Assembly (NCBI GenBank): GCA_905234125.1 | Contig: CAJOGQ010000014.1 | Span: 1-53,898 of the forward strand | Reading direction: 5' to 3' | Source: an uncultured Bacteroidaceae bacterium | GTDB lineage: Bacteria; Bacteroidota; Bacteroidia; Bacteroidales; Bacteroidaceae | Length of the DNA: 53,898 nt | The notes under the pieces: model-generated | Told to the model about the DNA's origin: nothing | Seen by the model: only the letters and a program-made list of their open reading frames with translations | Databases searched by the model: none | Position numbers and translations under genes: made by a program | Shown here: positions 1-53,898 of the stretch, one piece after another | How the letters are laid out: the number at the start of each line of letters is the position of its first letter | Position numbering within the stretch: position 1 is the stretch's first letter

Positions 1-19
1 TGCTTTAGTTAGGGGTAAC

Positions 20-27
20 CAAAGGTA
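20..27 (-). promoter_or_regulatory. TAnnTTTG -7 element facing out of the window
   Basis: Read on the minus strand this is TACCTTTG, a perfect match to the Bacteroidetes -7 consensus TAnnTTTG. It would drive a gene lying to the left of the window. No clear -33 TTTG was seen at the usual distance. Confidence 0.45.
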
Positions 28-106
28 GTGATTTTATCTTAGCTATCTTTCTTATTATTCATTTATTTGTTGATTAACTATGCATTTGTCGGATGAACCA
101 AAAGTT

Positions 107-122
107 TTTCCCAACTGGGAAA
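107..122. terminator. Short palindrome, possible terminator
   Basis: TTTCCC and GGGAAA pair around a 4-nt loop (AACT) and are followed on the plus strand by a run of T. It may end transcription between the methyltransferase and whatever lies to the left, but the stem is only 6 bp. Confidence 0.3.
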
Positions 123-312
123 TTTTTAGGGGGTATTTTGGTGGGTTTAAACTGCTAATTTGTGATACTTTCAAAGTGTCAGCAAAAAGAATTAAAGGGT
201 GATAGAATGATAATTGGCTCTATGATGCAAATGAAGGAAAGATAGAAGCCTCCACAGTATCGGACACGGCCTATTCTCCAAAGATTTCCCCCAGCTTCTA
301 GAAGTGCTCATT

Positions 313-1080
313 TCATCCACGTCTGCGGAACTCGGCACAGACGATAGCGGTGGCGATGGCGACGTTGAGCGACTCGGAGGTCTCACGGCCTACAGGATAG
401 TTGGGAATGTAGAGCCGCTCGGTGACGAACGCCTCCACAGCAGCGGACACGCCCTTGCCCTCGTTGCCCATCACGATCAGTCCCCGAGGGTCGAGAGGCT
501 TCTGATACATGTTCTCGCCGTCGAGGAATGTGCCATAGATGGGGATGTCCTTGTCCAGTCGGCTCAGCATCTCGGGCAATTCGACATAGTGCGTCTTCAC
601 CCTGGCGATGCCTCCCATCGTGGCCTGCACGGTCTTGGGGTTGTAGATGTCGGCACAGCCCCGCGAACAGAAGATGTGCTCGATGCCGAACCAGTCGGCG
701 AGACGGACTATCGTGCCCAGATTTCCGGGGTTCTGCACATCGTCGAGCACCAGACAAAGCTCGCGCTTTGCCACTTCGTTGATATCGACTGCATACGTCG
801 GTTGACGGAACACGGCCAGCACCTGCTGTGGCGTCTCCTGAAAACTGAGCCTCCTCAGTTCTTCGTCCGTCACTTCGTCTATCTCCACCCCACCCTGTCT
901 CTGCACCCACGAAGCATGCTGGGAGAGCCAGTCGGCCGTGGCCGCAAGATAGGTGCAGGAGAACACATCGAGGAGGTCGCCCACCAGCTTGTGTCCTTCT
1001 GCCACGAATACGCCGTCCGCCTTCCGAAATTTCTTCATCTCCAGCGACCGCACATATTTCACTCTATTCTTGCTCAGCAT
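313..1080 (-). CDS. SpoU/TrmH-family RNA 2'-O-methyltransferase
   Basis: A 255-residue SPOUT methyltransferase that probably transfers a methyl group from S-adenosylmethionine to a ribose 2'-OH in rRNA or tRNA. The three SpoU motifs are all present in the C-terminal two thirds: VQNPGNLGTIVR (motif 1, about residues 113-124), IVMGNEGKG (motif 2, near 200) and SESLNVAIATA (motif 3, near 235). The first 85 or so residues (KNRVKYVRSLEMKKFRKADG, then VFVAEGHKLV) match the N-terminal substrate-binding domain of the TrmH/RlmB branch. The exact target nucleotide cannot be told from sequence. The ATG at 1080 is the only sensible start and lies just after a heptamer repeat that separates it from kduI on the same strand. 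Confidence 0.9.
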   Translation of the reverse strand: MLSKNRVKYVRSLEMKKFRKADGVFVAEGHKLVGDLLDVFSCTYLAATADWLSQHASWVQRQGGVEIDEVTDEELRRLSFQETPQQVLAVFRQPTYAVDINEVAKRELCLVLDDVQNPGNLGTIVRLADWFGIEHIFCSRGCADIYNPKTVQATMGGIARVKTHYVELPEMLSRLDKDIPIYGTFLDGENMYQKPLDPRGLIVMGNEGKGVSAAVEAFVTERLYIPNYPVGRETSESLNVAIATAIVCAEFRRRG

Positions 1081-1084
1081 GCCC

Positions 1085-1119
1085 TATACTCTTAACTCTA
1101 AACCCTAAACTCTTAACTA
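1085..1119. repeat. Degenerate 7-bp tandem array, five units
   Basis: Five consecutive 7-mers: TATACTC, TTAACTC, TAAACCC, TAAACTC, TTAACTA. The array overlaps the kduI stop codon and fills nearly the whole gap before the methyltransferase start. On the transcribed strand it reads as GAGTTTA/GAGTTAA units, the same family as the longer array at 50898-50988. Confidence 0.75.
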
Positions 1120-2094
1120 TCGAATGTCGCTCACCTTGATGACATCCTTGTCGTTATAGTCGAGGTTCTCGCCTGCCATGCCCCAGATGAACGTATAATA
1201 ATAGGTGGCAGAGGCGGCGTGGATGGACCATTCGGGCGACATGATGCCCTGCTCGTTGTGGAGCCAAACGACACGGCTCTCCTGAGGTTCACCCATGATG
1301 TGGCTGATGGTCTGACCCTCGGGCAGATTGAAGTAGTAGTATGCCTCGATGCGACGGCCATGCGTGTGAGGTGGCATCGTGTTCCATACCGAACCTGGCT
1401 CCAACTGCGTCAAGCCCATCTGCAACTGGCAAGGTCCCTCTTCGAGCGCGGTGTTGACAATCAGTTGATAGATGGTGCGTTTGTTCGACTCCTCCAACGA
1501 ACCCAAGTTGCGCAACACCGTAGCCTTGAGCGACTGCACATTACCACTCTTGCGACCATCGAGGGTGATCCACTGGGTCTTGTAGTGCTGATGGGCAGTG
1601 GCAGAGTTGATGTAGAACTTGGCTGGCTTCTGCGGGTCTTTCGAGCGGAAGATGACTTCCTGATTCGACTCGATGCCATTTCCCTTCTTGTCCTTGCCAA
1701 GATTGCCACGACCGATGTAGAGGGCTTCACGCTCGCTCAGCGGATATTCCACTCCATCCACAATCACCACGCCGTCGCCAGCCGTGTTGATGATGCCGAT
1801 TTCGCGGTTGTGCAGGAAGTAAGGAGCGCGCAACTCAGGGAAGGCCTCCAGTTTCAAGTCCTTGGTGACAGGCATGGCGCCACCAAAGATGAAGCGGTCG
1901 TACATCGAGTAGGTGAGGTTGATCTGGTCAGCCACCATCACCTTCTCCATCACGAAGCGGTCGCGAAGGGTCTGCGTGTCGTAGTGCTTCACATCGTCAG
2001 GATGGCAAGCCTTCTGAAAATTCACATGCATCTGAGCATTCATGCTCATAGCGCCCATCAACAGGGCAAAACTAAAAATACTTTTCTTCATCAT
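1117..2094 (-). CDS. kduI: 5-keto-4-deoxyuronate isomerase (KduI) with signal peptide
   Basis: KduI converts 5-keto-4-deoxyuronate, made from the unsaturated ends left by pectin or glycosaminoglycan lyases, into 2,5-diketo-3-deoxygluconate. The body aligns with Escherichia coli KduI from about residue 25 onward. The zinc-site motif [15 protein letters not shown] (two His and a Glu) and the later His in [10 protein letters not shown] are intact, as is the ending [11 protein letters not shown]. Unlike the cytoplasmic E. coli enzyme, it begins [21 protein letters not shown], which looks like a type I signal peptide, so a periplasmic location is inferred. The start was set at the paired ATG at 2094; frames further upstream would enter the preceding permease gene. 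It follows that gene by 5 bp and is surely co-transcribed with it. Confidence 0.9.
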
Positions 2095-2099
2095 AATGA

Positions 2100-3536
2100 T
2101 TATGCTTTTAATTGTTTTTCTTCTTTCACAATGCGCATGCGGTTCCACAACACCATGGCCACAGTGATGAGGGTCAGCACACCCATGCCGATCCATTGGA
2201 GGCTCTCCACGGCCTTGTAGATAGTCCATCCGAAGAAAGAAGATGCAAAGTCGAGGGCACCGGCCTGGAAACCTTCTGGAATCTTGGCCGACTTGTCGCC
2301 TGTCTGCTCAAAAACAGTGTTGGCGGCCTGTGTGAACCAACCAGCCATGTCGGTGACGAAATAGAGACCGATGGTCAGCGCCACCAAACCCACGATGAAC
2401 GTCTTCACCACATTTCCCTTCGTGTAGGGTAAAACCATTACAAACACATAGAACATACCGGCCAGCGATGCCAACGGCAAGAACTGATTGCCTGGCAAGA
2501 GAATGGCCACGATGAGGGTGACGGGGATGAGCAGGAGAGAGACAACCAACGTGGTGGGATGACCAATGACCAGTGCTGGCGACATGCCAATGTACACCTT
2601 CTTGCCCTTGAACTTCTTCTTCACCACCTCCTGCGTCTTTTCTGAAATGGGCATCAAACCATCGATGAAAAGCCTCGTGATGCGAGGAATCAATTCCATC
2701 ACGGCACCCATCGTCACGCCTAAGAAGAGAACCGACTTCACGATACTCATCACTGCATCCGTAGTAGATTCAAAACCAGCAGCATAAGCGCTGAAGTTAG
2801 AGAAATGACCGAAATGGGAAAATGCGCCAATCAAGGCACCCACGATGACACCCAGCACGATGGGTTCGCCCAGCACACCAAATTTCTTCTTCAAGCCCTC
2901 AGCATCGATGTCCAGCTTGGAGAAACCAGGGATGCGGTCGAGCAACCAGTTGATACCGATGGCAATCGGGGTGAAGCTCTGGCAGAAAGGCTGAGGGATG
3001 CTGATGCCGTCCATGTTCTCGTAGTAACCCTGAAACTTCTTCGCCGTCAGGTCGGCCATCACCAACGTGATGATGTAGCAGACGATAGCGGCAAAATAGC
3101 CCCACAGCATGCTGCCGTCCATCACAAAATAAGCCACAGCCCCAATGAACGCAAAGTGCCAGTAGTTCCACAGGTCGATGTTCACCGTACGAGCACACTT
3201 CGTGACGAGCAGCAAAAAGTTGATGCCCAAACAGATGGGAATAATCAGCGCACCTACGGCCGTGTTGTAAGCCACAGCGGCAGCAGCAGGCCACCCCATG
3301 TCGAAGACCTTCAGATCGAGGTCAAAAATCTTGGAAATGTTGTCGAGCGGCGTGTCGAAGTTGGTCGTGAGCAGAGCCGTCACAATGCCCAATCCCACAA
3401 AGCCGACACCCACATAGAGGCCGCTCTTGAGCGACTTGCCAAACTTCATGCCAATGCACAAGCCAATGATGGTGAAAAGAATCGGCATCATGACCGATGC
3501 ACCCAATTGGATAATGTAAGCAAAAACTTGTTCCAT
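2100..3536 (-). CDS. Lone PTS galactitol-type EIIC permease (GatC family)
   Basis: A 478-residue multi-pass inner-membrane protein homologous to GatC/SgcC, the EIIC subunits of galactitol-type phosphotransferase systems. Landmarks shared with E. coli GatC are the opening LG.(S/T)VM.PI, the stretch [26 protein letters not shown], and [10 protein letters not shown] followed by LLPGNQFLP. About ten to twelve hydrophobic segments are visible. No EIIA, EIIB, HPr or enzyme I gene is in the window, and the PTS is uncommon in Bacteroidetes, so it may act as a phosphorylation-independent carrier. The 5-bp gap to kduI suggests it moves an unsaturated uronate product. The substrate is inferred from context only. 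The promoter element at 3565-3572 drives both genes. Confidence 0.88.
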
Positions 3537-3564
3537 ATTAGTTAGTTGTTGATTAATTTTTGGG

Positions 3565-3572
3565 CAAAGTTA
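3565..3572 (-). promoter_or_regulatory. -7 promoter element for the permease-kduI operon
   Basis: On the minus strand this reads TAACTTTG, matching TAnnTTTG, 28 bp upstream of the permease start codon. Confidence 0.6.
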
Positions 3573-3669
3573 GTGCATTTTTCTCAAACCAACACAATAA
3601 ATCAGAGAAAAGTAAGGGGAGAATGTAACGTTTTGGGTGGAGAAGGGTGAATAAATCAAGATTTTTGTG

Positions 3670-3677
3670 TAACTTCG
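3670..3677 (+). promoter_or_regulatory. Weak -7 element for the AGCS symporter
   Basis: TAACTTCG differs from TAnnTTTG at one position and lies 24 bp before the symporter start codon. Its position suits a promoter divergent from the one at 3565-3572. Confidence 0.35.
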
Positions 3678-3701
3678 CACTCCGAAAAGATAATCTAACC
3701 A

Positions 3702-5069
3702 ATGGAACAATTACTTCAGTTGACGGAATACGTCAGTGGGATTGTGTGGGGATGGCCGATGATCATTCTTCTGTTGGGCACCCACATTTTCCTTACAATC
3801 AGACTCAAGTTTCCGCAACGTAAAATAGGGACAGGCATCAAACTGTCGGTAAAGAAGGATAAAAATGCGAAGGGCGACGTGAGCCAGTTTGGTGCGTTGG
3901 CCACTTCGTTGGCGGCGACAATCGGTACGGGCAACATCATCGGTGTGGCCACAGCAGTCAGTCTGGGAGGTCCAGGCGCTGTACTGTGGTGCTGGCTGAC
4001 TGGTGTATTCGGCATCGCCACCAAATACAGCGAAGGGCTCTTGGCCATCAAGTATCGTGTGACAACGAAGAACGGCAGGATGTTAGGAGGTCCGATGTAT
4101 GCCTTGGAGAAGGGATTGAATATGAAGTGGCTGGGAGTGCTGTTCTGCCTATTTGCGGCCATAGCGTCCTTCGGCATCGGCAACACGGTGCAAGCCAATG
4201 CCATCAGCGAAAACCTTTCTACCGTGTTGGATGGATGGGTGGCACCCGAACACTCGAAGATGGTGACGGGCTTTGTACTCGCGACCTTAGTCGGCTTTGT
4301 GGTGATTGGCGGTGTGAAAAGCATCGCACGATGGTGCATGGCGTTGGTGCCCCTGATGGCTGTGTGCTATGTGCTGGGCTGTATATATATATTATGTGTC
4401 AACCACGCCTATCTGGGTGAGGCATTTTCAAGCATCTTCCAAGATGCCTTTTCGCTGAAAGCTGTGGGAGGCGGAACAGCAGGCACCGTGGTGATGATGG
4501 CAGCCCGATATGGTATTGCCCGCGGACTCTTCTCGAATGAGTCAGGCTTAGGTTCGGCACCCATTGTGGCGGCTGCTGCACAAACGAAAAACCCTGTGCG
4601 CCAGGCTTTGGTGTCATCGACAGGCACATTCTGGGACACGGTGGTCATCTGTGCCATCACAGGCTTGGTCATCGTGTCGAGCATCATCGCCTATCCAGAA
4701 ATCAGTCAGGAGGACGGAGGCATGCTGACAAAGAAGGCGTTTGGCATGATTCCATACGTGGGCACACCCATCCTGACGTTCGGCATCCTCACTTTCTCCT
4801 TCTCCACCATCCTGGGCTGGAGTTACTATGGCGAACGTGCTATGGAATATCTGGCAGGCAGACGTAGCATTGTGTTCTACCGCATCCTCTACATCATGCT
4901 GGTGTATGCCGGTTCGACCATGAGTCTCGCCTTGGTGTGGAACTTAGCCGACATCATGAATGCGCTGATGGCAGTGCCCAACCTCATCGCCCTGCTGATG
5001 CTATCGGGCGTGATTGCAAAGGACACGAAGCATTATTTGTGGGAGAAGAATTTGGATGAAGAGAGCTAA
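3702..5069 (+). CDS. AGCS-family sodium:amino-acid (alanine/glycine) symporter
   Basis: A 455-residue inner-membrane protein of the alanine-or-glycine:cation symporter family, which takes up small neutral amino acids with sodium. The family signature is clear near residues 65-100: FGALATSLAATIGTGNIIGV, then AVSLGGPGAVLWCWLTG, with KYSEGLLAIKYR following. Later landmarks are AARYGIARGLFSNESGLGSA (about residues 267-286) and LGWSYYGERA (near 370). About ten or eleven membrane segments are evident and the length is normal. The ATG at 3702 follows a promoter-like motif. The CPA2 antiporter gene starts 33 bp after the stop on the same strand and may be co-transcribed. The substrate (alanine, glycine or serine) cannot be settled by eye. 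Confidence 0.92.
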   Translation: MEQLLQLTEYVSGIVWGWPMIILLLGTHIFLTIRLKFPQRKIGTGIKLSVKKDKNAKGDVSQFGALATSLAATIGTGNIIGVATAVSLGGPGAVLWCWLTGVFGIATKYSEGLLAIKYRVTTKNGRMLGGPMYALEKGLNMKWLGVLFCLFAAIASFGIGNTVQANAISENLSTVLDGWVAPEHSKMVTGFVLATLVGFVVIGGVKSIARWCMALVPLMAVCYVLGCIYILCVNHAYLGEAFSSIFQDAFSLKAVGGGTAGTVVMMAARYGIARGLFSNESGLGSAPIVAAAAQTKNPVRQALVSSTGTFWDTVVICAITGLVIVSSIIAYPEISQEDGGMLTKKAFGMIPYVGTPILTFGILTFSFSTILGWSYYGERAMEYLAGRRSIVFYRILYIMLVYAGSTMSLALVWNLADIMNALMAVPNLIALLMLSGVIAKDTKHYLWEKNLDEES

Positions 5070-5101
5070 AGTCAAAATGAAAGTAAGAAATAGCAAGAAA
5101 T

Positions 5102-7027
5102 ATGATTGAAGATCTTTGTATCATCATGCTGACGGCTGGCATCACAAGCCTGCTGTTCAAGTTGTTCAAACAGCCTGTTGTGCTGGGTTACATCGTGGCA
5201 GGTATGCTGGTGGGACCACATGTGCTGGGAGAGTCGTGGGTCAACAATGAGGAGAACGCCGCCACCTGGGGTGAGATTGGCGTGCTCTTCCTGCTGTTTA
5301 GTCTCGGACTGGAATTCTCATTCAAGAAACTGCTGAAAGTGGGCAGTACGGCCATCATCGGCGCAGGCGTCATTGTGGTGGGCATGATGGTGGCAGGCAT
5401 GCTGACCGCCTATCTTTTGGGTTTGGGAGGCATGAACGCCATCTTCCTTGGTGGCATGCTTTGCATGTCATCTACCACCATTGTCTTCAAGGCCATTGAG
5501 GAGGCAGGACTGCGCAGTCACCGTTTTGCAGGCGTGTGCTTCGGCATCCTCATCGTCGAGGATCTCTTCGCTGTGGTGCTTATGGTGTTGCTCACCTCCA
5601 TCGCCGTGAAGAACGAGTTCGAGGGTCGTGAACTACTTTGGCAGGTCGGCAAACTCGTCATGTACATCATCCTATGGTTCGTCTTGGGCATCACACTCAT
5701 CCCCACATTCCTGAAGAAGTTCAAGAAGCACCTCAATGACGAGACGCTCACCATCTTCTCCATCGGACTCTGTCTCGGCATGGTGCTTCTGGCCGTGCAG
5801 GCTGGATTCAGCAGTGCACTCGGTGCCTTCGTCATGGGTTCAGTATTGGCTGAGACCGTCGATGCAGAACGCATTGAGCACTTAATACAGCCGATGAAGA
5901 ACATCTTCGGCTCTATCTTCTTCGTGTCGGTCGGCATGATGATCGACCCCGCCTTGTTGCTTCAATATTGGCTACCCATCCTCATCATCACCCTCGTGGT
6001 CATCATCGGACAAATCCTTTTCGGCAGTTTCGGAACACTCCTTTCTGGCCAGCCCCTCAGAGTCTCCTTGCAGACAGGTTTCTCACTCGTGCAGATAGGT
6101 GAATTCGCCTTCATCATCGCCAATCTCGGACAGAGTCTCCACGTGACTGACAACAGACTCTACCCCATCGTTGTGGCTGTCAGCGTCATCACCACTTTCC
6201 TCACGCCATACATCATGAAACTCGCCTACCCCACCCTCGCCTTCCTCGAGAGCCACATGAGCGAGAGCACCAAGAAGATGTTGGAGAGTTACACAGAGAA
6301 GCGCCAGGCTGGTCGCACAGATTCGAAGTCCTCATGGTCTAACCCTACCGTCCGCATCCTCAAACTCATCTTCCTCCACATCGCTATGGCGCCTGGCATC
6401 AACCAGTTCCTCCGACTCTTCAACGAGAACCTCTACGCCCGTGAACGCTTGGCAGAATCCCGTCGAGGACTTGAACGCGAGGTGGAGAACACGCTCATCA
6501 GCCTCGAAATGAACATCGCCGAGGTGGAAGTGCCTAACAACTCCGCTTTTGCGGGCAAGGCGCTCAAGGAGCTGAATATCCGCGACATCACAGGCGCCAA
6601 CATCGTGCGCATCATCCGTGGTGGCATCAACATCAATGTCCCTGGTGGAAACCATCGCCTCTATCCTGGCGACCGCATTATCCTCGCAGGCTCCGACACA
6701 GACGTGGCCGCCTTCCAGAAGATGCTTGAGACCAGCCTCTCACCCACCTACGACACCGACAGCCTCAACACCAACATCGTGCTCGACAACTTCACCATCA
6801 CTGCCGACTCACCCCTCTGTGGAAAGAGCATCAAGCTCTCTGGCATCCGTGAGAAGGGCAACTGCATCGTCATGGGACTCATTCGACCTTCCGAGGACTT
6901 CTACACCAACCCCGATCCCAACATCACCATCCAAGCAGACGACATCATCATCGTGGCTGGTGAGAAGCAGAAAATGCAGAATTTCTTCGCCCAAACAGCA
7001 ACGGAGAACCCAAAGATTTGGTCTTAG
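5102..7027 (+). CDS. CPA2-family cation:proton antiporter with two RCK-C domains
   Basis: A 641-residue monovalent cation:proton antiporter of the KefB/GerN type. The membrane part (about residues 1-390) has the CPA2 hallmarks LGYIVAGMLVGPHVLG, LFLLFSLGLEFSFKKL and CMSSTTIVFKAIEE, plus FSSALGAFVMGSVLAET. After a linker of about 90 residues, two TrkA-C/RCK-C-like modules follow: one near residues 470-545 (NSAFAGKALKELNIRDITG, then LYPGDRIILAGS) and one near 555-635 (SPLCGKSIKLSGIREKGN, then QADDIIIVAGE). There is no Rossmann-type TrkA-N domain between them, so NAD- or glutathione-type gating as in KefC is unlikely. The ion (potassium or sodium) is unknown. It is convergent with the CinA gene, with an 18-bp gap. 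Confidence 0.9.
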   Translation: MIEDLCIIMLTAGITSLLFKLFKQPVVLGYIVAGMLVGPHVLGESWVNNEENAATWGEIGVLFLLFSLGLEFSFKKLLKVGSTAIIGAGVIVVGMMVAGMLTAYLLGLGGMNAIFLGGMLCMSSTTIVFKAIEEAGLRSHRFAGVCFGILIVEDLFAVVLMVLLTSIAVKNEFEGRELLWQVGKLVMYIILWFVLGITLIPTFLKKFKKHLNDETLTIFSIGLCLGMVLLAVQAGFSSALGAFVMGSVLAETVDAERIEHLIQPMKNIFGSIFFVSVGMMIDPALLLQYWLPILIITLVVIIGQILFGSFGTLLSGQPLRVSLQTGFSLVQIGEFAFIIANLGQSLHVTDNRLYPIVVAVSVITTFLTPYIMKLAYPTLAFLESHMSESTKKMLESYTEKRQAGRTDSKSSWSNPTVRILKLIFLHIAMAPGINQFLRLFNENLYARERLAESRRGLEREVENTLISLEMNIAEVEVPNNSAFAGKALKELNIRDITGANIVRIIRGGININVPGGNHRLYPGDRIILAGSDTDVAAFQKMLETSLSPTYDTDSLNTNIVLDNFTITADSPLCGKSIKLSGIREKGNCIVMGLIRPSEDFYTNPDPNITIQADDIIIVAGEKQKMQNFFAQTATENPKIWS

Positions 7028-7045
7028 ACCTCGAAGTATGCACGA

Positions 7046-7474
7046 TTAATCATCTATCGCATCTCTATACTTCTCAAACTCGTCCATCACACATCGCGTG
7101 GCAATCTCCACATTCTTCACTCGACCAAAGTCTTCACGCAGACAGGTCGAGTGAACTTCTTTCTCTGTACCCCATGCCACCCATATTTCCACCTCATGTC
7201 CCTCCCAAGGCTCGGCATAACCTGTGGAAGCAAGGGCATAGTGCGTGTGGAACAGGCGACATGCGCCCTTCACCATCTGCTCCGCCACCTCACGCGACAC
7301 CACACCATAACGCTCAATCATCTCGCGAGGCACACCCAGCATTCGCTCCTTCACCTCGTTCTGGTAGGCAACCAGCCCACCTTCGAAATAGCGGCTCGCA
7401 CCGCTTCGTGCCGTAATGGCCGCTGCAATTCTGCCACCCGTACACGATTCTGCCGTTGATATTGTTTTCATCAT
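7046..7474 (-). CDS. CinA C-terminal-domain protein (PncC-like NMN amidohydrolase)
   Basis: About 142 residues that match the stand-alone C-terminal domain of CinA, the nicotinamide-nucleotide amidohydrolase fold (PncC), which deamidates NMN in pyridine nucleotide salvage. The opening TISTAESCTGGRIAAAITARSGASRYF carries the AESCTGG signature with the catalytic Ser/Cys region, followed by GGLVAYQNEVKERMLGV and YGVVSREVAEQMVKGA. The usual TGYAGP segment reads TGYAEP here, a change in the substrate-loop region. The start was set at the paired ATG at 7474, since the extra residues upstream match nothing and would overlap the promoter at 7493-7500. Confidence 0.85.
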   Translation of the reverse strand: MMKTISTAESCTGGRIAAAITARSGASRYFEGGLVAYQNEVKERMLGVPREMIERYGVVSREVAEQMVKGACRLFHTHYALASTGYAEPWEGHEVEIWVAWGTEKEVHSTCLREDFGRVKNVEIATRCVMDEFEKYRDAIDD

Positions 7475-7492
7475 TTCACTTGATTTTTGGCA

Positions 7493-7500
7493 CAAAGGTA
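7493..7500 (-). promoter_or_regulatory. -7 promoter element for the CinA-domain gene
   Basis: TACCTTTG on the minus strand, 19 bp before the chosen start codon at 7474. It supports that start over the longer frame beginning at 7495. Confidence 0.6.
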
Positions 7501-7575
7501 AGAATAATCACGGGATTCAGAACGTCTTTTCATACAAAAAAAGGAACATTCCTTGTTGCATTCAGACAAAAACGT

Positions 7576-7583
7576 TACCTTTG
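7576..7583 (+). promoter_or_regulatory. -7 promoter element for the secreted-protein gene
   Basis: TACCTTTG with a TTG at 7556 about 20 bp upstream as a possible -33 element, and 42 bp before the ATG at 7625. Confidence 0.6.
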
Positions 7584-7624
7584 CAACATATTTCCTATTG
7601 TTTCACTTAAACATGTATTTTATC

Positions 7625-8140
7625 ATGATGAAGAAAGCAATGATGGTGCTCGCCGTTTTGTTGGCTGTGCCATTCGCCATGCAGGCGCAAACTAAGTTTC
7701 ACGATGTTGAAGCAAACGATGCAAAGGGACCTGTTAAGTCCATCACCCAAAACATGATGGGACGAACCCAAGTTGTCCAATTCACGCCAGAAGGAAAAAT
7801 GCAGATGGAAGGTCTGAAAGATGCCACTTACGACAAAGACGGTTATCTGCAATCGTACACCATTGAGGCTCAGGAGTTTTCGGTGACCATCAACTACACA
7901 TGGGAGAACGGAAAGGTGAAGACTCAGAGTCTTACCATGATGAATCAGCCCATGAAAACCACCAACAATTATGATGACAAGGGCAACATGCAGAGCCAAA
8001 TCCTCGACATGGGCGGACAGCAGATGACTATCACTTACAAAGACTACCAATTCGACGCCAAAGGCAACTGGATTAGTCGCAAGAACGACATGATGGAGAT
8101 GACGAATGAACAATCCAGAACGATTGAGTACTACGAATAA
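7625..8140 (+). CDS. Small secreted protein of unknown function with YD-like repeats
   Basis: A 171-residue protein with a clear signal peptide (MMKKAMMVLAVLLAVPFAMQAQ). The mature part is built of short extended repeats: YDKDGYLQSYTIEAQ, YTWENGKVKTQSLTM, YDDKGNMQSQILDM, YQFDAKGNWISRKNDM. These resemble the YD/RHS-like beta-strand repeats common in small Bacteroidetes periplasmic proteins. No catalytic motif is visible and no function is assigned. The frame can be extended upstream to 7553, but that part overlaps the promoter at 7576-7583, so the ATG directly before the signal peptide was used. It stands alone between the CinA gene and the tmRNA region. Confidence 0.75.
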   Translation: MMKKAMMVLAVLLAVPFAMQAQTKFHDVEANDAKGPVKSITQNMMGRTQVVQFTPEGKMQMEGLKDATYDKDGYLQSYTIEAQEFSVTINYTWENGKVKTQSLTMMNQPMKTTNNYDDKGNMQSQILDMGGQQMTITYKDYQFDAKGNWISRKNDMMEMTNEQSRTIEYYE

Positions 8141-8175
8141 ATCCGAACGGACAGCTTGTGAAATAGCTTGCTTTT

Positions 8176-8212
8176 TGAGCCGGAGCCTCAACGCCATTGA
8201 GGCTCCGGCTCA
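8176..8212. terminator. Perfect 16-bp hairpin with 5-nt loop
   Basis: Sixteen bases (TGAGCCGGAGCCTCAA) pair perfectly with their complement around the loop CGCCA. The stem begins 36 bp after the preceding stop codon and follows a short T-run. It could act as a terminator, but it lacks the usual downstream T-run and its right arm runs into the tandem repeat, so it may instead be part of that repeat family. Confidence 0.45.
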
Positions 8213-8270
8213 TCGCTTTCGTGCCACCGGCTCGTCGCCTTTGAGCTACCGGCTCAACGGCTTGGGGGTT
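8205..8270. repeat. 22-bp tandem repeat, about three units
   Basis: Three consecutive 22-bp units begin CCGGCTC: 8205-8226, 8227-8248 and the more diverged 8249-8270. Units 1 and 2 differ at five positions. The first unit overlaps the right arm of the hairpin at 8176-8212. Confidence 0.65.
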
Positions 8271-8428
8271 GTAACAAGTCCTCCTGACCCTTGCGCTATC
8301 CATTCAATGGTCGGACGGCCAGATGGATTGTTGTCTTCTGAAAAGCAAATCGGTGAATTATCATTGTCTTTTCCCTCACTTTTGTTAGATTTTTACGGAT
8401 TTCTTTGGTGCGGATGATTTCTTTTCCG

Positions 8429-8436
8429 TAACTTTG
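8429..8436 (+). promoter_or_regulatory. tmRNA promoter, -7 element
   Basis: TAACTTTG, with TTTG at 8404-8407 as the -33 element about 21 bp upstream. The spacing to the mature tmRNA 5' end at 8453 fits a short processed leader. Confidence 0.7.
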
Positions 8437-8452
8437 CACCACGAAACCCATC

Positions 8453-8849
8453 GGGGATGACTGGATTTGACAGCAAGCCGAGGTGGTACGTAAGCATGCA
8501 GAGAGTCGATGCCCCTCTCTTAAATCTCAGACATCAAAAGATTAATTGGCGAAACTCGTTACGCTCTCGCTGCCTAATCGAAGCATAGTAGATATGGCCT
8601 AATTCCCTCGCCAGGCGGGGGAACGAGACATCGCCCGGAAAGCTACCTGTCCTGAAGCGTTCCGATCAGCGGTGCCAGAAAATCAGGAATAGTTGGTAGT
8701 AGCCTCGTACTGCCGATGAAGCTTTAGAGGATAAGGATGCAGTTGGTGGTCTTGGTCTTGCTGCATCACGAAAACCCAAGGCAAGAATAAGCATGTAGAA
8801 GGCGTATGGCTTCCTTGTTTGGACGAGGGTTCAATCCCCTCCATCTCCA
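8453..8849 (+). ncRNA. ssrA: Transfer-messenger RNA (tmRNA)
   Basis: The RNA rescues stalled ribosomes and tags the unfinished protein. The 5' end GGGGATGACTGGATTTGACA is the classical tmRNA opening. Its first seven bases pair with CATCTCC at 8842-8848 to form the acceptor stem, leaving A8849 as discriminator. The T arm is GAGGG-TTCAATC-CCCTC just before it. The tag frame runs from GGC at 8548 to the TAA ending at 8577 and encodes GETRYALAA, with the usual ALAA ending. The 3' CCA is not encoded (CTA follows A8849), so it must be added by nucleotidyltransferase. Length is about 397 nt. A 14-bp copy of the 3' end lies 60 bp downstream. Confidence 0.95.
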
Positions 8850-8910
8850 CTATGTTACGATGAAGGGTCTTGAACCTTACGAGATTAATTCTTGGTCCCT
8901 CCATCTCCAC
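8837..8910. repeat. Direct repeat of the tmRNA 3' end
   Basis: CCCTCCATCTCCAC occurs at 8837-8850, inside the tmRNA T arm and acceptor, and again at 8897-8910, just before the terminator. The intervening 46 bp contain no T-arm and no gene. Such a duplicated tmRNA end is what a tyrosine-integrase element leaves behind, but no integrase is present. Confidence 0.6.
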
Positions 8911-8912
8911 AA

Positions 8913-8938
8913 AAAGGCACAACTTCGGTTGTGCCTTT
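8913..8938 (+). terminator. tmRNA terminator with UUCG tetraloop
   Basis: AAAGGCACAAC pairs perfectly with GTTGTGCCTTT around the stable loop TTCG (11-bp stem). It lies downstream of tmRNA and 57 bp before glmS. Confidence 0.85.
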
Positions 8939-8995
8939 GTACAAAAGAAGGCATTGACCCTAACACATTACACATTATTTATATTATAGAACACT

Positions 8996-10840
8996 ATGTG
9001 CGGCATCGTAGGATACTTAGGTAAGCGAAATGCTTATCCCGTCCTGATTAAGGGACTCAAGAGACTGGAATATCGTGGTTATGACAGCGCAGGCGTAGCT
9101 CTCCTCACGAAGGATGGCGACCTGCGGGTGTACAAGACCAAGGGAAAGGTGGCCGATCTGGAGGCGTTTGCTTCGGACAAGGACACCACGGGCACTGTCG
9201 GCATCGCCCACACACGCTGGGCCACGCACGGCGAACCCAACTCGACGAATGCGCATCCCCATATTTCCTATACAGGCAATCTGGCCATCATCCACAACGG
9301 CATCATTGAGAACTATGCTGTGCTGAAGAAGCAGTTGCAGGAGCATGGCATCGCCTTCAAGAGTAACACGGACACGGAAGTGCTGGTGCAACTGATTGAG
9401 TATGTGAGGACGAAGAAGAATCTCGATTTGCTCACGGCAGTACGCACAGCTTTGCAGTCTGTCATTGGCGCATACGCTATCGCGATTCTCGACAAGGACG
9501 ACCCTGATCAGATTATTGCGGCGAGGAAGAGCAGTCCATTGGTGGTGGGCATCGGTGAGGAGGAATTTTTCCTTGGTTCGGATGCCAGCCCCATCATCGA
9601 ATATACAGATAAGGTCATCTACTTAGATGATAAGGACATAGCCGTGATTCGTCGTGGCAAGGAAGTGGAAGTGGTTGACTTCAACAACGAAAAGATGGAG
9701 CATGAGGTGACGAAAGTGGACTTGAACCTGGCTCAGATTGAGAAGGGAGGATTCCCCCACTTCATGTTGAAGGAAATTTTCGAACAGCCGGAGTGTCTGA
9801 AGGACTGCATGAGAGGCCGTGTGAATGTGGAGGCGAACAACGTGACGCTCTCGGCCATCATCGACAACAGGAAGTTCCTGATTAATCCTCGAAGAATCAT
9901 CATCGTGGCATGCGGAACGAGTTGGCACGCTGGTCTCATTGGCAAACAACTCATTGAGGATTTCTGCCAAATTCCTGTAGAGGTGGAGTATGCGAGTGAG
10001 TTCCGCTATAGCAAGCCTGTCATCAATGAGCAGGACGTGGTGATTGCGATCAGTCAGTCGGGTGAGACTGCCGACACGCTTGCCGCTATTGAGTTGGCTA
10101 AGTCAAAGGGAGCATTCATCTATGGCATCTGTAACGCTATTGGAAGCAGTATTCCGAGAGCCACAAACACGGGTTCGTACATCCACGTAGGACCTGAAAT
10201 CGGTGTGGCTTCGACCAAAGCTTTCACAGGCCAGGTGACGGTGCTGACAATGCTGGCATTGGCTTTGGGCAAGGAACGTGGAACGATTGACAATGTGCGA
10301 TATACCCGTGTGCTCGAAGCGTTGAATGAGATTCCCAACAAGATGGAGGAGTTGCTGAAGTTGGGCGAGGATATCAAGGACATCAGCCGGATTTTCACGT
10401 ATGCGCACAACTTCTTGTACTTGGGTCGCGGATATAACTATCCTGTAGCATTGGAGGGAGCGCTGAAACTGAAAGAAATCTCCTATATTCATGCGGAGGG
10501 CTATCCTGCCGCAGAAATGAAGCACGGACCGATTGCGTTGATTGACGATGAAATGCCCGTGGTGGTGGTGGCCACGAAGAACGTACTGTACGAAAAGGTG
10601 GTCAGCAACATTCAGGAAATCAAGGCGAGAAAGGCAAGAGTCATCGCCATCGTAAGTGAAGGCGACGAGACCATCAGGAAGATGGCAGATGCGGTGATTG
10701 AGTTGCCTCATACGGAAGAATGCCTGGAACCGCTGTTGGCTTCGATTCCTTTGCAGATGCTGGCGTATTATATCGCTGTAGCGAAAGGAAAGGATGTGGA
10801 TCAGCCACGAAACTTGGCTAAATCGGTGACTGTGGAGTAG
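8996..10840 (+). CDS. glmS: Glutamine--fructose-6-phosphate aminotransferase (isomerizing)
   Basis: GlmS makes glucosamine-6-phosphate from fructose-6-phosphate and glutamine, the entry step to peptidoglycan and lipid A amino sugars, in the cytoplasm. The N-terminal glutaminase domain starts MCGIVGYLGKRNAYPVLIKG, with Cys2 the nucleophile after Met removal, followed by LEYRGYDSAGVA and HTRWATHGEP. Two SIS sugar-isomerase domains follow: CGTSWHAGLIGKQLIEDF and SQSGETADTLAAI near residues 303-365, then GRGYNYPVALEGALKLKEIS and HAEGYPAAEMKHGPIALI near 475-520. The C-terminus DQPRNLAKSVTVE is the canonical ending. At 614 residues it is full length. No glmS ribozyme was recognised in the 57-bp leader. 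Confidence 0.97.
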   Translation: MCGIVGYLGKRNAYPVLIKGLKRLEYRGYDSAGVALLTKDGDLRVYKTKGKVADLEAFASDKDTTGTVGIAHTRWATHGEPNSTNAHPHISYTGNLAIIHNGIIENYAVLKKQLQEHGIAFKSNTDTEVLVQLIEYVRTKKNLDLLTAVRTALQSVIGAYAIAILDKDDPDQIIAARKSSPLVVGIGEEEFFLGSDASPIIEYTDKVIYLDDKDIAVIRRGKEVEVVDFNNEKMEHEVTKVDLNLAQIEKGGFPHFMLKEIFEQPECLKDCMRGRVNVEANNVTLSAIIDNRKFLINPRRIIIVACGTSWHAGLIGKQLIEDFCQIPVEVEYASEFRYSKPVINEQDVVIAISQSGETADTLAAIELAKSKGAFIYGICNAIGSSIPRATNTGSYIHVGPEIGVASTKAFTGQVTVLTMLALALGKERGTIDNVRYTRVLEALNEIPNKMEELLKLGEDIKDISRIFTYAHNFLYLGRGYNYPVALEGALKLKEISYIHAEGYPAAEMKHGPIALIDDEMPVVVVATKNVLYEKVVSNIQEIKARKARVIAIVSEGDETIRKMADAVIELPHTEECLEPLLASIPLQMLAYYIAVAKGKDVDQPRNLAKSVTVE

Positions 10841-10914
10841 GATTCGGCGTGTGAAAACCGCCGAACACGAACGCCAACAGAGGCGCGGAGAACACAAAAG
10901 AGGAGAAAGGAATC

Positions 10915-11610
10915 ATGCGAATAGATATCATCACGGTGTTGCCGGAACTGATTGAGCCGTTCACGCAGGAGAGCATTCTGGGAAGGGCGCAGAAGAAAGG
11001 ACTGGCAGAGATTCATGTACACAACCTAAGGGACTACACGACCGATAAGCATCGGCGGGTGGATGATTATCCCTTTGGTGGAGCGGCAGGCATGCTGATT
11101 CAGTGTCAGCCGTTGGATGCCTGCATCTCGGCCTTGAAGGCAGAGCGCACGTATGATGAGATCATCTTCACGGCTCCTGACGGGGAAAAGTTTGACCAGC
11201 CGATGGCGAACGAACTGTCGCTGAAAGAGAATATCATCATTATCTGCGGACACTACAAGGGCATCGACTACCGCATCCGCGAGCACCTCATCACTCGCGA
11301 GGTCTCCATCGGCGACTACGTACTGACGGGTGGCGAACTGGCGGCGGCGGTGATGGCTGATGCGATTGTGCGGGTCATACCTGGAGTGATAGGTGACGTG
11401 GAAAGTGCACTCTCCGATTCATTTCAAGACAACCTGTTAGAACCACCAGTCTATACGCGTCCTGCTAAGTATCATCCAGTTAGCAATCCTGAAGAGACAT
11501 GGACGGTACCAGAGATTCTCCTATCAGGCCATGAGGCTAAAATCAAGGAATGGGAATACGAAAAGGCCTTGGAACGAACCAAGGCCTTACGCCCTGACTT
11601 GCTGGACTAA
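10915..11610 (+). CDS. trmD: tRNA (guanine-37-N1)-methyltransferase
   Basis: TrmD methylates G37 next to the anticodon of tRNAs reading CNN and some other codons, preventing +1 frameshifting. The 231-residue protein has the family opening [16 protein letters not shown], the [11 protein letters not shown] segment, the SAM-binding knot motifs [13 protein letters not shown] and [13 protein letters not shown], and the C-terminal [10 protein letters not shown] and [14 protein letters not shown] purine-rich AGAGGAGAAAGGA lies just before the ATG and could act as a ribosome-binding site, which is unusual for this phylum. A 7-bp hairpin (10843-10865) lies in the 74-bp gap after glmS but has no T-run, so read-through from glmS is possible. 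The gene is convergent with the Na/Pi cotransporter. Confidence 0.96.
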
Positions 11611-11627
11611 TCATATTCAATATTGTA

Positions 11628-13394
11628 TCAGACTCCTTTCAAGCGGGTGCCCATACGAGCCTCGACCACATTGACTACATAGTCGCCAAGTTTCTCACAC
11701 TCGTTGATGAGATCCATATAGATGGTACCAACGGCATAGGTGTACTTATGGTTGTTGATGTCGTTGATGTTCTGCGACTTGAGCTGATTGCGGAAGTTGT
11801 TGATTTCGTTCTCGATGTTGAATGTGCGATTCACGTCGTAACTTTCCTTTCGGCCACCCATCAAACGATTCATCTCCGAAAGCGATTGATCTGTGAGTCC
11901 CATCATCTGGTATATATGCTCATACTGATCTTCCGTGAAGTGGTCTTGCTTTCCGTTGAACTTACGATTGATGGTTCGCGCCATGTTGTAGCAGGCGTCA
12001 CCAATCGACTCCAATTCGGAGATTTCGCGCAGCATGGCACGAATTTTCGCTTTCGTTTCGTCTGACAGATGGGCATCACTGACAGAGTCGAGATACTTGG
12101 CAATCTCCAATTCCATGTTATCCGATATGTCTTCATACTTCTCAATGCGCGCATAGAGCTTGTCGAAATCGCCCGCCTTGACATCTTTTTTCTTCTTCGA
12201 GATACTGCTGGAAAGACCAAGCAAATCCACTACCATACCGAACATGCGCTGCATACGTTCTGAGAACGAGGTGATTTCCTTCTGTGCCTCGAACACAGAC
12301 AGCTCAGGAGTCTTCATGAAGCCGGCCGTGATGAAATGCAAGCGGAAGTCCTCTTCCTCGTCAACTTTAGGCTTGATGACCCAGCAAACAAATTTTTCAA
12401 TCTGAGGAATGAACCAAATAAGGATGGCAGTGTTGACCACATTAAAAGTGGTATGGAAAGCTGCCAGCACGAAGTTCAGCTTAGCTGCGTTGGCAAGGAA
12501 AGCGGTGCTACTGGCACTTTCCTTAGTCATCTCCACATCATAGCCAACCCATCCGCACACCATATCAATGAAATAGCGGAAGACAAACAGAATCCACAAA
12601 ACGCCGAACACGTTGAAGAACATGTGAGCCAAGGCTGCACGACGAGCCTGTGTGTTGGCCGAGAGGGCGGCAAGGTTCGAGGTGACGGTCGTTCCGATGT
12701 TCTCACCCAGCACAAGGGCGATACCCTGATAGATAGGCATGGCACCCGTGGAGCAGAGCAACATCGTGATGGCCATCACCGCTGCCGACGACTGCACGCA
12801 GAATGTCATGACACCACCGAGGATCAGAAAGACAAGCGTGGTCCAGAACGAGTTGGGGTCAAACGACTTGAAGAAAGAAGTAACAACGTCGTTGTTAGCC
12901 AAATCCATAGACATTCCCGTCGCCTTCAGCGTGGTCAGACCTAAGAGCAAGAGGCCGATACCAAATAGGAAATCGCCAATGTAGCGGTGCTTCTTCATGT
13001 AGATGAGCACGATGCCAATGAAGAAACCAACATAAGAAACGATGCTGATATCGAACGGAGAGGCTTCGCTACCCGCTGTACCCACCGCCATGATCCATGC
13101 GGTAAGCGTGGTGCCGATGTTGGCACCCATGATGACCGATATTGCCTGTGCCAATGTGAGCAAGCCTGCGTTGACGAACGAGACGGTCATCACCGTCGTG
13201 GCTGTCGAAGACTGTACTGAAGCTGTAACGACTGTTCCTGTCAACATTCCCGTGAAACGGTTGGTGGTCATGGCGCCCAGCACGTGGCGCAACTGCGGAC
13301 CTGCCATCTTCTGGAGGGCTTCACTCATAGCCTTCATACCGAACATCAGCAGGGCGAGCGAGCCGAGAAGCTTGAAAATAATCCAAATTGACAT
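11628..13394 (-). CDS. Na/Pi cotransporter family protein with PhoU-like domain
   Basis: A 588-residue inner-membrane protein of the NptA/YjbB (SLC34-like) family, expected to move phosphate with sodium. It has the two inverted QSS repeats of the family: VVTASVQSSTATTVMTVSFV near residue 60 and CVQSSAAVMAITMLLCSTGA near 200, each followed by the IMGANIGTTLT or LGENIGTTVT motif. The C-terminal 230 residues (about 350-580) are soluble and helical, with segments such as LYARIEKYEDISDNMELEIA and SIGDACYNMARTINRKFNG that resemble PhoU repeats, as in other members of this branch. The start at 13394 follows the -7 element at 13429-13436. It is divergent from the GH35 gene. Confidence 0.9.
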   Translation of the reverse strand: MSIWIIFKLLGSLALLMFGMKAMSEALQKMAGPQLRHVLGAMTTNRFTGMLTGTVVTASVQSSTATTVMTVSFVNAGLLTLAQAISVIMGANIGTTLTAWIMAVGTAGSEASPFDISIVSYVGFFIGIVLIYMKKHRYIGDFLFGIGLLLLGLTTLKATGMSMDLANNDVVTSFFKSFDPNSFWTTLVFLILGGVMTFCVQSSAAVMAITMLLCSTGAMPIYQGIALVLGENIGTTVTSNLAALSANTQARRAALAHMFFNVFGVLWILFVFRYFIDMVCGWVGYDVEMTKESASSTAFLANAAKLNFVLAAFHTTFNVVNTAILIWFIPQIEKFVCWVIKPKVDEEEDFRLHFITAGFMKTPELSVFEAQKEITSFSERMQRMFGMVVDLLGLSSSISKKKKDVKAGDFDKLYARIEKYEDISDNMELEIAKYLDSVSDAHLSDETKAKIRAMLREISELESIGDACYNMARTINRKFNGKQDHFTEDQYEHIYQMMGLTDQSLSEMNRLMGGRKESYDVNRTFNIENEINNFRNQLKSQNINDINNHKYTYAVGTIYMDLINECEKLGDYVVNVVEARMGTRLKGV

Positions 13395-13428
13395 ACGATG
13401 AAATGTTTTTAGTTAGTTTATCGTTGTG

Positions 13429-13436
13429 CAAAGGTA
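13429..13436 (-). promoter_or_regulatory. -7 promoter element for the Na/Pi cotransporter
   Basis: TACCTTTG on the minus strand, 35 bp upstream of the start codon. The heptamer repeat block begins directly upstream of it. Confidence 0.65.
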
Positions 13437-13445
13437 AGTATTTTG

Positions 13446-13543
13446 AGTGAAAAGTGAAGAGTGAAAAGTAAAAAAATCTAAATTTCTCTTCTTCAAATGG
13501 CAAGTAAAATAGATTTTTCACTTTTCACTCTTCACTTTTCACC
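13446..13543. repeat. Inverted pair of TTTTCAC heptamer arrays in a divergent promoter
   Basis: The left arm (from 13449) and right arm (ending 13543) are near-perfect inverted copies. Each contains four 7-bp units of the type TTTTCAC, TTTTCAC, TCTTCAC, TTTTCAC and ends at an internal TAGAT. Each arm points at its own -7 element (13429-13436 leftwards, 13551-13558 rightwards). The same arrangement recurs at 22957-23059. Confidence 0.8.
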
Positions 13544-13550
13544 TAAAATC

Positions 13551-13558
13551 ACTACCTT
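13551..13558 (+). promoter_or_regulatory. -7 promoter element for the GH35 gene
   Basis: TACCTTTG, starting 43 bp after the first base of the TAGATTTTT motif and 34 bp before the GH35 start codon. Confidence 0.65.
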
Positions 13559-13592
13559 TGTGGTGCGATTATCACCAAACCTATTTATATTT

Positions 13593-15938
13593 ATGAAGAA
13601 AATCATTTGTTTGTTCTCCCTGCTGATGGCCTTGACGGCCACACCCGCTTTCGCACAGAAAGCCCAGGGAAGTTTCGAGACAGGCAACGGCACGTTCCTG
13701 CTGAATGGCAAACCCTTCGTCGTGAAGGCTGCCGAGATTCATTACCCCCGTATTCCCAAGCCTTATTGGGATCACCGCATCAAGATGTGCAAGGCATTAG
13801 GCATGAACACCGTGTGCATCTATATCTTCTGGAACATCCACGAACAACGTGAGGGCGAGTTCGACTTCACGGGCAACAACGACGTGGCTGAGTTCTGCCG
13901 ACTGGCTCAGAAAAACGGCATGTACGTCATCGTGCGCCCTGGTCCCTACGTTTGCGCCGAGTGGGAGATGGGTGGTCTGCCCTGGTGGCTCCTGAAGAAG
14001 AAGGACATCAAGCTCCGTGAGCGTGACCTCTACTTCATGGAACGCGTGAAAATATTCGAGCAGAAGGTGGGCGAACAGCTGGCTGGTCTGACCATTCAGA
14101 AGGGCGGACCCATCATCATGGTGCAGGTGGAGAACGAGTATGGCTCGTATGGTGAGGACAAACCCTACGTCTCTGAGATTCGTGATTGTCTGCGTGGCAT
14201 CTACGGGAAGGAGTTAGCGCTCTTCCAGTGCGACTGGTCGTCCAACTTCGAGAAAAACGGTCTTGATGACCTCACTTGGACGATGAACTTCGGTACGGGC
14301 GCCAACATCAACGACCAGTTCCGTCGCCTCGGCGAACTTCGTCCCAACGCTCCCAAGATGTGCTCCGAGTTCTGGAGCGGATGGTTCGACAAGTGGGGCG
14401 CTCGTCATGAGACCCGTCCTGCCAAGGACATGGTCGATGGTATGGACGAAATGCTCTCCAAGGGCATCTCCTTCTCTCTCTACATGACCCACGGCGGAAC
14501 ATCCTTCGGACACTGGGCAGGTGCGAACTCTCCTGGCTTCGCTCCCGACGTCACTTCGTATGACTACGATGCCCCCATCAACGAGTATGGTCTTGCCACA
14601 CCCAAGTTCGATGAGCTCCGCAAGATGATGGCCAAATACAACGACGGCAAGGCTCTCCCCGCAGTGCCCAAGGCTCCCATGCCCATCATCACTGTGCCAA
14701 AGTTTGAACTGAAGGAGTTTGCGCCCCTCAGTTCCGGCATCGACAAGGAAGATGAGGGCGAACTCAAGACCTTCGAGGAGATGGACATGGGCTGGGGCTC
14801 CATGATCTATGCCGCCATGCTGCCAGAGATTCCCGTGCCAAGCACCCTCACCGCCGACGTTCACGACTTCGCCCAGGTGTTCATCGGTGACAAGTACATC
14901 GGAAAAATTGACCGCGTCAAGAACGAGAAATCCCTCACCCTGCCCCCCACCAAGCGCGGCGAGGCACTCACCATCCTTGTCGAAGGTATGGGTCGCATCA
15001 ACTTCGGACGCGCCATCAAGGACTTCAAGGGAATTGTGAGCGATGTAACCCTCACCGCCGATGTCCCCATCGATGGCATTGGCACGAAGCCCGACACCGA
15101 AATCACCATCAAACCAAAGGCGTGGAACCTCTGCACCATCCCCGACGACTATGCCACCGCTGTCAAAGCTCTGTCAGCAACGAAGCCCGAAGACCACACG
15201 TGGGAAGGTCGCGGCTACTATCGTGGCTACTTCAACCTCACCAAGGTGGGTGACACCTTCCTCAACTTCGAGACTTGGGGCAAGGGACAGGTCTATGTGA
15301 ATGGTCACGCGATGGGTCGCATCTGGTCGATTGGACCGCAGCAAACACTCTACATACCCGGATGCTGGCTGAAGAAGGGACAAAACGAAGTCATCGTCCT
15401 CGACGTCGTAGGTCCCAAGGAAGCTGTCGTGTGGGGTCAGGCTGAGCCTGAGCTCAACAAGCTCCAGCTGGAGAAGAGCAACAAGCACAACAACATCGGC
15501 GACAAGCCCGACCTCAACAGCGCCACACCAGCCGCCACAGGAGCCTTCAACGGAGGCAATGGCTGGCAGACCGTTAAATTCAATGGACAGAAGAAGGGTC
15601 GCTACCTCGCCATCGAATGTCTCTCCACTCAGAAGGACGGCGACCGCGTAGCCATCGCCGAGCTATATCTGCAAGGTGCTGACAGCAAGCGCATCTCCCG
15701 TGAGCCTTGGACGACCAAGTACACCAACTCTGAGGAGGAGAACGGAAACCACACCGGCGACAAGGTTTACGACCTGCAGGAATCTACCTACTGGCAGACC
15801 GAGAAGAGCGCAACCCTACCCCACCTCCTGGTCATCGACCTTGGCAGTGAGCAAACCGTCTCCGCCCTCGAATACCTTCCCCGTGCCGAACAGGGAGCTC
15901 CCGGAAGCGTGAAGAACTACAAGATTTACCTCTATTAG
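13593..15938 (+). CDS. Exported GH35 beta-galactosidase with C-terminal F5/8-type domain
   Basis: A 781-residue exported glycoside hydrolase of family 35 that should release terminal beta-galactose from plant or host glycans. After the signal peptide (MKKIICLFSLLMALTATPAFA) the catalytic barrel begins FLLNGKPFVVKAAEIHYPRI. The acid/base Glu is E182 in VQVENEYGSYG and the nucleophile is E259 in MCSEFWSGWFDKWG. Jelly-roll domains follow, with WGKGQVYVNGHAMGRIWSIG typical of GH35. The last 130 residues (SATPAATGAFNGGNGWQT through LLVIDLGSEQTVSALEYLPR) look like a CBM32-type discoidin domain. The longer frame from 13497 crosses the promoter and repeat, so the ATG before the signal peptide was chosen. 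It stands alone with its own promoter and terminator. Confidence 0.93.
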   Translation: MKKIICLFSLLMALTATPAFAQKAQGSFETGNGTFLLNGKPFVVKAAEIHYPRIPKPYWDHRIKMCKALGMNTVCIYIFWNIHEQREGEFDFTGNNDVAEFCRLAQKNGMYVIVRPGPYVCAEWEMGGLPWWLLKKKDIKLRERDLYFMERVKIFEQKVGEQLAGLTIQKGGPIIMVQVENEYGSYGEDKPYVSEIRDCLRGIYGKELALFQCDWSSNFEKNGLDDLTWTMNFGTGANINDQFRRLGELRPNAPKMCSEFWSGWFDKWGARHETRPAKDMVDGMDEMLSKGISFSLYMTHGGTSFGHWAGANSPGFAPDVTSYDYDAPINEYGLATPKFDELRKMMAKYNDGKALPAVPKAPMPIITVPKFELKEFAPLSSGIDKEDEGELKTFEEMDMGWGSMIYAAMLPEIPVPSTLTADVHDFAQVFIGDKYIGKIDRVKNEKSLTLPPTKRGEALTILVEGMGRINFGRAIKDFKGIVSDVTLTADVPIDGIGTKPDTEITIKPKAWNLCTIPDDYATAVKALSATKPEDHTWEGRGYYRGYFNLTKVGDTFLNFETWGKGQVYVNGHAMGRIWSIGPQQTLYIPGCWLKKGQNEVIVLDVVGPKEAVVWGQAEPELNKLQLEKSNKHNNIGDKPDLNSATPAATGAFNGGNGWQTVKFNGQKKGRYLAIECLSTQKDGDRVAIAELYLQGADSKRISREPWTTKYTNSEEENGNHTGDKVYDLQESTYWQTEKSATLPHLLVIDLGSEQTVSALEYLPRAEQGAPGSVKNYKIYLY

Positions 15939-16001
15939 GATAGTAAAGTAAGATAGTGAAACTTGTCGAAATAGTAAAACCAGTAAACGAAACAAAAGAA
16001 A

Positions 16002-16040
16002 AACGCCTCGGCTGGAATTCCAACCAAGGCGTTTCTTTTT
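16002..16040. terminator. Bidirectional terminator between GH35 and ilvC
   Basis: AACGCCT pairs with AGGCGTT, with an inner TGGAATTCCA palindrome, flanked by a T-run on the right and an A-run on the left. It sits between two convergent genes and can serve both. Confidence 0.75.
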
Positions 16041-16060
16041 GTTCTCTAATGAATCGAGAA

Positions 16061-17085
16061 TTAGTTGTTCTCAGGACGGAGCTGACGAACCACCTCAGCA
16101 GTACGCCACATCTCAGAGTCGTGAAGAGCAGCGAGCTCCTTCTCCAAACCTACGCGATAGTCAGGCTTAGAGTTAGCGTCGATAGAGATCTGAGCCTCAT
16201 GACCTGACTTCACAGAAGCATAGAGCTTTTCAACAACGGGCTTGATCGCATCGTGGAACGGACCCATCCAGTCGAGGGCACCGCGCTGTGCAGTCGTAGA
16301 GCAGTTAGCGTACATCCAGTCCATACCCTTCTGAGCGAAGAGAGGCATGAGTGACTGAGTGAGCTCTTCAACTGTCTCGTTGAATGCCTCAGATGGAGCA
16401 CCTCATACTGAGCGAGGAGCAGACCCTGGATGGCACCCATCAATGAACCACGCTCGCCAGTGAGGTCAGAAGTGGCCTCGCGCTGGAAAGTGGTCTCGAA
16501 CAAGTAACCAGAACCGATGCCGATACCAAGAGCGAGAGTGCGGTCAAGAGCTTTGCCCGTAGCGTCCTGATATACAGCATAAGAAGAGTTCAAACCACGA
16601 CCCTCGAGGAACATGGTGCGGAGTGATGTACCAGAACCCTTAGGAGCAACCATGATTACGTCGATGTCCTTAGCAGGAACACAACCTGTGCGGTCGTTCC
16701 AAGTGATAGCGAAACCATGAGAGAAGTAGAGAGCCTTACCAGGAGTGAGGTACTTCTTCAGCGTGGGCCATACAGACATCACGGCTGCGTCTGAAAGCAG
16801 ACACATCACGATGGTGCCCTTGTCGGCAGCCTCTTCGATGGAGAAGAGTGTCTCGCCAGGAACCCAACCGTCCTTGATTGCCTTCTCGAAAGTCTTGCCC
16901 TGGCGCTGGCCAACAATCACGTTGAAACCATTGTCACGCAGGTTGCAAGCCTGACCAGGACCCTGTACACCATAACCAATCACTGCGATGGTCTCGTCTT
17001 TGAGAATCTCACGAGCCTTCTCGAGTGGGAATTCTTCACGTGTCATTACCTCTTCGATAACGCCACCAAAATTCATTTTTGCCAT
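16061..17085 (-). pseudogene. ilvC: Ketol-acid reductoisomerase, frameshifted by a ~19-bp deletion
   Basis: IlvC is the NADPH-dependent reductoisomerase of valine, leucine and isoleucine synthesis. The N-terminal part (MAKMNFGGVIEEVMTREEF, IAVIGYGVQGPGQACNLRDN, GQRQGK, SDLTGERGSLMGAIQGLLLA) reads in one frame to residue 230, ending YEVL at 16396. The rest (SEAFNETVEELTQSLMPLF through AEVVRQLRPENN) continues in another frame from 16393 to 16061. Family members of this type are about 347 residues and carry seven residues of the form RANGH(T/S)P here. The two parts total 340, so 19 nt appear lost. CTCC at the junction (complement of 16395-16398) could be a collapsed direct repeat. Read as is, the gene gives a 291-residue product with a nonsense tail. 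A true mutation and an assembly or consensus error cannot be told apart. Confidence 0.85.
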
Positions 17086-17130
17086 TTTGAAGGATGTGCC
17101 CTTGCTGGTTTATTATATATAAATAATGTA

Positions 17131-17832
17131 TTAGTTCTTTTCTTGAGCAAGACGTTTTGCCTCACGCACGGCCAGATACTCGTCGAGATGCTCCACACGG
17201 CTCTTGGTGATGCAGATGCGACCCGAACGGACGAACTGCAGGACGCAGTCCAACGTCTTCAGGGCATCGAAGAGCGAGAGGATGTCATTGGTGACACCCG
17301 TAATCTCCACCACGGCGTAGGTGCTGTTCACCTCGATGATGTGAGCATTGTGGAAGCGGACGAGACGTCCCACTTCGGGATTCTTCAGCATCACAGGAGT
17401 GCTGAGCTTGAAAAGCGCCGTCTCATTGATGAAGAGCTGGTCGTCCGTGTAATAATGTGCCTGAAGCACCTCGATGCGCTTCTCTATCTGAGACGTCAAA
17501 ATGCGTGCCATACGCTCGTCACAATTGGCTGTGACGGTGTACTTGTGTGCCCCCGGCGTGCTGGATGCACATACGTTGAGCGACTCGATGTTGACCTGAC
17601 GACGCGTGAACACTGCCGTAATCTGCGAGAGCAGACCTGGCACATTCTCTGAGTAAATCAGGAAGGTATAGAGTTTTGTTGGAGATTGTTCCATTGTTGG
17701 AGATTGTTCCATTACTGGATGTTGTACTATCTTTTCTTCTTTTGGGGAAGGTCGGTTCGGATTGAGCAGCCGCTCGCATTTGCCACATGAGGAACATTCT
17801 CCGCACTGACCTCCGTATGTCTTCTTTTCCAT
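17131..17832 (-). CDS. ilvN: Acetolactate synthase small subunit with Cys-rich N-terminal extension
   Basis: The regulatory subunit of acetohydroxyacid synthase, mediating valine feedback. The ACT domain starts near residue 53 (KLYTFLIYSENVPGLLSQITAVFTRRQ in the genome, with the usual NIESLNVC after it), and the ALS-SS C-terminal domain follows (ALFKLSTPVM, VEITGVTNDILSLFDALK). At 233 residues it is about 45 longer than Bacteroides IlvN because of an N-terminal extension with a CxxCxxCxxC cluster (CGECSSCGKC, residues 10-19). Its ATG overlaps the ilvB stop as TAATG, which supports this start. An 18-bp tandem duplication encodes MEQSPT twice (residues 41-52), so internal starts at M41 or M47 are also possible. 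Whether the Cys cluster binds metal is unknown. Confidence 0.9.
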   Translation of the reverse strand: MEKKTYGGQCGECSSCGKCERLLNPNRPSPKEEKIVQHPVMEQSPTMEQSPTKLYTFLIYSENVPGLLSQITAVFTRRQVNIESLNVCASSTPGAHKYTVTANCDERMARILTSQIEKRIEVLQAHYYTDDQLFINETALFKLSTPVMLKNPEVGRLVRFHNAHIIEVNSTYAVVEITGVTNDILSLFDALKTLDCVLQFVRSGRICITKSRVEHLDEYLAVREAKRLAQEKN

Positions 17833-19529
17833 TACTTGATCTCAAGCAACATCTCGTCGATGTTGGCTCCTGGAGGCGTCATCGGCAACACATTGTCCTC
17901 CTCCTTGATGGCGCACTGCAAGAGGTATGGGCCAGGCGTGGCGAGCATCTCTGCAATGGCTCCGTCGAGGTCTTTTCTCTCGATGACCGTCTTGGCGGGA
18001 ATGCCGTAACCCTTGGCGATGAGTTCGTAATTGGGGTTGAGCATCGGCGTGAACGAGTAGCGATGGGCGAAGAACATCTCCTGCCACTGACGCACATTAC
18101 CGAGGAAGTTGTTGTTCAAAAGGATAATCTTCACGGGAGCACCCTGCTCCATGATGGTGCCGAGTTCCTGAATAGTCATCTGCAGACCGCCATCGCCCAC
18201 GAAGAGACAGACGGTTCTGTCTGGAGCACCAAAGGTGGCACCGATAGCAGCGGGCAGACCATAGCCCATCGTACCAAGACCGCCTGAAGTCACCACCGAC
18301 CGTGGTTTCGTGAACTTGAAGTAACGACAAGCCATCAGTTGGTTCTGACCCACATCGGTCACCATGATGCCCTCGTTGTTGGCTGCCTCACTGACCTTGC
18401 GAATCACCTCACCCATCAACAGGGGACCCTCCGTCGGATGGAGCGCCTTGTCAATCACCTTTTCATATTCCTTCTCAGCGTAAGGTTTGAAACCTTCAAT
18501 CCATGAGGTGTGCTTGGCTTCATCCACCAACTTCGTCACAGCCGTCAACGTGTCTTTGCAATTACCCCACACCGTCAGGTCAACAGGCACATTCTTGTTG
18601 AACTCTGCCCTATCGATGTCGAAGTGGATAATTCTGGCCTGCTTGGCGTAGGTGGCGAGATTACCCGTAACACGGTCGTCAAATCGCATGCCGATGGCAA
18701 TGAGCAAATCGCACTGATTCGTCATCACGTTGGGACCCAGATTGCCATGCATACCCAAGATGCCCATGTTCAGACGATGGTCGGAAGGAATGGCAGAAAG
18801 TCCCAAGAAGGTCGTTCCGCATGGCAGGTCAGCCTTCTCCAAAAAGGTACGCAGTTCCTCCTGCGCATTGCCCAACTCTACACCTTGTCCAACGAGCACG
18901 AAAGGCTTCACGCTGTTGTTTATCATTTTGGCGGCACGCTCGATGTCCGTCATGTTCACATCAGGTTCAGGGTCGTAGCTGCGGATGAAATCAACCTTGG
19001 CAGGCTCATACGCCACCATACCCGTCTGGGCATTCTTGGCGAAGTCGAGCACCACAGGACCAGGACGTCCGCTCTTGGCGATATAAAACGCACGGGCAAC
19101 CGCCCAAGCCACATCCTCCGCACGACGAATCTGATAGCTCCACTTGCTGATAGGCGAAGTTACACCCACCACGTCAACCTCTTGGAAGGCATCCGTTCCC
19201 AGCATGGCGACACCCACCTGTCCACAGATGACCACCATCGGTGTGGAATCAATCATCGCGTCGGCAATGCCTGTCACCGTGTTGGTGGCACCAGGTCCAG
19301 AGGTCACGATGGCGCATCCCACCTTTCCACTCACGCGAGCATAGCCCTGAGCGGCATGGACTGCTCCCTGCTCATGACGAACAAGGATGTGATTCAACGT
19401 CTTCTTATGATCATAGAGTGCATCGTAAGTAGGCATGATGCTTCCGCCCGGATAGCCAAAGAGGACATCCACCCCTTCATGCTCCAAAGCACGCATCATC
19501 GCTTCTGCACCTGTTATCTTTTCTGTCAT
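17832..19529 (-). CDS. ilvB: Acetolactate synthase large (catalytic) subunit
   Basis: The thiamine-diphosphate-dependent catalytic subunit that condenses two pyruvates, or pyruvate and 2-ketobutyrate, to acetohydroxy acids. Features in order: N-terminal TPP domain GADVLFGYPGG-type segment (here VDVLFGYPGGSIMPTYDAL) with the conserved Glu in HILVRHEQGAVHAAQGYAR; the central FAD-binding region (PSDHRLNMGILGMHG, AIGMRFDDRVTGN); and the C-terminal TPP-binding motif from GDGGLQMTIQELGTI to LLNNNFLGNVRQWQEMF. At 565 residues it is full length. It lies between ilvD (50 bp upstream) and ilvN (1-bp overlap), so the operon is translated in order ilvD-ilvB-ilvN-ilvC. Confidence 0.96.
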   Translation of the reverse strand: MTEKITGAEAMMRALEHEGVDVLFGYPGGSIMPTYDALYDHKKTLNHILVRHEQGAVHAAQGYARVSGKVGCAIVTSGPGATNTVTGIADAMIDSTPMVVICGQVGVAMLGTDAFQEVDVVGVTSPISKWSYQIRRAEDVAWAVARAFYIAKSGRPGPVVLDFAKNAQTGMVAYEPAKVDFIRSYDPEPDVNMTDIERAAKMINNSVKPFVLVGQGVELGNAQEELRTFLEKADLPCGTTFLGLSAIPSDHRLNMGILGMHGNLGPNVMTNQCDLLIAIGMRFDDRVTGNLATYAKQARIIHFDIDRAEFNKNVPVDLTVWGNCKDTLTAVTKLVDEAKHTSWIEGFKPYAEKEYEKVIDKALHPTEGPLLMGEVIRKVSEAANNEGIMVTDVGQNQLMACRYFKFTKPRSVVTSGGLGTMGYGLPAAIGATFGAPDRTVCLFVGDGGLQMTIQELGTIMEQGAPVKIILLNNNFLGNVRQWQEMFFAHRYSFTPMLNPNYELIAKGYGIPAKTVIERKDLDGAIAEMLATPGPYLLQCAIKEEDNVLPMTPPGANIDEMLLEIK

Positions 19530-19579
19530 GATTTTTTCTGTTTCTATTTTTGCTAGTTCTACTAGTCTGAGTAGTTTTT

Positions 19580-21382
19580 CTAGTCAATTATTCTTACGCC
19601 TCCCTTATCAGCCGATGCCACACTCTGAGCGTATGCACGGAGCGCTTTTGATACTACACGATTACGCTTGAGGGGTTGCTGAGGACGTGCAGCCAGTTCC
19701 TCGTCAGAGAGACGAACGTTGATGCTGCGGTTAGGAATGTCAATGTCGATGATGTCGCCATCCACAATCTTGCCGATGTTACCACCCGACGCTGCCTCTG
19801 GAGAGATGTGTCCGATAGAAAGACCTGATGTACCACCTGAGAAACGTCCGTCGGTGATGAGCGCACATTCCTTACCCATGTGCATACTCTTGATATAAGA
19901 TGTCGGGTAGAGCATCTCCTGCATACCAGGGCCGCCCTTAGGACCTTCGTGCGTAATCACCACTACATCGCCTTTCTTCACCTTGCCTCCAAGGATGCCC
20001 TCGCAAGCGTCTTCCTGAGAGTCAAACACCACAGCTGGACCAGAGAACTTCCAAATGCTCTCATCCACGCCTGCGGTCTTCACCACACAACCGTCCTGAG
20101 CGATGTTGCCAAAGAGGATGGCCATACCACCGTCCTTGGTGTAGGCATGCTCGATGTCGCGGATGCAACCATTGGCACGGTCGGTGTCAAGGGTCTCGTA
20201 GTTGGTGTTCTGAACACCCAACTGATTGCAGAACACACCAGCAGGAGCACTGCTGTAGATGCGTTTTGCCTCTGGGTCGATATTGTCTTTCAGAATCGAA
20301 TACTTCTCAATATCCTCTGCCAGCGTGGCACCATTCACACGCTTCACGCTCGTGTCAATCAGACCACCCTTGGCCAATTCGCCGAGCAGATTCAGCATGC
20401 CACCAGCACGACCACATTCCTGCACAGAATACTTCTGAGAGTTTGGAGCGAGCTTGCAGAGGAAAGGAGTCTTGCGAGAGAGTTTGTCGATGTCAGCCAT
20501 CGTGAAGTCCACGCCTGCCTCCTGAGCCACAGCAAGCAAATGCAGTACGGTATTGGTCGAAGCACCCATCGCGATATCGAGGGTCATCGCATTGAGGAAC
20601 GCCTGACGAGTGGCAATCGAACGAGGCAGCACAGACTCATCGCCATCCTCATAGTAGGCGAAGGCATTCTTCACAATCTGACGCGCTGCAGCCTTCATCA
20701 GTTCCTTGCGGTTCACGTGCGTGGCAAGGATGGTTCCGTTACCAGGCAAAGAAAGACCGATGGCCTCCGTCAGGTTGTTCATCGAATTGGCCGTAAACAT
20801 ACCAGAGCAACATCCGCAACCCGGACATGCACGATTCTCCACCTCTGCCAGTTCCTCATCGTTCACCGTGGGGTCGGCACCCTTCACCATCGCAGCAATC
20901 AGGTCGAGATTCTCACCCTTATACTTACCAGCCTCCATTGGGCCACCGCTAACAAACACAGCTGGAATGTTCAGACGCATCGCAGCCATCAGCATACCCG
21001 GAGTAATCTTATCGCAATTGGAAATGCAGATCATCGCATCAGCCTTGTGAGCGTTGCACATATATTCCACAGAGTCAGCAATGATGTCGCGTGATGGCAA
21101 GGAATAGAGCATGCCGTCATGTCCCATTGCAATACCGTCGTCGATGGCGATGGTGTTGAATTCGGCGGCATAGCATCCCATCTTCTCAATCTCCTCCTTC
21201 ACAATCTGTCCTGCCTCATGCAGATGCGTGTGACCTGGAACAAACTGGGTGAACGAATTGACGATGGCAATGATAGGTTTGCCAAACTGTTCACGCTTCA
21301 TGCCGTTGGCTACCCACAGAGCACGTGCTCCAGCCATGCGGCGACCTTCAGTGCAGACTGCACTACGTAACTGATGTTTCAT
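19580..21382 (-). CDS. ilvD: Dihydroxy-acid dehydratase
   Basis: The iron-sulfur enzyme that dehydrates 2,3-dihydroxy-isovalerate and 2,3-dihydroxy-methylvalerate to the corresponding 2-keto acids. The 600-residue sequence has the family landmarks: [35 protein letters not shown] (cluster Cys in NCDK), [19 protein letters not shown] (the [13 protein letters not shown] signature) and, near the C-terminus, [22 protein letters not shown]. It is the first gene of the ilv operon and lies behind the promoter at 21493-21500 with a leader of about 100 nt. The 50-bp gap to ilvB is rich in CTAGT motifs. Confidence 0.97.
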
Positions 21383-21457
21383 ATATGTTAGAGTCTTATT
21401 AAAATCTTTTTACGCTTAAAGATGGCCTTTTCCACCTCCTATTTTATGACAAAACGC

Positions 21458-21478
21458 CTCTCCCGTTGTGGGGGAGAG
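21458..21478 (-). promoter_or_regulatory. Hairpin in the ilv operon leader
   Basis: CTCTCCC and GGGAGAG form a 7-bp G+C-rich stem with a 7-nt loop in the untranslated leader. No T-run follows it and no leader peptide rich in Leu, Val or Ile codons was found. A regulatory role is a guess. Confidence 0.25.
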
Positions 21479-21492
21479 AACGAAAAACGGCA

Positions 21493-21500
21493 CAAAGGTA
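21493..21500 (-). promoter_or_regulatory. -7 promoter element of the ilv operon
   Basis: TACCTTTG on the minus strand, about 110 bp upstream of the ilvD start. Confidence 0.6.
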
Positions 21501-21534
21501 CAACTTTTCGCCGACATGTTACACATATTTTAAA

Positions 21535-21576
21535 TAAAAAAAGGATGGAACCTATCATTTCGTAAGGTTTTCATCC
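21535..21576 (-). terminator. Terminator after the ribE-esterase pair
   Basis: On the minus strand GGATG-AAAACCT pairs with AGGTTCCATCC with one bulge and an 11-nt loop, followed by eight T residues. Confidence 0.75.
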
Positions 21577-21623
21577 ATTTTGTCTGTCATTCTTGCACAG
21601 AAGAAAGCAATTTGAGAACCGCG

Positions 21624-22301
21624 TTATTGCTTGACCACACGTTTCAAAAACCATTGCTTCGCCACTGGCAGGAAGAGGTCGTGCCCCTCGGCATTCAGAT
21701 GCGCCATATCGTTCGGAGCTTGGAAATACTGCTTCCTGAATTTCTCATCGCGCACTTGAATGATGCACTTCTTGTCGTAATTCATCAGCACAGGGATACG
21801 ATGCTTCTTGCAAACCTTCTGAATGACCTTGCAAACAGGAGCGAATCCGGGACGATCCACATACCAAGGCGTGACATAGCCAATCCTTGCCTTCGGACAC
21901 AGCCTTTCGATGCCCGTAAGAAGCACGTCCAACGAGTCGGCGAACATCTGCAACGAATCTACATTCTCTCCCACTTTCTCGGCATCGTTGTGACCTGCCA
22001 CAATCAGCACATAGTCGGCATCGGTCGCCATAGCCGTGTAGCGCACCCACATGGCTGGACCGAAATTGAACCGTCCGTCGTGCGTGCGGTCAAATGCCAC
22101 ACACGAACCGTTGCGTCCATAGTTATGGTAGGTGTAGCCCAGTTCTTTCGCCAGTTTGCTGTGCCAAGCCTCCTCCGCAGGACGCTTATGGTTAGCCACA
22201 TAACTGTCGCCGATCACGTTCAGCACCTTCTGGGCATGCGCACTGCCAGCTCCAAGCACGGACAACAGCACGACTAATATCCATATAAGTCTCTTCATCA
22301 T
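21624..22301 (-). CDS. Secreted SGNH/GDSL-family esterase
   Basis: A 225-residue hydrolase of the SGNH superfamily, exported by a signal peptide (MMKRLIWILVVLLSVLGAGSAHAQ). Block I is VLNVIGDSYVANHKR with the catalytic Ser in GDS. The oxyanion-hole Asn is in VAGHNDAEK (block III GxND), and the His of block V is in DMAHLNAEGHDLF, although the usual DxxH spacing reads NDMAHLN. The substrate is not evident; relatives include acyl, acetyl and lysophospholipid esterases. The track can start at a TTG at 22304, but ATG at 22301 or 22298 is more natural. It starts 3 bp after the ribE stop, so the two are translationally linked, with no obvious functional tie. Confidence 0.8.
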   Translation of the reverse strand: MMKRLIWILVVLLSVLGAGSAHAQKVLNVIGDSYVANHKRPAEEAWHSKLAKELGYTYHNYGRNGSCVAFDRTHDGRFNFGPAMWVRYTAMATDADYVLIVAGHNDAEKVGENVDSLQMFADSLDVLLTGIERLCPKARIGYVTPWYVDRPGFAPVCKVIQKVCKKHRIPVLMNYDKKCIIQVRDEKFRKQYFQAPNDMAHLNAEGHDLFLPVAKQWFLKRVVKQ

Positions 22302-22304
22302 CAA

Positions 22305-22910
22305 TTATTCATTGAAAGACTGGATTCTGGCAATGTACTTCCCGATGATGTCGAACTCCAAGTTCACGCGGGTACCAACCTCGATTTCGTGGAAATTGGT
22401 GTGCTCGTAGGTGTAAGGGATGATGTTCACCTCGAAGGAATCATCCTGCGAATTGCAGACGGTCAAGCTGACACCGTTGACAGTGACGCTTCCCTTGTCC
22501 ACCGTCATGTAACCCTTCTTGGCCATGTCGCGGTCGAAGGCATACTGGAAACGGAAGGTGTAACTGCCCTGTTGGTCAATCTTCGCCACACACTCAGCGG
22601 TCTGATCCACATGACCTTGCACGATGTGGCCGTCCAAGCGACCGTTCATCATCATCGAACGCTCCACATTCACCTTGTCGCCAACCTTGAGCAAACCGAG
22701 GTTGCTTCTATCGAGCGTTTCCTTCATGGCTGTGACCACATATTTGCCGTCAAATATTTTTACGACAGTGAGGCAGACGCCGTTATGCGCCACGCTCTGG
22801 TCTATTTTCAGTTCGTCCACAAAAGAGCAGGTCAGAGTGAAGTGTACATTCTCCTGTTCTTTCTCTATCGCCACAACGGTGGCAAATTCTTCTACGATAC
22901 CGCTAAACAT
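22305..22910 (-). CDS. ribE: Riboflavin synthase alpha chain
   Basis: The lumazine-exchanging enzyme that makes riboflavin from two molecules of 6,7-dimethyl-8-ribityllumazine. The 201-residue protein shows the two tandem lumazine-binding barrels: MFSGIVEEFATVVAI with SVAHNGVCLTV in the first, and GRLDGHIVQGHVDQTAEC with GSVTVNGVSLTVCN in the second. The C-terminal EFDIIGKYIARI is typical. No FMN riboswitch was seen in the short leader. It is the first gene of a two-gene unit with the GDSL esterase. Confidence 0.95.
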   Translation of the reverse strand: MFSGIVEEFATVVAIEKEQENVHFTLTCSFVDELKIDQSVAHNGVCLTVVKIFDGKYVVTAMKETLDRSNLGLLKVGDKVNVERSMMMNGRLDGHIVQGHVDQTAECVAKIDQQGSYTFRFQYAFDRDMAKKGYMTVDKGSVTVNGVSLTVCNSQDDSFEVNIIPYTYEHTNFHEIEVGTRVNLEFDIIGKYIARIQSFNE

Positions 22911-22941
22911 AATTTTTTGTCCTTTTATTGATTAATGTATG

Positions 22942-22949
22942 CAAAGGTA
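22942..22949 (-). promoter_or_regulatory. -7 promoter element for ribE
   Basis: TACCTTTG on the minus strand, 32 bp upstream of the ribE start, with the left heptamer array directly upstream. Confidence 0.65.
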
Positions 22950-22956
22950 GGAAAAA

Positions 22957-23059
22957 GAAGTGAAAAACGAAAAACGAAAAGTGAAAAAACTGTTTTACCA
23001 CCCATCTGGATTGATTAGATACTTAGATTTTTCACTTTTCACTCTTCATTTTTCATAGA
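22957..23059. repeat. Second inverted heptamer-array pair in a divergent promoter
   Basis: The right arm (TAGATTTTTCACTTTTCACT and onward, from 23024) is almost identical to the right arm at 13510-13543. The left arm, from 22959, is a more diverged inverted copy (GTGAAAAACGAAAAACGAAA). A unique spacer of about 40 bp separates the arms. Confidence 0.75.
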
Positions 23060-23066
23060 AAAAAAC

Positions 23067-23074
23067 TATCTTTG
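23067..23074 (+). promoter_or_regulatory. -7 promoter element of the arabinoxylan operon
   Basis: TATCTTTG, starting 43 bp after the first base of TAGATTTTT, exactly as in the GH35 promoter, and 42 bp before the lipoprotein start codon. Confidence 0.65.
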
Positions 23075-23116
23075 CACACAAATTGAACAAACAAGAAACA
23101 AAATCACATTTTGACA

Positions 23117-23557
23117 ATGAAAAGAAACATGCTTGCGCTGGCCGCAATGACGCTCATTGCGTGCCCGTTTTTCATGAGTTGCAGTAACGACCCCGAGATG
23201 AGTGCTGTGCCACCAACCTTCAAGGAGGTGGTCATCAGTCCTGCCAATCCCTCTATGGGCGACACCGTGACGGCTACCATCAAGTTCCTCTCGTCCGGCA
23301 AGGAGTGGTACAAGGTGACCTACGACTGGATGCTCAGCCGTTCAGGACAGCATTCCGATTATTGGGTCAGGAAAGCGGAGGCTTCCGTAGGACATGAGGA
23401 GCCAACTTTCCAGTTCGTTGTGCCTGACACCTTGGGCACCTACACGCTGACTGTCCACATGGGCACCGTGCAGGCTTCCAGTCTGTTCCCGGGCGGAACG
23501 CTCTCCACCACGACATCTATCGAGAACAGCACGACCCGTTTCGACGTAACAAAATAA
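23117..23557 (+). CDS. Small lipoprotein upstream of the GH51 arabinofuranosidase
   Basis: A 146-residue lipoprotein with signal sequence MKRNMLALAAMTLIACPFFM and lipobox FMSC, anchored through the Cys that precedes SNDPEMS. The mature part is a single small beta-rich domain (EVVISPANPSMGDTVTATIK through TYTLTVHMGTVQA) that reads like an Ig-like or PKD-like fold. No function is assigned. The 24-bp gap to the GH51 gene and the shared promoter suggest it helps bind substrate or hold the enzymes at the membrane. The ATG at 23117 was preferred to the TTG two codons earlier. Confidence 0.75.
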   Translation: MKRNMLALAAMTLIACPFFMSCSNDPEMSAVPPTFKEVVISPANPSMGDTVTATIKFLSSGKEWYKVTYDWMLSRSGQHSDYWVRKAEASVGHEEPTFQFVVPDTLGTYTLTVHMGTVQASSLFPGGTLSTTTSIENSTTRFDVTK

Positions 23558-23581
23558 ACTCCATATTCACGACCAAAACTT

Positions 23582-26029
23582 ATGAAACAAATCATCCTAA
23601 CGGCATTGATGCTGTCCGCATCAGTGCTGGCTTCGGCCAATCATCCTGACTCTGTGTGGGTGCGTCCAGATGTGAAGAACGGTACGCGCGACATGCAGAT
23701 AGCCTATTCTATCGACAAAAAACACTGGACACACGTGCCCTGCAACCTCTTCGAGAGCGACTACGGCACATGGGGCAGCGAGAAGAAACTATATTACCCC
23801 GTCCTCTCCTACGACGGCAAGACCTACCGCACTGTCTTCATCCCCAACCTCAAGAACAACCAGATAGCCATCACCGAGTCAGAGGATTTCGCCCTCTGGA
23901 CGCCACAGGACTATCCCTACGTCGCTAAAAGCGAATTTCAGAAGATTGTGCCCACGCAGGAAAGGGCCACCCAGACCAACGTCATCCGTGTGCCCTACTC
24001 TGCCATCCAGAACCTCCTGACCAAGAAGATGCGTGCCGACCGCAACGGAGCATGGGAACGCGACAACTTCATCGCATCGGGTGCCAACATCGCCAACAGA
24101 AACGAACCCATTGAGGCGACGCTCACCGTCAACTGGGACGACCGCAAGGCCATCTCGCCCGACCTTATGGGCATCTTCTTCGAGGACATCAGCTATGCCG
24201 CCGACGGAGGTCTCTATGCTGAACTGATTCAGAATCGCGACTTTGAATACACCGCCGACGACCACCGCGGATGGAATGCGCAGACGGCTTGGCGACTCGA
24301 AGGCGAGGGCACCACGTGGACTATCGAAACGCAGGCGCCCATCCACAAGAACAATGTCCACTACGCCACACTCAAGACCACTAAGCCCGGTGCCCGCCTC
24401 ATCAACGAAGGTTGGGACGGCATCACCCTCCAGAAGGGCAAGAAATACGACCTCTCCCTTTTCACTCGAGGTGCCGCTTCCTTCCTCGTGAAGTTGGTGA
24501 GCAATGGCTCTCCCATCGCCTCTGTCACCCTCAAAGCCACCAAAGAATGGCAACAACAAAAGAAAACCATAATTCCCTCATCCTCAGCAGAAAAAGCAGA
24601 ACTTGTCATAGAACCACTTGAAGCAAGCAACATCTCTCTCGACTTCATTTCACTTTTTCCACAAGAGACCTTCAAGGGTCACGCCAACGGTCTGCGCAAA
24701 GACCTCGCCGAGGTGATTGCCGACCTCCATCCACGCTTCGTCCGCTTCCCTGGTGGATGTGCTTCACATGGTCAGGGCATCGACAACATCTACCACTGGC
24801 AAGCCACCGTGGGCGACCTCTGGGAGCGTGAACCCGCCATGAACATCTGGAGCTACCACCAGACTCGTGGACTCGGTTTTCACGAGTATTTCCAGTTCTG
24901 TGAGGACATCGGCGCTGAACCTCTTCCCGTCCTCGCCGCAGGCGTTCCCTGTCAGAACTCTTGGAAAGGCGGAGCCGGTCAGCAAGGCGGTATTCCTTTC
25001 GAGGCTGACCTGAAGGGAAAGCCATCGCCCTACACCTACATGGGCAAGCCTCTCACGATGGAGAGCTACCTACAGGAACTGCTCGACCTCATCGAGTGGG
25101 CGAACGGTGATGCAAAGACCTCCGAACTCGCCAAGATTCGTGCCAAGGCTGGCCACCCCAAGCCCTTCAACCTCAAGTATCTCGGTATTGGCAACGAAGA
25201 CCTCATCGGCGAAACTTTCCTGAAACGCTACCGTTTCCTTATCGACGGCATCCGTAAGGCGCATCCCGAAATCACCATCGTCGGCACAGTCGGTCCCTTC
25301 TGGGAAGGCAGTGACTATGAGTACGGTTGGCGCGAGGCCAAGGCCAAGAACATCCCTATCGTCGACGAGCACTACTACAACGGCATCGGCTGGTACTTCC
25401 ACCACCGCGACTTCTACGATGACTACGATCGCGAGGGCACCAAGGTCTATCTCGGCGAATGGGCATCGCGTGGCAACAACGTCGTCAACGCCCTCATCGA
25501 GGGAGCCTACCTCGCCAACGTGGAGCGCAACGCCGATGTGGTGGTCATGTCGTCCTACGCCCCACTCCTCGCCAAGGAAGGCCACACGAGCTGGAACCCC
25601 GACCTCATCTACTTCAACAACAAGGAGGTGAAGCCCACCGCCAACTACTACGTCCAGCGCATCTTCGGACAGAACTCCGGCGACGAGTACATTTTTGCCG
25701 ACCTGCAGGTCAACGGTGGCAACGACATCAGCGAACGCATTGACCACTCCGTCGTGAAGGACTCCAAGACCGGCGACCTCATCATCAAGGTCGTCAGCCT
25801 CCTGCCCAAGGCATCCAAGATGACGCTCAACCTCGGCGACGAAGCCCTCCAAGGCTACAGCACCACCGCCGAACTGACCGAACTCTCCAAAGCGAACGAG
25901 CCTGACACACAGCGGGAATGGGACAAAAACGAGACCCGCTCCATCACCGTCGGCAGTCAGTTCACGCTCGACGTGCCTGCCTACTCCATTTCTGTAATAA
26001 GAATCAAAAAGGAAATTAAAAAGAATTAA
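23582..26029 (+). CDS. Exported GH51 alpha-L-arabinofuranosidase
   Basis: An 815-residue exported enzyme expected to remove alpha-L-arabinofuranose side chains from arabinoxylan or arabinan. The signal peptide is MKQIILTALMLSASVLASA. Residues 20-120 form an extra N-terminal module (SVWVRPDVKNGTRDMQIAYS, YYPVLSYDGKTYRTVFIPNL) that resembles one or two blades of a five-bladed propeller glycosidase. The GH51 body starts near 180 (ISPDLMGIFFEDISYAADGG, NRDFEY), has RFPGGCASHGQGIDNIYHW, the acid/base E539 in YLGIGNED and the nucleophile E626 in VYLGEWAS, and ends in the usual beta domain. A carbohydrate-binding CBM4-like insert near 225-365 is suggested by RLINEGWDGITLQKGKKYDL. Confidence 0.92.
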   Translation: MKQIILTALMLSASVLASANHPDSVWVRPDVKNGTRDMQIAYSIDKKHWTHVPCNLFESDYGTWGSEKKLYYPVLSYDGKTYRTVFIPNLKNNQIAITESEDFALWTPQDYPYVAKSEFQKIVPTQERATQTNVIRVPYSAIQNLLTKKMRADRNGAWERDNFIASGANIANRNEPIEATLTVNWDDRKAISPDLMGIFFEDISYAADGGLYAELIQNRDFEYTADDHRGWNAQTAWRLEGEGTTWTIETQAPIHKNNVHYATLKTTKPGARLINEGWDGITLQKGKKYDLSLFTRGAASFLVKLVSNGSPIASVTLKATKEWQQQKKTIIPSSSAEKAELVIEPLEASNISLDFISLFPQETFKGHANGLRKDLAEVIADLHPRFVRFPGGCASHGQGIDNIYHWQATVGDLWEREPAMNIWSYHQTRGLGFHEYFQFCEDIGAEPLPVLAAGVPCQNSWKGGAGQQGGIPFEADLKGKPSPYTYMGKPLTMESYLQELLDLIEWANGDAKTSELAKIRAKAGHPKPFNLKYLGIGNEDLIGETFLKRYRFLIDGIRKAHPEITIVGTVGPFWEGSDYEYGWREAKAKNIPIVDEHYYNGIGWYFHHRDFYDDYDREGTKVYLGEWASRGNNVVNALIEGAYLANVERNADVVVMSSYAPLLAKEGHTSWNPDLIYFNNKEVKPTANYYVQRIFGQNSGDEYIFADLQVNGGNDISERIDHSVVKDSKTGDLIIKVVSLLPKASKMTLNLGDEALQGYSTTAELTELSKANEPDTQREWDKNETRSITVGSQFTLDVPAYSISVIRIKKEIKKN

Positions 26030-26057
26030 AAGGAAGCCCCTCAAACCCCTCCAAGTT

Positions 26058-27155
26058 ATGATGAAATACTGCCTTGGGCTGCTCATGTCGCTCTTTGCCA
26101 GCCAGTGCGTCCACTCTCAACACGACGCTGGGAAGAACACCAACATGGACATCGTCCACCCCACCGACCCAAACATCCAGTACATCGGGCGCATCGACGA
26201 CTCCGACCCCATGCACATCGTCTTCACCTACCCCGGCGTGCAGATACGCACAGGCTTCACCGGCACATCCCTCGACATGATGTGCAAGCTCCACAGCGGT
26301 TACTTCATGGCTGAGATTGACGGCGGAGAACCCTTCAAGATTTCCTTCCTCGGCAACACCATCGTCCGCCTCGCCAGCGAACTGCAAGACGGCACTCATC
26401 AGGCCATCGTCACCTACATAGGCGAAGGCTACGAAACCCTGCCCGAGTTCCACGGATTCTTCGTCGATAAGGGCAAGACCCTCGCTCCGGCCACTCCCCT
26501 GCCCACACGCAAGATAGAGTTCATCGGCAACTCCATCACCTGTGGCTACGGTATCGAGGCCAACAGCGAGGCCGAGCACTACGACGAAAAGACCGCCAAC
26601 TACTACTACACCTACGCCGCCCGCACCGCCAGAGCCCTCAACGCCCAGGCCGTCGTCATCGCCCGCAGTGGCATCGGTGTCTATCGCAGTTACAACGGTC
26701 CGAAAACGGGCGACATTGTGAACATGAACACCGAGTACCCCAACACATTATTGTATAATGACAAGGTGGCGTGGGACTTCTCGCGCTACACGCCCGACCT
26801 CGTCTGCATCAACCTCGGCACCAACGACACCTCCACCCAGGGTGCTGACTCCGTCCTCCTGCTCCAAGGTTTCAAGCGACTCTACCAGCAGGTGCGCAGT
26901 CACTACCCCAAGGCCAAGATTCTCCTCCTCAGTGGGTGCATGATGAACGGCCAGCAACTCCAGTCAGCCAAGTGCGCCCTCGACGCTACCGCTGACTACG
27001 CCCACAACCAAGGCGATGCAGAAGTCTATCGCTTCGACTTCACGCCCCATGACGGCTCCCTCGGCTACGGTGCCGACTGGCATCCCTCCATGCGCCAACA
27101 TGAGAAGATGGCCAACGAACTCATTCCTTACCTGCAGAAACTGATGAACTGGTGA
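26058..27155 (+). CDS. CE2-type acetyl esterase (GDSL family)
   Basis: A 365-residue exported esterase with the two-domain build of carbohydrate esterase family 2, which removes acetyl groups from xylan and related glycans. After a signal peptide (MMKYCLGLLMSLFASQCVHS) comes a jelly-roll domain (residues 40-145: YIGRIDDSDPMHIVFTYPGV, FTGTSLDMM) and then the SGNH domain with Ser159 in IEFIGNSITCGYG, Asn in CINLGTND, and the His of GADWHPSMRQHEKMA. The pairing with GH51 in one operon suggests joint removal of arabinose and acetate from arabinoxylan. It is the last gene before the terminator at 27183-27206. Confidence 0.88.
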   Translation: MMKYCLGLLMSLFASQCVHSQHDAGKNTNMDIVHPTDPNIQYIGRIDDSDPMHIVFTYPGVQIRTGFTGTSLDMMCKLHSGYFMAEIDGGEPFKISFLGNTIVRLASELQDGTHQAIVTYIGEGYETLPEFHGFFVDKGKTLAPATPLPTRKIEFIGNSITCGYGIEANSEAEHYDEKTANYYYTYAARTARALNAQAVVIARSGIGVYRSYNGPKTGDIVNMNTEYPNTLLYNDKVAWDFSRYTPDLVCINLGTNDTSTQGADSVLLLQGFKRLYQQVRSHYPKAKILLLSGCMMNGQQLQSAKCALDATADYAHNQGDAEVYRFDFTPHDGSLGYGADWHPSMRQHEKMANELIPYLQKLMNW

Positions 27156-27182
27156 CCAGCAGTATCTCTTTATTTGTATATT

Positions 27183-27206
27183 GAGTCCACTTCCGAAAGT
27201 GGACTC
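27183..27206. terminator. Bidirectional terminator after the arabinoxylan operon
   Basis: GAGTCCACTT pairs perfectly with AAGTGGACTC around a 4-nt loop, with T-rich sequence to the right. It lies between two convergent units. Confidence 0.85.
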
Positions 27207-27209
27207 GAT

Positions 27210-27988
27210 TTATTTAATGACTATCTTCTCACCATTATGAATATATACACCCTTCGTTCCGGGCTTGCCCAAGAGCTTACGACCGCTCAGATCGTACCAG
27301 CCGCTGTCCATTGTCCCATGCCAACTGTCCACGGCCTGGATTCCCGTGGTCTGCCCAGCATTGTATAAATGGTTGGTGTAGTTATAGTAGCCACCGTTGT
27401 CGAAGGACATGATGCCCGTCAGCAAGTCGTGATTGGTGAAGATAATCTCTACGGGCTGTGATTCACTGGTGGAGAAGCCTGTCCAACGCCAAATTTGGCG
27501 ACCGATGACCGTAGTGCCTACGAGTTCACATAGGTCACCACCCTCACTGCTATGCAGGTCAGTGGTACCGTCGGTTGTGCGTACCTTACAATAGATGGTC
27601 ATGTCGCCTTTGTCCGTCTGATACGTCACCATACTGGGACCGTAGATTGCGGCCACCGCACCACCATCGCATCGTCGCTAAGCTCATAACCTAATCGCAG
27701 CAAACCATCGGTATAGTATGCCGTTTGTTCATAGCGCCACCAGTTTTCGCCGTATGTCTCGTCAGAGCGCGAAATCTCGCCTGCCCACAAACATGAATTA
27801 TACGGGTACGACAGCGCCTCCGGATGCCCCGTCAGTCCATCGTGTTGTCGCTGCATCATGGTTTGCAGCCAGCCATGCGGCTGTATGCCGACAATCTGCC
27901 CAACACGATACTCGCTGGTTGTCTGTCCCCAGGTTCCCTGCGCTATCGCAAGCAGGAGGAGGATCAGAATTTGTTTGTATAATCTCAT
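27210..27988 (-). pseudogene. Remnant of a GH127-like beta-L-arabinofuranosidase gene
   Basis: The first part (27988 to about 27660) has a signal peptide (MRLYKQILILLLLAIAQGTWGQ) and the start of a GH127/GH146-type barrel: GWLQTMMQRQHDGLTGHPEA and EQTAYYTDGLLRLGYELSDD. The frame then hits a stop. In another frame (27656 to 27210) come AAIYGPSMVTYQTDKGDMTI, like a late GH127 strand, then a module resembling a starch-binding CBM26 (IIFTNHDLLTGIMSFDNGGY), then the tail GWYDLSGRKLLGKPGTKGVY common at the end of exported Prevotella enzymes. Several hundred catalytic residues are missing. The ATG overlaps the stop of the preceding lipoprotein gene (ATGA), so the original gene was its operon partner. 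The CBM assignment is tentative. Confidence 0.7.
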
Positions 27989-29655
27989 TTCACCTTGCTC
28001 ATCTGGAACGTGGCGGTGTAGGTCGAGCCGTCGGTTTTCTGACGAATGGCAGTCCAGTTCATCTTTCCATTCTCGATGGATGCAATCTCCCAACTCTCAC
28101 GATACTCAATGTCGTTGCCAACATTCTTCCAACGCATACACATCAGAACGCCATCTACGAAGTATTCTGCCATCGAGTTCACGTCAGCCACCCACTCACC
28201 GTTGTTGTCCAGACGGTAATAGACAAAGGTGCCGTCGGCCTTAAATTCCCAGCGGTGCAACAAGCCGTCGCTATACGTGTCCTCATCGCTGGTCTGACGT
28301 CCCTCCCAAGTGCCGATAACGTCAGCACTGTAGTCGTGGGTCACACGGACTTTACGTTCCTTCAAATCTTTTGTGATTCTGTATGATTTGCCATCGACAT
28401 AAGTTTCATTGTAGGCAATAAGAAACATGTTGTTGTCGGTGATGGAAATGATAGTTGGCGAATGCATAAACTTAATGTTGGCATTAGGCAGTTCAACCAC
28501 CTGTGACAACTTATTTCCATTGATTGTGTAACTGCCTTCACAGTGATTCACCCACACATTCAGGTCGCTGGCGGCAGAGATGGACAGGCTGTAATAAAAC
28601 TTCGAGCCTGATTCATAAGTGAGCACCTGCTTAGAATCAGTGGGCACCGGTTTACCGTCAATCTCGGCCATCATCCACTTGCCCTGGAGCTTCTCAGGCA
28701 GATTGTCGATGACGGGAGCTGCGGGTTTATTGTAGAACTTCAGGTAGGGCTGCACGATGTCGTCGTAGAGGTTGAAGCCGTTGATAAAGAACGTGGGGAT
28801 CATCTCGCCCTCCTTGGCACCTGCGAGTGCGGCATCCACGGCTTTCTGCGTCATGAGAAACGTGTTCTGAACGATGATGCCCTTGAACATTGGATTGCCG
28901 GCAATCAGCTCGTCAAGGAACTCGTCATAGATGTCGAAAGTATAGATGTTCTTGCCGGCCTTTTTCAACATGTCGAGGGCAGCAGGGAGCGGCGTACCGT
29001 TCATGAACACGAAATCATCGTACTGGTCGATGACTGCCTGGATGTCGCTGTTTGCATTTTCGCTGCAAGGGTAGATGTCGGCGTCAGGTTTCACGGCCTT
29101 GAAGGCTTCGGCACGTTCAATGCCCGGGCTGTTCTTCACGGCGAAAGCTGCCACCTTATCGGCTGTCACCTCTTTGGCCATCGCTTTGCCGGCAGCTGTG
29201 TCATCGGTGCCAAAGAAAGGACATCCAGCCAACGGGCTGTTGGCATCGACCTTGGAATCGAGGAGAATGACGGGTATGCCCCGTTTCTTGGCGAAAGCAG
29301 CCACTTCGGCATCAGCGGTCTCACCGTTCAGTCCATGACTGGGAGCATAGATAACGCCCTTGATGCTCTTGTCCTTGAGTTGTTCCAGCTGCTTGACAGC
29401 CTCAACTTGTTCGTCGTAGGCATTATCTCCTGTCGTGCTGTAATACAGAGCCTGCAAGCCTTTCTCCTTACAAGCATCGCGGAAAGCAGACTCTATCTGT
29501 TGAAAGTAATCGATGCTGCCAGTCTTGGCAATCAAAACGAGGGCAGGCGTACCATCGTTGTTTCCGTTCTTGTCGTCATCAGACGAACAAGCAGTAAATA
29601 CACTTGCGCCACAGATAAAGGCGGCGGCCATCGCCCATTTTGCAATTTTTTTCAT
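27985..29655 (-). CDS. Lipoprotein: RbsB-like sugar-binding domain plus lipocalin-like domains
   Basis: A 556-residue lipoprotein (lipobox FTAC, then SSDDDKNG). Residues 38-310 form a type I periplasmic-binding protein of the ribose/galactose group: LVLIAKTGSIDYFQQIESAF, LKDKSIKGVIYAPSHG, GIPVILLDSKVD, FFGTDDTAAGKAMAKEV and VFMNGTPLPAALDMLKKAGK. The C-terminal half looks like two lipocalin-like beta-barrel modules: LQGKWMMAEIDGKPVPTDSK near 326 and VIGTWEGRQTSDEDTYSDGL near 446 with WEFKADGTFVYYRLDNN. No ABC permease or ATPase is nearby, so it may be a surface or periplasmic sensor or sugar scavenger rather than a transport partner. It shares an operon with the GH127-like remnant. Confidence 0.8.
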   Translation of the reverse strand: MKKIAKWAMAAAFICGASVFTACSSDDDKNGNNDGTPALVLIAKTGSIDYFQQIESAFRDACKEKGLQALYYSTTGDNAYDEQVEAVKQLEQLKDKSIKGVIYAPSHGLNGETADAEVAAFAKKRGIPVILLDSKVDANSPLAGCPFFGTDDTAAGKAMAKEVTADKVAAFAVKNSPGIERAEAFKAVKPDADIYPCSENANSDIQAVIDQYDDFVFMNGTPLPAALDMLKKAGKNIYTFDIYDEFLDELIAGNPMFKGIIVQNTFLMTQKAVDAALAGAKEGEMIPTFFINGFNLYDDIVQPYLKFYNKPAAPVIDNLPEKLQGKWMMAEIDGKPVPTDSKQVLTYESGSKFYYSLSISAASDLNVWVNHCEGSYTINGNKLSQVVELPNANIKFMHSPTIISITDNNMFLIAYNETYVDGKSYRITKDLKERKVRVTHDYSADVIGTWEGRQTSDEDTYSDGLLHRWEFKADGTFVYYRLDNNGEWVADVNSMAEYFVDGVLMCMRWKNVGNDIEYRESWEIASIENGKMNWTAIRQKTDGSTYTATFQMSKVK

Positions 29656-29731
29656 GTCCTATTTGTTTTATTATTAATATCAATAAAGTTAATAATTTGT
29701 GTCAATGATTTTACGCTTGAACATTCGGATG

Positions 29732-29739
29732 CAAAGGTA
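29732..29739 (-). promoter_or_regulatory. Promoter of the sugar-binding lipoprotein operon
   Basis: TACCTTTG on the minus strand, with TTTTG exactly 19 bp upstream (complement of 29759-29763) as the -33 element. This is one of the best-formed Bacteroidetes promoters in the window. Confidence 0.75.
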
Positions 29740-29763
29740 CGATTAAGTGAGCACAATACAAAA
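29733..29763 (-). repeat. 31-bp direct repeat, copy 1 (promoter-bearing)
   Basis: Identical to 30055-30085 at 29 of 31 positions and in the same orientation. It spans the -7 and -33 elements of the lipoprotein promoter. Confidence 0.8.
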
Positions 29764-29797
29764 GAAAAAAAGGAAAATTTTACAAAAAAGTGCATAA

Positions 29798-29923
29798 TCC
29801 ATTGAAGATAAATGGGTTTTCTTTTGCTCTTCCCTCGCTCAATATACCACTCAGGATGCTTTGGAGAGAGCAGCAGATAGCTATGGCGGACTCACCGAGA
29901 CTCCTTTCATGTCGTCACGATAA
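29798..29923 (+). pseudogene. C-terminal tail of a lost gene
   Basis: A 41-codon stretch after a stop codon and without any start reads SIEDKWVFFCSSLAQ, then YTTQDALERAADSYGGLTET, then PFMSSR and a stop. The residue mix looks like genuine coding sequence rather than intergenic DNA, and a terminator follows 16 bp later on the same strand. The most likely reading is the 3' end of a deleted gene. The family was not recognised. Confidence 0.4.
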
Positions 29924-29939
29924 TACAGACCCATTTTAC

Positions 29940-29966
29940 AAAGCCATTCCTTTTGGGGATGGCTTT
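29940..29966 (+). terminator. Terminator of the lost gene tail
   Basis: AAAGCCAT pairs with ATGGCTTT, with a further CC/GG pair after a one-base bulge, around a 6-nt loop; AATTTGTTT follows. Confidence 0.6.
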
Positions 29967-29997
29967 AATTTGTTTGCATCAGCAATCATGACAAAAC

Positions 29998-30033
29998 AAG
30001 CACCCGTGCAGCATCATCGCTACACGGGTGCTT
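29998..30033. terminator. Strong 11-bp hairpin, likely terminator on either strand
   Basis: AAGCACCCGTG pairs perfectly with CACGGGTGCTT; a further AGC/GCT pairs inside the loop. T-rich sequence lies on both sides. On the minus strand it sits about 20-50 nt after the second promoter-like repeat, so a short RNA of about 55 nt could be made. Confidence 0.6.
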
Positions 30034-30054
30034 TCTTTGATGGAATTTGACTGA

Positions 30055-30085
30055 AAAGGTACAACTAAGTGAGCACAATACAAAA
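30055..30085 (-). repeat. 31-bp direct repeat, copy 2 (promoter-like)
   Basis: Same sequence and orientation as 29733-29763 with two mismatches. The base before it makes the -7 element TACCTTTT instead of TACCTTTG, which should weaken it. No gene follows on the minus strand, only the hairpin at 29998-30033. Confidence 0.75.
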
Positions 30086-30135
30086 TAAAAGAGGAAGTTT
30101 TTTCCCAAACCTTTCCATGTGTCAATTCTTTTCCT

Positions 30136-30143
30136 TACCTTTG
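30136..30143 (+). promoter_or_regulatory. -7 promoter element for the DUF1573 gene
   Basis: TACCTTTG, 33 bp before the start codon at 30176. Confidence 0.65.
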
Positions 30144-30175
30144 CAACTAATTATGATTCTTAAGACAATAACAAG

Positions 30176-31240
30176 ATGAAAAAATACGTTATTATATGTG
30201 CATGGGGACTGGCGGTGTCGCTGAACATGCAGGCGCAGAAAATTGCGTTCGAGAGGAATACCGTCAATGCGGGGAATACCCTGTGGAAGAAGCCGGTGAC
30301 GGCTGTGTTCAAGTTCACGAACAAGGACAAGAACCCGCTGTGGATCAGGGATGTGGATGCGGGATGCGGATGCCTGACGCCGGAATGGAAGAGGGATGCC
30401 CTGATGAAGGGTGAGGAGGGAGAGATTCGCGTCACCTACGATGCCCAGCTGCTGGGACATTTTGACCGCTACATTAATGTATATACGAATGCGAGCGAGA
30501 AGCCGGTGCGTGTCCGCATGAAGGCGCTGGTGAGCAACGGGGAGAAGAAGGCGATTGAGGAGTTGTATCCGTACAGCGTCGATGACATCCTGCTGACGTC
30601 GAACAACGTGGAGTTCCTCGATGTGAATATGGGCGACTCGGCGAAGGCGGAGATTGATATCTACAACAACAGCGACAATGTCTATACCCCACAGCTGATG
30701 CACCTGCCGGCCTATCTGACGGCGGAGTACAAGCCGGAGATGATAGCGAGGGGAAGGCGTGGAAAGATTGAGCTGACCTTGCACTCGAAGGAGCTGAAGG
30801 ACTTGGGCCTGAACCAGACGAGCATCTACTTGGCTCGCTTCTCAGGCGACAAGGTGGGACCGAATAATGAGATTGCCGTGTCGGCGGTGCTGCTGCCCGA
30901 CCTGCACTTTGCGGAGGAATTTACGCGGAAGCCTAATTTCCATCTCTCGACAACGGATCTGCAGCTGGGCAAGATGGGTTCGAAGACGAAGCTGAAGGGT
31001 GTGGTGAAAATCAGCAACAAGGGCAAGGGCGTGCTGAAGCTGAGCAAGATCCAGTCGTTTAACCAGGCCGTGACCGTGGCACTGAAGAAGACGGAACTAC
31101 AACCTGGCGAGGAGCTGGCAATGAACGTGACGGTGGACGCGAGGTTCTTGGGTCTGTCAAAGACACAACCCCGTTTGCTGATCATCACAAACGACCCGAA
31201 CCATCCGAAGGAAGTGGTGAATGTGAGTTTTGAGAAGTAA
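30176..31240 (+). CDS. Exported DUF1573 protein
   Basis: A 354-residue exported protein (signal peptide MKKYVIICAWGLAVSLNMQAQ) of the DUF1573 group, widespread in Bacteroidetes and of unknown role. The first DUF1573 domain (residues 25-115) has FERNTVNAGNTLWKKPVTAV and the conserved DVDAGCGCLTPEW, where the CGC motif is the family's hallmark. A second, diverged copy lies near 250-350 (LQLGKMGSKTKLKGVVKISN, LLIITNDPNHPKEVVNVSF) and lacks the Cys pair. The domains resemble immunoglobulin-like beta sandwiches. It is followed after 38 bp by meaB on the same strand and may be co-transcribed with it. Confidence 0.85.
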   Translation: MKKYVIICAWGLAVSLNMQAQKIAFERNTVNAGNTLWKKPVTAVFKFTNKDKNPLWIRDVDAGCGCLTPEWKRDALMKGEEGEIRVTYDAQLLGHFDRYINVYTNASEKPVRVRMKALVSNGEKKAIEELYPYSVDDILLTSNNVEFLDVNMGDSAKAEIDIYNNSDNVYTPQLMHLPAYLTAEYKPEMIARGRRGKIELTLHSKELKDLGLNQTSIYLARFSGDKVGPNNEIAVSAVLLPDLHFAEEFTRKPNFHLSTTDLQLGKMGSKTKLKGVVKISNKGKGVLKLSKIQSFNQAVTVALKKTELQPGEELAMNVTVDARFLGLSKTQPRLLIITNDPNHPKEVVNVSFEK

Positions 31241-31278
31241 AGAGGTCGGGACATAGTTGCAACATACAAGACAAATAT

Positions 31279-32379
31279 ATGGAACATCCAGAGAATAGTG
31301 CGGAATACGCTGGTTTGCAAGTGAATGCCGGTGTGGAACAACCGTCGATCGTGAATCCGTATCTGAGCCAGATGCGGAAGAAGCGGCAGAAGCTGTTCAC
31401 GCCTGCGGAGTATGTGGAGGGCATCCTGAAGGGCAACGTGAGCATGCTGAGTCAGGCGGTGACCCTGATTGAGAGCGTGTTGCCGGAACATCAGGTGATT
31501 GCGCAGGAGGTGATAGAGAAGTGCCTGCCCTACTCTGGCAATTCGGTCAGAATCGGTATCAGCGGTGTGCCGGGGGCTGGCAAATCGACCAGCATCGATG
31601 CCTTTGGCGTGCATCTGTTGGAGAATCGTGGCGGAAAACTGGCAGTGCTGGCTATCGACCCCTCGTCGGAGAAGACAAAAGGAAGCATCCTTGGAGATAA
31701 GACGCGCATGGAGAAGCTCTCCGTGCATCCGAAGTCGTTCATTCGTCCCAGTCCAACGGCTGGAAGCCTCGGTGGTGTGGCTCGCAAGACGAGGGAGACC
31801 ATCATCCTGTGTGAGGCGGCGGGCTACAACAACATCTTCGTGGAGACAGTCGGTGTGGGACAGAGCGAGACGGCCTGCCACTCGATGGTGGACTATTTCC
31901 TGCTTATTCAGTTGGCCGGAACTGGCGACGAACTGCAGGGCATCAAGCGTGGCATCATGGAGATTGCCGACGGCATCGTCATCAACAAGGCAGACGGAGA
32001 GAATGTGGACAAGGCACAACTGGCGGCGTCTCACTTCAGGAATGCCCTGCACCTGTTCCCAGTGCCCGACAGCGGCATCGTGCCAGAGGTGATGTGCTAC
32101 TCAGGCTTCTACGAACTGAACATTGACGAAGTGCTGGACATGATTTTCAGATACATCGACAAGGTGCAGGAAAGCGGTTATTTCCAGTATCGTAGGAATG
32201 AGCAGTCGAAATACTGGATGTATGAGAGCATCAACGAACATCTGAAGAACAGTTTCTACTACAACCCGACCATCAAGGGAATGATTGGCGAGATGGAACA
32301 GGAAGTGCTGGGCGGACAAATCACGTCGTTTGTGGCTGCCAAGAAACTCTTAGACACGTATTATGACACACTTAAATAA
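31279..32379 (+). CDS. meaB: Methylmalonyl-CoA mutase-associated GTPase MeaB
   Basis: MeaB (ArgK/LAO family) is a G3E GTPase that guards adenosylcobalamin loading and protects methylmalonyl-CoA mutase, the enzyme on the succinate-to-propionate route typical of this phylum. Visible motifs are the P-loop GISGVPGAGKSTSIDAFG (about residues 94-111), LAIDPSSEKTKGSILGDKTR, FIRPSPTAGSLGGVARKTRE and VETVGVGQSE (switch II area). The base-specificity motif reads NKADGEN. At 366 residues it is full length, with a C-terminal dimerisation arm. The mutase genes themselves are not in the window. It is immediately followed by porQ. Confidence 0.93.
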   Translation: MEHPENSAEYAGLQVNAGVEQPSIVNPYLSQMRKKRQKLFTPAEYVEGILKGNVSMLSQAVTLIESVLPEHQVIAQEVIEKCLPYSGNSVRIGISGVPGAGKSTSIDAFGVHLLENRGGKLAVLAIDPSSEKTKGSILGDKTRMEKLSVHPKSFIRPSPTAGSLGGVARKTRETIILCEAAGYNNIFVETVGVGQSETACHSMVDYFLLIQLAGTGDELQGIKRGIMEIADGIVINKADGENVDKAQLAASHFRNALHLFPVPDSGIVPEVMCYSGFYELNIDEVLDMIFRYIDKVQESGYFQYRRNEQSKYWMYESINEHLKNSFYYNPTIKGMIGEMEQEVLGGQITSFVAAKKLLDTYYDTLK

Positions 32380-32380
32380 A

Positions 32381-33340
32381 ATGATAAGAATGGGAATGAG
32401 CAAGAAAATGGGGATGCTGTGGATGGTGGCAACCATGTCGGTGGCAACCTTCGCACAAGACGGAAGACAGGGGTATCAGTTCCTGAATATCCCCGTGAGC
32501 GCACATTCGGCAGCGTTGGGCGGTGCCAACATCAGCATTGTGGAGGACGACGCCACAATGATGTGGACGAACGCAGCACTGATGACGAACGTATCGGACA
32601 ACAGCATCGCCTTGAGCTTCAATTCCTATATCCGTTCCAGCTATCTGATGTCGGCAGGCTACACGAAAGCCATCGGCGAACGGGGCACTTGGGCACTTGG
32701 CGCTCAGATGCTGAACTACGGAAAGATGGACGAAACGGACGAGACAGGCGCTGTGCTGGGCAGCTTCTCGGCTAAGGACATGAACTTCCAGACCTCCTAC
32801 TCCTATATGCTGAATGACCGTTGGAGCGGTGCCATCGTGGCGAAGGTGCTGGTGAGCAACTATGCCAACTATTCGAGCACAGCCATGGGAGCTGACCTGG
32901 CCCTCAACTACTTCGACGAGGAAAGAGGCATCTCGTTCTCGACCGTGGGCAGGAACCTCGGCGGACAACTCAGCACGTTCCACGAGGATGAGAAAAGGCA
33001 AGCGCTGCCATTCAACTGGGCTTTCGGCATTAGCAAGGACTTCGAAAACGCCCCTCTGAGAATATCGTTGACAGCAGACGACATCACGAACTGGGAGGAC
33101 ATCAAGTTCATCCAGCACTTTGTGTTGGGCGTGGACATCCTGCCGTCGAACAACACGTGGATTGCCTTGGGTTACAACTTCCGCAGGGCACATGAGATGA
33201 AAGTGCAGGACAAGGGACATTGGGCAGGATTCTGCATCGGCGCAGGACTGAATGTAAAGAAATTCAAGGTGGGTGTGGCCTACGGAAAGTATCACGTGGC
33301 TTCATCTTCTATACTTATCAACGCAGGTTTTTCATTATGA
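32381..33340 (+). CDS. porQ: Type IX secretion protein PorQ
   Basis: A 319-residue outer-membrane beta-barrel-like protein of the PorQ family, which belongs with the type IX secretion machinery. The signature opening after the signal peptide is [20 protein letters not shown], and the rest is made of alternating strands ([40 protein letters not shown]) ending INAGFSL. PorQ works with PorU, PorV and PorZ at the cell surface in anchoring cargo. The start at 32381 lies one base after the meaB stop; Met residues 4, 6 and 10 codons on are alternatives, the last giving the neat signal peptide [20 protein letters not shown]. Its stop overlaps the cmk start as ATGA. Confidence 0.85.
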
Positions 33341-34056
33341 AGAAGATTATTATTGCAATAGACGGCCACTCGAGTTGTGGCAAGAGCACCATGGCCAAGC
33401 AGTTGGCCAAAGAGATTGGATATGTGTATGTGGACACGGGGGCGATGTATCGTGCTGTGACTTTGTTCGCCATGCGCAACGGAATGTATCCAGACGAAGG
33501 CATCAAAGAGGCAGAACTTCAAACAGCCATCGACGCAGGAAAGATACAGATCAGCTTCAAGTTCAATCCTGAGACAGGACGTCCAGACACTTACCTGAAT
33601 GGGGAGAAGGTGGAGGACGAAATCCGTCAGATGGATGTGAGCAACCGCGTGAGCCCCATTGCCGCCCTACCCTTTGTGCGCGCTTTGTTGACAGAACAAC
33701 AAAAGGCGATGGGCAAGGAGAAGGGCATCGTGATGGATGGTCGCGACATCGGAACAGCAGTGTTCCCACAGGCAGAGATGAAGGTGTTTGTGACAGCCAC
33801 AGCGAAGGTGAGGGCAGAACGTCGGTTCAAGGAACTGATGGGCAACGCCAAGACGCAGGAGGAGAAGGACGCACTGAACTTCGAGGAGGTTCTGAAGAAT
33901 GTGGAAGAGAGGGATTATATTGACTCGCATCGTGAGGTGGCACCACTGCGTCAAGCTGAGGATGCTTTGGTGCTGGACAATTCGGAGTTGACGAGAGAGG
34001 AGCAGAGCGCGTGGCTGTTGAAGAAGTATAAGGAAATCGTGGGAGACTGCGACTGA
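33337..34056 (+). CDS. cmk: Cytidylate kinase
   Basis: Phosphorylates CMP and dCMP with ATP in pyrimidine salvage and recycling. The P-loop is [16 protein letters not shown] near residues 8-23; the rest of the family signature follows as [15 protein letters not shown], the NMP-binding region [20 protein letters not shown]-like (here [18 protein letters not shown]), and [20 protein letters not shown] with the lid arginines in [14 protein letters not shown]. At 239 residues it is full length. The longer frame from 33220 lies inside porQ, so the overlapping ATGA start was chosen; the two genes are probably translationally coupled. Confidence 0.95.
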
Positions 34057-34102
34057 GGCGCACACGAAACTGGAAGACCATGGTGATTGAGACAGGAAGG
34101 CT

Positions 34103-34972
34103 ATGCTGATAGAGATTGACGAAGGATCGGGCTTCTGCTTTGGAGTGACGACTGCCATCAAGAAAGCAGAGGAGGAACTGGCAAAGAGCGAATCGCTCTA
34201 TTGCTTAGGCGACATCGTACACAATGGTCGGGAAGTGGAGAGGCTGAAGAAGATGGGGCTGATGACAGTGGGACATGCAGACCTCGACACCCTGCACGAC
34301 ACGAAGATGATGCTTCGTGCACATGGCGAGCCTCCCCAGACCTACACCAAGGCTAAGGAGCAAAACATCACGCTGATTGACGCAACCTGTCCCGTGGTGC
34401 TGAATCTGCAGCGACGCATCCGCAAGGCCTATGAAGAAGGCGGGCAGATTGTCATCTATGGAAAGAACGGACATGCCGAGGTGGTCGGTTTGGTGGGTCA
34501 GACGGATGGAACAGCCATCGTCATCGAGAACCTGGAAGATGCCAAGAAGCTGGACTTCAGTCATGACATCCAACTCTTCTCGCAGACGACGAAATCGCTG
34601 GAAGGTTTCAGGGAGATTGTCAGGTACATCGAGGAGAACATTCAGGAGGGAGCGCAATTCAACTATTTCGACACCATCTGCCGACGAGTGGCCAACCGCA
34701 TCCCCAGCATCAGGAACTTTGCGACACAACACGATGTGATCATCTTCGTGTGTGGCAAGAAGAGTTCGAACGGCAAGGTTCTCTATAATGAGTGCCTGTC
34801 GGTCAATCCTCACACCTACATGATCGATGCTCCCGCTGAGATTGAACACCAATGGTTTGAGGGCGTCAAGTCAGTCGGCATCTGTGGCGCGACGAGTACG
34901 CCCAAATGGCTGATGGAAGAGTGCAAGAAGAAAATTGAGAATCATGAAGAAGCTGGATTACGAACTCATTGA
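34103..34972 (+). CDS. ispH: 4-hydroxy-3-methylbut-2-enyl diphosphate reductase
   Basis: IspH (LytB) is the last enzyme of the MEP isoprenoid route, a 4Fe-4S protein giving IPP and DMAPP. The three cluster cysteines are in GFCFGV (residue 12), DATCPVV (near 95) and SVGICGATSTP (near 265); HGEPP and NGHAEVVGLVGQ and the substrate motif TSTPKWLMEE are also present. The 289-residue length is typical. GGAAGG lies just before the start codon. The end of the gene overlaps the following FdtA-like gene by about 30 bp in another frame. Confidence 0.95.
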   Translation: MLIEIDEGSGFCFGVTTAIKKAEEELAKSESLYCLGDIVHNGREVERLKKMGLMTVGHADLDTLHDTKMMLRAHGEPPQTYTKAKEQNITLIDATCPVVLNLQRRIRKAYEEGGQIVIYGKNGHAEVVGLVGQTDGTAIVIENLEDAKKLDFSHDIQLFSQTTKSLEGFREIVRYIEENIQEGAQFNYFDTICRRVANRIPSIRNFATQHDVIIFVCGKKSSNGKVLYNECLSVNPHTYMIDAPAEIEHQWFEGVKSVGICGATSTPKWLMEECKKKIENHEEAGLRTH

Positions 34973-35360
34973 GTTGCCCAAGATTACCGATCCACGAGGC
35001 AATCTGACAGTGGCAGAGCAGATGAAGAATGTACCGTTCGACATCAAGCGGGTGTACTGGACGTATGATGTGCCTGGCGGAGAAAGCCGTGGAGGACATG
35101 CCCACAAGAATCTCTACCAGTTGGTGGTGGCGATGAGCGGAAGTTTTACCGTCACACTCGACAACGGAGAGGAGCGTGAGACCATCCTGCTTAATCATCC
35201 GTGGCAGGGACTGCTCATCAAGCCCAACACGTGGAGAACTTTGGACGATTTCTCCAGTGGAGCCGTGTGCATGGTGTTGGCCAGCGAACTCTTCGACTTG
35301 GAGGACTACATCTACGAATACGACGAATTTCTCGATTACGTTCAACAATTAGAGAGATAG
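34944..35360 (+). CDS. FdtA/QdtA-like cupin (dTDP-4-keto-6-deoxyhexose 3,4-ketoisomerase)
   Basis: A 138-residue single-domain cupin of the WxcM-like group. FdtA and QdtA isomerise dTDP-4-keto-6-deoxyglucose to the 3-keto sugar used to make 3-amino-3,6-dideoxyhexoses. The family landmarks are ITDPRGNLTVAEQMKNVPFD, VYWTYDVPGGESRGGHAHKN (catalytic His region), LYQLVVAMSGSFTVTLDNG and IKPNTWRTLDDFSSGAVCMV. Which epimer it makes (galacto or gluco) cannot be read by eye. ATG at 34944 starts inside ispH; a start three codons earlier is possible. It heads a three-gene amino-sugar cassette with the GNAT and DegT genes. Confidence 0.87.
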   Translation: MKKLDYELIELPKITDPRGNLTVAEQMKNVPFDIKRVYWTYDVPGGESRGGHAHKNLYQLVVAMSGSFTVTLDNGEERETILLNHPWQGLLIKPNTWRTLDDFSSGAVCMVLASELFDLEDYIYEYDEFLDYVQQLER

Positions 35361-35395
35361 GTTCGACAAATATAGAGACCATCATTCCGACGACT

Positions 35396-36337
35396 ATGTT
35401 CAACATCCAGAGATACACATCGGACAAGCAGGCAGAATGGGACGCTTTCATCGCCCAGAGCAAGAACGGCACCTTCCTGATGCAGAGGGGATACATGGAT
35501 TATCACTCAGACCGATTCGTGGACTGCTCGCTGATGTTCTATCTGAAAGAGAAATTGTATGCCGTCATCCCCGCCAACATCAGTGGCGACACGTTCTATT
35601 CGCACCAGGGACTGACCTATGGAGGCGTGGTGATGAGCGACAGATGCACGACGGCGGACGTGTTGCAACTGTTTGAGGAGATGAACGAGTGGCTGAAGAT
35701 CGCAGGGGTGAAGAAAGTGGTGTACAAGCCGATTCCTCATATATATAGTTCGATGCCGTCGGAAGAGGATTTGTATGCGCTCTTCCGATGTGGGGCGAAG
35801 ATTGAGGCGCGAGGCATATCGACCTGCATCGACATCCAGGCCCATCGCAAATGGCGACAGAACCGACGAACAGCGCTGAACAAGTCGGTGATGGAGGGAA
35901 TTGTGGTGGAGGTTTCAGAGGTTTCTGACGACTTGAAGCGTTTTTGGGAGATTCTCGACGCAAACTTGATGCAAGGGCATGGCATTCATCCTGTACATAC
36001 TCTGGAGGAGATGAGGAGGTTGAAGTCGAAGTTTCCGAAGAACATCGTGCTTTGGGTGGCAAAAAATACGAACGGGGAGATTGAGGCGGGCATCCTGATG
36101 TATCTGACCAAGAACGTCATCCACTCGCAGTACATCTCAGCCACTTCGGAAGGGAAAGCGAAAGGGGCGGTCGATGCCATCATGCACGAGATTCTGAGGA
36201 GCGACACCCGATATTTCGATTTCGGAATCTCGACAGAGCGGGGAGGAACTTACCTGAACGAGAAGCTGATTTTCCAGAAGGAAGGCTTCGGGGGACGGGG
36301 CATCTGCTACGATATATATGAATACAGTATATCTTGA
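35396..36337 (+). CDS. GNAT/FemAB-like acyltransferase of the amino-sugar cassette
   Basis: A 313-residue protein with a two-lobed acyltransferase fold of the GNAT/FemAB type. The N-lobe (residues 1-150) has MFNIQRYTSDKQAEWDAFIA, NGTFLMQRGYMDYHSDRF and the VVYKPIPHIYSSMPSEEDLY segment; the C-lobe (about 190-313) has ILDANLMQGHGIHPVHTLEE and YFDFGISTERGGTYLNEKLI. Its place between FdtA-like and DegT-like genes suggests it acylates the amino sugar, although the classical partner FdtC/QdtC is a left-handed beta-helix enzyme, not a GNAT. The start at 35396 is the first ATG clear of the preceding gene; the longer frame from 35201 lies within it. Confidence 0.7.
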   Translation: MFNIQRYTSDKQAEWDAFIAQSKNGTFLMQRGYMDYHSDRFVDCSLMFYLKEKLYAVIPANISGDTFYSHQGLTYGGVVMSDRCTTADVLQLFEEMNEWLKIAGVKKVVYKPIPHIYSSMPSEEDLYALFRCGAKIEARGISTCIDIQAHRKWRQNRRTALNKSVMEGIVVEVSEVSDDLKRFWEILDANLMQGHGIHPVHTLEEMRRLKSKFPKNIVLWVAKNTNGEIEAGILMYLTKNVIHSQYISATSEGKAKGAVDAIMHEILRSDTRYFDFGISTERGGTYLNEKLIFQKEGFGGRGICYDIYEYSIS

Positions 36338-36361
36338 GGGAAGAAAATCAAATTTGACCAG

Positions 36362-37492
36362 ATGACGATGAACATACCTTATCTTGACTTGAAGCGAGTG
36401 ACGGCTCTGCACGGCGAGGAAATTCAGCAGGCAGTGGCAGAGGTGGTGGGTAGCGGATGGTACCTGCAGGGACGGGCTTTGCATCAATTCGAAATGAACT
36501 ACGCAAAGTTCATCGGGACGAAGCATTGCGTTGGGGTGGCGAATGGGCTGGATGCGCTGACTTTGACGCTGCGAGCCTACAAGGAGATGGGGAAGATGCA
36601 GGAGGGTGACGAGGTACTGGTGCCAGCGAATACGTTCATCGCAACGGTATTGGCCATCACGGAGAATCGATTGAAACCGGTGTTTGTGGATGTGGAGGAG
36701 GAGACGTTGGATCTCAATCTCGAAATGCTCAGACGAGCCATCACACCGAAAACGAAGGCGCTGATGCTGGTTCACTTGTATGGACGATGTACGTACAATG
36801 AGGCAATCGGGAGGCTGTGCGAACAGAACGGATTGTTGCTGATCGAGGACAATGCGCAGGCTCATGGATGCCGATGGAGAGGACGTCGGACAGGTTCACT
36901 GGGAGATGTGGCCTGCCATAGTTTCTATCCAGGGAAAAACCTCGGAGCTTTGGGCGATGGCGGTGCAGTGACAACAGAAGATGTGGAGTTGGCGGAGATG
37001 ATTCGGACGATTGCAAACTATGGTTTTTCAGAGAAATATGTAGCGACAAAGCAAGGACGGAACAGCAGGTTGGACGAGGTGCAGGCGGCAGTGCTGGATG
37101 TGAAGCTGAAGTATCTGGACGAAGAGAATGAGCGAAGAGCCAAGTTGGCGCGTATATATTATAATAATGTGGAGAATGAGGCAGTTCAGTTGCCGAAGAT
37201 GATGAACGAGGGGGAGAATGTGTACCATATCTTTCCTGTGTTTGTGGAGGAACGGGATCGGTTGAAGACATATCTGGCAGAGAAGGGAATCGGAACGCTG
37301 ATCCACTACCCTATCGCTCCGCATCAACAGGAGTGTTACGCTGAATATCGGGGGATAGAGATGCCTGTAACGGAGAGACTGGCAAGGAAGGAACTGAGTC
37401 TGCCACTAAACCCGACGATGACAGAGGAGGAGGCAAAATGGGTGGCAGAGATGGTGAACAGTTTTGGCGGGAGAAATGTTGAATATCAATAA
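36362..37492 (+). CDS. DegT/DnrJ/EryC1-family sugar aminotransferase (FdtB-like)
   Basis: A 376-residue PLP enzyme that transfers an amino group to a nucleotide keto-sugar. The family pattern is complete: [77 protein letters not shown], and the PLP lysine K192 in [16 protein letters not shown], with [19 protein letters not shown] after it. Next to the FdtA-like isomerase, the likely product is a dTDP-3-amino-3,6-dideoxyhexose for surface glycans. A start two codons later (MNIPYL) is equally good. The neighbouring PFK-like gene starts 11 bp after its stop. Confidence 0.88.
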
Positions 37493-37502
37493 CTATATCA
37501 TT

Positions 37503-38483
37503 ATGGCAGAAATCAAGACAATTGGAATCATCACTTCGGGCAATGACGCACCGGGGATGAACAGCGCAATCAGAGCCGTGACACGTGCGGCCATCTACAA
37601 TGGGCTGAAAGTGAAGGCCATCTATCATGGCTATAAGGGACTCATCGAAGGGGAAATCGTGGAGTTCCAGACCCAAAGCGTAAGCAACATCATCCAGTAT
37701 GGCGGAACGATTCTGAAGTCGTCGCCGTCGAAGGAGTTCAAGAATCCGGAGGGTCGGAAGAAGGCCTACGAGAACTTGGTGAAGGAGGGTATTGACGCAC
37801 TCATCGTGATAGGTGGCGACGGCACCATCCAGGGAGCACGCATCTTTGCACAGGAGTATGACTACCCTTGCATCGCTATCCCTGCCACCATCGACAACAA
37901 CCTCTGTGGGACAGACACAACCATTGGATACGACACAGCGCTGAACACGATTATGCAGACTGTGGACAAGATTCGCGACACAGCGACGAGCCACTCATGC
38001 CTGTTCTTCGTCGAGGTGATGGGTGACGGAGCCGGATTCCTGGTCTTGAACAGTGGCATCGCAGCAGGTGCAGAAGAGGCCATCATTCCGACCGTCGAGG
38101 TGGAGGACGAGCAACTCAAACACTTCATTCAGAAGGGTTTCCGCAAGACGAAAGACTCTGCCATTGTGCTGGTGGCGACGAAGGAGCAGACAGGTGGAGC
38201 GATGCACTATGCTGATTTGGCAAAGAGCGAATATCCTGATCTTGAAGTGCGTGTGTCAATCATCGGACATGCGATTCGAGGTGGTCATCCAACAGCTCAC
38301 GACAGAATCATCGCCAGCCGAATGGGCGCAGCGTCCATTCAAGCGATACAGAAGGGTCTGCGGAACGTGATGGTGGGCATCGACAATGACGATATTGTGT
38401 ATGTGCCGTTCTCACGGGCAATCAAAGAGAACCGGGCAATTGACAAGAATTTGGTGGATATATTGCACAATATCTCGATATAA
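37503..38483 (+). CDS. Divergent 6-phosphofructokinase paralogue with altered active site
   Basis: A 326-residue PfkA-fold protein that aligns end to end with Bacteroides and E. coli PfkA ([53 protein letters not shown]). Many key residues differ. Relative to E. coli PfkA: Gly11 is Asn14 (SGNDAPG), Arg72 is Pro75 (LKSSPSKEF), Gly124 is Ala128, Asp129 is Asn133 (ATIDNN), Arg162 is Cys166 (TSHSCL), Arg171 is Asp175 (VMGDGAG) and Glu222 is Thr226. The catalytic base Asp127 (D131), His249 (H256) and Arg252 (R259) remain. Arg72, Arg162 and Arg171 handle ATP phosphates and fructose-6-phosphate, so normal PFK activity is doubtful. It may use another substrate or be regulatory. The start follows the DegT stop by 11 bp; the frame could extend into that gene but should not. 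Confidence 0.85.
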
Positions 38484-38494
38484 GTCGGAAGTGC

Positions 38495-40732
38495 TCAGAT
38501 GCGGGCAACTTCTTTGATGTCTTGAATTTCTCGGAGGCTGGTGATGATGGCGTCAGCGTCCTTCGTGTCGTGGACGAAGATTTGGACGGTGCATTCGAAG
38601 ATGCCATTATCACTTTCGACTTCGAGTTTGCGGATGTTGACACCATGAAGCTGGGAGATGACCTGGGTCATCTTGTGGAGGAGACCAAGTTTGTCGAAGC
38701 CTTTGACATAGATGGAGACGGGGAAGAGGATGACATGACCCATCTCCCACTCTGCAGCGAGGACTCGGTTGCCACGGTTGGCCTTGAGCTTCTCTGCGTT
38801 GGGACACTGGAGTTTGTGGACAACAATGTGCTTGTCGTCATCGATGTAGCCCATGACTTTGTCGCCAGGGATAGGTTTGCAACAGTCGCAGAGGGTGTAC
38901 TGGTTCTGGATGCTCTCTTCAGTGAGCTTGATGGCTTTCTTCTTGTCGAAGTTCTTGTCAACAGTCGCCTTCTTCTCTTCCTGCTTCGGAGCTTTCTTTC
39001 CAAAGGAGAAGAGCTTCTTCCACCGGCCTTCTTCGCCTTTTTCCTTCAGTTCTTCGAGATCAACCTTTCCGAGCACGATTTTCCCTTCAGCGATAGAGAC
39101 GTAGAGGGCGTCGGGCTTGACGGAGCCATGCATCCGGCAGAGCTTGTCGATGACAGAGGTGTTCTTCTGGATGTCGTTGTTGGCCAAGAATTCGTCCATC
39201 ATCAGCTCACCTCGCTTGCAGAGATCGCGCTCAGTCTTCTTCAGAATGGAGACAATCTTGGTCGTGGCCTTGGCAGTGGTGGCGATGTTGAGCCACTCGC
39301 GAGTGGGATGCGCTGACTTTGAGGTCAAAATCTCGACTTGGTCACCACTCTGGAGCACGTAGTTGATGGGTTCAAGCTTGTGGTTGACCTTGGCTCCGAT
39401 GCAGTGGCTTCCAACAAAGGTGTGGATGCTGAAGGCGAAGTCGAGCGTGGTGCTTCCGGCAGGCATGGTGCGGATTTCTCCCTTCGGCGTGAAGACGAAA
39501 ATCTCAGAGGCGAAGAGGTTGAGTTTGATGGTGTCGAGGAAGTCCATCGCGTCAGGCTGGGGGTCATCAAGAATCTCCTTGATGGTGGCGAGCCATTTGT
39601 CGAGTTCCATCTCAGAGGCTGTCTCGGTCTTGTCGCCATCCTTGTATTTCCAGTGGGCAGCGAAGCCCTTCTCTGCGATGTCGTCCATCCGACGCGAACG
39701 AATTTGCACTTCAATCCACTCACCCTGCTTGGACATGAGCGTGACGTGCAGAGCCTGGTAACCATTGGCCTTTGGATGGCTGACCCAGTCGCGAGTTCGG
39801 TCGGGATGGGAGGTGTAAATCTTACAAAGCTTGACGTAGATGTCGAAGCAGTCGTTCAGCTCGGTGTCGATGTCCTCAGGATCGAAAATGATGCGGACGG
39901 CAAGGATATCGTATATCTCCTCAAAGGGGATGTGCTTCGTCTGCATCTTGTGCCAGATGGAGTAAGGCGACTTGACGCGTTGTTTGATTTCGTAGTTCAG
40001 GCTGAGCTTGTCAAGTTCAGCACGGATAGGCGATACAAACTTCTCAAAAGCCGAGTCACGCTCTTCCTGCGTGGCCTTCAACTTGCTCTCGATAACTCCA
40101 TACTCATCGGGATGCTCGAACTTGAAACTCAGATCCTCGAGCTCGGTTTTGATGGAATTGAGACCCAGTCTGTTGGCGAGTGGCGCATAGATGTAGAGCG
40201 TCTCGCCAGCAATCTTGTACTGCTTGTTGACAGCCTGACTGCCGAGGGTGCGCATGTTGTGGAGGCGGTCTGCAATCTTAATGAGGATGACGCGAATGTC
40301 ATCGCTCATCGTCAGCAGGAGTTTTTTGAAGTTCTCCGCCTGAGCCGAAGCATGGTCACCAAAGATTCCACCTGAAATCTTGGTCAGTCCCTCAACAATC
40401 TGCGCAATCTTCGGGCCAAACATGTTGGCGATGTCCTCCACCGTATAGTCAGTGTCCTCCACCACGTCGTGGAGCAGTGCCGAACAGATGGACGTGGAGC
40501 CAAGACCGATCTCGATGCAGACAATCTGTGCGACAGAAATCGGGTGGAGGATATAAGGCTCACCCGACAAACGACGCACTCCCTTGTGAGCATGCCTGGC
40601 AAAGTTGAAAGCCTTCGTGATGATGTCGACTTTCTTCCTGTGCTTGCTGGCCAAATAAGCGTCAATCAACTTCTGAAACTCGTCATTGATGAGTTTCTCC
40701 TCAAGTTCCGAATTTGCCATCGTCGTCTCCAT
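38495..40732 (-). CDS. Bifunctional (p)ppGpp synthetase/hydrolase (Rel)
   Basis: A 745-residue long RelA/SpoT homologue that makes and breaks the stringent-response alarmone. The HD hydrolase domain is intact (RHAHKGVRRLSGEPYILHPI, ALLHDVVEDTDYT with H88-D89, IKIADRLHNMRTL), so it should be bifunctional. The synthetase domain follows (IYDILAVRIIFDPEDIDTEL, HPKANGYQALHVTLM, WIEVQIRSRRMDDIAE with the ExQ motif). The TGS domain (IFVFTPKGEIRTMPAGSTTL) lies near residue 405 and an ACT domain ends the protein (HKMTQVISQLHGVNIRKLEV). An AGGAGG-like sequence (complement of 40737-40742) precedes the ATG, which is unusual here. It closes the parA-to-rel gene run. Confidence 0.95.
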   Translation of the reverse strand: METTMANSELEEKLINDEFQKLIDAYLASKHRKKVDIITKAFNFARHAHKGVRRLSGEPYILHPISVAQIVCIEIGLGSTSICSALLHDVVEDTDYTVEDIANMFGPKIAQIVEGLTKISGGIFGDHASAQAENFKKLLLTMSDDIRVILIKIADRLHNMRTLGSQAVNKQYKIAGETLYIYAPLANRLGLNSIKTELEDLSFKFEHPDEYGVIESKLKATQEERDSAFEKFVSPIRAELDKLSLNYEIKQRVKSPYSIWHKMQTKHIPFEEIYDILAVRIIFDPEDIDTELNDCFDIYVKLCKIYTSHPDRTRDWVSHPKANGYQALHVTLMSKQGEWIEVQIRSRRMDDIAEKGFAAHWKYKDGDKTETASEMELDKWLATIKEILDDPQPDAMDFLDTIKLNLFASEIFVFTPKGEIRTMPAGSTTLDFAFSIHTFVGSHCIGAKVNHKLEPINYVLQSGDQVEILTSKSAHPTREWLNIATTAKATTKIVSILKKTERDLCKRGELMMDEFLANNDIQKNTSVIDKLCRMHGSVKPDALYVSIAEGKIVLGKVDLEELKEKGEEGRWKKLFSFGKKAPKQEEKKATVDKNFDKKKAIKLTEESIQNQYTLCDCCKPIPGDKVMGYIDDDKHIVVHKLQCPNAEKLKANRGNRVLAAEWEMGHVILFPVSIYVKGFDKLGLLHKMTQVISQLHGVNIRKLEVESDNGIFECTVQIFVHDTKDADAIITSLREIQDIKEVARI

Positions 40733-40797
40733 AAAGCCTCCTTTTTCTATTGGTTTATAGGATTGTTCTCTCCCCTATCTTTTTGTTTCGTATCCGA

Positions 40798-42216
40798 TTA
40801 CTTCACCCGAATCTTCTGTCCAGGACGAATGATGTTGCCCTTGATGCCGTTCATCTGACGAAGTTTGGCTACAGTCGTGCCGTTCTTCTTGGCAATGCCC
40901 GACAAAGTGTCGCCACTCTTCACCGCTACAGAGCGAGTCGTCTGACGCGTGGAGCGATTGGAACGGGAATTGCGCGTGGAACGTGTTCTTCTGTTGGTTG
41001 TGCGGGTGTTGCGAGTGCTGGTCGTCGTCTCAGGCTGAACAGAAGTTTCCACATCGTCGGTGAAAGTTCTTCGAGTGCTGGAAACAAATGTGCCAGCAAT
41101 GGCCTTCGTACCATATATACTGTCTTCATAAAGAAGGAAGTCCTCAATGGAGCCTGCAGGCAGACGCAACGTGTAGTTGGCAGGGATGATGTCCTTGCGA
41201 TACTGCGGATTGATGGCACGCAGTTCGTCAACCGTGACATTGCACTTCGAAGCAATCTGGGCGAAAGTGACCTCATGCAGTACAATCACTGTGTCGGACT
41301 CTAAAGGAAGACTGGCCTCATGAGGCACGATGCCATGTTCGCAGTAGTAGTTCATGATGTAAGTGGCAGCGATGAAAGCAGGCACATAACCACGAGTCTC
41401 GCGTGGCAACCTGTTATAGATTGACCAGAAATCCGCACCTTCCTGATTGCCTGTACGGGTAATGGCCTTCTGCACATTGCCCTCGCCACAGTTGTAAGCC
41501 GCGATGGCCAGACTCCAGTCACCAAACATGTCATAAAGGTCACTCAGATAATGAGCAGCCGCCTCACTGGACTTGATAGGATCACGACGCTCATCAACCA
41601 ACGTGTTCACCTCCAAGCCATAACGCTTGCCTGTTCCAATCATGAACTGCCAAAGACCAGCTGCACCAGCATGGGATGTAGCGGAAGGACGGAGAGCAGA
41701 CTCGATGACAGGCAAGTACCTCAGTTCGAGTGGCAAGCCATAACGCTCCAGCGCCTCCTCGAAAATAGGATTGTAGAAATTGGCGGAACCCAGCATGATG
41801 GCCACCGAACTCCTCATGCGATTGCTATACGTGTCGATATACTTGCGCGTCACGTCGTTCAACGGCAACTCAATCGTCGTCGGAATGCGCGAAAGACGAT
41901 CCACCAACACAGAATCATCGTAGGAAAGAACCCTACTGACAGTGGTTCCCTCGGTCAGATTCGTGCTGTTCGTGTAATCCTTTATTAGTTCGTCATCACT
42001 GATGAGCATCCCCTCGGGCATATCGAAGGACTCCGCATTCACATTGGTCGTGGCATCTACATCAGTGAAATTCACATCAGTGGTATCTACTTCAGTAGCA
42101 TCAACATCGGTGATCGTTTCCACATCGAGACTATCCACAGCAGTCGTCACTTCCTGTCCGATGGCATAGGATGCGCATAAAACTGCAAGACCAGCAACTA
42201 TCATTTTCTTCTTCAT
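40798..42216 (-). CDS. Exported lytic transglycosylase with LysM domains (MltD-like)
   Basis: A 472-residue exported murein hydrolase (signal peptide MKKKMIVAGLAVLCASYAIG-Q). A low-complexity linker rich in VDATEVDTTDVN-type repeats (residues 25-60) precedes the SLT domain, whose catalytic Glu is in PVIESALRPSATSHAGAAGL, followed by GLWQFMIGTGKRYGL and AIAAYNCGEGNVQKAI. Two LysM peptidoglycan-binding modules follow: FAQIASKCNVTVDELRAINP near 325 and VKSGDTLSGIAKKNGTTVAK near the C-terminus, separated by a Thr/Arg-rich stretch (TRNTRTTNRRTRSTRNSRSN). The enzyme cleaves glycan strands during growth. The gene order with parAB, DUF5683 and rel recurs in Bacteroidetes. Confidence 0.92.
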   Translation of the reverse strand: MKKKMIVAGLAVLCASYAIGQEVTTAVDSLDVETITDVDATEVDTTDVNFTDVDATTNVNAESFDMPEGMLISDDELIKDYTNSTNLTEGTTVSRVLSYDDSVLVDRLSRIPTTIELPLNDVTRKYIDTYSNRMRSSVAIMLGSANFYNPIFEEALERYGLPLELRYLPVIESALRPSATSHAGAAGLWQFMIGTGKRYGLEVNTLVDERRDPIKSSEAAAHYLSDLYDMFGDWSLAIAAYNCGEGNVQKAITRTGNQEGADFWSIYNRLPRETRGYVPAFIAATYIMNYYCEHGIVPHEASLPLESDTVIVLHEVTFAQIASKCNVTVDELRAINPQYRKDIIPANYTLRLPAGSIEDFLLYEDSIYGTKAIAGTFVSSTRRTFTDDVETSVQPETTTSTRNTRTTNRRTRSTRNSRSNRSTRQTTRSVAVKSGDTLSGIAKKNGTTVAKLRQMNGIKGNIIRPGQKIRVK

Positions 42217-42261
42217 GTCGTATATATTTATTAGTTATTTCAAAAAAACAAGGCTGCGTTC

Positions 42262-43089
42262 TCAGAAAACCAGACTGCACTGCAAGCCGTATGATTGAGG
42301 ATTGATCCCCTGCGCACGTAGAGCTGAGTGCTTTTCGTTGATGACGGTCGGATGAACCCTCAACGTCAAGTCCCGACTGATGTCAAAACTCGATAGTTCA
42401 GCGTCCACATACGCATCAATGATGGACAAAGCGTACACGCCAATCATGCAGAACATGCTCAAATCGCGATAACGCCGATAGTAATTCTTCTTTCTCCTGA
42501 AGAGTTCCTTCAATCGATCCTCATTGGCCTTCACATCGTAATGAGCGGGGATGAAATTCTCGTAACTCTTCGTGTTCTCGTCGCTGTCCATGATGTCGAT
42601 ATATGCCTGAGAATAATCACGATACATGGTGTTGTTCCAGGTCATCGCATAGACACATCCCAAGAATCCACCATAAACGAGCGGAAGTTTCCAATATTTC
42701 CGGTTGTAGATCTGTCCACCACCCGGAAAGACAATCGACAGCCACAAGGCTTTCTTCGGATCAGGCACAAAACGTCCCTTTGGCTTTGAACCGACCAACT
42801 GCATCAGAGAATCAGTGGTCAGGGTGATATGCGCCACAATCGTATCGTCATCACTGACTTGCACCGTATCTTCTATCTGCATCATGCCTTCCTCCATCGC
42901 TACATCTTTCACTGGCATCATGTCTTCCGACAACGAATCCCCCGCTTGAGACAGATTGCTTTCTCGATGAACACGAGCCAATGGCACAACATCTCCATCC
43001 TCCACTTCCTGCGAATGAACGTCAAGAAAGCAAAGCGACAACAGCATGAAAATGCTCAGAAGATGATATGTATGGTTAGTGCACTTCAA
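42262..43089 (-). CDS. DUF5683 membrane protein
   Basis: A 275-residue envelope protein of the Bacteroidetes-specific DUF5683 family, function unknown. A signal or anchor segment is at the N-terminus (YHLLSIFMLLSLCFLDVHS) and the conserved core starts near residue 108: PDPKKALWLSIVFPGGGQIY, NRKYWKLPLVYGGFLGCVYA, then YRDYSQAYIDIMDSDENTK and a further hydrophobic stretch MFCMIGVYALSIIDAYVDA. The only start in frame upstream of the signal is a TTG at 43089, eight bases after the parB stop; the first ATG would cut the signal peptide short. It lies between parB and the transglycosylase. Confidence 0.8.
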   Translation of the reverse strand: MKCTNHTYHLLSIFMLLSLCFLDVHSQEVEDGDVVPLARVHRESNLSQAGDSLSEDMMPVKDVAMEEGMMQIEDTVQVSDDDTIVAHITLTTDSLMQLVGSKPKGRFVPDPKKALWLSIVFPGGGQIYNRKYWKLPLVYGGFLGCVYAMTWNNTMYRDYSQAYIDIMDSDENTKSYENFIPAHYDVKANEDRLKELFRRKKNYYRRYRDLSMFCMIGVYALSIIDAYVDAELSSFDISRDLTLRVHPTVINEKHSALRAQGINPQSYGLQCSLVF

Positions 43090-43097
43090 TTTCTATG

Positions 43098-43982
43098 CTA
43101 TTTTTGGAAGAGAGAGAGGATACGGCGCAGGTCATTGGCATCTTTGAAAGCAAAGGATATGCGTCCCCCACCCTTTGGTGAGCAAGACATCTTGGCCGTC
43201 GTTCCAGACAATCGGGAGAATTCTCCAAGAAGCCCCTCCATTTCTTCTGTCAACTGATTGGAATTGTGAGGCTTAACAGGCGTAATTTTTCCATAATCAC
43301 CCTCGTTAAAGTTCTTGACCAGTTCTTCGACCTGACGGACAGAATACCCCTTGTCCTGTATCTCGTGGAACAGCTTCACTTGTGCTTTTGGATCCTCCAC
43401 TGCAAGCAATGCACGTGCATGTCCTGTATCAATATGATGATGCTGGATAGCCACCTGCACAGGGGCTGGCAACTTCAAGAGACGTAGATAGTTGGCAATC
43501 GTCGCACGCTTCTTTCCCACCCGCTCACTCAGCTTCTCTTGGGTCAGATTGTATTCATCAATCAAATGCTGATAAGCCAAAGCGATTTCGATAGAATTGA
43601 GATCCTGGCGCTGGATGTTCTCAATCAGCGCCATCTCCATCACGTTCTCATCATTGGCTGTCCGGATATAGGCAGGAATAAAAGACAATCCTGCCTTCTG
43701 GGATGCACGCCAACGACGCTCACCTGCAATGATTTGGTAACGACCATTCTCCATCTCACGCAGGGTGATGGGCTGAATGATACCTATCTCGGCAATGGAG
43801 TCGGCCAATTCCTGAAGGGACTCTTCATCAAAATCACGACGTGGTTGCAAGGGATTACGATCGATCAGATGAATGTCTATCTCATTGATCGTCGATGAAC
43901 CTTCTGTACGAACATCCTCCGTAGAGATGAGCGCATCCAACCCCTTTCCCAAAGCAGATCCAAACTTCTTTCTTACAGCCAT
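43098..43982 (-). CDS. parB: Chromosome-partitioning protein ParB
   Basis: A 294-residue ParB/Spo0J-type CTPase that binds parS sites, spreads as a clamp and helps place the origin region. The N-terminal domain has the CTP-binding elements NPLQPRRDFDEESLQELADS and RYQIIAGERRWRASQKAGLS (the GERRxRA box). The helix-turn-helix domain spans about 125-190 (LTQEKLSERVGKKRATIANY, LLKLPAPVQVAIQ, HARALLAVEDPKAQVKLFHE). A basic linker and a C-terminal dimerisation segment end the protein (KMSCSPKGGGRISFAFKDAN). The start ATG at 43982 lies 76 bp after parA, in a gap with a 22-bp tandem repeat. Confidence 0.95.
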   Translation of the reverse strand: MAVRKKFGSALGKGLDALISTEDVRTEGSSTINEIDIHLIDRNPLQPRRDFDEESLQELADSIAEIGIIQPITLREMENGRYQIIAGERRWRASQKAGLSFIPAYIRTANDENVMEMALIENIQRQDLNSIEIALAYQHLIDEYNLTQEKLSERVGKKRATIANYLRLLKLPAPVQVAIQHHHIDTGHARALLAVEDPKAQVKLFHEIQDKGYSVRQVEELVKNFNEGDYGKITPVKPHNSNQLTEEMEGLLGEFSRLSGTTAKMSCSPKGGGRISFAFKDANDLRRILSLFQK

Positions 43983-44010
43983 ATCTTTCTATCTTTTTTT
44001 ACTGTTGTTT

Positions 44011-44052
44011 ACTACTAAACCAGGCGTTTGCTACTACTAAACCTGACGTTTA
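44011..44052. repeat. 22-bp tandem duplication between parA and parB
   Basis: ACTACTAAACCAGGCGTTTG (44011-44030) is repeated at 44033-44052 with three mismatches. It lies in the untranslated gap of the operon. Confidence 0.7.
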
Positions 44053-44058
44053 CGACCA

Positions 44059-44832
44059 TTAACATGATTTGTTCTCACGCGCCACAATCTCCTTGGCCAA
44101 AGCAATGTAACTCTTTGCGCCATTGGACGTCGCATCATACAAAATACATGGAATTCCGTGACTTGGTGCCTCAGAGAGTTTGACATTACGCTGAACCACC
44201 GTCTTGAACACCAGTTCCTGAAAGTGACGTTGCACATCTTTATAGATCTGATTGGCGAGACGAAGACGTGAATCATACATCGTCAGCAAGAAGCCTTCAA
44301 TCTCCAAGTTTGGATTCAGTTTGGACTTGATAATCTTGATGGTATTCAGCAATTTACTGATACCTTCAAGAGCAAAATATTCACACTGAACAGGAATGAT
44401 GACCGAATCTGCTGCCGTCAAGGAATTCACTGTGATAATTCCTAACGAAGGAGAACAATCAATGAAAATATAGTCGTACTCTGAACGAAGAGGATCCAGG
44501 ACTCTTTTCAAAATCGTCTCCCGCTTTTCCACGTTCAGCATCTCGATTTCTGCTCCGACCAAATCGATGTGGCTTGGAAGCACATCCAATCCGTCTATGT
44601 CTGTCGTATAGATTGCCTCATGCGGGTCTGTCGCTCCAATAAGGCTGTCATATATAGAAGCATCAACTTGCTGAATATCAACACCTAATCCTGAAGAAGC
44701 ATTTGCCTGAGGGTCAGCATCCACCACCAGCACTTTCTTATCAAGCGCAGCCAAACTCGCTGCCAGATTGATTGCTGTTGTTGTTTTACCTACACCACCC
44801 TTCTGGTTTGCTAATGAAATAATCTTTCCCAT
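44059..44832 (-). CDS. parA: Chromosome-partitioning ATPase ParA
   Basis: A 257-residue ParA/Soj Walker-type ATPase that works with ParB in origin segregation. The deviant Walker A motif is [20 protein letters not shown], Walker A' is [18 protein letters not shown], and Walker B is [20 protein letters not shown]. The C-terminal half has [20 protein letters not shown]-type sequence (here [20 protein letters not shown]) and [18 protein letters not shown]. It is full length and is the first gene of the parA-parB-DUF5683-mltD-rel run, behind the -7 element at 44884-44891. Confidence 0.96.
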
Positions 44833-44883
44833 ATCAAAACAATAATTATTGAAACTATGTAGTCAATCATTCAATTCAGAGTG

Positions 44884-44891
44884 CAAAGTTA
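44884..44891 (-). promoter_or_regulatory. -7 promoter element for the parA operon
   Basis: TAACTTTG on the minus strand, 51 bp before the parA start codon. Confidence 0.65.
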
Positions 44892-44900
44892 CAAATTTTA

Positions 44901-44932
44901 TGTGGAACAACAACAACAAATGCCGTGGAACA
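44901..44932. promoter_or_regulatory. Two parS-like half-sites upstream of parA
   Basis: TGTGGAACA (44901-44909) and CGTGGAACA (44924-44932) each match one half of the widespread parS palindrome TGTTCCACGTGGAACA. They are 23 bp apart, in the same orientation, directly upstream of the parA -7 element. No full parS palindrome was found nearby. Confidence 0.35.
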
Positions 44933-45054
44933 TTCAATGTTTTTGATTTTTTTACGTTTCAACACGGATTGGCTTCAACATTGAAAACAAACACAAGGCT
45001 TCCTGAAATATTCACTGACCCGAAATATGCTCAAACGACAGGATGCCCTATAAC

Positions 45055-45079
45055 GAAAAAAGAAAGACCGAAGTCTTTC
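45055..45079 (-). terminator. Terminator of the tRNA operon
   Basis: GAAAGAC and GTCTTTC pair around a four-base loop that reads TTCG on the minus strand, followed there by CTTTTTTC. Confidence 0.85.
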
Positions 45080-45099
45080 CTATCTCTATCTATTTTTTG

Positions 45100-45174
45100 T
45101 GGGCGCTGACGGATTCGAACCGCCGACCCTCTGCTTGTAAGGCAGACGCTCTGAACCAGCTGAGCTAAGCGCCC
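45100..45174 (-). tRNA. tRNA-Val (UAC)
   Basis: A full cloverleaf can be drawn. The acceptor stem is GGGCGCT with AGCGCCC, discriminator A; the anticodon arm is TCTGC-CTTACAA-GCAGA with anticodon TAC; the T arm is GGCGG-TTCGAAT-CCGTC. CCA is not encoded. Confidence 0.95.
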
Positions 45175-45182
45175 TTTGTTGG

Positions 45183-45255
45183 TCGGGATGACACGACTCG
45201 AACGTGCGACCACTTGGTCCCAAACCAAGTATACTACCAACTGTACTACATCCCG
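45183..45255 (-). tRNA. tRNA-Pro (UGG)
   Basis: The acceptor stem is CGGGATG with CATCCCG and discriminator A. The anticodon arm is ACTTGG-TTTGGGA-CCAAGT with anticodon TGG, and the T loop is TTCGAGT. It lies 8 bp upstream of tRNA-Val in the same transcript. CCA is not encoded. Confidence 0.95.
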
Positions 45256-45296
45256 ATTCCAATGCCTTTTCGGCATGCCTTTCTCAAAAAGCACTG

Positions 45297-45304
45297 CAAA
45301 GGTA
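45297..45304 (-). promoter_or_regulatory. -7 promoter element of the tRNA operon
   Basis: TACCTTTG on the minus strand, 42 bp upstream of the tRNA-Pro 5' end. Confidence 0.65.
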
Positions 45305-45474
45305 CGACTTTTATTTGAACTGGCAAAGGAAAAGGCAACTTTTTTCACGCACAACATGAAAATTGAGGACAAGAGTGATATTGAAAGGATAAAAAGTGCG
45401 GTTCAGAAAGCAAGATGGCAAAGAATCAAGGAAAGGAAGGTTCATAAAAGACGAAACATACAAACACAAAAAAA

Positions 45475-45498
45475 GGTCACCCTCCTAAGAGGATGACC
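45475..45498 (-). terminator. Terminator after the OmpA gene
   Basis: GGTCATCCTC pairs with GAGGGTGACC (one mismatch) around a 4-nt loop on the minus strand, followed by seven or more T residues. Confidence 0.85.
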
Positions 45499-45522
45499 CG
45501 ATTATTAATTGAATGAATTAAA

Positions 45523-46704
45523 TTACTGCAAAGTGATGATTGCACGACGGTTGAGGTTGAATGGAGCAACTTCGTCAACACCACCAACACCCTGTACTGT
45601 GATGTTAGAACGGTTAACACCGAGGTTAACGAGTTCGTCAGCAACAGCCTGTGCACGAGCCTCAGACAGCTTCTGGTTGTAAGCAGAAGAACCAGTCTTG
45701 CTATCAGCAGAACCTCTTACGACAACCTTTGCGTTTGAATTCTTAGCAGCAGCTGCAACAGCCTCGATGTTGATAAGATCCTTCTTAGAGTTGATCTTAG
45801 CAGAGTTGAGGTCGAAGAATACAGAAGTAGCGCCAGTTGTTACGTTGCTTGGGTTAACAGGGCACTTGTGGTTAGCCCACTTAGCGAGCTCAGCACGAAG
45901 ACGTGCATTCTCGTCCTGCTCAGCCTTCAGCTGTGCGCGGAGAGCAGCGAGCTTAGCGCAAGCCTCAGCAGAGAGAGCCTCGTAGTCCTCGAGAGAAACG
46001 GCCTTAGACCAACCCACCTTACCAAGGTTGTAAGTGATACCGAGGTCGATAGAAGTAAGCTGGTTGGACTTCCACCAAGACTTGCCTGCGCTATAAGGGA
46101 ATGCAGGGTTGTAACCCTCAGTTGTGAATACACATGCCAAATCGAGATAAACACCTACGCGATCAGAAACCTTCCAAGCAGACTCGAGACCTGCACCAAG
46201 AGCTGGAGCATAGTTGTTAGCTGCGAAGTTGCGGATCACACCCATACGTGGGTAGAGAATCAAGTTCCAAACACGAGTGTCGCTGTAGCCACAGAAGATG
46301 TTGCTCATGTTGAACTCAGTGTCGAAGTAGATCGCTGCAGTACCGCCCTTGTGTGGGTTTGGAGCTTCCCAAACCTGCTCCGTGTGACGGAAAGCGTGAT
46401 AGAATGCGCCATTCTCCCAGTTCAGCTTAACGCGAACGCCAAGACCTGGAGAGAACCACTTACCAAAGGCAAAGTCGAAACCGTATGTACGGCCATGACG
46501 CCAGTCATACTTGAAGAAGGAACCTGCCTTGTAAATACTCGTAACGTTGGCATCAACACCAGCCTGAATGAACCAGTTGTCCCAGAATGAGTTGGTTGCC
46601 ACACTGTACTTGTTAGTTGTTGGAGTTGCGAATTCGTCGCACTGTGCGTTTGCTGCAACAGCACCAAAGCCTACAAAGGCCAACGCCATCATTAACTTTT
46701 TCAT
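45523..46704 (-). CDS. OmpA-family outer-membrane protein
   Basis: A 393-residue exported protein (MKKLMMALAFVGFGAVAANAQ). Residues 25-235 form an eight-stranded-type beta barrel (WDNWFIQAGVDANVTSIYKA, FAFGKWFSPGLGVRVKLNWE, LGAGLESAWKVSDRVGVYLD). A charged coiled-coil linker follows (LSAEACAKLAALRAQLKAEQ). The C-terminal OmpA domain (about 285-393) has SVFFDLNSAKINSKKDLINI and the peptidoglycan-binding RGSADSKTGSSAYNQKLSEA, then RAQAVADELVNLGV with the conserved Arg. It likely ties the outer membrane to murein. The gene uses a narrow codon set, suggesting high expression, and has a 140-nt leader after the -7 element at 46846-46853. Confidence 0.93.
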   Translation of the reverse strand: MKKLMMALAFVGFGAVAANAQCDEFATPTTNKYSVATNSFWDNWFIQAGVDANVTSIYKAGSFFKYDWRHGRTYGFDFAFGKWFSPGLGVRVKLNWENGAFYHAFRHTEQVWEAPNPHKGGTAAIYFDTEFNMSNIFCGYSDTRVWNLILYPRMGVIRNFAANNYAPALGAGLESAWKVSDRVGVYLDLACVFTTEGYNPAFPYSAGKSWWKSNQLTSIDLGITYNLGKVGWSKAVSLEDYEALSAEACAKLAALRAQLKAEQDENARLRAELAKWANHKCPVNPSNVTTGATSVFFDLNSAKINSKKDLINIEAVAAAAKNSNAKVVVRGSADSKTGSSAYNQKLSEARAQAVADELVNLGVNRSNITVQGVGGVDEVAPFNLNRRAIITLQ

Positions 46705-46845
46705 AAATACAATTTTTAGTAAAACAATAATTAATATTTTTAAGTTGTTACTTTATCACTTTGTCATTAGAATCCATACACCCCCCTTTTCATTTCTCCA
46801 CTTTGAAAATCCAATTTGAAGGCATATTTCACACTAATTTCGGTA

Positions 46846-46853
46846 CAAAGGTA
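46846..46853 (-). promoter_or_regulatory. -7 promoter element for the OmpA gene
   Basis: TACCTTTG on the minus strand, with a leader of about 140 nt that is very AT-rich near the start codon. Upstream of it (46863-46977) is only AT-rich sequence with no gene. Confidence 0.65.
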
Positions 46854-46977
46854 AACATTTTCCTTTATACAAACACAACAAAAAACAAAAAAAATGTAAA
46901 AAAAATGTCATTTACCTGTATTTTTTAGTATTTTTTCACGTATTTGACCCTTTTGAGAGCAATTTTGCGCAAAAAAA

Positions 46978-48843
46978 TCAGCCAACTTCATCAAACACTT
47001 GATCATCCAAGATGGTGTATATCAACTTCCCGTCAGGTGTCCTTGCTGATGCTTTCGACGCAAAAAGGTCTTTCAAGAGGCTTTCCATCTCCAAAACCGA
47101 CAAAACTTGTCCATAAACGATGGCCGAGTTCTCAGCCAACGCCAATGCGAGGGCTTCTTGAGCCTCCCTTCTGATATTTCCTGTCTTGGCTTTGGCCGAT
47201 GCCACCATCTCGTGCAGCAACTTGTCCACATCCACACCGACGATGCCAGAAGGAATGCCATTGATGGAATAGGCACCTCCACCGAGATTAGACAAATCAA
47301 AGCCCAACCCGCTGAGGTCATCCATCAAATCCTCCACCACCAAGGCGTCATCCTGATCAAACTGGACGATTTCGGGAAAAAGCTCTTTCTGCGAAGGTCG
47401 GTTGGTGGAGTTCATGCACTGCATGTTCTGGTCGAACAATACACGCACATGAGCCCGATGCTGATTGACAATCATCAGTCCTTTACTGCTCTGCACAACA
47501 ATATACTTGCCCTTATACTGAAACTTCGGAACCGACGCATCGAAAGGGACGGATGAACCACCACCCTCCACATCCAACGTGTTCCAGATGGAGCCTTGCA
47601 GATGTTCCTCTTCCGGGATGTCATCAGTCCAATCAAAGTCCTTCCCATCCTCCTTTTCATCGCGATGGGAAAGCGCATATTTGTCATACAACTTCTCCCA
47701 ACCATTCATCGGTACATACGTCCCTCCGTTCCCTTCCTTGAAAGGGTTATAAGTGGTGGCAGATAATTTCGGTTGATGTGGAATCGTCGTCGATAAGCCC
47801 ATGACTGGGATATCGGGTTTCCCTTCGATGTCAAAATCAATCATCGGCACATTGCAGAATTGCCCGATGGTCTCTTTCACTGCTGCCGACAGCACTTGCC
47901 AGATGGGTTGCTCGTTGTCGAACTTGATTTCCGTCTTCGTGGGATGCACATTCACGTCTATCGATGATGCGTCCACCGAGAAGTACAGGAAGTAAGAGAC
48001 GTGCTCCCCTACTGGTATCATATTCTCGTAGGCTTTCATCACCGCACTATGGAAATAAGGATGACGCATATATCGGCCATTCACGAAGAAGTACTGATGC
48101 ACGCCCTTCTTCTTGGACGATTCAGGTTTGGCCACATAGCCAGAGATGCTCACCAAGGATGTCTCCACCTCCACTGGCAACAAATCGGCATTCAATTTCT
48201 TTCCGAACACATCGAGGATGCGTTGGCGCACCGATGTCCGAGGCAAGTTGTACATCTCCACCCCATTATTATATAAGATGAAGGAGATTTCGGGATGCAC
48301 CAGGACAATCCGTTGGAAATCCGCCACCAAATTCGTCAGTTCAGTCTGATTCGATTTCAGGAACTTTCTTCTTGCCGGCACATTGAAAAAGAGGTTCTGC
48401 ACCAAGAAATTACTGCCAGCAGGACATGCGACAGGTTCCTGGCTCTCCATCTTCGAACCTGCAATCCGAATCATCGTGCCCAGTTCGTCCTCACGCCTAC
48501 GGGTCTTGAGTTCCACCTGAGCCACTGCGGATATGCTCGCCAAAGCTTCACCGCGGAATCCCATGGTCGTCAGATTGAAGAGGTCAGAAGCCTTCTGAAT
48601 CTTCGAAGTGGCATGACGTTCGAAGGAGAGTCGGGCATCCGTTTCCGACATACCCTTGCCATCATCAATCACCTGCACCGTGGTCTTGCCTCCATCGGTC
48701 ACCAGCACTTTGATGGTCTCAGCACCTGCATCAATCGAGTTCTCCACCATCTCCTTGATGATGGAGGCAGGACGCTGAACCACCTCACCTGCGGCTATCT
48801 GGTTGGCGACCGAATCCGGTAATAGATGTATAATGTCTTCCAA
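46978..48843 (-). CDS. mutL: DNA mismatch repair protein MutL
   Basis: MutL couples mismatch recognition by MutS to strand removal. The GHKL ATPase domain is complete: IIHLLPDSVANQIAAGEVVQ, the Asn and Asp of ENSIDAGAETIKV, DDGKGMSETD and ATSKIQKASDLFNLTTMGFR with GEALASI. The C-terminal domain has YKGKYIVVQSSKGLMIVNQH, where the usual endonuclease box DQHAxxExE reads NQHRAHVRVL, so nicking activity may be lost. The closest start by homology is a TTG at 48843 (LEDIIHLL); a GTG at 48885 would add 14 unconserved residues. It ends a long minus-strand operon with the OstA-like gene and the two parvulins. Confidence 0.92.
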   Translation of the reverse strand: MEDIIHLLPDSVANQIAAGEVVQRPASIIKEMVENSIDAGAETIKVLVTDGGKTTVQVIDDGKGMSETDARLSFERHATSKIQKASDLFNLTTMGFRGEALASISAVAQVELKTRRREDELGTMIRIAGSKMESQEPVACPAGSNFLVQNLFFNVPARRKFLKSNQTELTNLVADFQRIVLVHPEISFILYNNGVEMYNLPRTSVRQRILDVFGKKLNADLLPVEVETSLVSISGYVAKPESSKKKGVHQYFFVNGRYMRHPYFHSAVMKAYENMIPVGEHVSYFLYFSVDASSIDVNVHPTKTEIKFDNEQPIWQVLSAAVKETIGQFCNVPMIDFDIEGKPDIPVMGLSTTIPHQPKLSATTYNPFKEGNGGTYVPMNGWEKLYDKYALSHRDEKEDGKDFDWTDDIPEEEHLQGSIWNTLDVEGGGSSVPFDASVPKFQYKGKYIVVQSSKGLMIVNQHRAHVRVLFDQNMQCMNSTNRPSQKELFPEIVQFDQDDALVVEDLMDDLSGLGFDLSNLGGGAYSINGIPSGIVGVDVDKLLHEMVASAKAKTGNIRREAQEALALALAENSAIVYGQVLSVLEMESLLKDLFASKASARTPDGKLIYTILDDQVFDEVG

Positions 48844-48897
48844 AACTAAATCCTTTCTTATTTCCGTTGACAGGCTTTCCCACACATCCGTCCCTAC

Positions 48898-49194
48898 TCA
48901 AAAGCCGAGTTTCCCCGAATAGAGATAATGCATCAGCAGAAGCAGCAACACAATGGCCGCAATCAGCACGCCATACGAAAGCGGTTTCCTGCCACTTTCT
49001 TTCCGACGCTTCACATGCTTCGTTGCCTGCACGAACTTTCCACGGATGTCTTCGGGCTTGAATTCTTTCGGAGGGAGCAAACCCAATTCGCGTTTGGCTC
49101 GCTCATCTATTTCCTTCAGCCTTTCTTTCCGAGGATCGTAATATATGTAATTGTGGTGAAAACCACGTGGCTTTCTTGCTGTAAAGAGTCCCAT
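48898..49194 (-). CDS. Small single-pass membrane protein of unknown function
   Basis: A 98-residue protein with a basic N-terminal half (MGLFTARKPRGFHHNYIYYD, PRKERLKEIDERAKRELGL) and one C-terminal membrane segment, PLSYGVLIAAIVLLLLLMHY, near residues 72-91. It looks like a conserved Bacteroidetes small protein, but no named family was recognised. It lies between the OstA-like gene (59 bp upstream) and mutL (54 bp downstream) in an envelope-biogenesis operon. The topology suggests a cytoplasmic N-terminus and an inner-membrane anchor. Confidence 0.7.
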   Translation of the reverse strand: MGLFTARKPRGFHHNYIYYDPRKERLKEIDERAKRELGLLPPKEFKPEDIRGKFVQATKHVKRRKESGRKPLSYGVLIAAIVLLLLLMHYLYSGKLGF

Positions 49195-49253
49195 TTTTTA
49201 TAATATATATAATGTATACATTATTAATAATATAGGCGCCAACTTTCCACACC

Positions 49254-50885
49254 CTACAAATCTTTCAGTTTCTGCTTCGGCACCACCTTCTTCTCCGACT
49301 TCTTCAGCTCCTGCTCCTTCTTCTTGCTACGCCAGTCGAAGATGTCATCCTTGCTCTTCGGACGAATATAATCAAACCAGGCAAATCCATTCAGATAACG
49401 CTTCTCTTCTGGAATGGCAAAGGGAGGATACATCACTCCGTTCGATGTTGACATCCAAATCTTCTCCACCTTCTTGTCCTTCATGTAAACGTTCAGTTCG
49501 GGGGTCTCCGTATAGTTCATGCCAATGCGGGCACCGTCATCCTCCTCCATGAAGTAACTGACATACACATTGCCCTTCGCATTGTTATGCTCTATCACGC
49601 CATTCTTGAAGTAGCAGAACATCTCCTTCGACGACACCTGATTATACGACACCGAGTCTATCTGCTCGATGGTCATTGCCTGATTGATGATATGAATCCA
49701 CTCGACTGTGCTGTCGTTGTTGTACACCCGGATTTCCTCACCAAACACCTGCTGACCCTCATTCCAGAGGATAGGCTGGCCATACAGATAGGTGCAGGAA
49801 TCCAATTCGTGCGACACCAACGAGTCACACACACCCTGAAAATCCCTTCTGAACATCCTCACCTTGTGGTAGGCAAATAAATCCCGATACACCGAGTCCG
49901 TCTTCTGGTTGTAGGTCACCATCCTCAGCGTATCGCCATGCACATACAACGTGTCCACCTCCGAAAACTCATAGCAAACGGCACTGTCGGTGGCCACAGC
50001 TGTACCCGTATTCTCCTCATATCTGCAGTAGTTGCCAGTCAGCATGCACTTGTTCTCCACATCCGTCAGCACCACATTGCCAAAGGCCTCACTCACGCCC
50101 GTCTCATTGTCGCAATACAGGCTGTCACCCACGATGTCACGCATGTCCTTATACACATGCGACCTGTCCATCAGGCTGGCCTGCCCAGTCTTCGTGTCAT
50201 AGTCGCCACGCAGGGCATACACAAACGTGCTGTCCGACGAAACGATGTTCGTTTCCGACACAATCCGAGCCTTCTTGGTGTCTGAATAGTAATATAATTC
50301 ATTCGTTTTCAGGTCAAACTTCGGATTCACCAGCACCACATTGTCCTTGAAGATGGCCTCATGCAGGGCTGGCGTGTATTGGCCGAAATCGGAGTCCAGC
50401 ACATTGTCTTCATCATACAGCGTCCCATGCCGAGGATAGAACCCTATCCCTTCCAGTCGGTCATAATCGATGATGGAGGTCACCAGCTTGGTCTTGCGAT
50501 GAATCAGCACGGCATGTCCCTGCGCATGAGCCTGCATCATGGGACCATCATACTCCAACGTATCGCTGGTCAGCGTCAACGTGTCGCCCTGCACCATCTT
50601 CACGTGCCCATAAGCCTTAAACGTGTTATCCTCCTTATAGAACCGCGCGCTGTCACAATCCAGATACATGCCGTCATGATAGAGCTTCACATGCCCCACC
50701 AACACATCTGCCCGCACATCCTGATAGTTCTTGTACAGCACATCGCTGTGAATCAGCTTCACCTCCTCGCTCGATTTCCTCCGTGGCTTATCATCAGGCC
50801 TCGAAGCAAAGAGCATACAAAACGCTGATAGACACATCGTGCCTATCAACCATTTCTCCCGTATGTTTCCTTGCTTCTTCCGCAT
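49254..50885 (-). CDS. OstA-like protein (LptA/LptD N-terminal type)
   Basis: A 543-residue envelope protein with repeated OstA (LptA) beta-jelly-roll modules, which in other bacteria carry lipopolysaccharide across the periplasm. The repeats are evident: VLVGHVKLYHDGMYLDCDSA, YGHVKMVQGDTLTLTSDTLE, ALHEAIFKDNVVLVNPKFDL, GNVVLTDVENKCMLTGNYCR, GDTLRMVTYNQKTDSVYRDL and NAKGNVYVSYFMEEDDGARI. An N-terminal hydrophobic segment (WLIGTMCLSAFCMLFAS) serves as signal or anchor. The basic C-terminus (KKKEQELKKSEKKVVPKQKL) is unlike LptD, and no barrel follows. ATG at 50885 was chosen; the track allows seven more codons that overlap the heptamer repeat. Confidence 0.85.
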   Translation of the reverse strand: MRKKQGNIREKWLIGTMCLSAFCMLFASRPDDKPRRKSSEEVKLIHSDVLYKNYQDVRADVLVGHVKLYHDGMYLDCDSARFYKEDNTFKAYGHVKMVQGDTLTLTSDTLEYDGPMMQAHAQGHAVLIHRKTKLVTSIIDYDRLEGIGFYPRHGTLYDEDNVLDSDFGQYTPALHEAIFKDNVVLVNPKFDLKTNELYYYSDTKKARIVSETNIVSSDSTFVYALRGDYDTKTGQASLMDRSHVYKDMRDIVGDSLYCDNETGVSEAFGNVVLTDVENKCMLTGNYCRYEENTGTAVATDSAVCYEFSEVDTLYVHGDTLRMVTYNQKTDSVYRDLFAYHKVRMFRRDFQGVCDSLVSHELDSCTYLYGQPILWNEGQQVFGEEIRVYNNDSTVEWIHIINQAMTIEQIDSVSYNQVSSKEMFCYFKNGVIEHNNAKGNVYVSYFMEEDDGARIGMNYTETPELNVYMKDKKVEKIWMSTSNGVMYPPFAIPEEKRYLNGFAWFDYIRPKSKDDIFDWRSKKKEQELKKSEKKVVPKQKLKDL

Positions 50886-50897
50886 CTGATAACCCCC

Positions 50898-50988
50898 AAC
50901 TCTCAACTATCAACTCTAAACTCTAAACTCTAAACCCTCAACTCTAAACTCTAAACCCTAAACTCTATACTCTAAACTCTAAACTCTA
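50898..50988. repeat. 7-bp tandem array, thirteen units
   Basis: Thirteen consecutive heptamers, most AACTCTA with AACTCTC, AACTATC, AACCCTC, AACCCTA and TACTCTA variants. It fills the whole gap between the SurA-like stop at 50992 and the OstA-like start at 50885 and reads GAGTTTA on the transcribed strand. A shorter array of the same family is at 1085-1119. Confidence 0.9.
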
Positions 50989-50991
50989 AAC

Positions 50992-52341
50992 TTACTTAAT
51001 CCACCCGGGATACTGAAACTCGCAGTTCTTCCAATCGTCATTGATATGCACATACGTGGTCTTCTGCATGTCGCGAATCCACTCCTGCAGCTTCTCCTCT
51101 CGCAACTTGTCCTCCACCACGTTCTGCAAGGCCTGATAGTCATCGGCCATCGTGGCACGATGTCCATTGATTCGGTTCTTCAGCTTCGCGATGGCACACA
51201 CCTCCTTACCTTGGTTGTTCACCATGATGAAAGGTTTTGAGATCTCACCCACCTTCATGCCAGCCACTGCACGAGCCACCTCCGAAGGCAAATCTTTCAT
51301 CTCAAACTTCGACTCACCGCTGTACTTGTCGAACAGCAGACCGTAGTTGTTACGCGTGTCCTTGTCATACGACACTACCGACACACACTCATCGAACGTG
51401 TAGTCGCCCTTGTTGATTTCGGCTGTGATGGAGTCCAAGTCATTCAGACTCTGTTGCAAAGCCTCTGTCGAGACACGAGGTTTCAGCAGGATGTGACGGC
51501 AGTTGATCATGTCGCCACGCTTCTCAATCAGCTGGATGATGTGGAAGCCATATTCCGTCTCCACAATCTTCGACACAGCCTTGGGGTCGGTCAGATTGAA
51601 GGCCACATTAGCAAACTCAGGCACATACGAACCTCGTCCTGCAAAGCCCAGCTCACCACCGTTCTTTGCCGATTCCTTGTCCTCCGAATAAAGCAGAGCT
51701 AAAGTCGAGAACTGCGCTGAACCATCGTTGATGCGGTCTGTGTATTCACGCAGCTTGTCCTTCACACGGTCAATCTCTTCCTGCGGAATCTTCGGATTGC
51801 GAGTGATGATTTGCACCTCCACCTTGGTCGGCACAAAAGGAATGCTGTCCTCAGGCAGATCCTTGAAATATCGACGCACCTGGGCTGGCGTCACCTTGAT
51901 GCCCTTCACCAGATTCCTCTGTACCTCGCTCACAATCATCCTGTCCTTATAGTTATTGAACATCATCTCACGAATCTGGCTGATGGTCTTGCCCATATAC
52001 TCCTCCACCTTCTCACGCGAACCCACATTCATGATCTGACGCTGCAAGTCATCATCCACCTGCTGAAACACATCGGCATCAGCCACCTCCACCGAGTCGA
52101 TGGCAGCCTGATGCAGAAACAGCTTCTGCACAGCCAACTGCTCAGGAATCACACAATAGGGGTCACCCTCCCATTTCTCACCCATCTGCAACATCTCAAT
52201 GCGGGCATTCTCCACGTCCGAACGCAGGATAGCCTCATCGCCAACCACCCAAATCACCTCATCAATCACGTTCGACTGCCCCTGTGCCGACGCCCCCAAC
52301 GAGCACAAAGCACACAATCCTATAAATATCTTACGAATCAT
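50992..52341 (-). CDS. SurA-like periplasmic peptidyl-prolyl isomerase
   Basis: A 449-residue exported chaperone/PPIase (signal peptide MIRKIFIGLCALCSLGASA-Q) of the SurA group, helping outer-membrane proteins fold. The N-terminal chaperone part has IDEVIWVVGDEAILRSDVEN and YMGKTISQIREMMFNNYKDR. The first parvulin domain is clear near residues 165-260 (VEVQIITRNPKIPQEEIDRV, SEDKESAKNGGELGFAGRGS, FNLTDPKAVSKIVETEYGFH). A second, more diverged one follows (NCRHILLKPRVSTEALQQSL). The longer frame to 52386 overlaps the upstream gene, so the ATG before the signal peptide was used. Confidence 0.9.
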   Translation of the reverse strand: MIRKIFIGLCALCSLGASAQGQSNVIDEVIWVVGDEAILRSDVENARIEMLQMGEKWEGDPYCVIPEQLAVQKLFLHQAAIDSVEVADADVFQQVDDDLQRQIMNVGSREKVEEYMGKTISQIREMMFNNYKDRMIVSEVQRNLVKGIKVTPAQVRRYFKDLPEDSIPFVPTKVEVQIITRNPKIPQEEIDRVKDKLREYTDRINDGSAQFSTLALLYSEDKESAKNGGELGFAGRGSYVPEFANVAFNLTDPKAVSKIVETEYGFHIIQLIEKRGDMINCRHILLKPRVSTEALQQSLNDLDSITAEINKGDYTFDECVSVVSYDKDTRNNYGLLFDKYSGESKFEMKDLPSEVARAVAGMKVGEISKPFIMVNNQGKEVCAIAKLKNRINGHRATMADDYQALQNVVEDKLREEKLQEWIRDMQKTTYVHINDDWKNCEFQYPGWIK

Positions 52342-52382
52342 CTTTCTATTGACTAAGTATTGTCCCTTTAACATCCTTTCTC

Positions 52383-53816
52383 TCAATGCTTATTCACCGT
52401 CTTCACCACATCCTCATACACTTCCACGCTGAACTTCTTCCTCAGCTTCTCCACCCACTGCTTTTCCTGATCGGTCTGATAGTCGGCAGCCACCTCTCCT
52501 TGCGTGTCCTTCGCTGTGCGAGGAGCCTTCAGCGGCTTGCCCCACACATCTGTCACGGGATAATCCTGCATAGGCTTCAGCTCCGTCTTCTGCTTGAACA
52601 CCAGCTTGTCCACATTTGCGTTGTCACCCTTCTTGAAGAGGCCACGTTCCACACGCACCACCTTCACCGAATCGTTGTTCAGCGACACTGCCGTCTGAGC
52701 CCAGTCAGCCTCAGCCACACCTTTCAGTTTCTTCTTCACATCGGCCATCGTTTGGGCATCCTTCGTGTGAATCACAATGCCCACGAAATGAGGTGCATCC
52801 CACGCATAGTCCTTCTTGTGCGCCTTGAAGTACGCCTCCTGACCAGCCACATCCTCTTGCGCCTTGTCCCACACGTCCTTCTTCGTCACCTCATACATCA
52901 ACGTACCGTCATAATACTCCTGCGACAGGTTTCTCTGCTCCGCATCCTCCGCCATCAGCTTCTGATGCAGTTCGTTTACCAGTTCAGCCCTCGTGATGCC
53001 ACGTTGAGCCGACACAGAATCCAGATAGGCATTGGCAGAAGCCTCGCGGATGCCACGCTGTTCCAAGAACTTGATGATATTGTCATGGTGGTACTCATAC
53101 GACTCAAACGGATGTCTCTCCGTCATGTAGATCAAGTGCCAGCCCACCGTGCTCTTCACGGGTGCAGACATCTCGCCAGCCTTCAGTGCGAATGCTGCCG
53201 TTTCGAAATCGGGAATCATCATACCCTTGCCGAACTGACCCAGAGCACCGCCACGCTGAGCAGAACCCTTGTCATCGCTCTTCTCCTTGGCCAACTCAGC
53301 AAACTTCTCTGCCAGCTCCGCCTGAGGCACAGCCTTCAGCACTTCATAGATGCTGTCTATCCTCACCTTCGCCTGCGCCTGCTGTTCAGCCGTCGCATCC
53401 TGACGCATCAGCACCAGAATGTGGCTCGCCGTCAGCAAGTCCTGACCCTCAAAACGAGCCGCCGTGTTATCATACGTCTTCCTGGCCTCCCTCTCGATAA
53501 AGTCCTTATCCTCGATAGTCGGAATCACCATCTGCTCCTTGTAGCCATCCAGTTCCTTCCTGATGGCGCTCAGCGTATCTAAATGCTGGCTCTCCGCCTC
53601 AGCCACCTTCAACTTGAAGTCCACATACAGCGGCACATACTCCTCCACCGTCTTCTTGTCGATGACCCCATCTGAATTGTTTTTATTGAACGAATACTCA
53701 AACTCGCTTCTCGTGATGCTCTTACCATTGATCTTCATGATGACGGGGTCTGACGTCTGTGCCACAGCCGACAGCCCCATCACAAGAGAAGCCCCCAAAA
53801 TTGCTATTCTTTTCAT
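52383..53816 (-). CDS. Periplasmic parvulin-type peptidyl-prolyl isomerase
   Basis: A 477-residue exported PPIase (signal peptide MKRIAILGASLVMGLSAVAQ), first gene of the operon. One parvulin domain spans about residues 125-245 (LTASHILVLMRQDATAEQQA, KGSAQRGGALGQFGKGMMIP, GEMSAPVKSTVGWHLIYMTE). The C-terminal 200 residues (KKDYAWDAPHFVGIVIHTKD, NVDKLVFKQKTELKPMQDYP) have no catalytic motif that can be named and may be a chaperone module. It lies 41 bp upstream of the SurA-like gene and shares its promoter. The start follows the -7 element at 53848-53855. Confidence 0.9.
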   Translation of the reverse strand: MKRIAILGASLVMGLSAVAQTSDPVIMKINGKSITRSEFEYSFNKNNSDGVIDKKTVEEYVPLYVDFKLKVAEAESQHLDTLSAIRKELDGYKEQMVIPTIEDKDFIEREARKTYDNTAARFEGQDLLTASHILVLMRQDATAEQQAQAKVRIDSIYEVLKAVPQAELAEKFAELAKEKSDDKGSAQRGGALGQFGKGMMIPDFETAAFALKAGEMSAPVKSTVGWHLIYMTERHPFESYEYHHDNIIKFLEQRGIREASANAYLDSVSAQRGITRAELVNELHQKLMAEDAEQRNLSQEYYDGTLMYEVTKKDVWDKAQEDVAGQEAYFKAHKKDYAWDAPHFVGIVIHTKDAQTMADVKKKLKGVAEADWAQTAVSLNNDSVKVVRVERGLFKKGDNANVDKLVFKQKTELKPMQDYPVTDVWGKPLKAPRTAKDTQGEVAADYQTDQEKQWVEKLRKKFSVEVYEDVVKTVNKH

Positions 53817-53847
53817 TGTTTTCTTTCGATATTTACAAATTTGAGTG

Positions 53848-53855
53848 CAAAGGTA
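53848..53855 (-). promoter_or_regulatory. -7 promoter element of the envelope-biogenesis operon
   Basis: TACCTTTG on the minus strand, 32 bp before the start codon at 53816. The five genes down to mutL follow without another recognisable promoter. Confidence 0.65.
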
Positions 53856-53898
53856 CAACTTTTTAGCCAATCCACGAGCATTTCCACCAATTAAAACT

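Follow-up and report, generated by a model that had tools for sequence, protein, structure and literature searches.

Why would a KduI that carries a signal peptide be encoded directly behind a lone permease of the phosphotransferase system (PTS)? The question is raised by a stretch of 53,898 nucleotides (hereafter the window; contig CAJOGQ010000014.1 of assembly GCA_905234125.1) from an uncultured Bacteroidaceae bacterium, in which two minus-strand genes, gatC and kduI, follow one another (Table 1). Elsewhere KduI is a cytoplasmic enzyme. A preliminary description of the window had proposed that unsaturated uronates are isomerised in the periplasm and that the product enters through an EIIC carrier which works independently of the PTS. 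The sequence comparisons reported here favour this outline, which is the best-supported reading of the pair and is partly supported; location, transport, cargo and energy source are our deductions from sequence.

Table 1. Features of the gatC-kduI unit in the window
Feature	Position	Strand	Evidence
GatC-type EIIC permease, 478 aa	2100..3536	-	PF03611, 254.6 bits; GatC 9u82 profile match; predicted model
Possible -7 box TAACTTTG serving gatC and kduI	3565..3572	-	pattern match, weak
KduI, 325 aa	1117..2094	-	NCBIfam NF002091, 348.5 bits; closest solved chain 9kd0 (E 1.1e-120)
KduI signal peptide, residues 1-20, predicted cut before Q21	2035..2094	-	translation, read by eye
Codons of H243, H245, E250 and H292, presumed metal ligands	1219..1368	-	invariant in 22-row alignment

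Residues 26–325 of the downstream gene product match the KduI equivalog model NF002091 well above its cut-off of 250 bits. H243, H245, E250 and H292, which by comparison with E. coli KduI we take to be the metal ligands, do not vary in the alignment. The residues ahead of this core form a leader of the Sec/SPI type, with basic, hydrophobic and small-x-small parts and Gln at +1, as judged by eye and by a home-made rule rather than by SignalP; the rule asks for a basic start, a hydrophobic core and small residues before the cut, and rewards Gln. Gln is the residue expected after the signal-peptide cut in Bacteroidetes (the Q-rule; accessible text of PMC5837995). The mature KduI would presumably be periplasmic. 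The preliminary description had thus read both the leader and the ligands correctly, and the check which it proposed for a second, cytoplasmic kduI yielded none: a single KduI was found in the window's genome (assembly 84% complete).

The upstream gene is separated from kduI by the 5 bp (2095–2099) reported earlier. Its product is a member of the EIIC-GAT family, exceeding the PF03611 cut-off of 24.2 bits tenfold, and is matched by the profile of the galactitol permease GatC 9u82 [E 2.2e-94]. It scores 369.3 bits with TIGR00827, the galactitol PTS permease model, and so stays under the 542.2 cut-off for that narrower group. A predicted model of the protein (mean pLDDT 81.3) matches only the GatC 9u82 and UlaA folds at E ≤0.001, and superimposes on 9u82 with a TM-score of 0.74 at 29% identity. 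The positions mutated in E. coli GatC were considered as a source of PTS independence; the profile of the clade has Cys (S184) and Tyr (F340) there, which is suggestive at best, and this explanation was set aside. Another hit, to the phage family phrog_31009, points to GatC relatives in 18 records labelled as phage, at less than 60% identity.

The start of the permease has a TAACTTTG box, a match to the -7 promoter consensus, 28 bp ahead of it. That both genes are served by one promoter, as had been claimed, is likely rather than proven, because the pattern is frequent in the window (27 occurrences versus 17.3 expected).

An EIIC of this family would ordinarily be expected to have phosphorylating partners. 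The window was said to encode no EI, HPr or EIIA, and the absence extends to the whole genome (84% complete assembly), in which profile searches for these three gave no match and the complete set of EI, HPr, EIIA and EIIB was not found; EIIB was represented by one fragment at 21.6 bits, below the cut-off. There is consequently no complete galactitol-type PTS in that assembly. We carried the same searches to the 79 genomes having a listed adjacent pair, with 14 control genomes of which 6–7 were positive in each search. The EI N-domain, HPr and EIIA were each matched in one genome, always G034, so that 77 of the 78 other pair-bearing genomes agree with that of the window. EIIB was matched in three (strongly in G034, at the cut-off in G146 and below it in G000). 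Six of the negative genomes (G009, G027, G150, G219, G233 and G249) are single contigs. With controls that worked, the searches rule out a PTS hidden elsewhere in the genome for 78 of the 79. The only PTS cluster, comprising EIIB, EIIA, HPr and EI, sits on a 10-kb contig of G034 (C15, L131) whose G+C content is 54.5% versus 48.5% at the pair locus of the same genome, and that contig is perhaps foreign.

The preliminary description had suggested that the synteny of the pair be checked. Within 251 Bacteroidaceae genomes KduI was found in 148 and GatC in 87, the latter at 88 places. At 80 of these places, which we call the pair loci, GatC is immediately followed by KduI in the same orientation, the two alignments being 9 to 256 bp apart; four of the remaining eight adjoin a divergent KduI that also has a signal peptide. 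All told, GatC is next to KduI at 84/88 places, is cut off by a contig end at three and stands apart at one (G182), where it adjoins KduD while the exported KduI is on another contig beside a SusC-like gene. A scan of named genomes gave at least 571 GatC relatives. Among the best 80, kept as named loci (at least four of which duplicate a pair locus), KduI is within about 1.1 kb of GatC in every case, and the record titles are mostly Prevotella, Prevotellaceae and Bacteroidaceae, many from the rumen and including P. ruminicola KHT3. Out of 395 genomes drawn from the class, five have GatC, all of them among the seven Bacteroidaceae drawn; the 388 from outside the family have none. The pair is common to many Bacteroidaceae and not peculiar to the genome of the window.

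Two irregular loci may be recorded. Genome G009 has a second exported KduI (C1:234700–235593, L063) with the same first residues as its GatC-adjacent one (L049) and no GatC beside it. In G041 (C381:29536–30911) an internal TAG splits GatC into two pieces next to an open exported KduI, perhaps a case of decay.

The signal peptide is as constant as the pairing. Our rule finds it in 80/80 KduIs of the pair loci, an outcome in favour of the preliminary description, which had asked for a comparison of homologues, and in 80/80 of the named loci (again the best 80 of at least 571). By eye, a small-x-small site followed by Gln is present at 76/80 pair loci (exceptions L089–L092), and Gln at +1 in 78/80 named loci, the best 80 of at least 571 (exceptions L210 and L214). 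The rule, which rewards Gln, gives 78/80 for each set, and a scripted count for the pair loci gave 63/80, the start being misplaced in several rows; the count by eye is preferred. Since the leader precedes the core at 80/80 pair loci, we regard the KduI start as correctly called and a mis-called start as ruled out. Chance neighbourhood of the two genes is likewise ruled out by the family-wide counts of pairing and signal peptide.

Other KduIs look different. None of 25 class-level KduIs has a signal peptide by our rule, and 16 of them have KduD within 209 bp downstream. In the 18 short Bacteroidaceae KduIs that we compared, KduD follows in the same orientation, at no more than 733 bp in 18/18 and at no more than 114 bp in 16/18; only one of the 18 (L054) is called as having a signal peptide, and there the call comes from reading through sequence that precedes the probable real start. 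In a quick tree of 92 KduIs (L066 and L251 were left out as too short) the 51 exported rows form one branch [SH-aLRT 98]. Several origins of KduI export are not supported by this tree, and the module apparently arose once.

What the pair is for may be judged from its neighbours. We surveyed the 80 pair loci for KduD, KdgK and KdgA at ≥50% identity to the seeds and for GH88, pectinesterase and MFS proteins at ≥35%. KduD is upstream on the same strand at 10/80, same-strand KdgK and KdgA occur at 5/80, and divergent genes for GH88 and pectinesterase at 9/80 and 7/80, respectively. kduD, kdgK or kdgA adjoins the pair in several genera; the fullest arrangement that we describe, in G009, reads SusC-like gene, second outer-membrane-type gene, kdgK, kduD, kdgA, gatC, kduI. 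The presence of these neighbours in some genomes ties the pair to the breakdown of unsaturated uronates. Genome-wide, KduD was matched at E 1e-60 in 78/79 pair genomes, G141 being the one with the pair and no match; in the genome of the window it lies on another contig (C2), away from the pair. GH88/105 proteins, a few of them weak matches, were found in 59/60 pair genomes examined (the exception being G041) and in 9/20 genomes having no KduI [Fisher p 1.7e-7]. Above the cut-off, the genome of the window has three GH88/105 proteins, each of which shows a leader peptide by eye; one follows a PcRGLX-type lyase and another is fused to GH28.

A DUF4861 protein was seen near gatC, next to kduD, in several pair loci (L048, L050, L104, L130 and L268). 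Other genes on the contig of the pair deserve mention. Plant cell wall enzymes are represented in the window by a GH35 beta-galactosidase (13497–15938, plus strand) and by an arabinofuranosidase and, after it, a CE2-type esterase (23582–27155, plus strand). On the minus strand at 16210–17085, near TPP-enzyme and ilvD-type genes, is a possibly shortened ketol-acid reductoisomerase, the match to its C-terminal domain covering only 31 of 144 positions.

Taken together we think it probable that the two genes, gatC and kduI, are a module for taking up unsaturated uronates, in which a periplasmic KduI is combined with a non-phosphorylating GatC. In Bacteroides, the periplasm is where GH88 enzymes set unsaturated uronates free. 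In that compartment, lyases and GH88/GH105 hydrolases that have been exported would yield galacturonate or glucuronate in the 4,5-unsaturated form, which would open there to 5-keto-4-deoxyuronate (DHU), and the signal-peptide-bearing KduI would convert DHU to 3-deoxy-D-glycero-2,5-hexodiulosonate (DK-II). The lone GatC-type EIIC would then carry DK-II, unphosphorylated, over the inner membrane, acting either as a facilitator or as a symporter. In the cytosol KduD would reduce it, with consumption by KduD, KdgK and KdgA pulling transport inward. Several observations count against the DK-II route: KduD is beside the pair at so few loci, GH88/105 is found in KduI-less genomes as well, an ExuT-like MFS protein could be the carrier where it is present, and there are individual exceptions, namely G141 without KduD, G041 without GH88, G182 with the pair separated and G034 with its PTS cluster. 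On balance we would also suggest that a uronate pathway beginning in the periplasm arose a single time in the Bacteroidaceae, with an exported KduI and a dedicated, natural, non-phosphorylating EIIC for the isomerised keto-uronate.

One might equally assume that KduI is periplasmic but that GatC moves something else, such as DHU, a hexuronate or a keto-uronate side-product of KduI, DK-II entering through another carrier, for example the downstream MFS protein. E. coli KduI acts on hexuronates, and an ExuT-like MFS gene indeed follows in the same orientation, no more than 1 kb away, at 22/80 pair loci and at 64/80 named loci (the best 80 of at least 571). The flanks of the other 58 pair loci, that of the window included, give no MFS match (some of these flanks end at contig ends), GatC is constant across the pair loci while the MFS gene varies, and the adjoining catabolic genes, where there are any, include kduD, kdgK and kdgA. 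We consider a different cargo for GatC unlikely, though it has the most to recommend it among the alternatives.

The fold and family of GatC are those of a PTS EIIC, and one could suppose that it still works as a genuine PTS permease, its phosphorylation depending on a donor that went unrecognised or on proteins that fell into the gaps of incomplete assemblies. The full set in G034 and the EIIB matches in G146 and G000 lean that way, but EI, HPr and EIIA occur in that one genome of 79, on a contig of deviating G+C content, and the negatives include six genomes assembled into one contig each; this strikes us as the least probable reading of all. Very unlikely, too, is a KduI that stays in the cytoplasm, its leader being a wrong start call or uncleaved and the pair an ordinary uronate gene set. 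KduI is cytoplasmic elsewhere and its location here is deduced from sequence; against this stand the leader at every pair locus, the Gln after a small-x-small site in nearly all of them and the solved chain 9kd0, which starts at the Gln of the predicted cut. We retain the reading of the pair as an uptake module with a periplasmic isomerase and a PTS-independent carrier.

The module is a candidate for the inner-membrane uptake step of periplasmic unsaturated uronates. Were it confirmed, it would supply the missing inner-membrane step in the use of pectin, and perhaps of glycosaminoglycans, by Prevotella and Bacteroides, would place outside the inner membrane an enzyme thought to be cytoplasmic, and would provide a natural EIIC without a PTS; the label "PTS IIC" in such gut bacteria might then mislead metabolic models. 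The proposal is testable in a named species of the human gut, B. finegoldii, where two pectinesterase genes, the EIIC gene, exported kduI and an MFS gene occur together (in a record labelled as plasmid).

In the open-access journal literature covered by our search we found no description of an exported KduI or of its link with GatC, and as far as that search reached the uptake route is so far undescribed. The accessible part of PMC8072126 mentions kduI, and signal peptides of other proteins. The enzyme itself has a structure. Counted by eye from the Gln of the predicted cut, 9kd0 and the mature exported KduI of B. finegoldii differ at 8 of 287 aligned residues, and its makers would appear to have removed the leader from their construct. 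Since 9kd0 is an exported-type KduI that begins at the predicted cut, others are already studying the enzyme, though not necessarily the route; the structure is of KduI alone and describes no route.

The nearest known gene clusters are the kduI-dhuD (type E) clusters of Bacteroidota (PMC12838403), which, to judge from the accessible part of that paper, share with the module the isomerase family, the pathway step and the bacterial family. In those clusters a reductase follows KduI, and the short KduIs that we compared have no signal peptide; in the module an exported KduI follows GatC. B. finegoldii has both kinds, the short kduI followed by its reductase and DUF4861 being in another record (also labelled as plasmid), and both arrangements are present in P. 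massiliensis as well. In the main text of PMC12838403, so far as accessible, the words "signal" and "PTS" do not occur, a phosphotransferase system being mentioned for disaccharide uptake by streptococci; the paper gives 201 as the number of strains whose kduI is not part of a cluster, and the gatC-kduI module may hide among these.

With the galactitol PTS permease GatC of Leminorella grimontii (9u82) the permease of the window shares family and fold. Unlike it, GatC of the window type lacks EIIA, EIIB, HPr and EI in nearly all genomes, is below the TIGR00827 cut-off and is linked to KduI. That an EIIC of this very family can pass unphosphorylated sugar is indicated by E. coli mutants of GatC and GalABC: according to the accessible parts of these papers, a mutated GatC lets E. 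coli cells deleted for ptsHI take up glucose, whereas wild-type galactitol uptake requires ptsHI (PMC12089948), and GalABC takes up xylose without phosphorylation (PMC10989795). The E. coli facilitators are selected mutants which keep their PTS genes; the Bacteroidaceae module would have come to the same state in nature and kept it for a long time.
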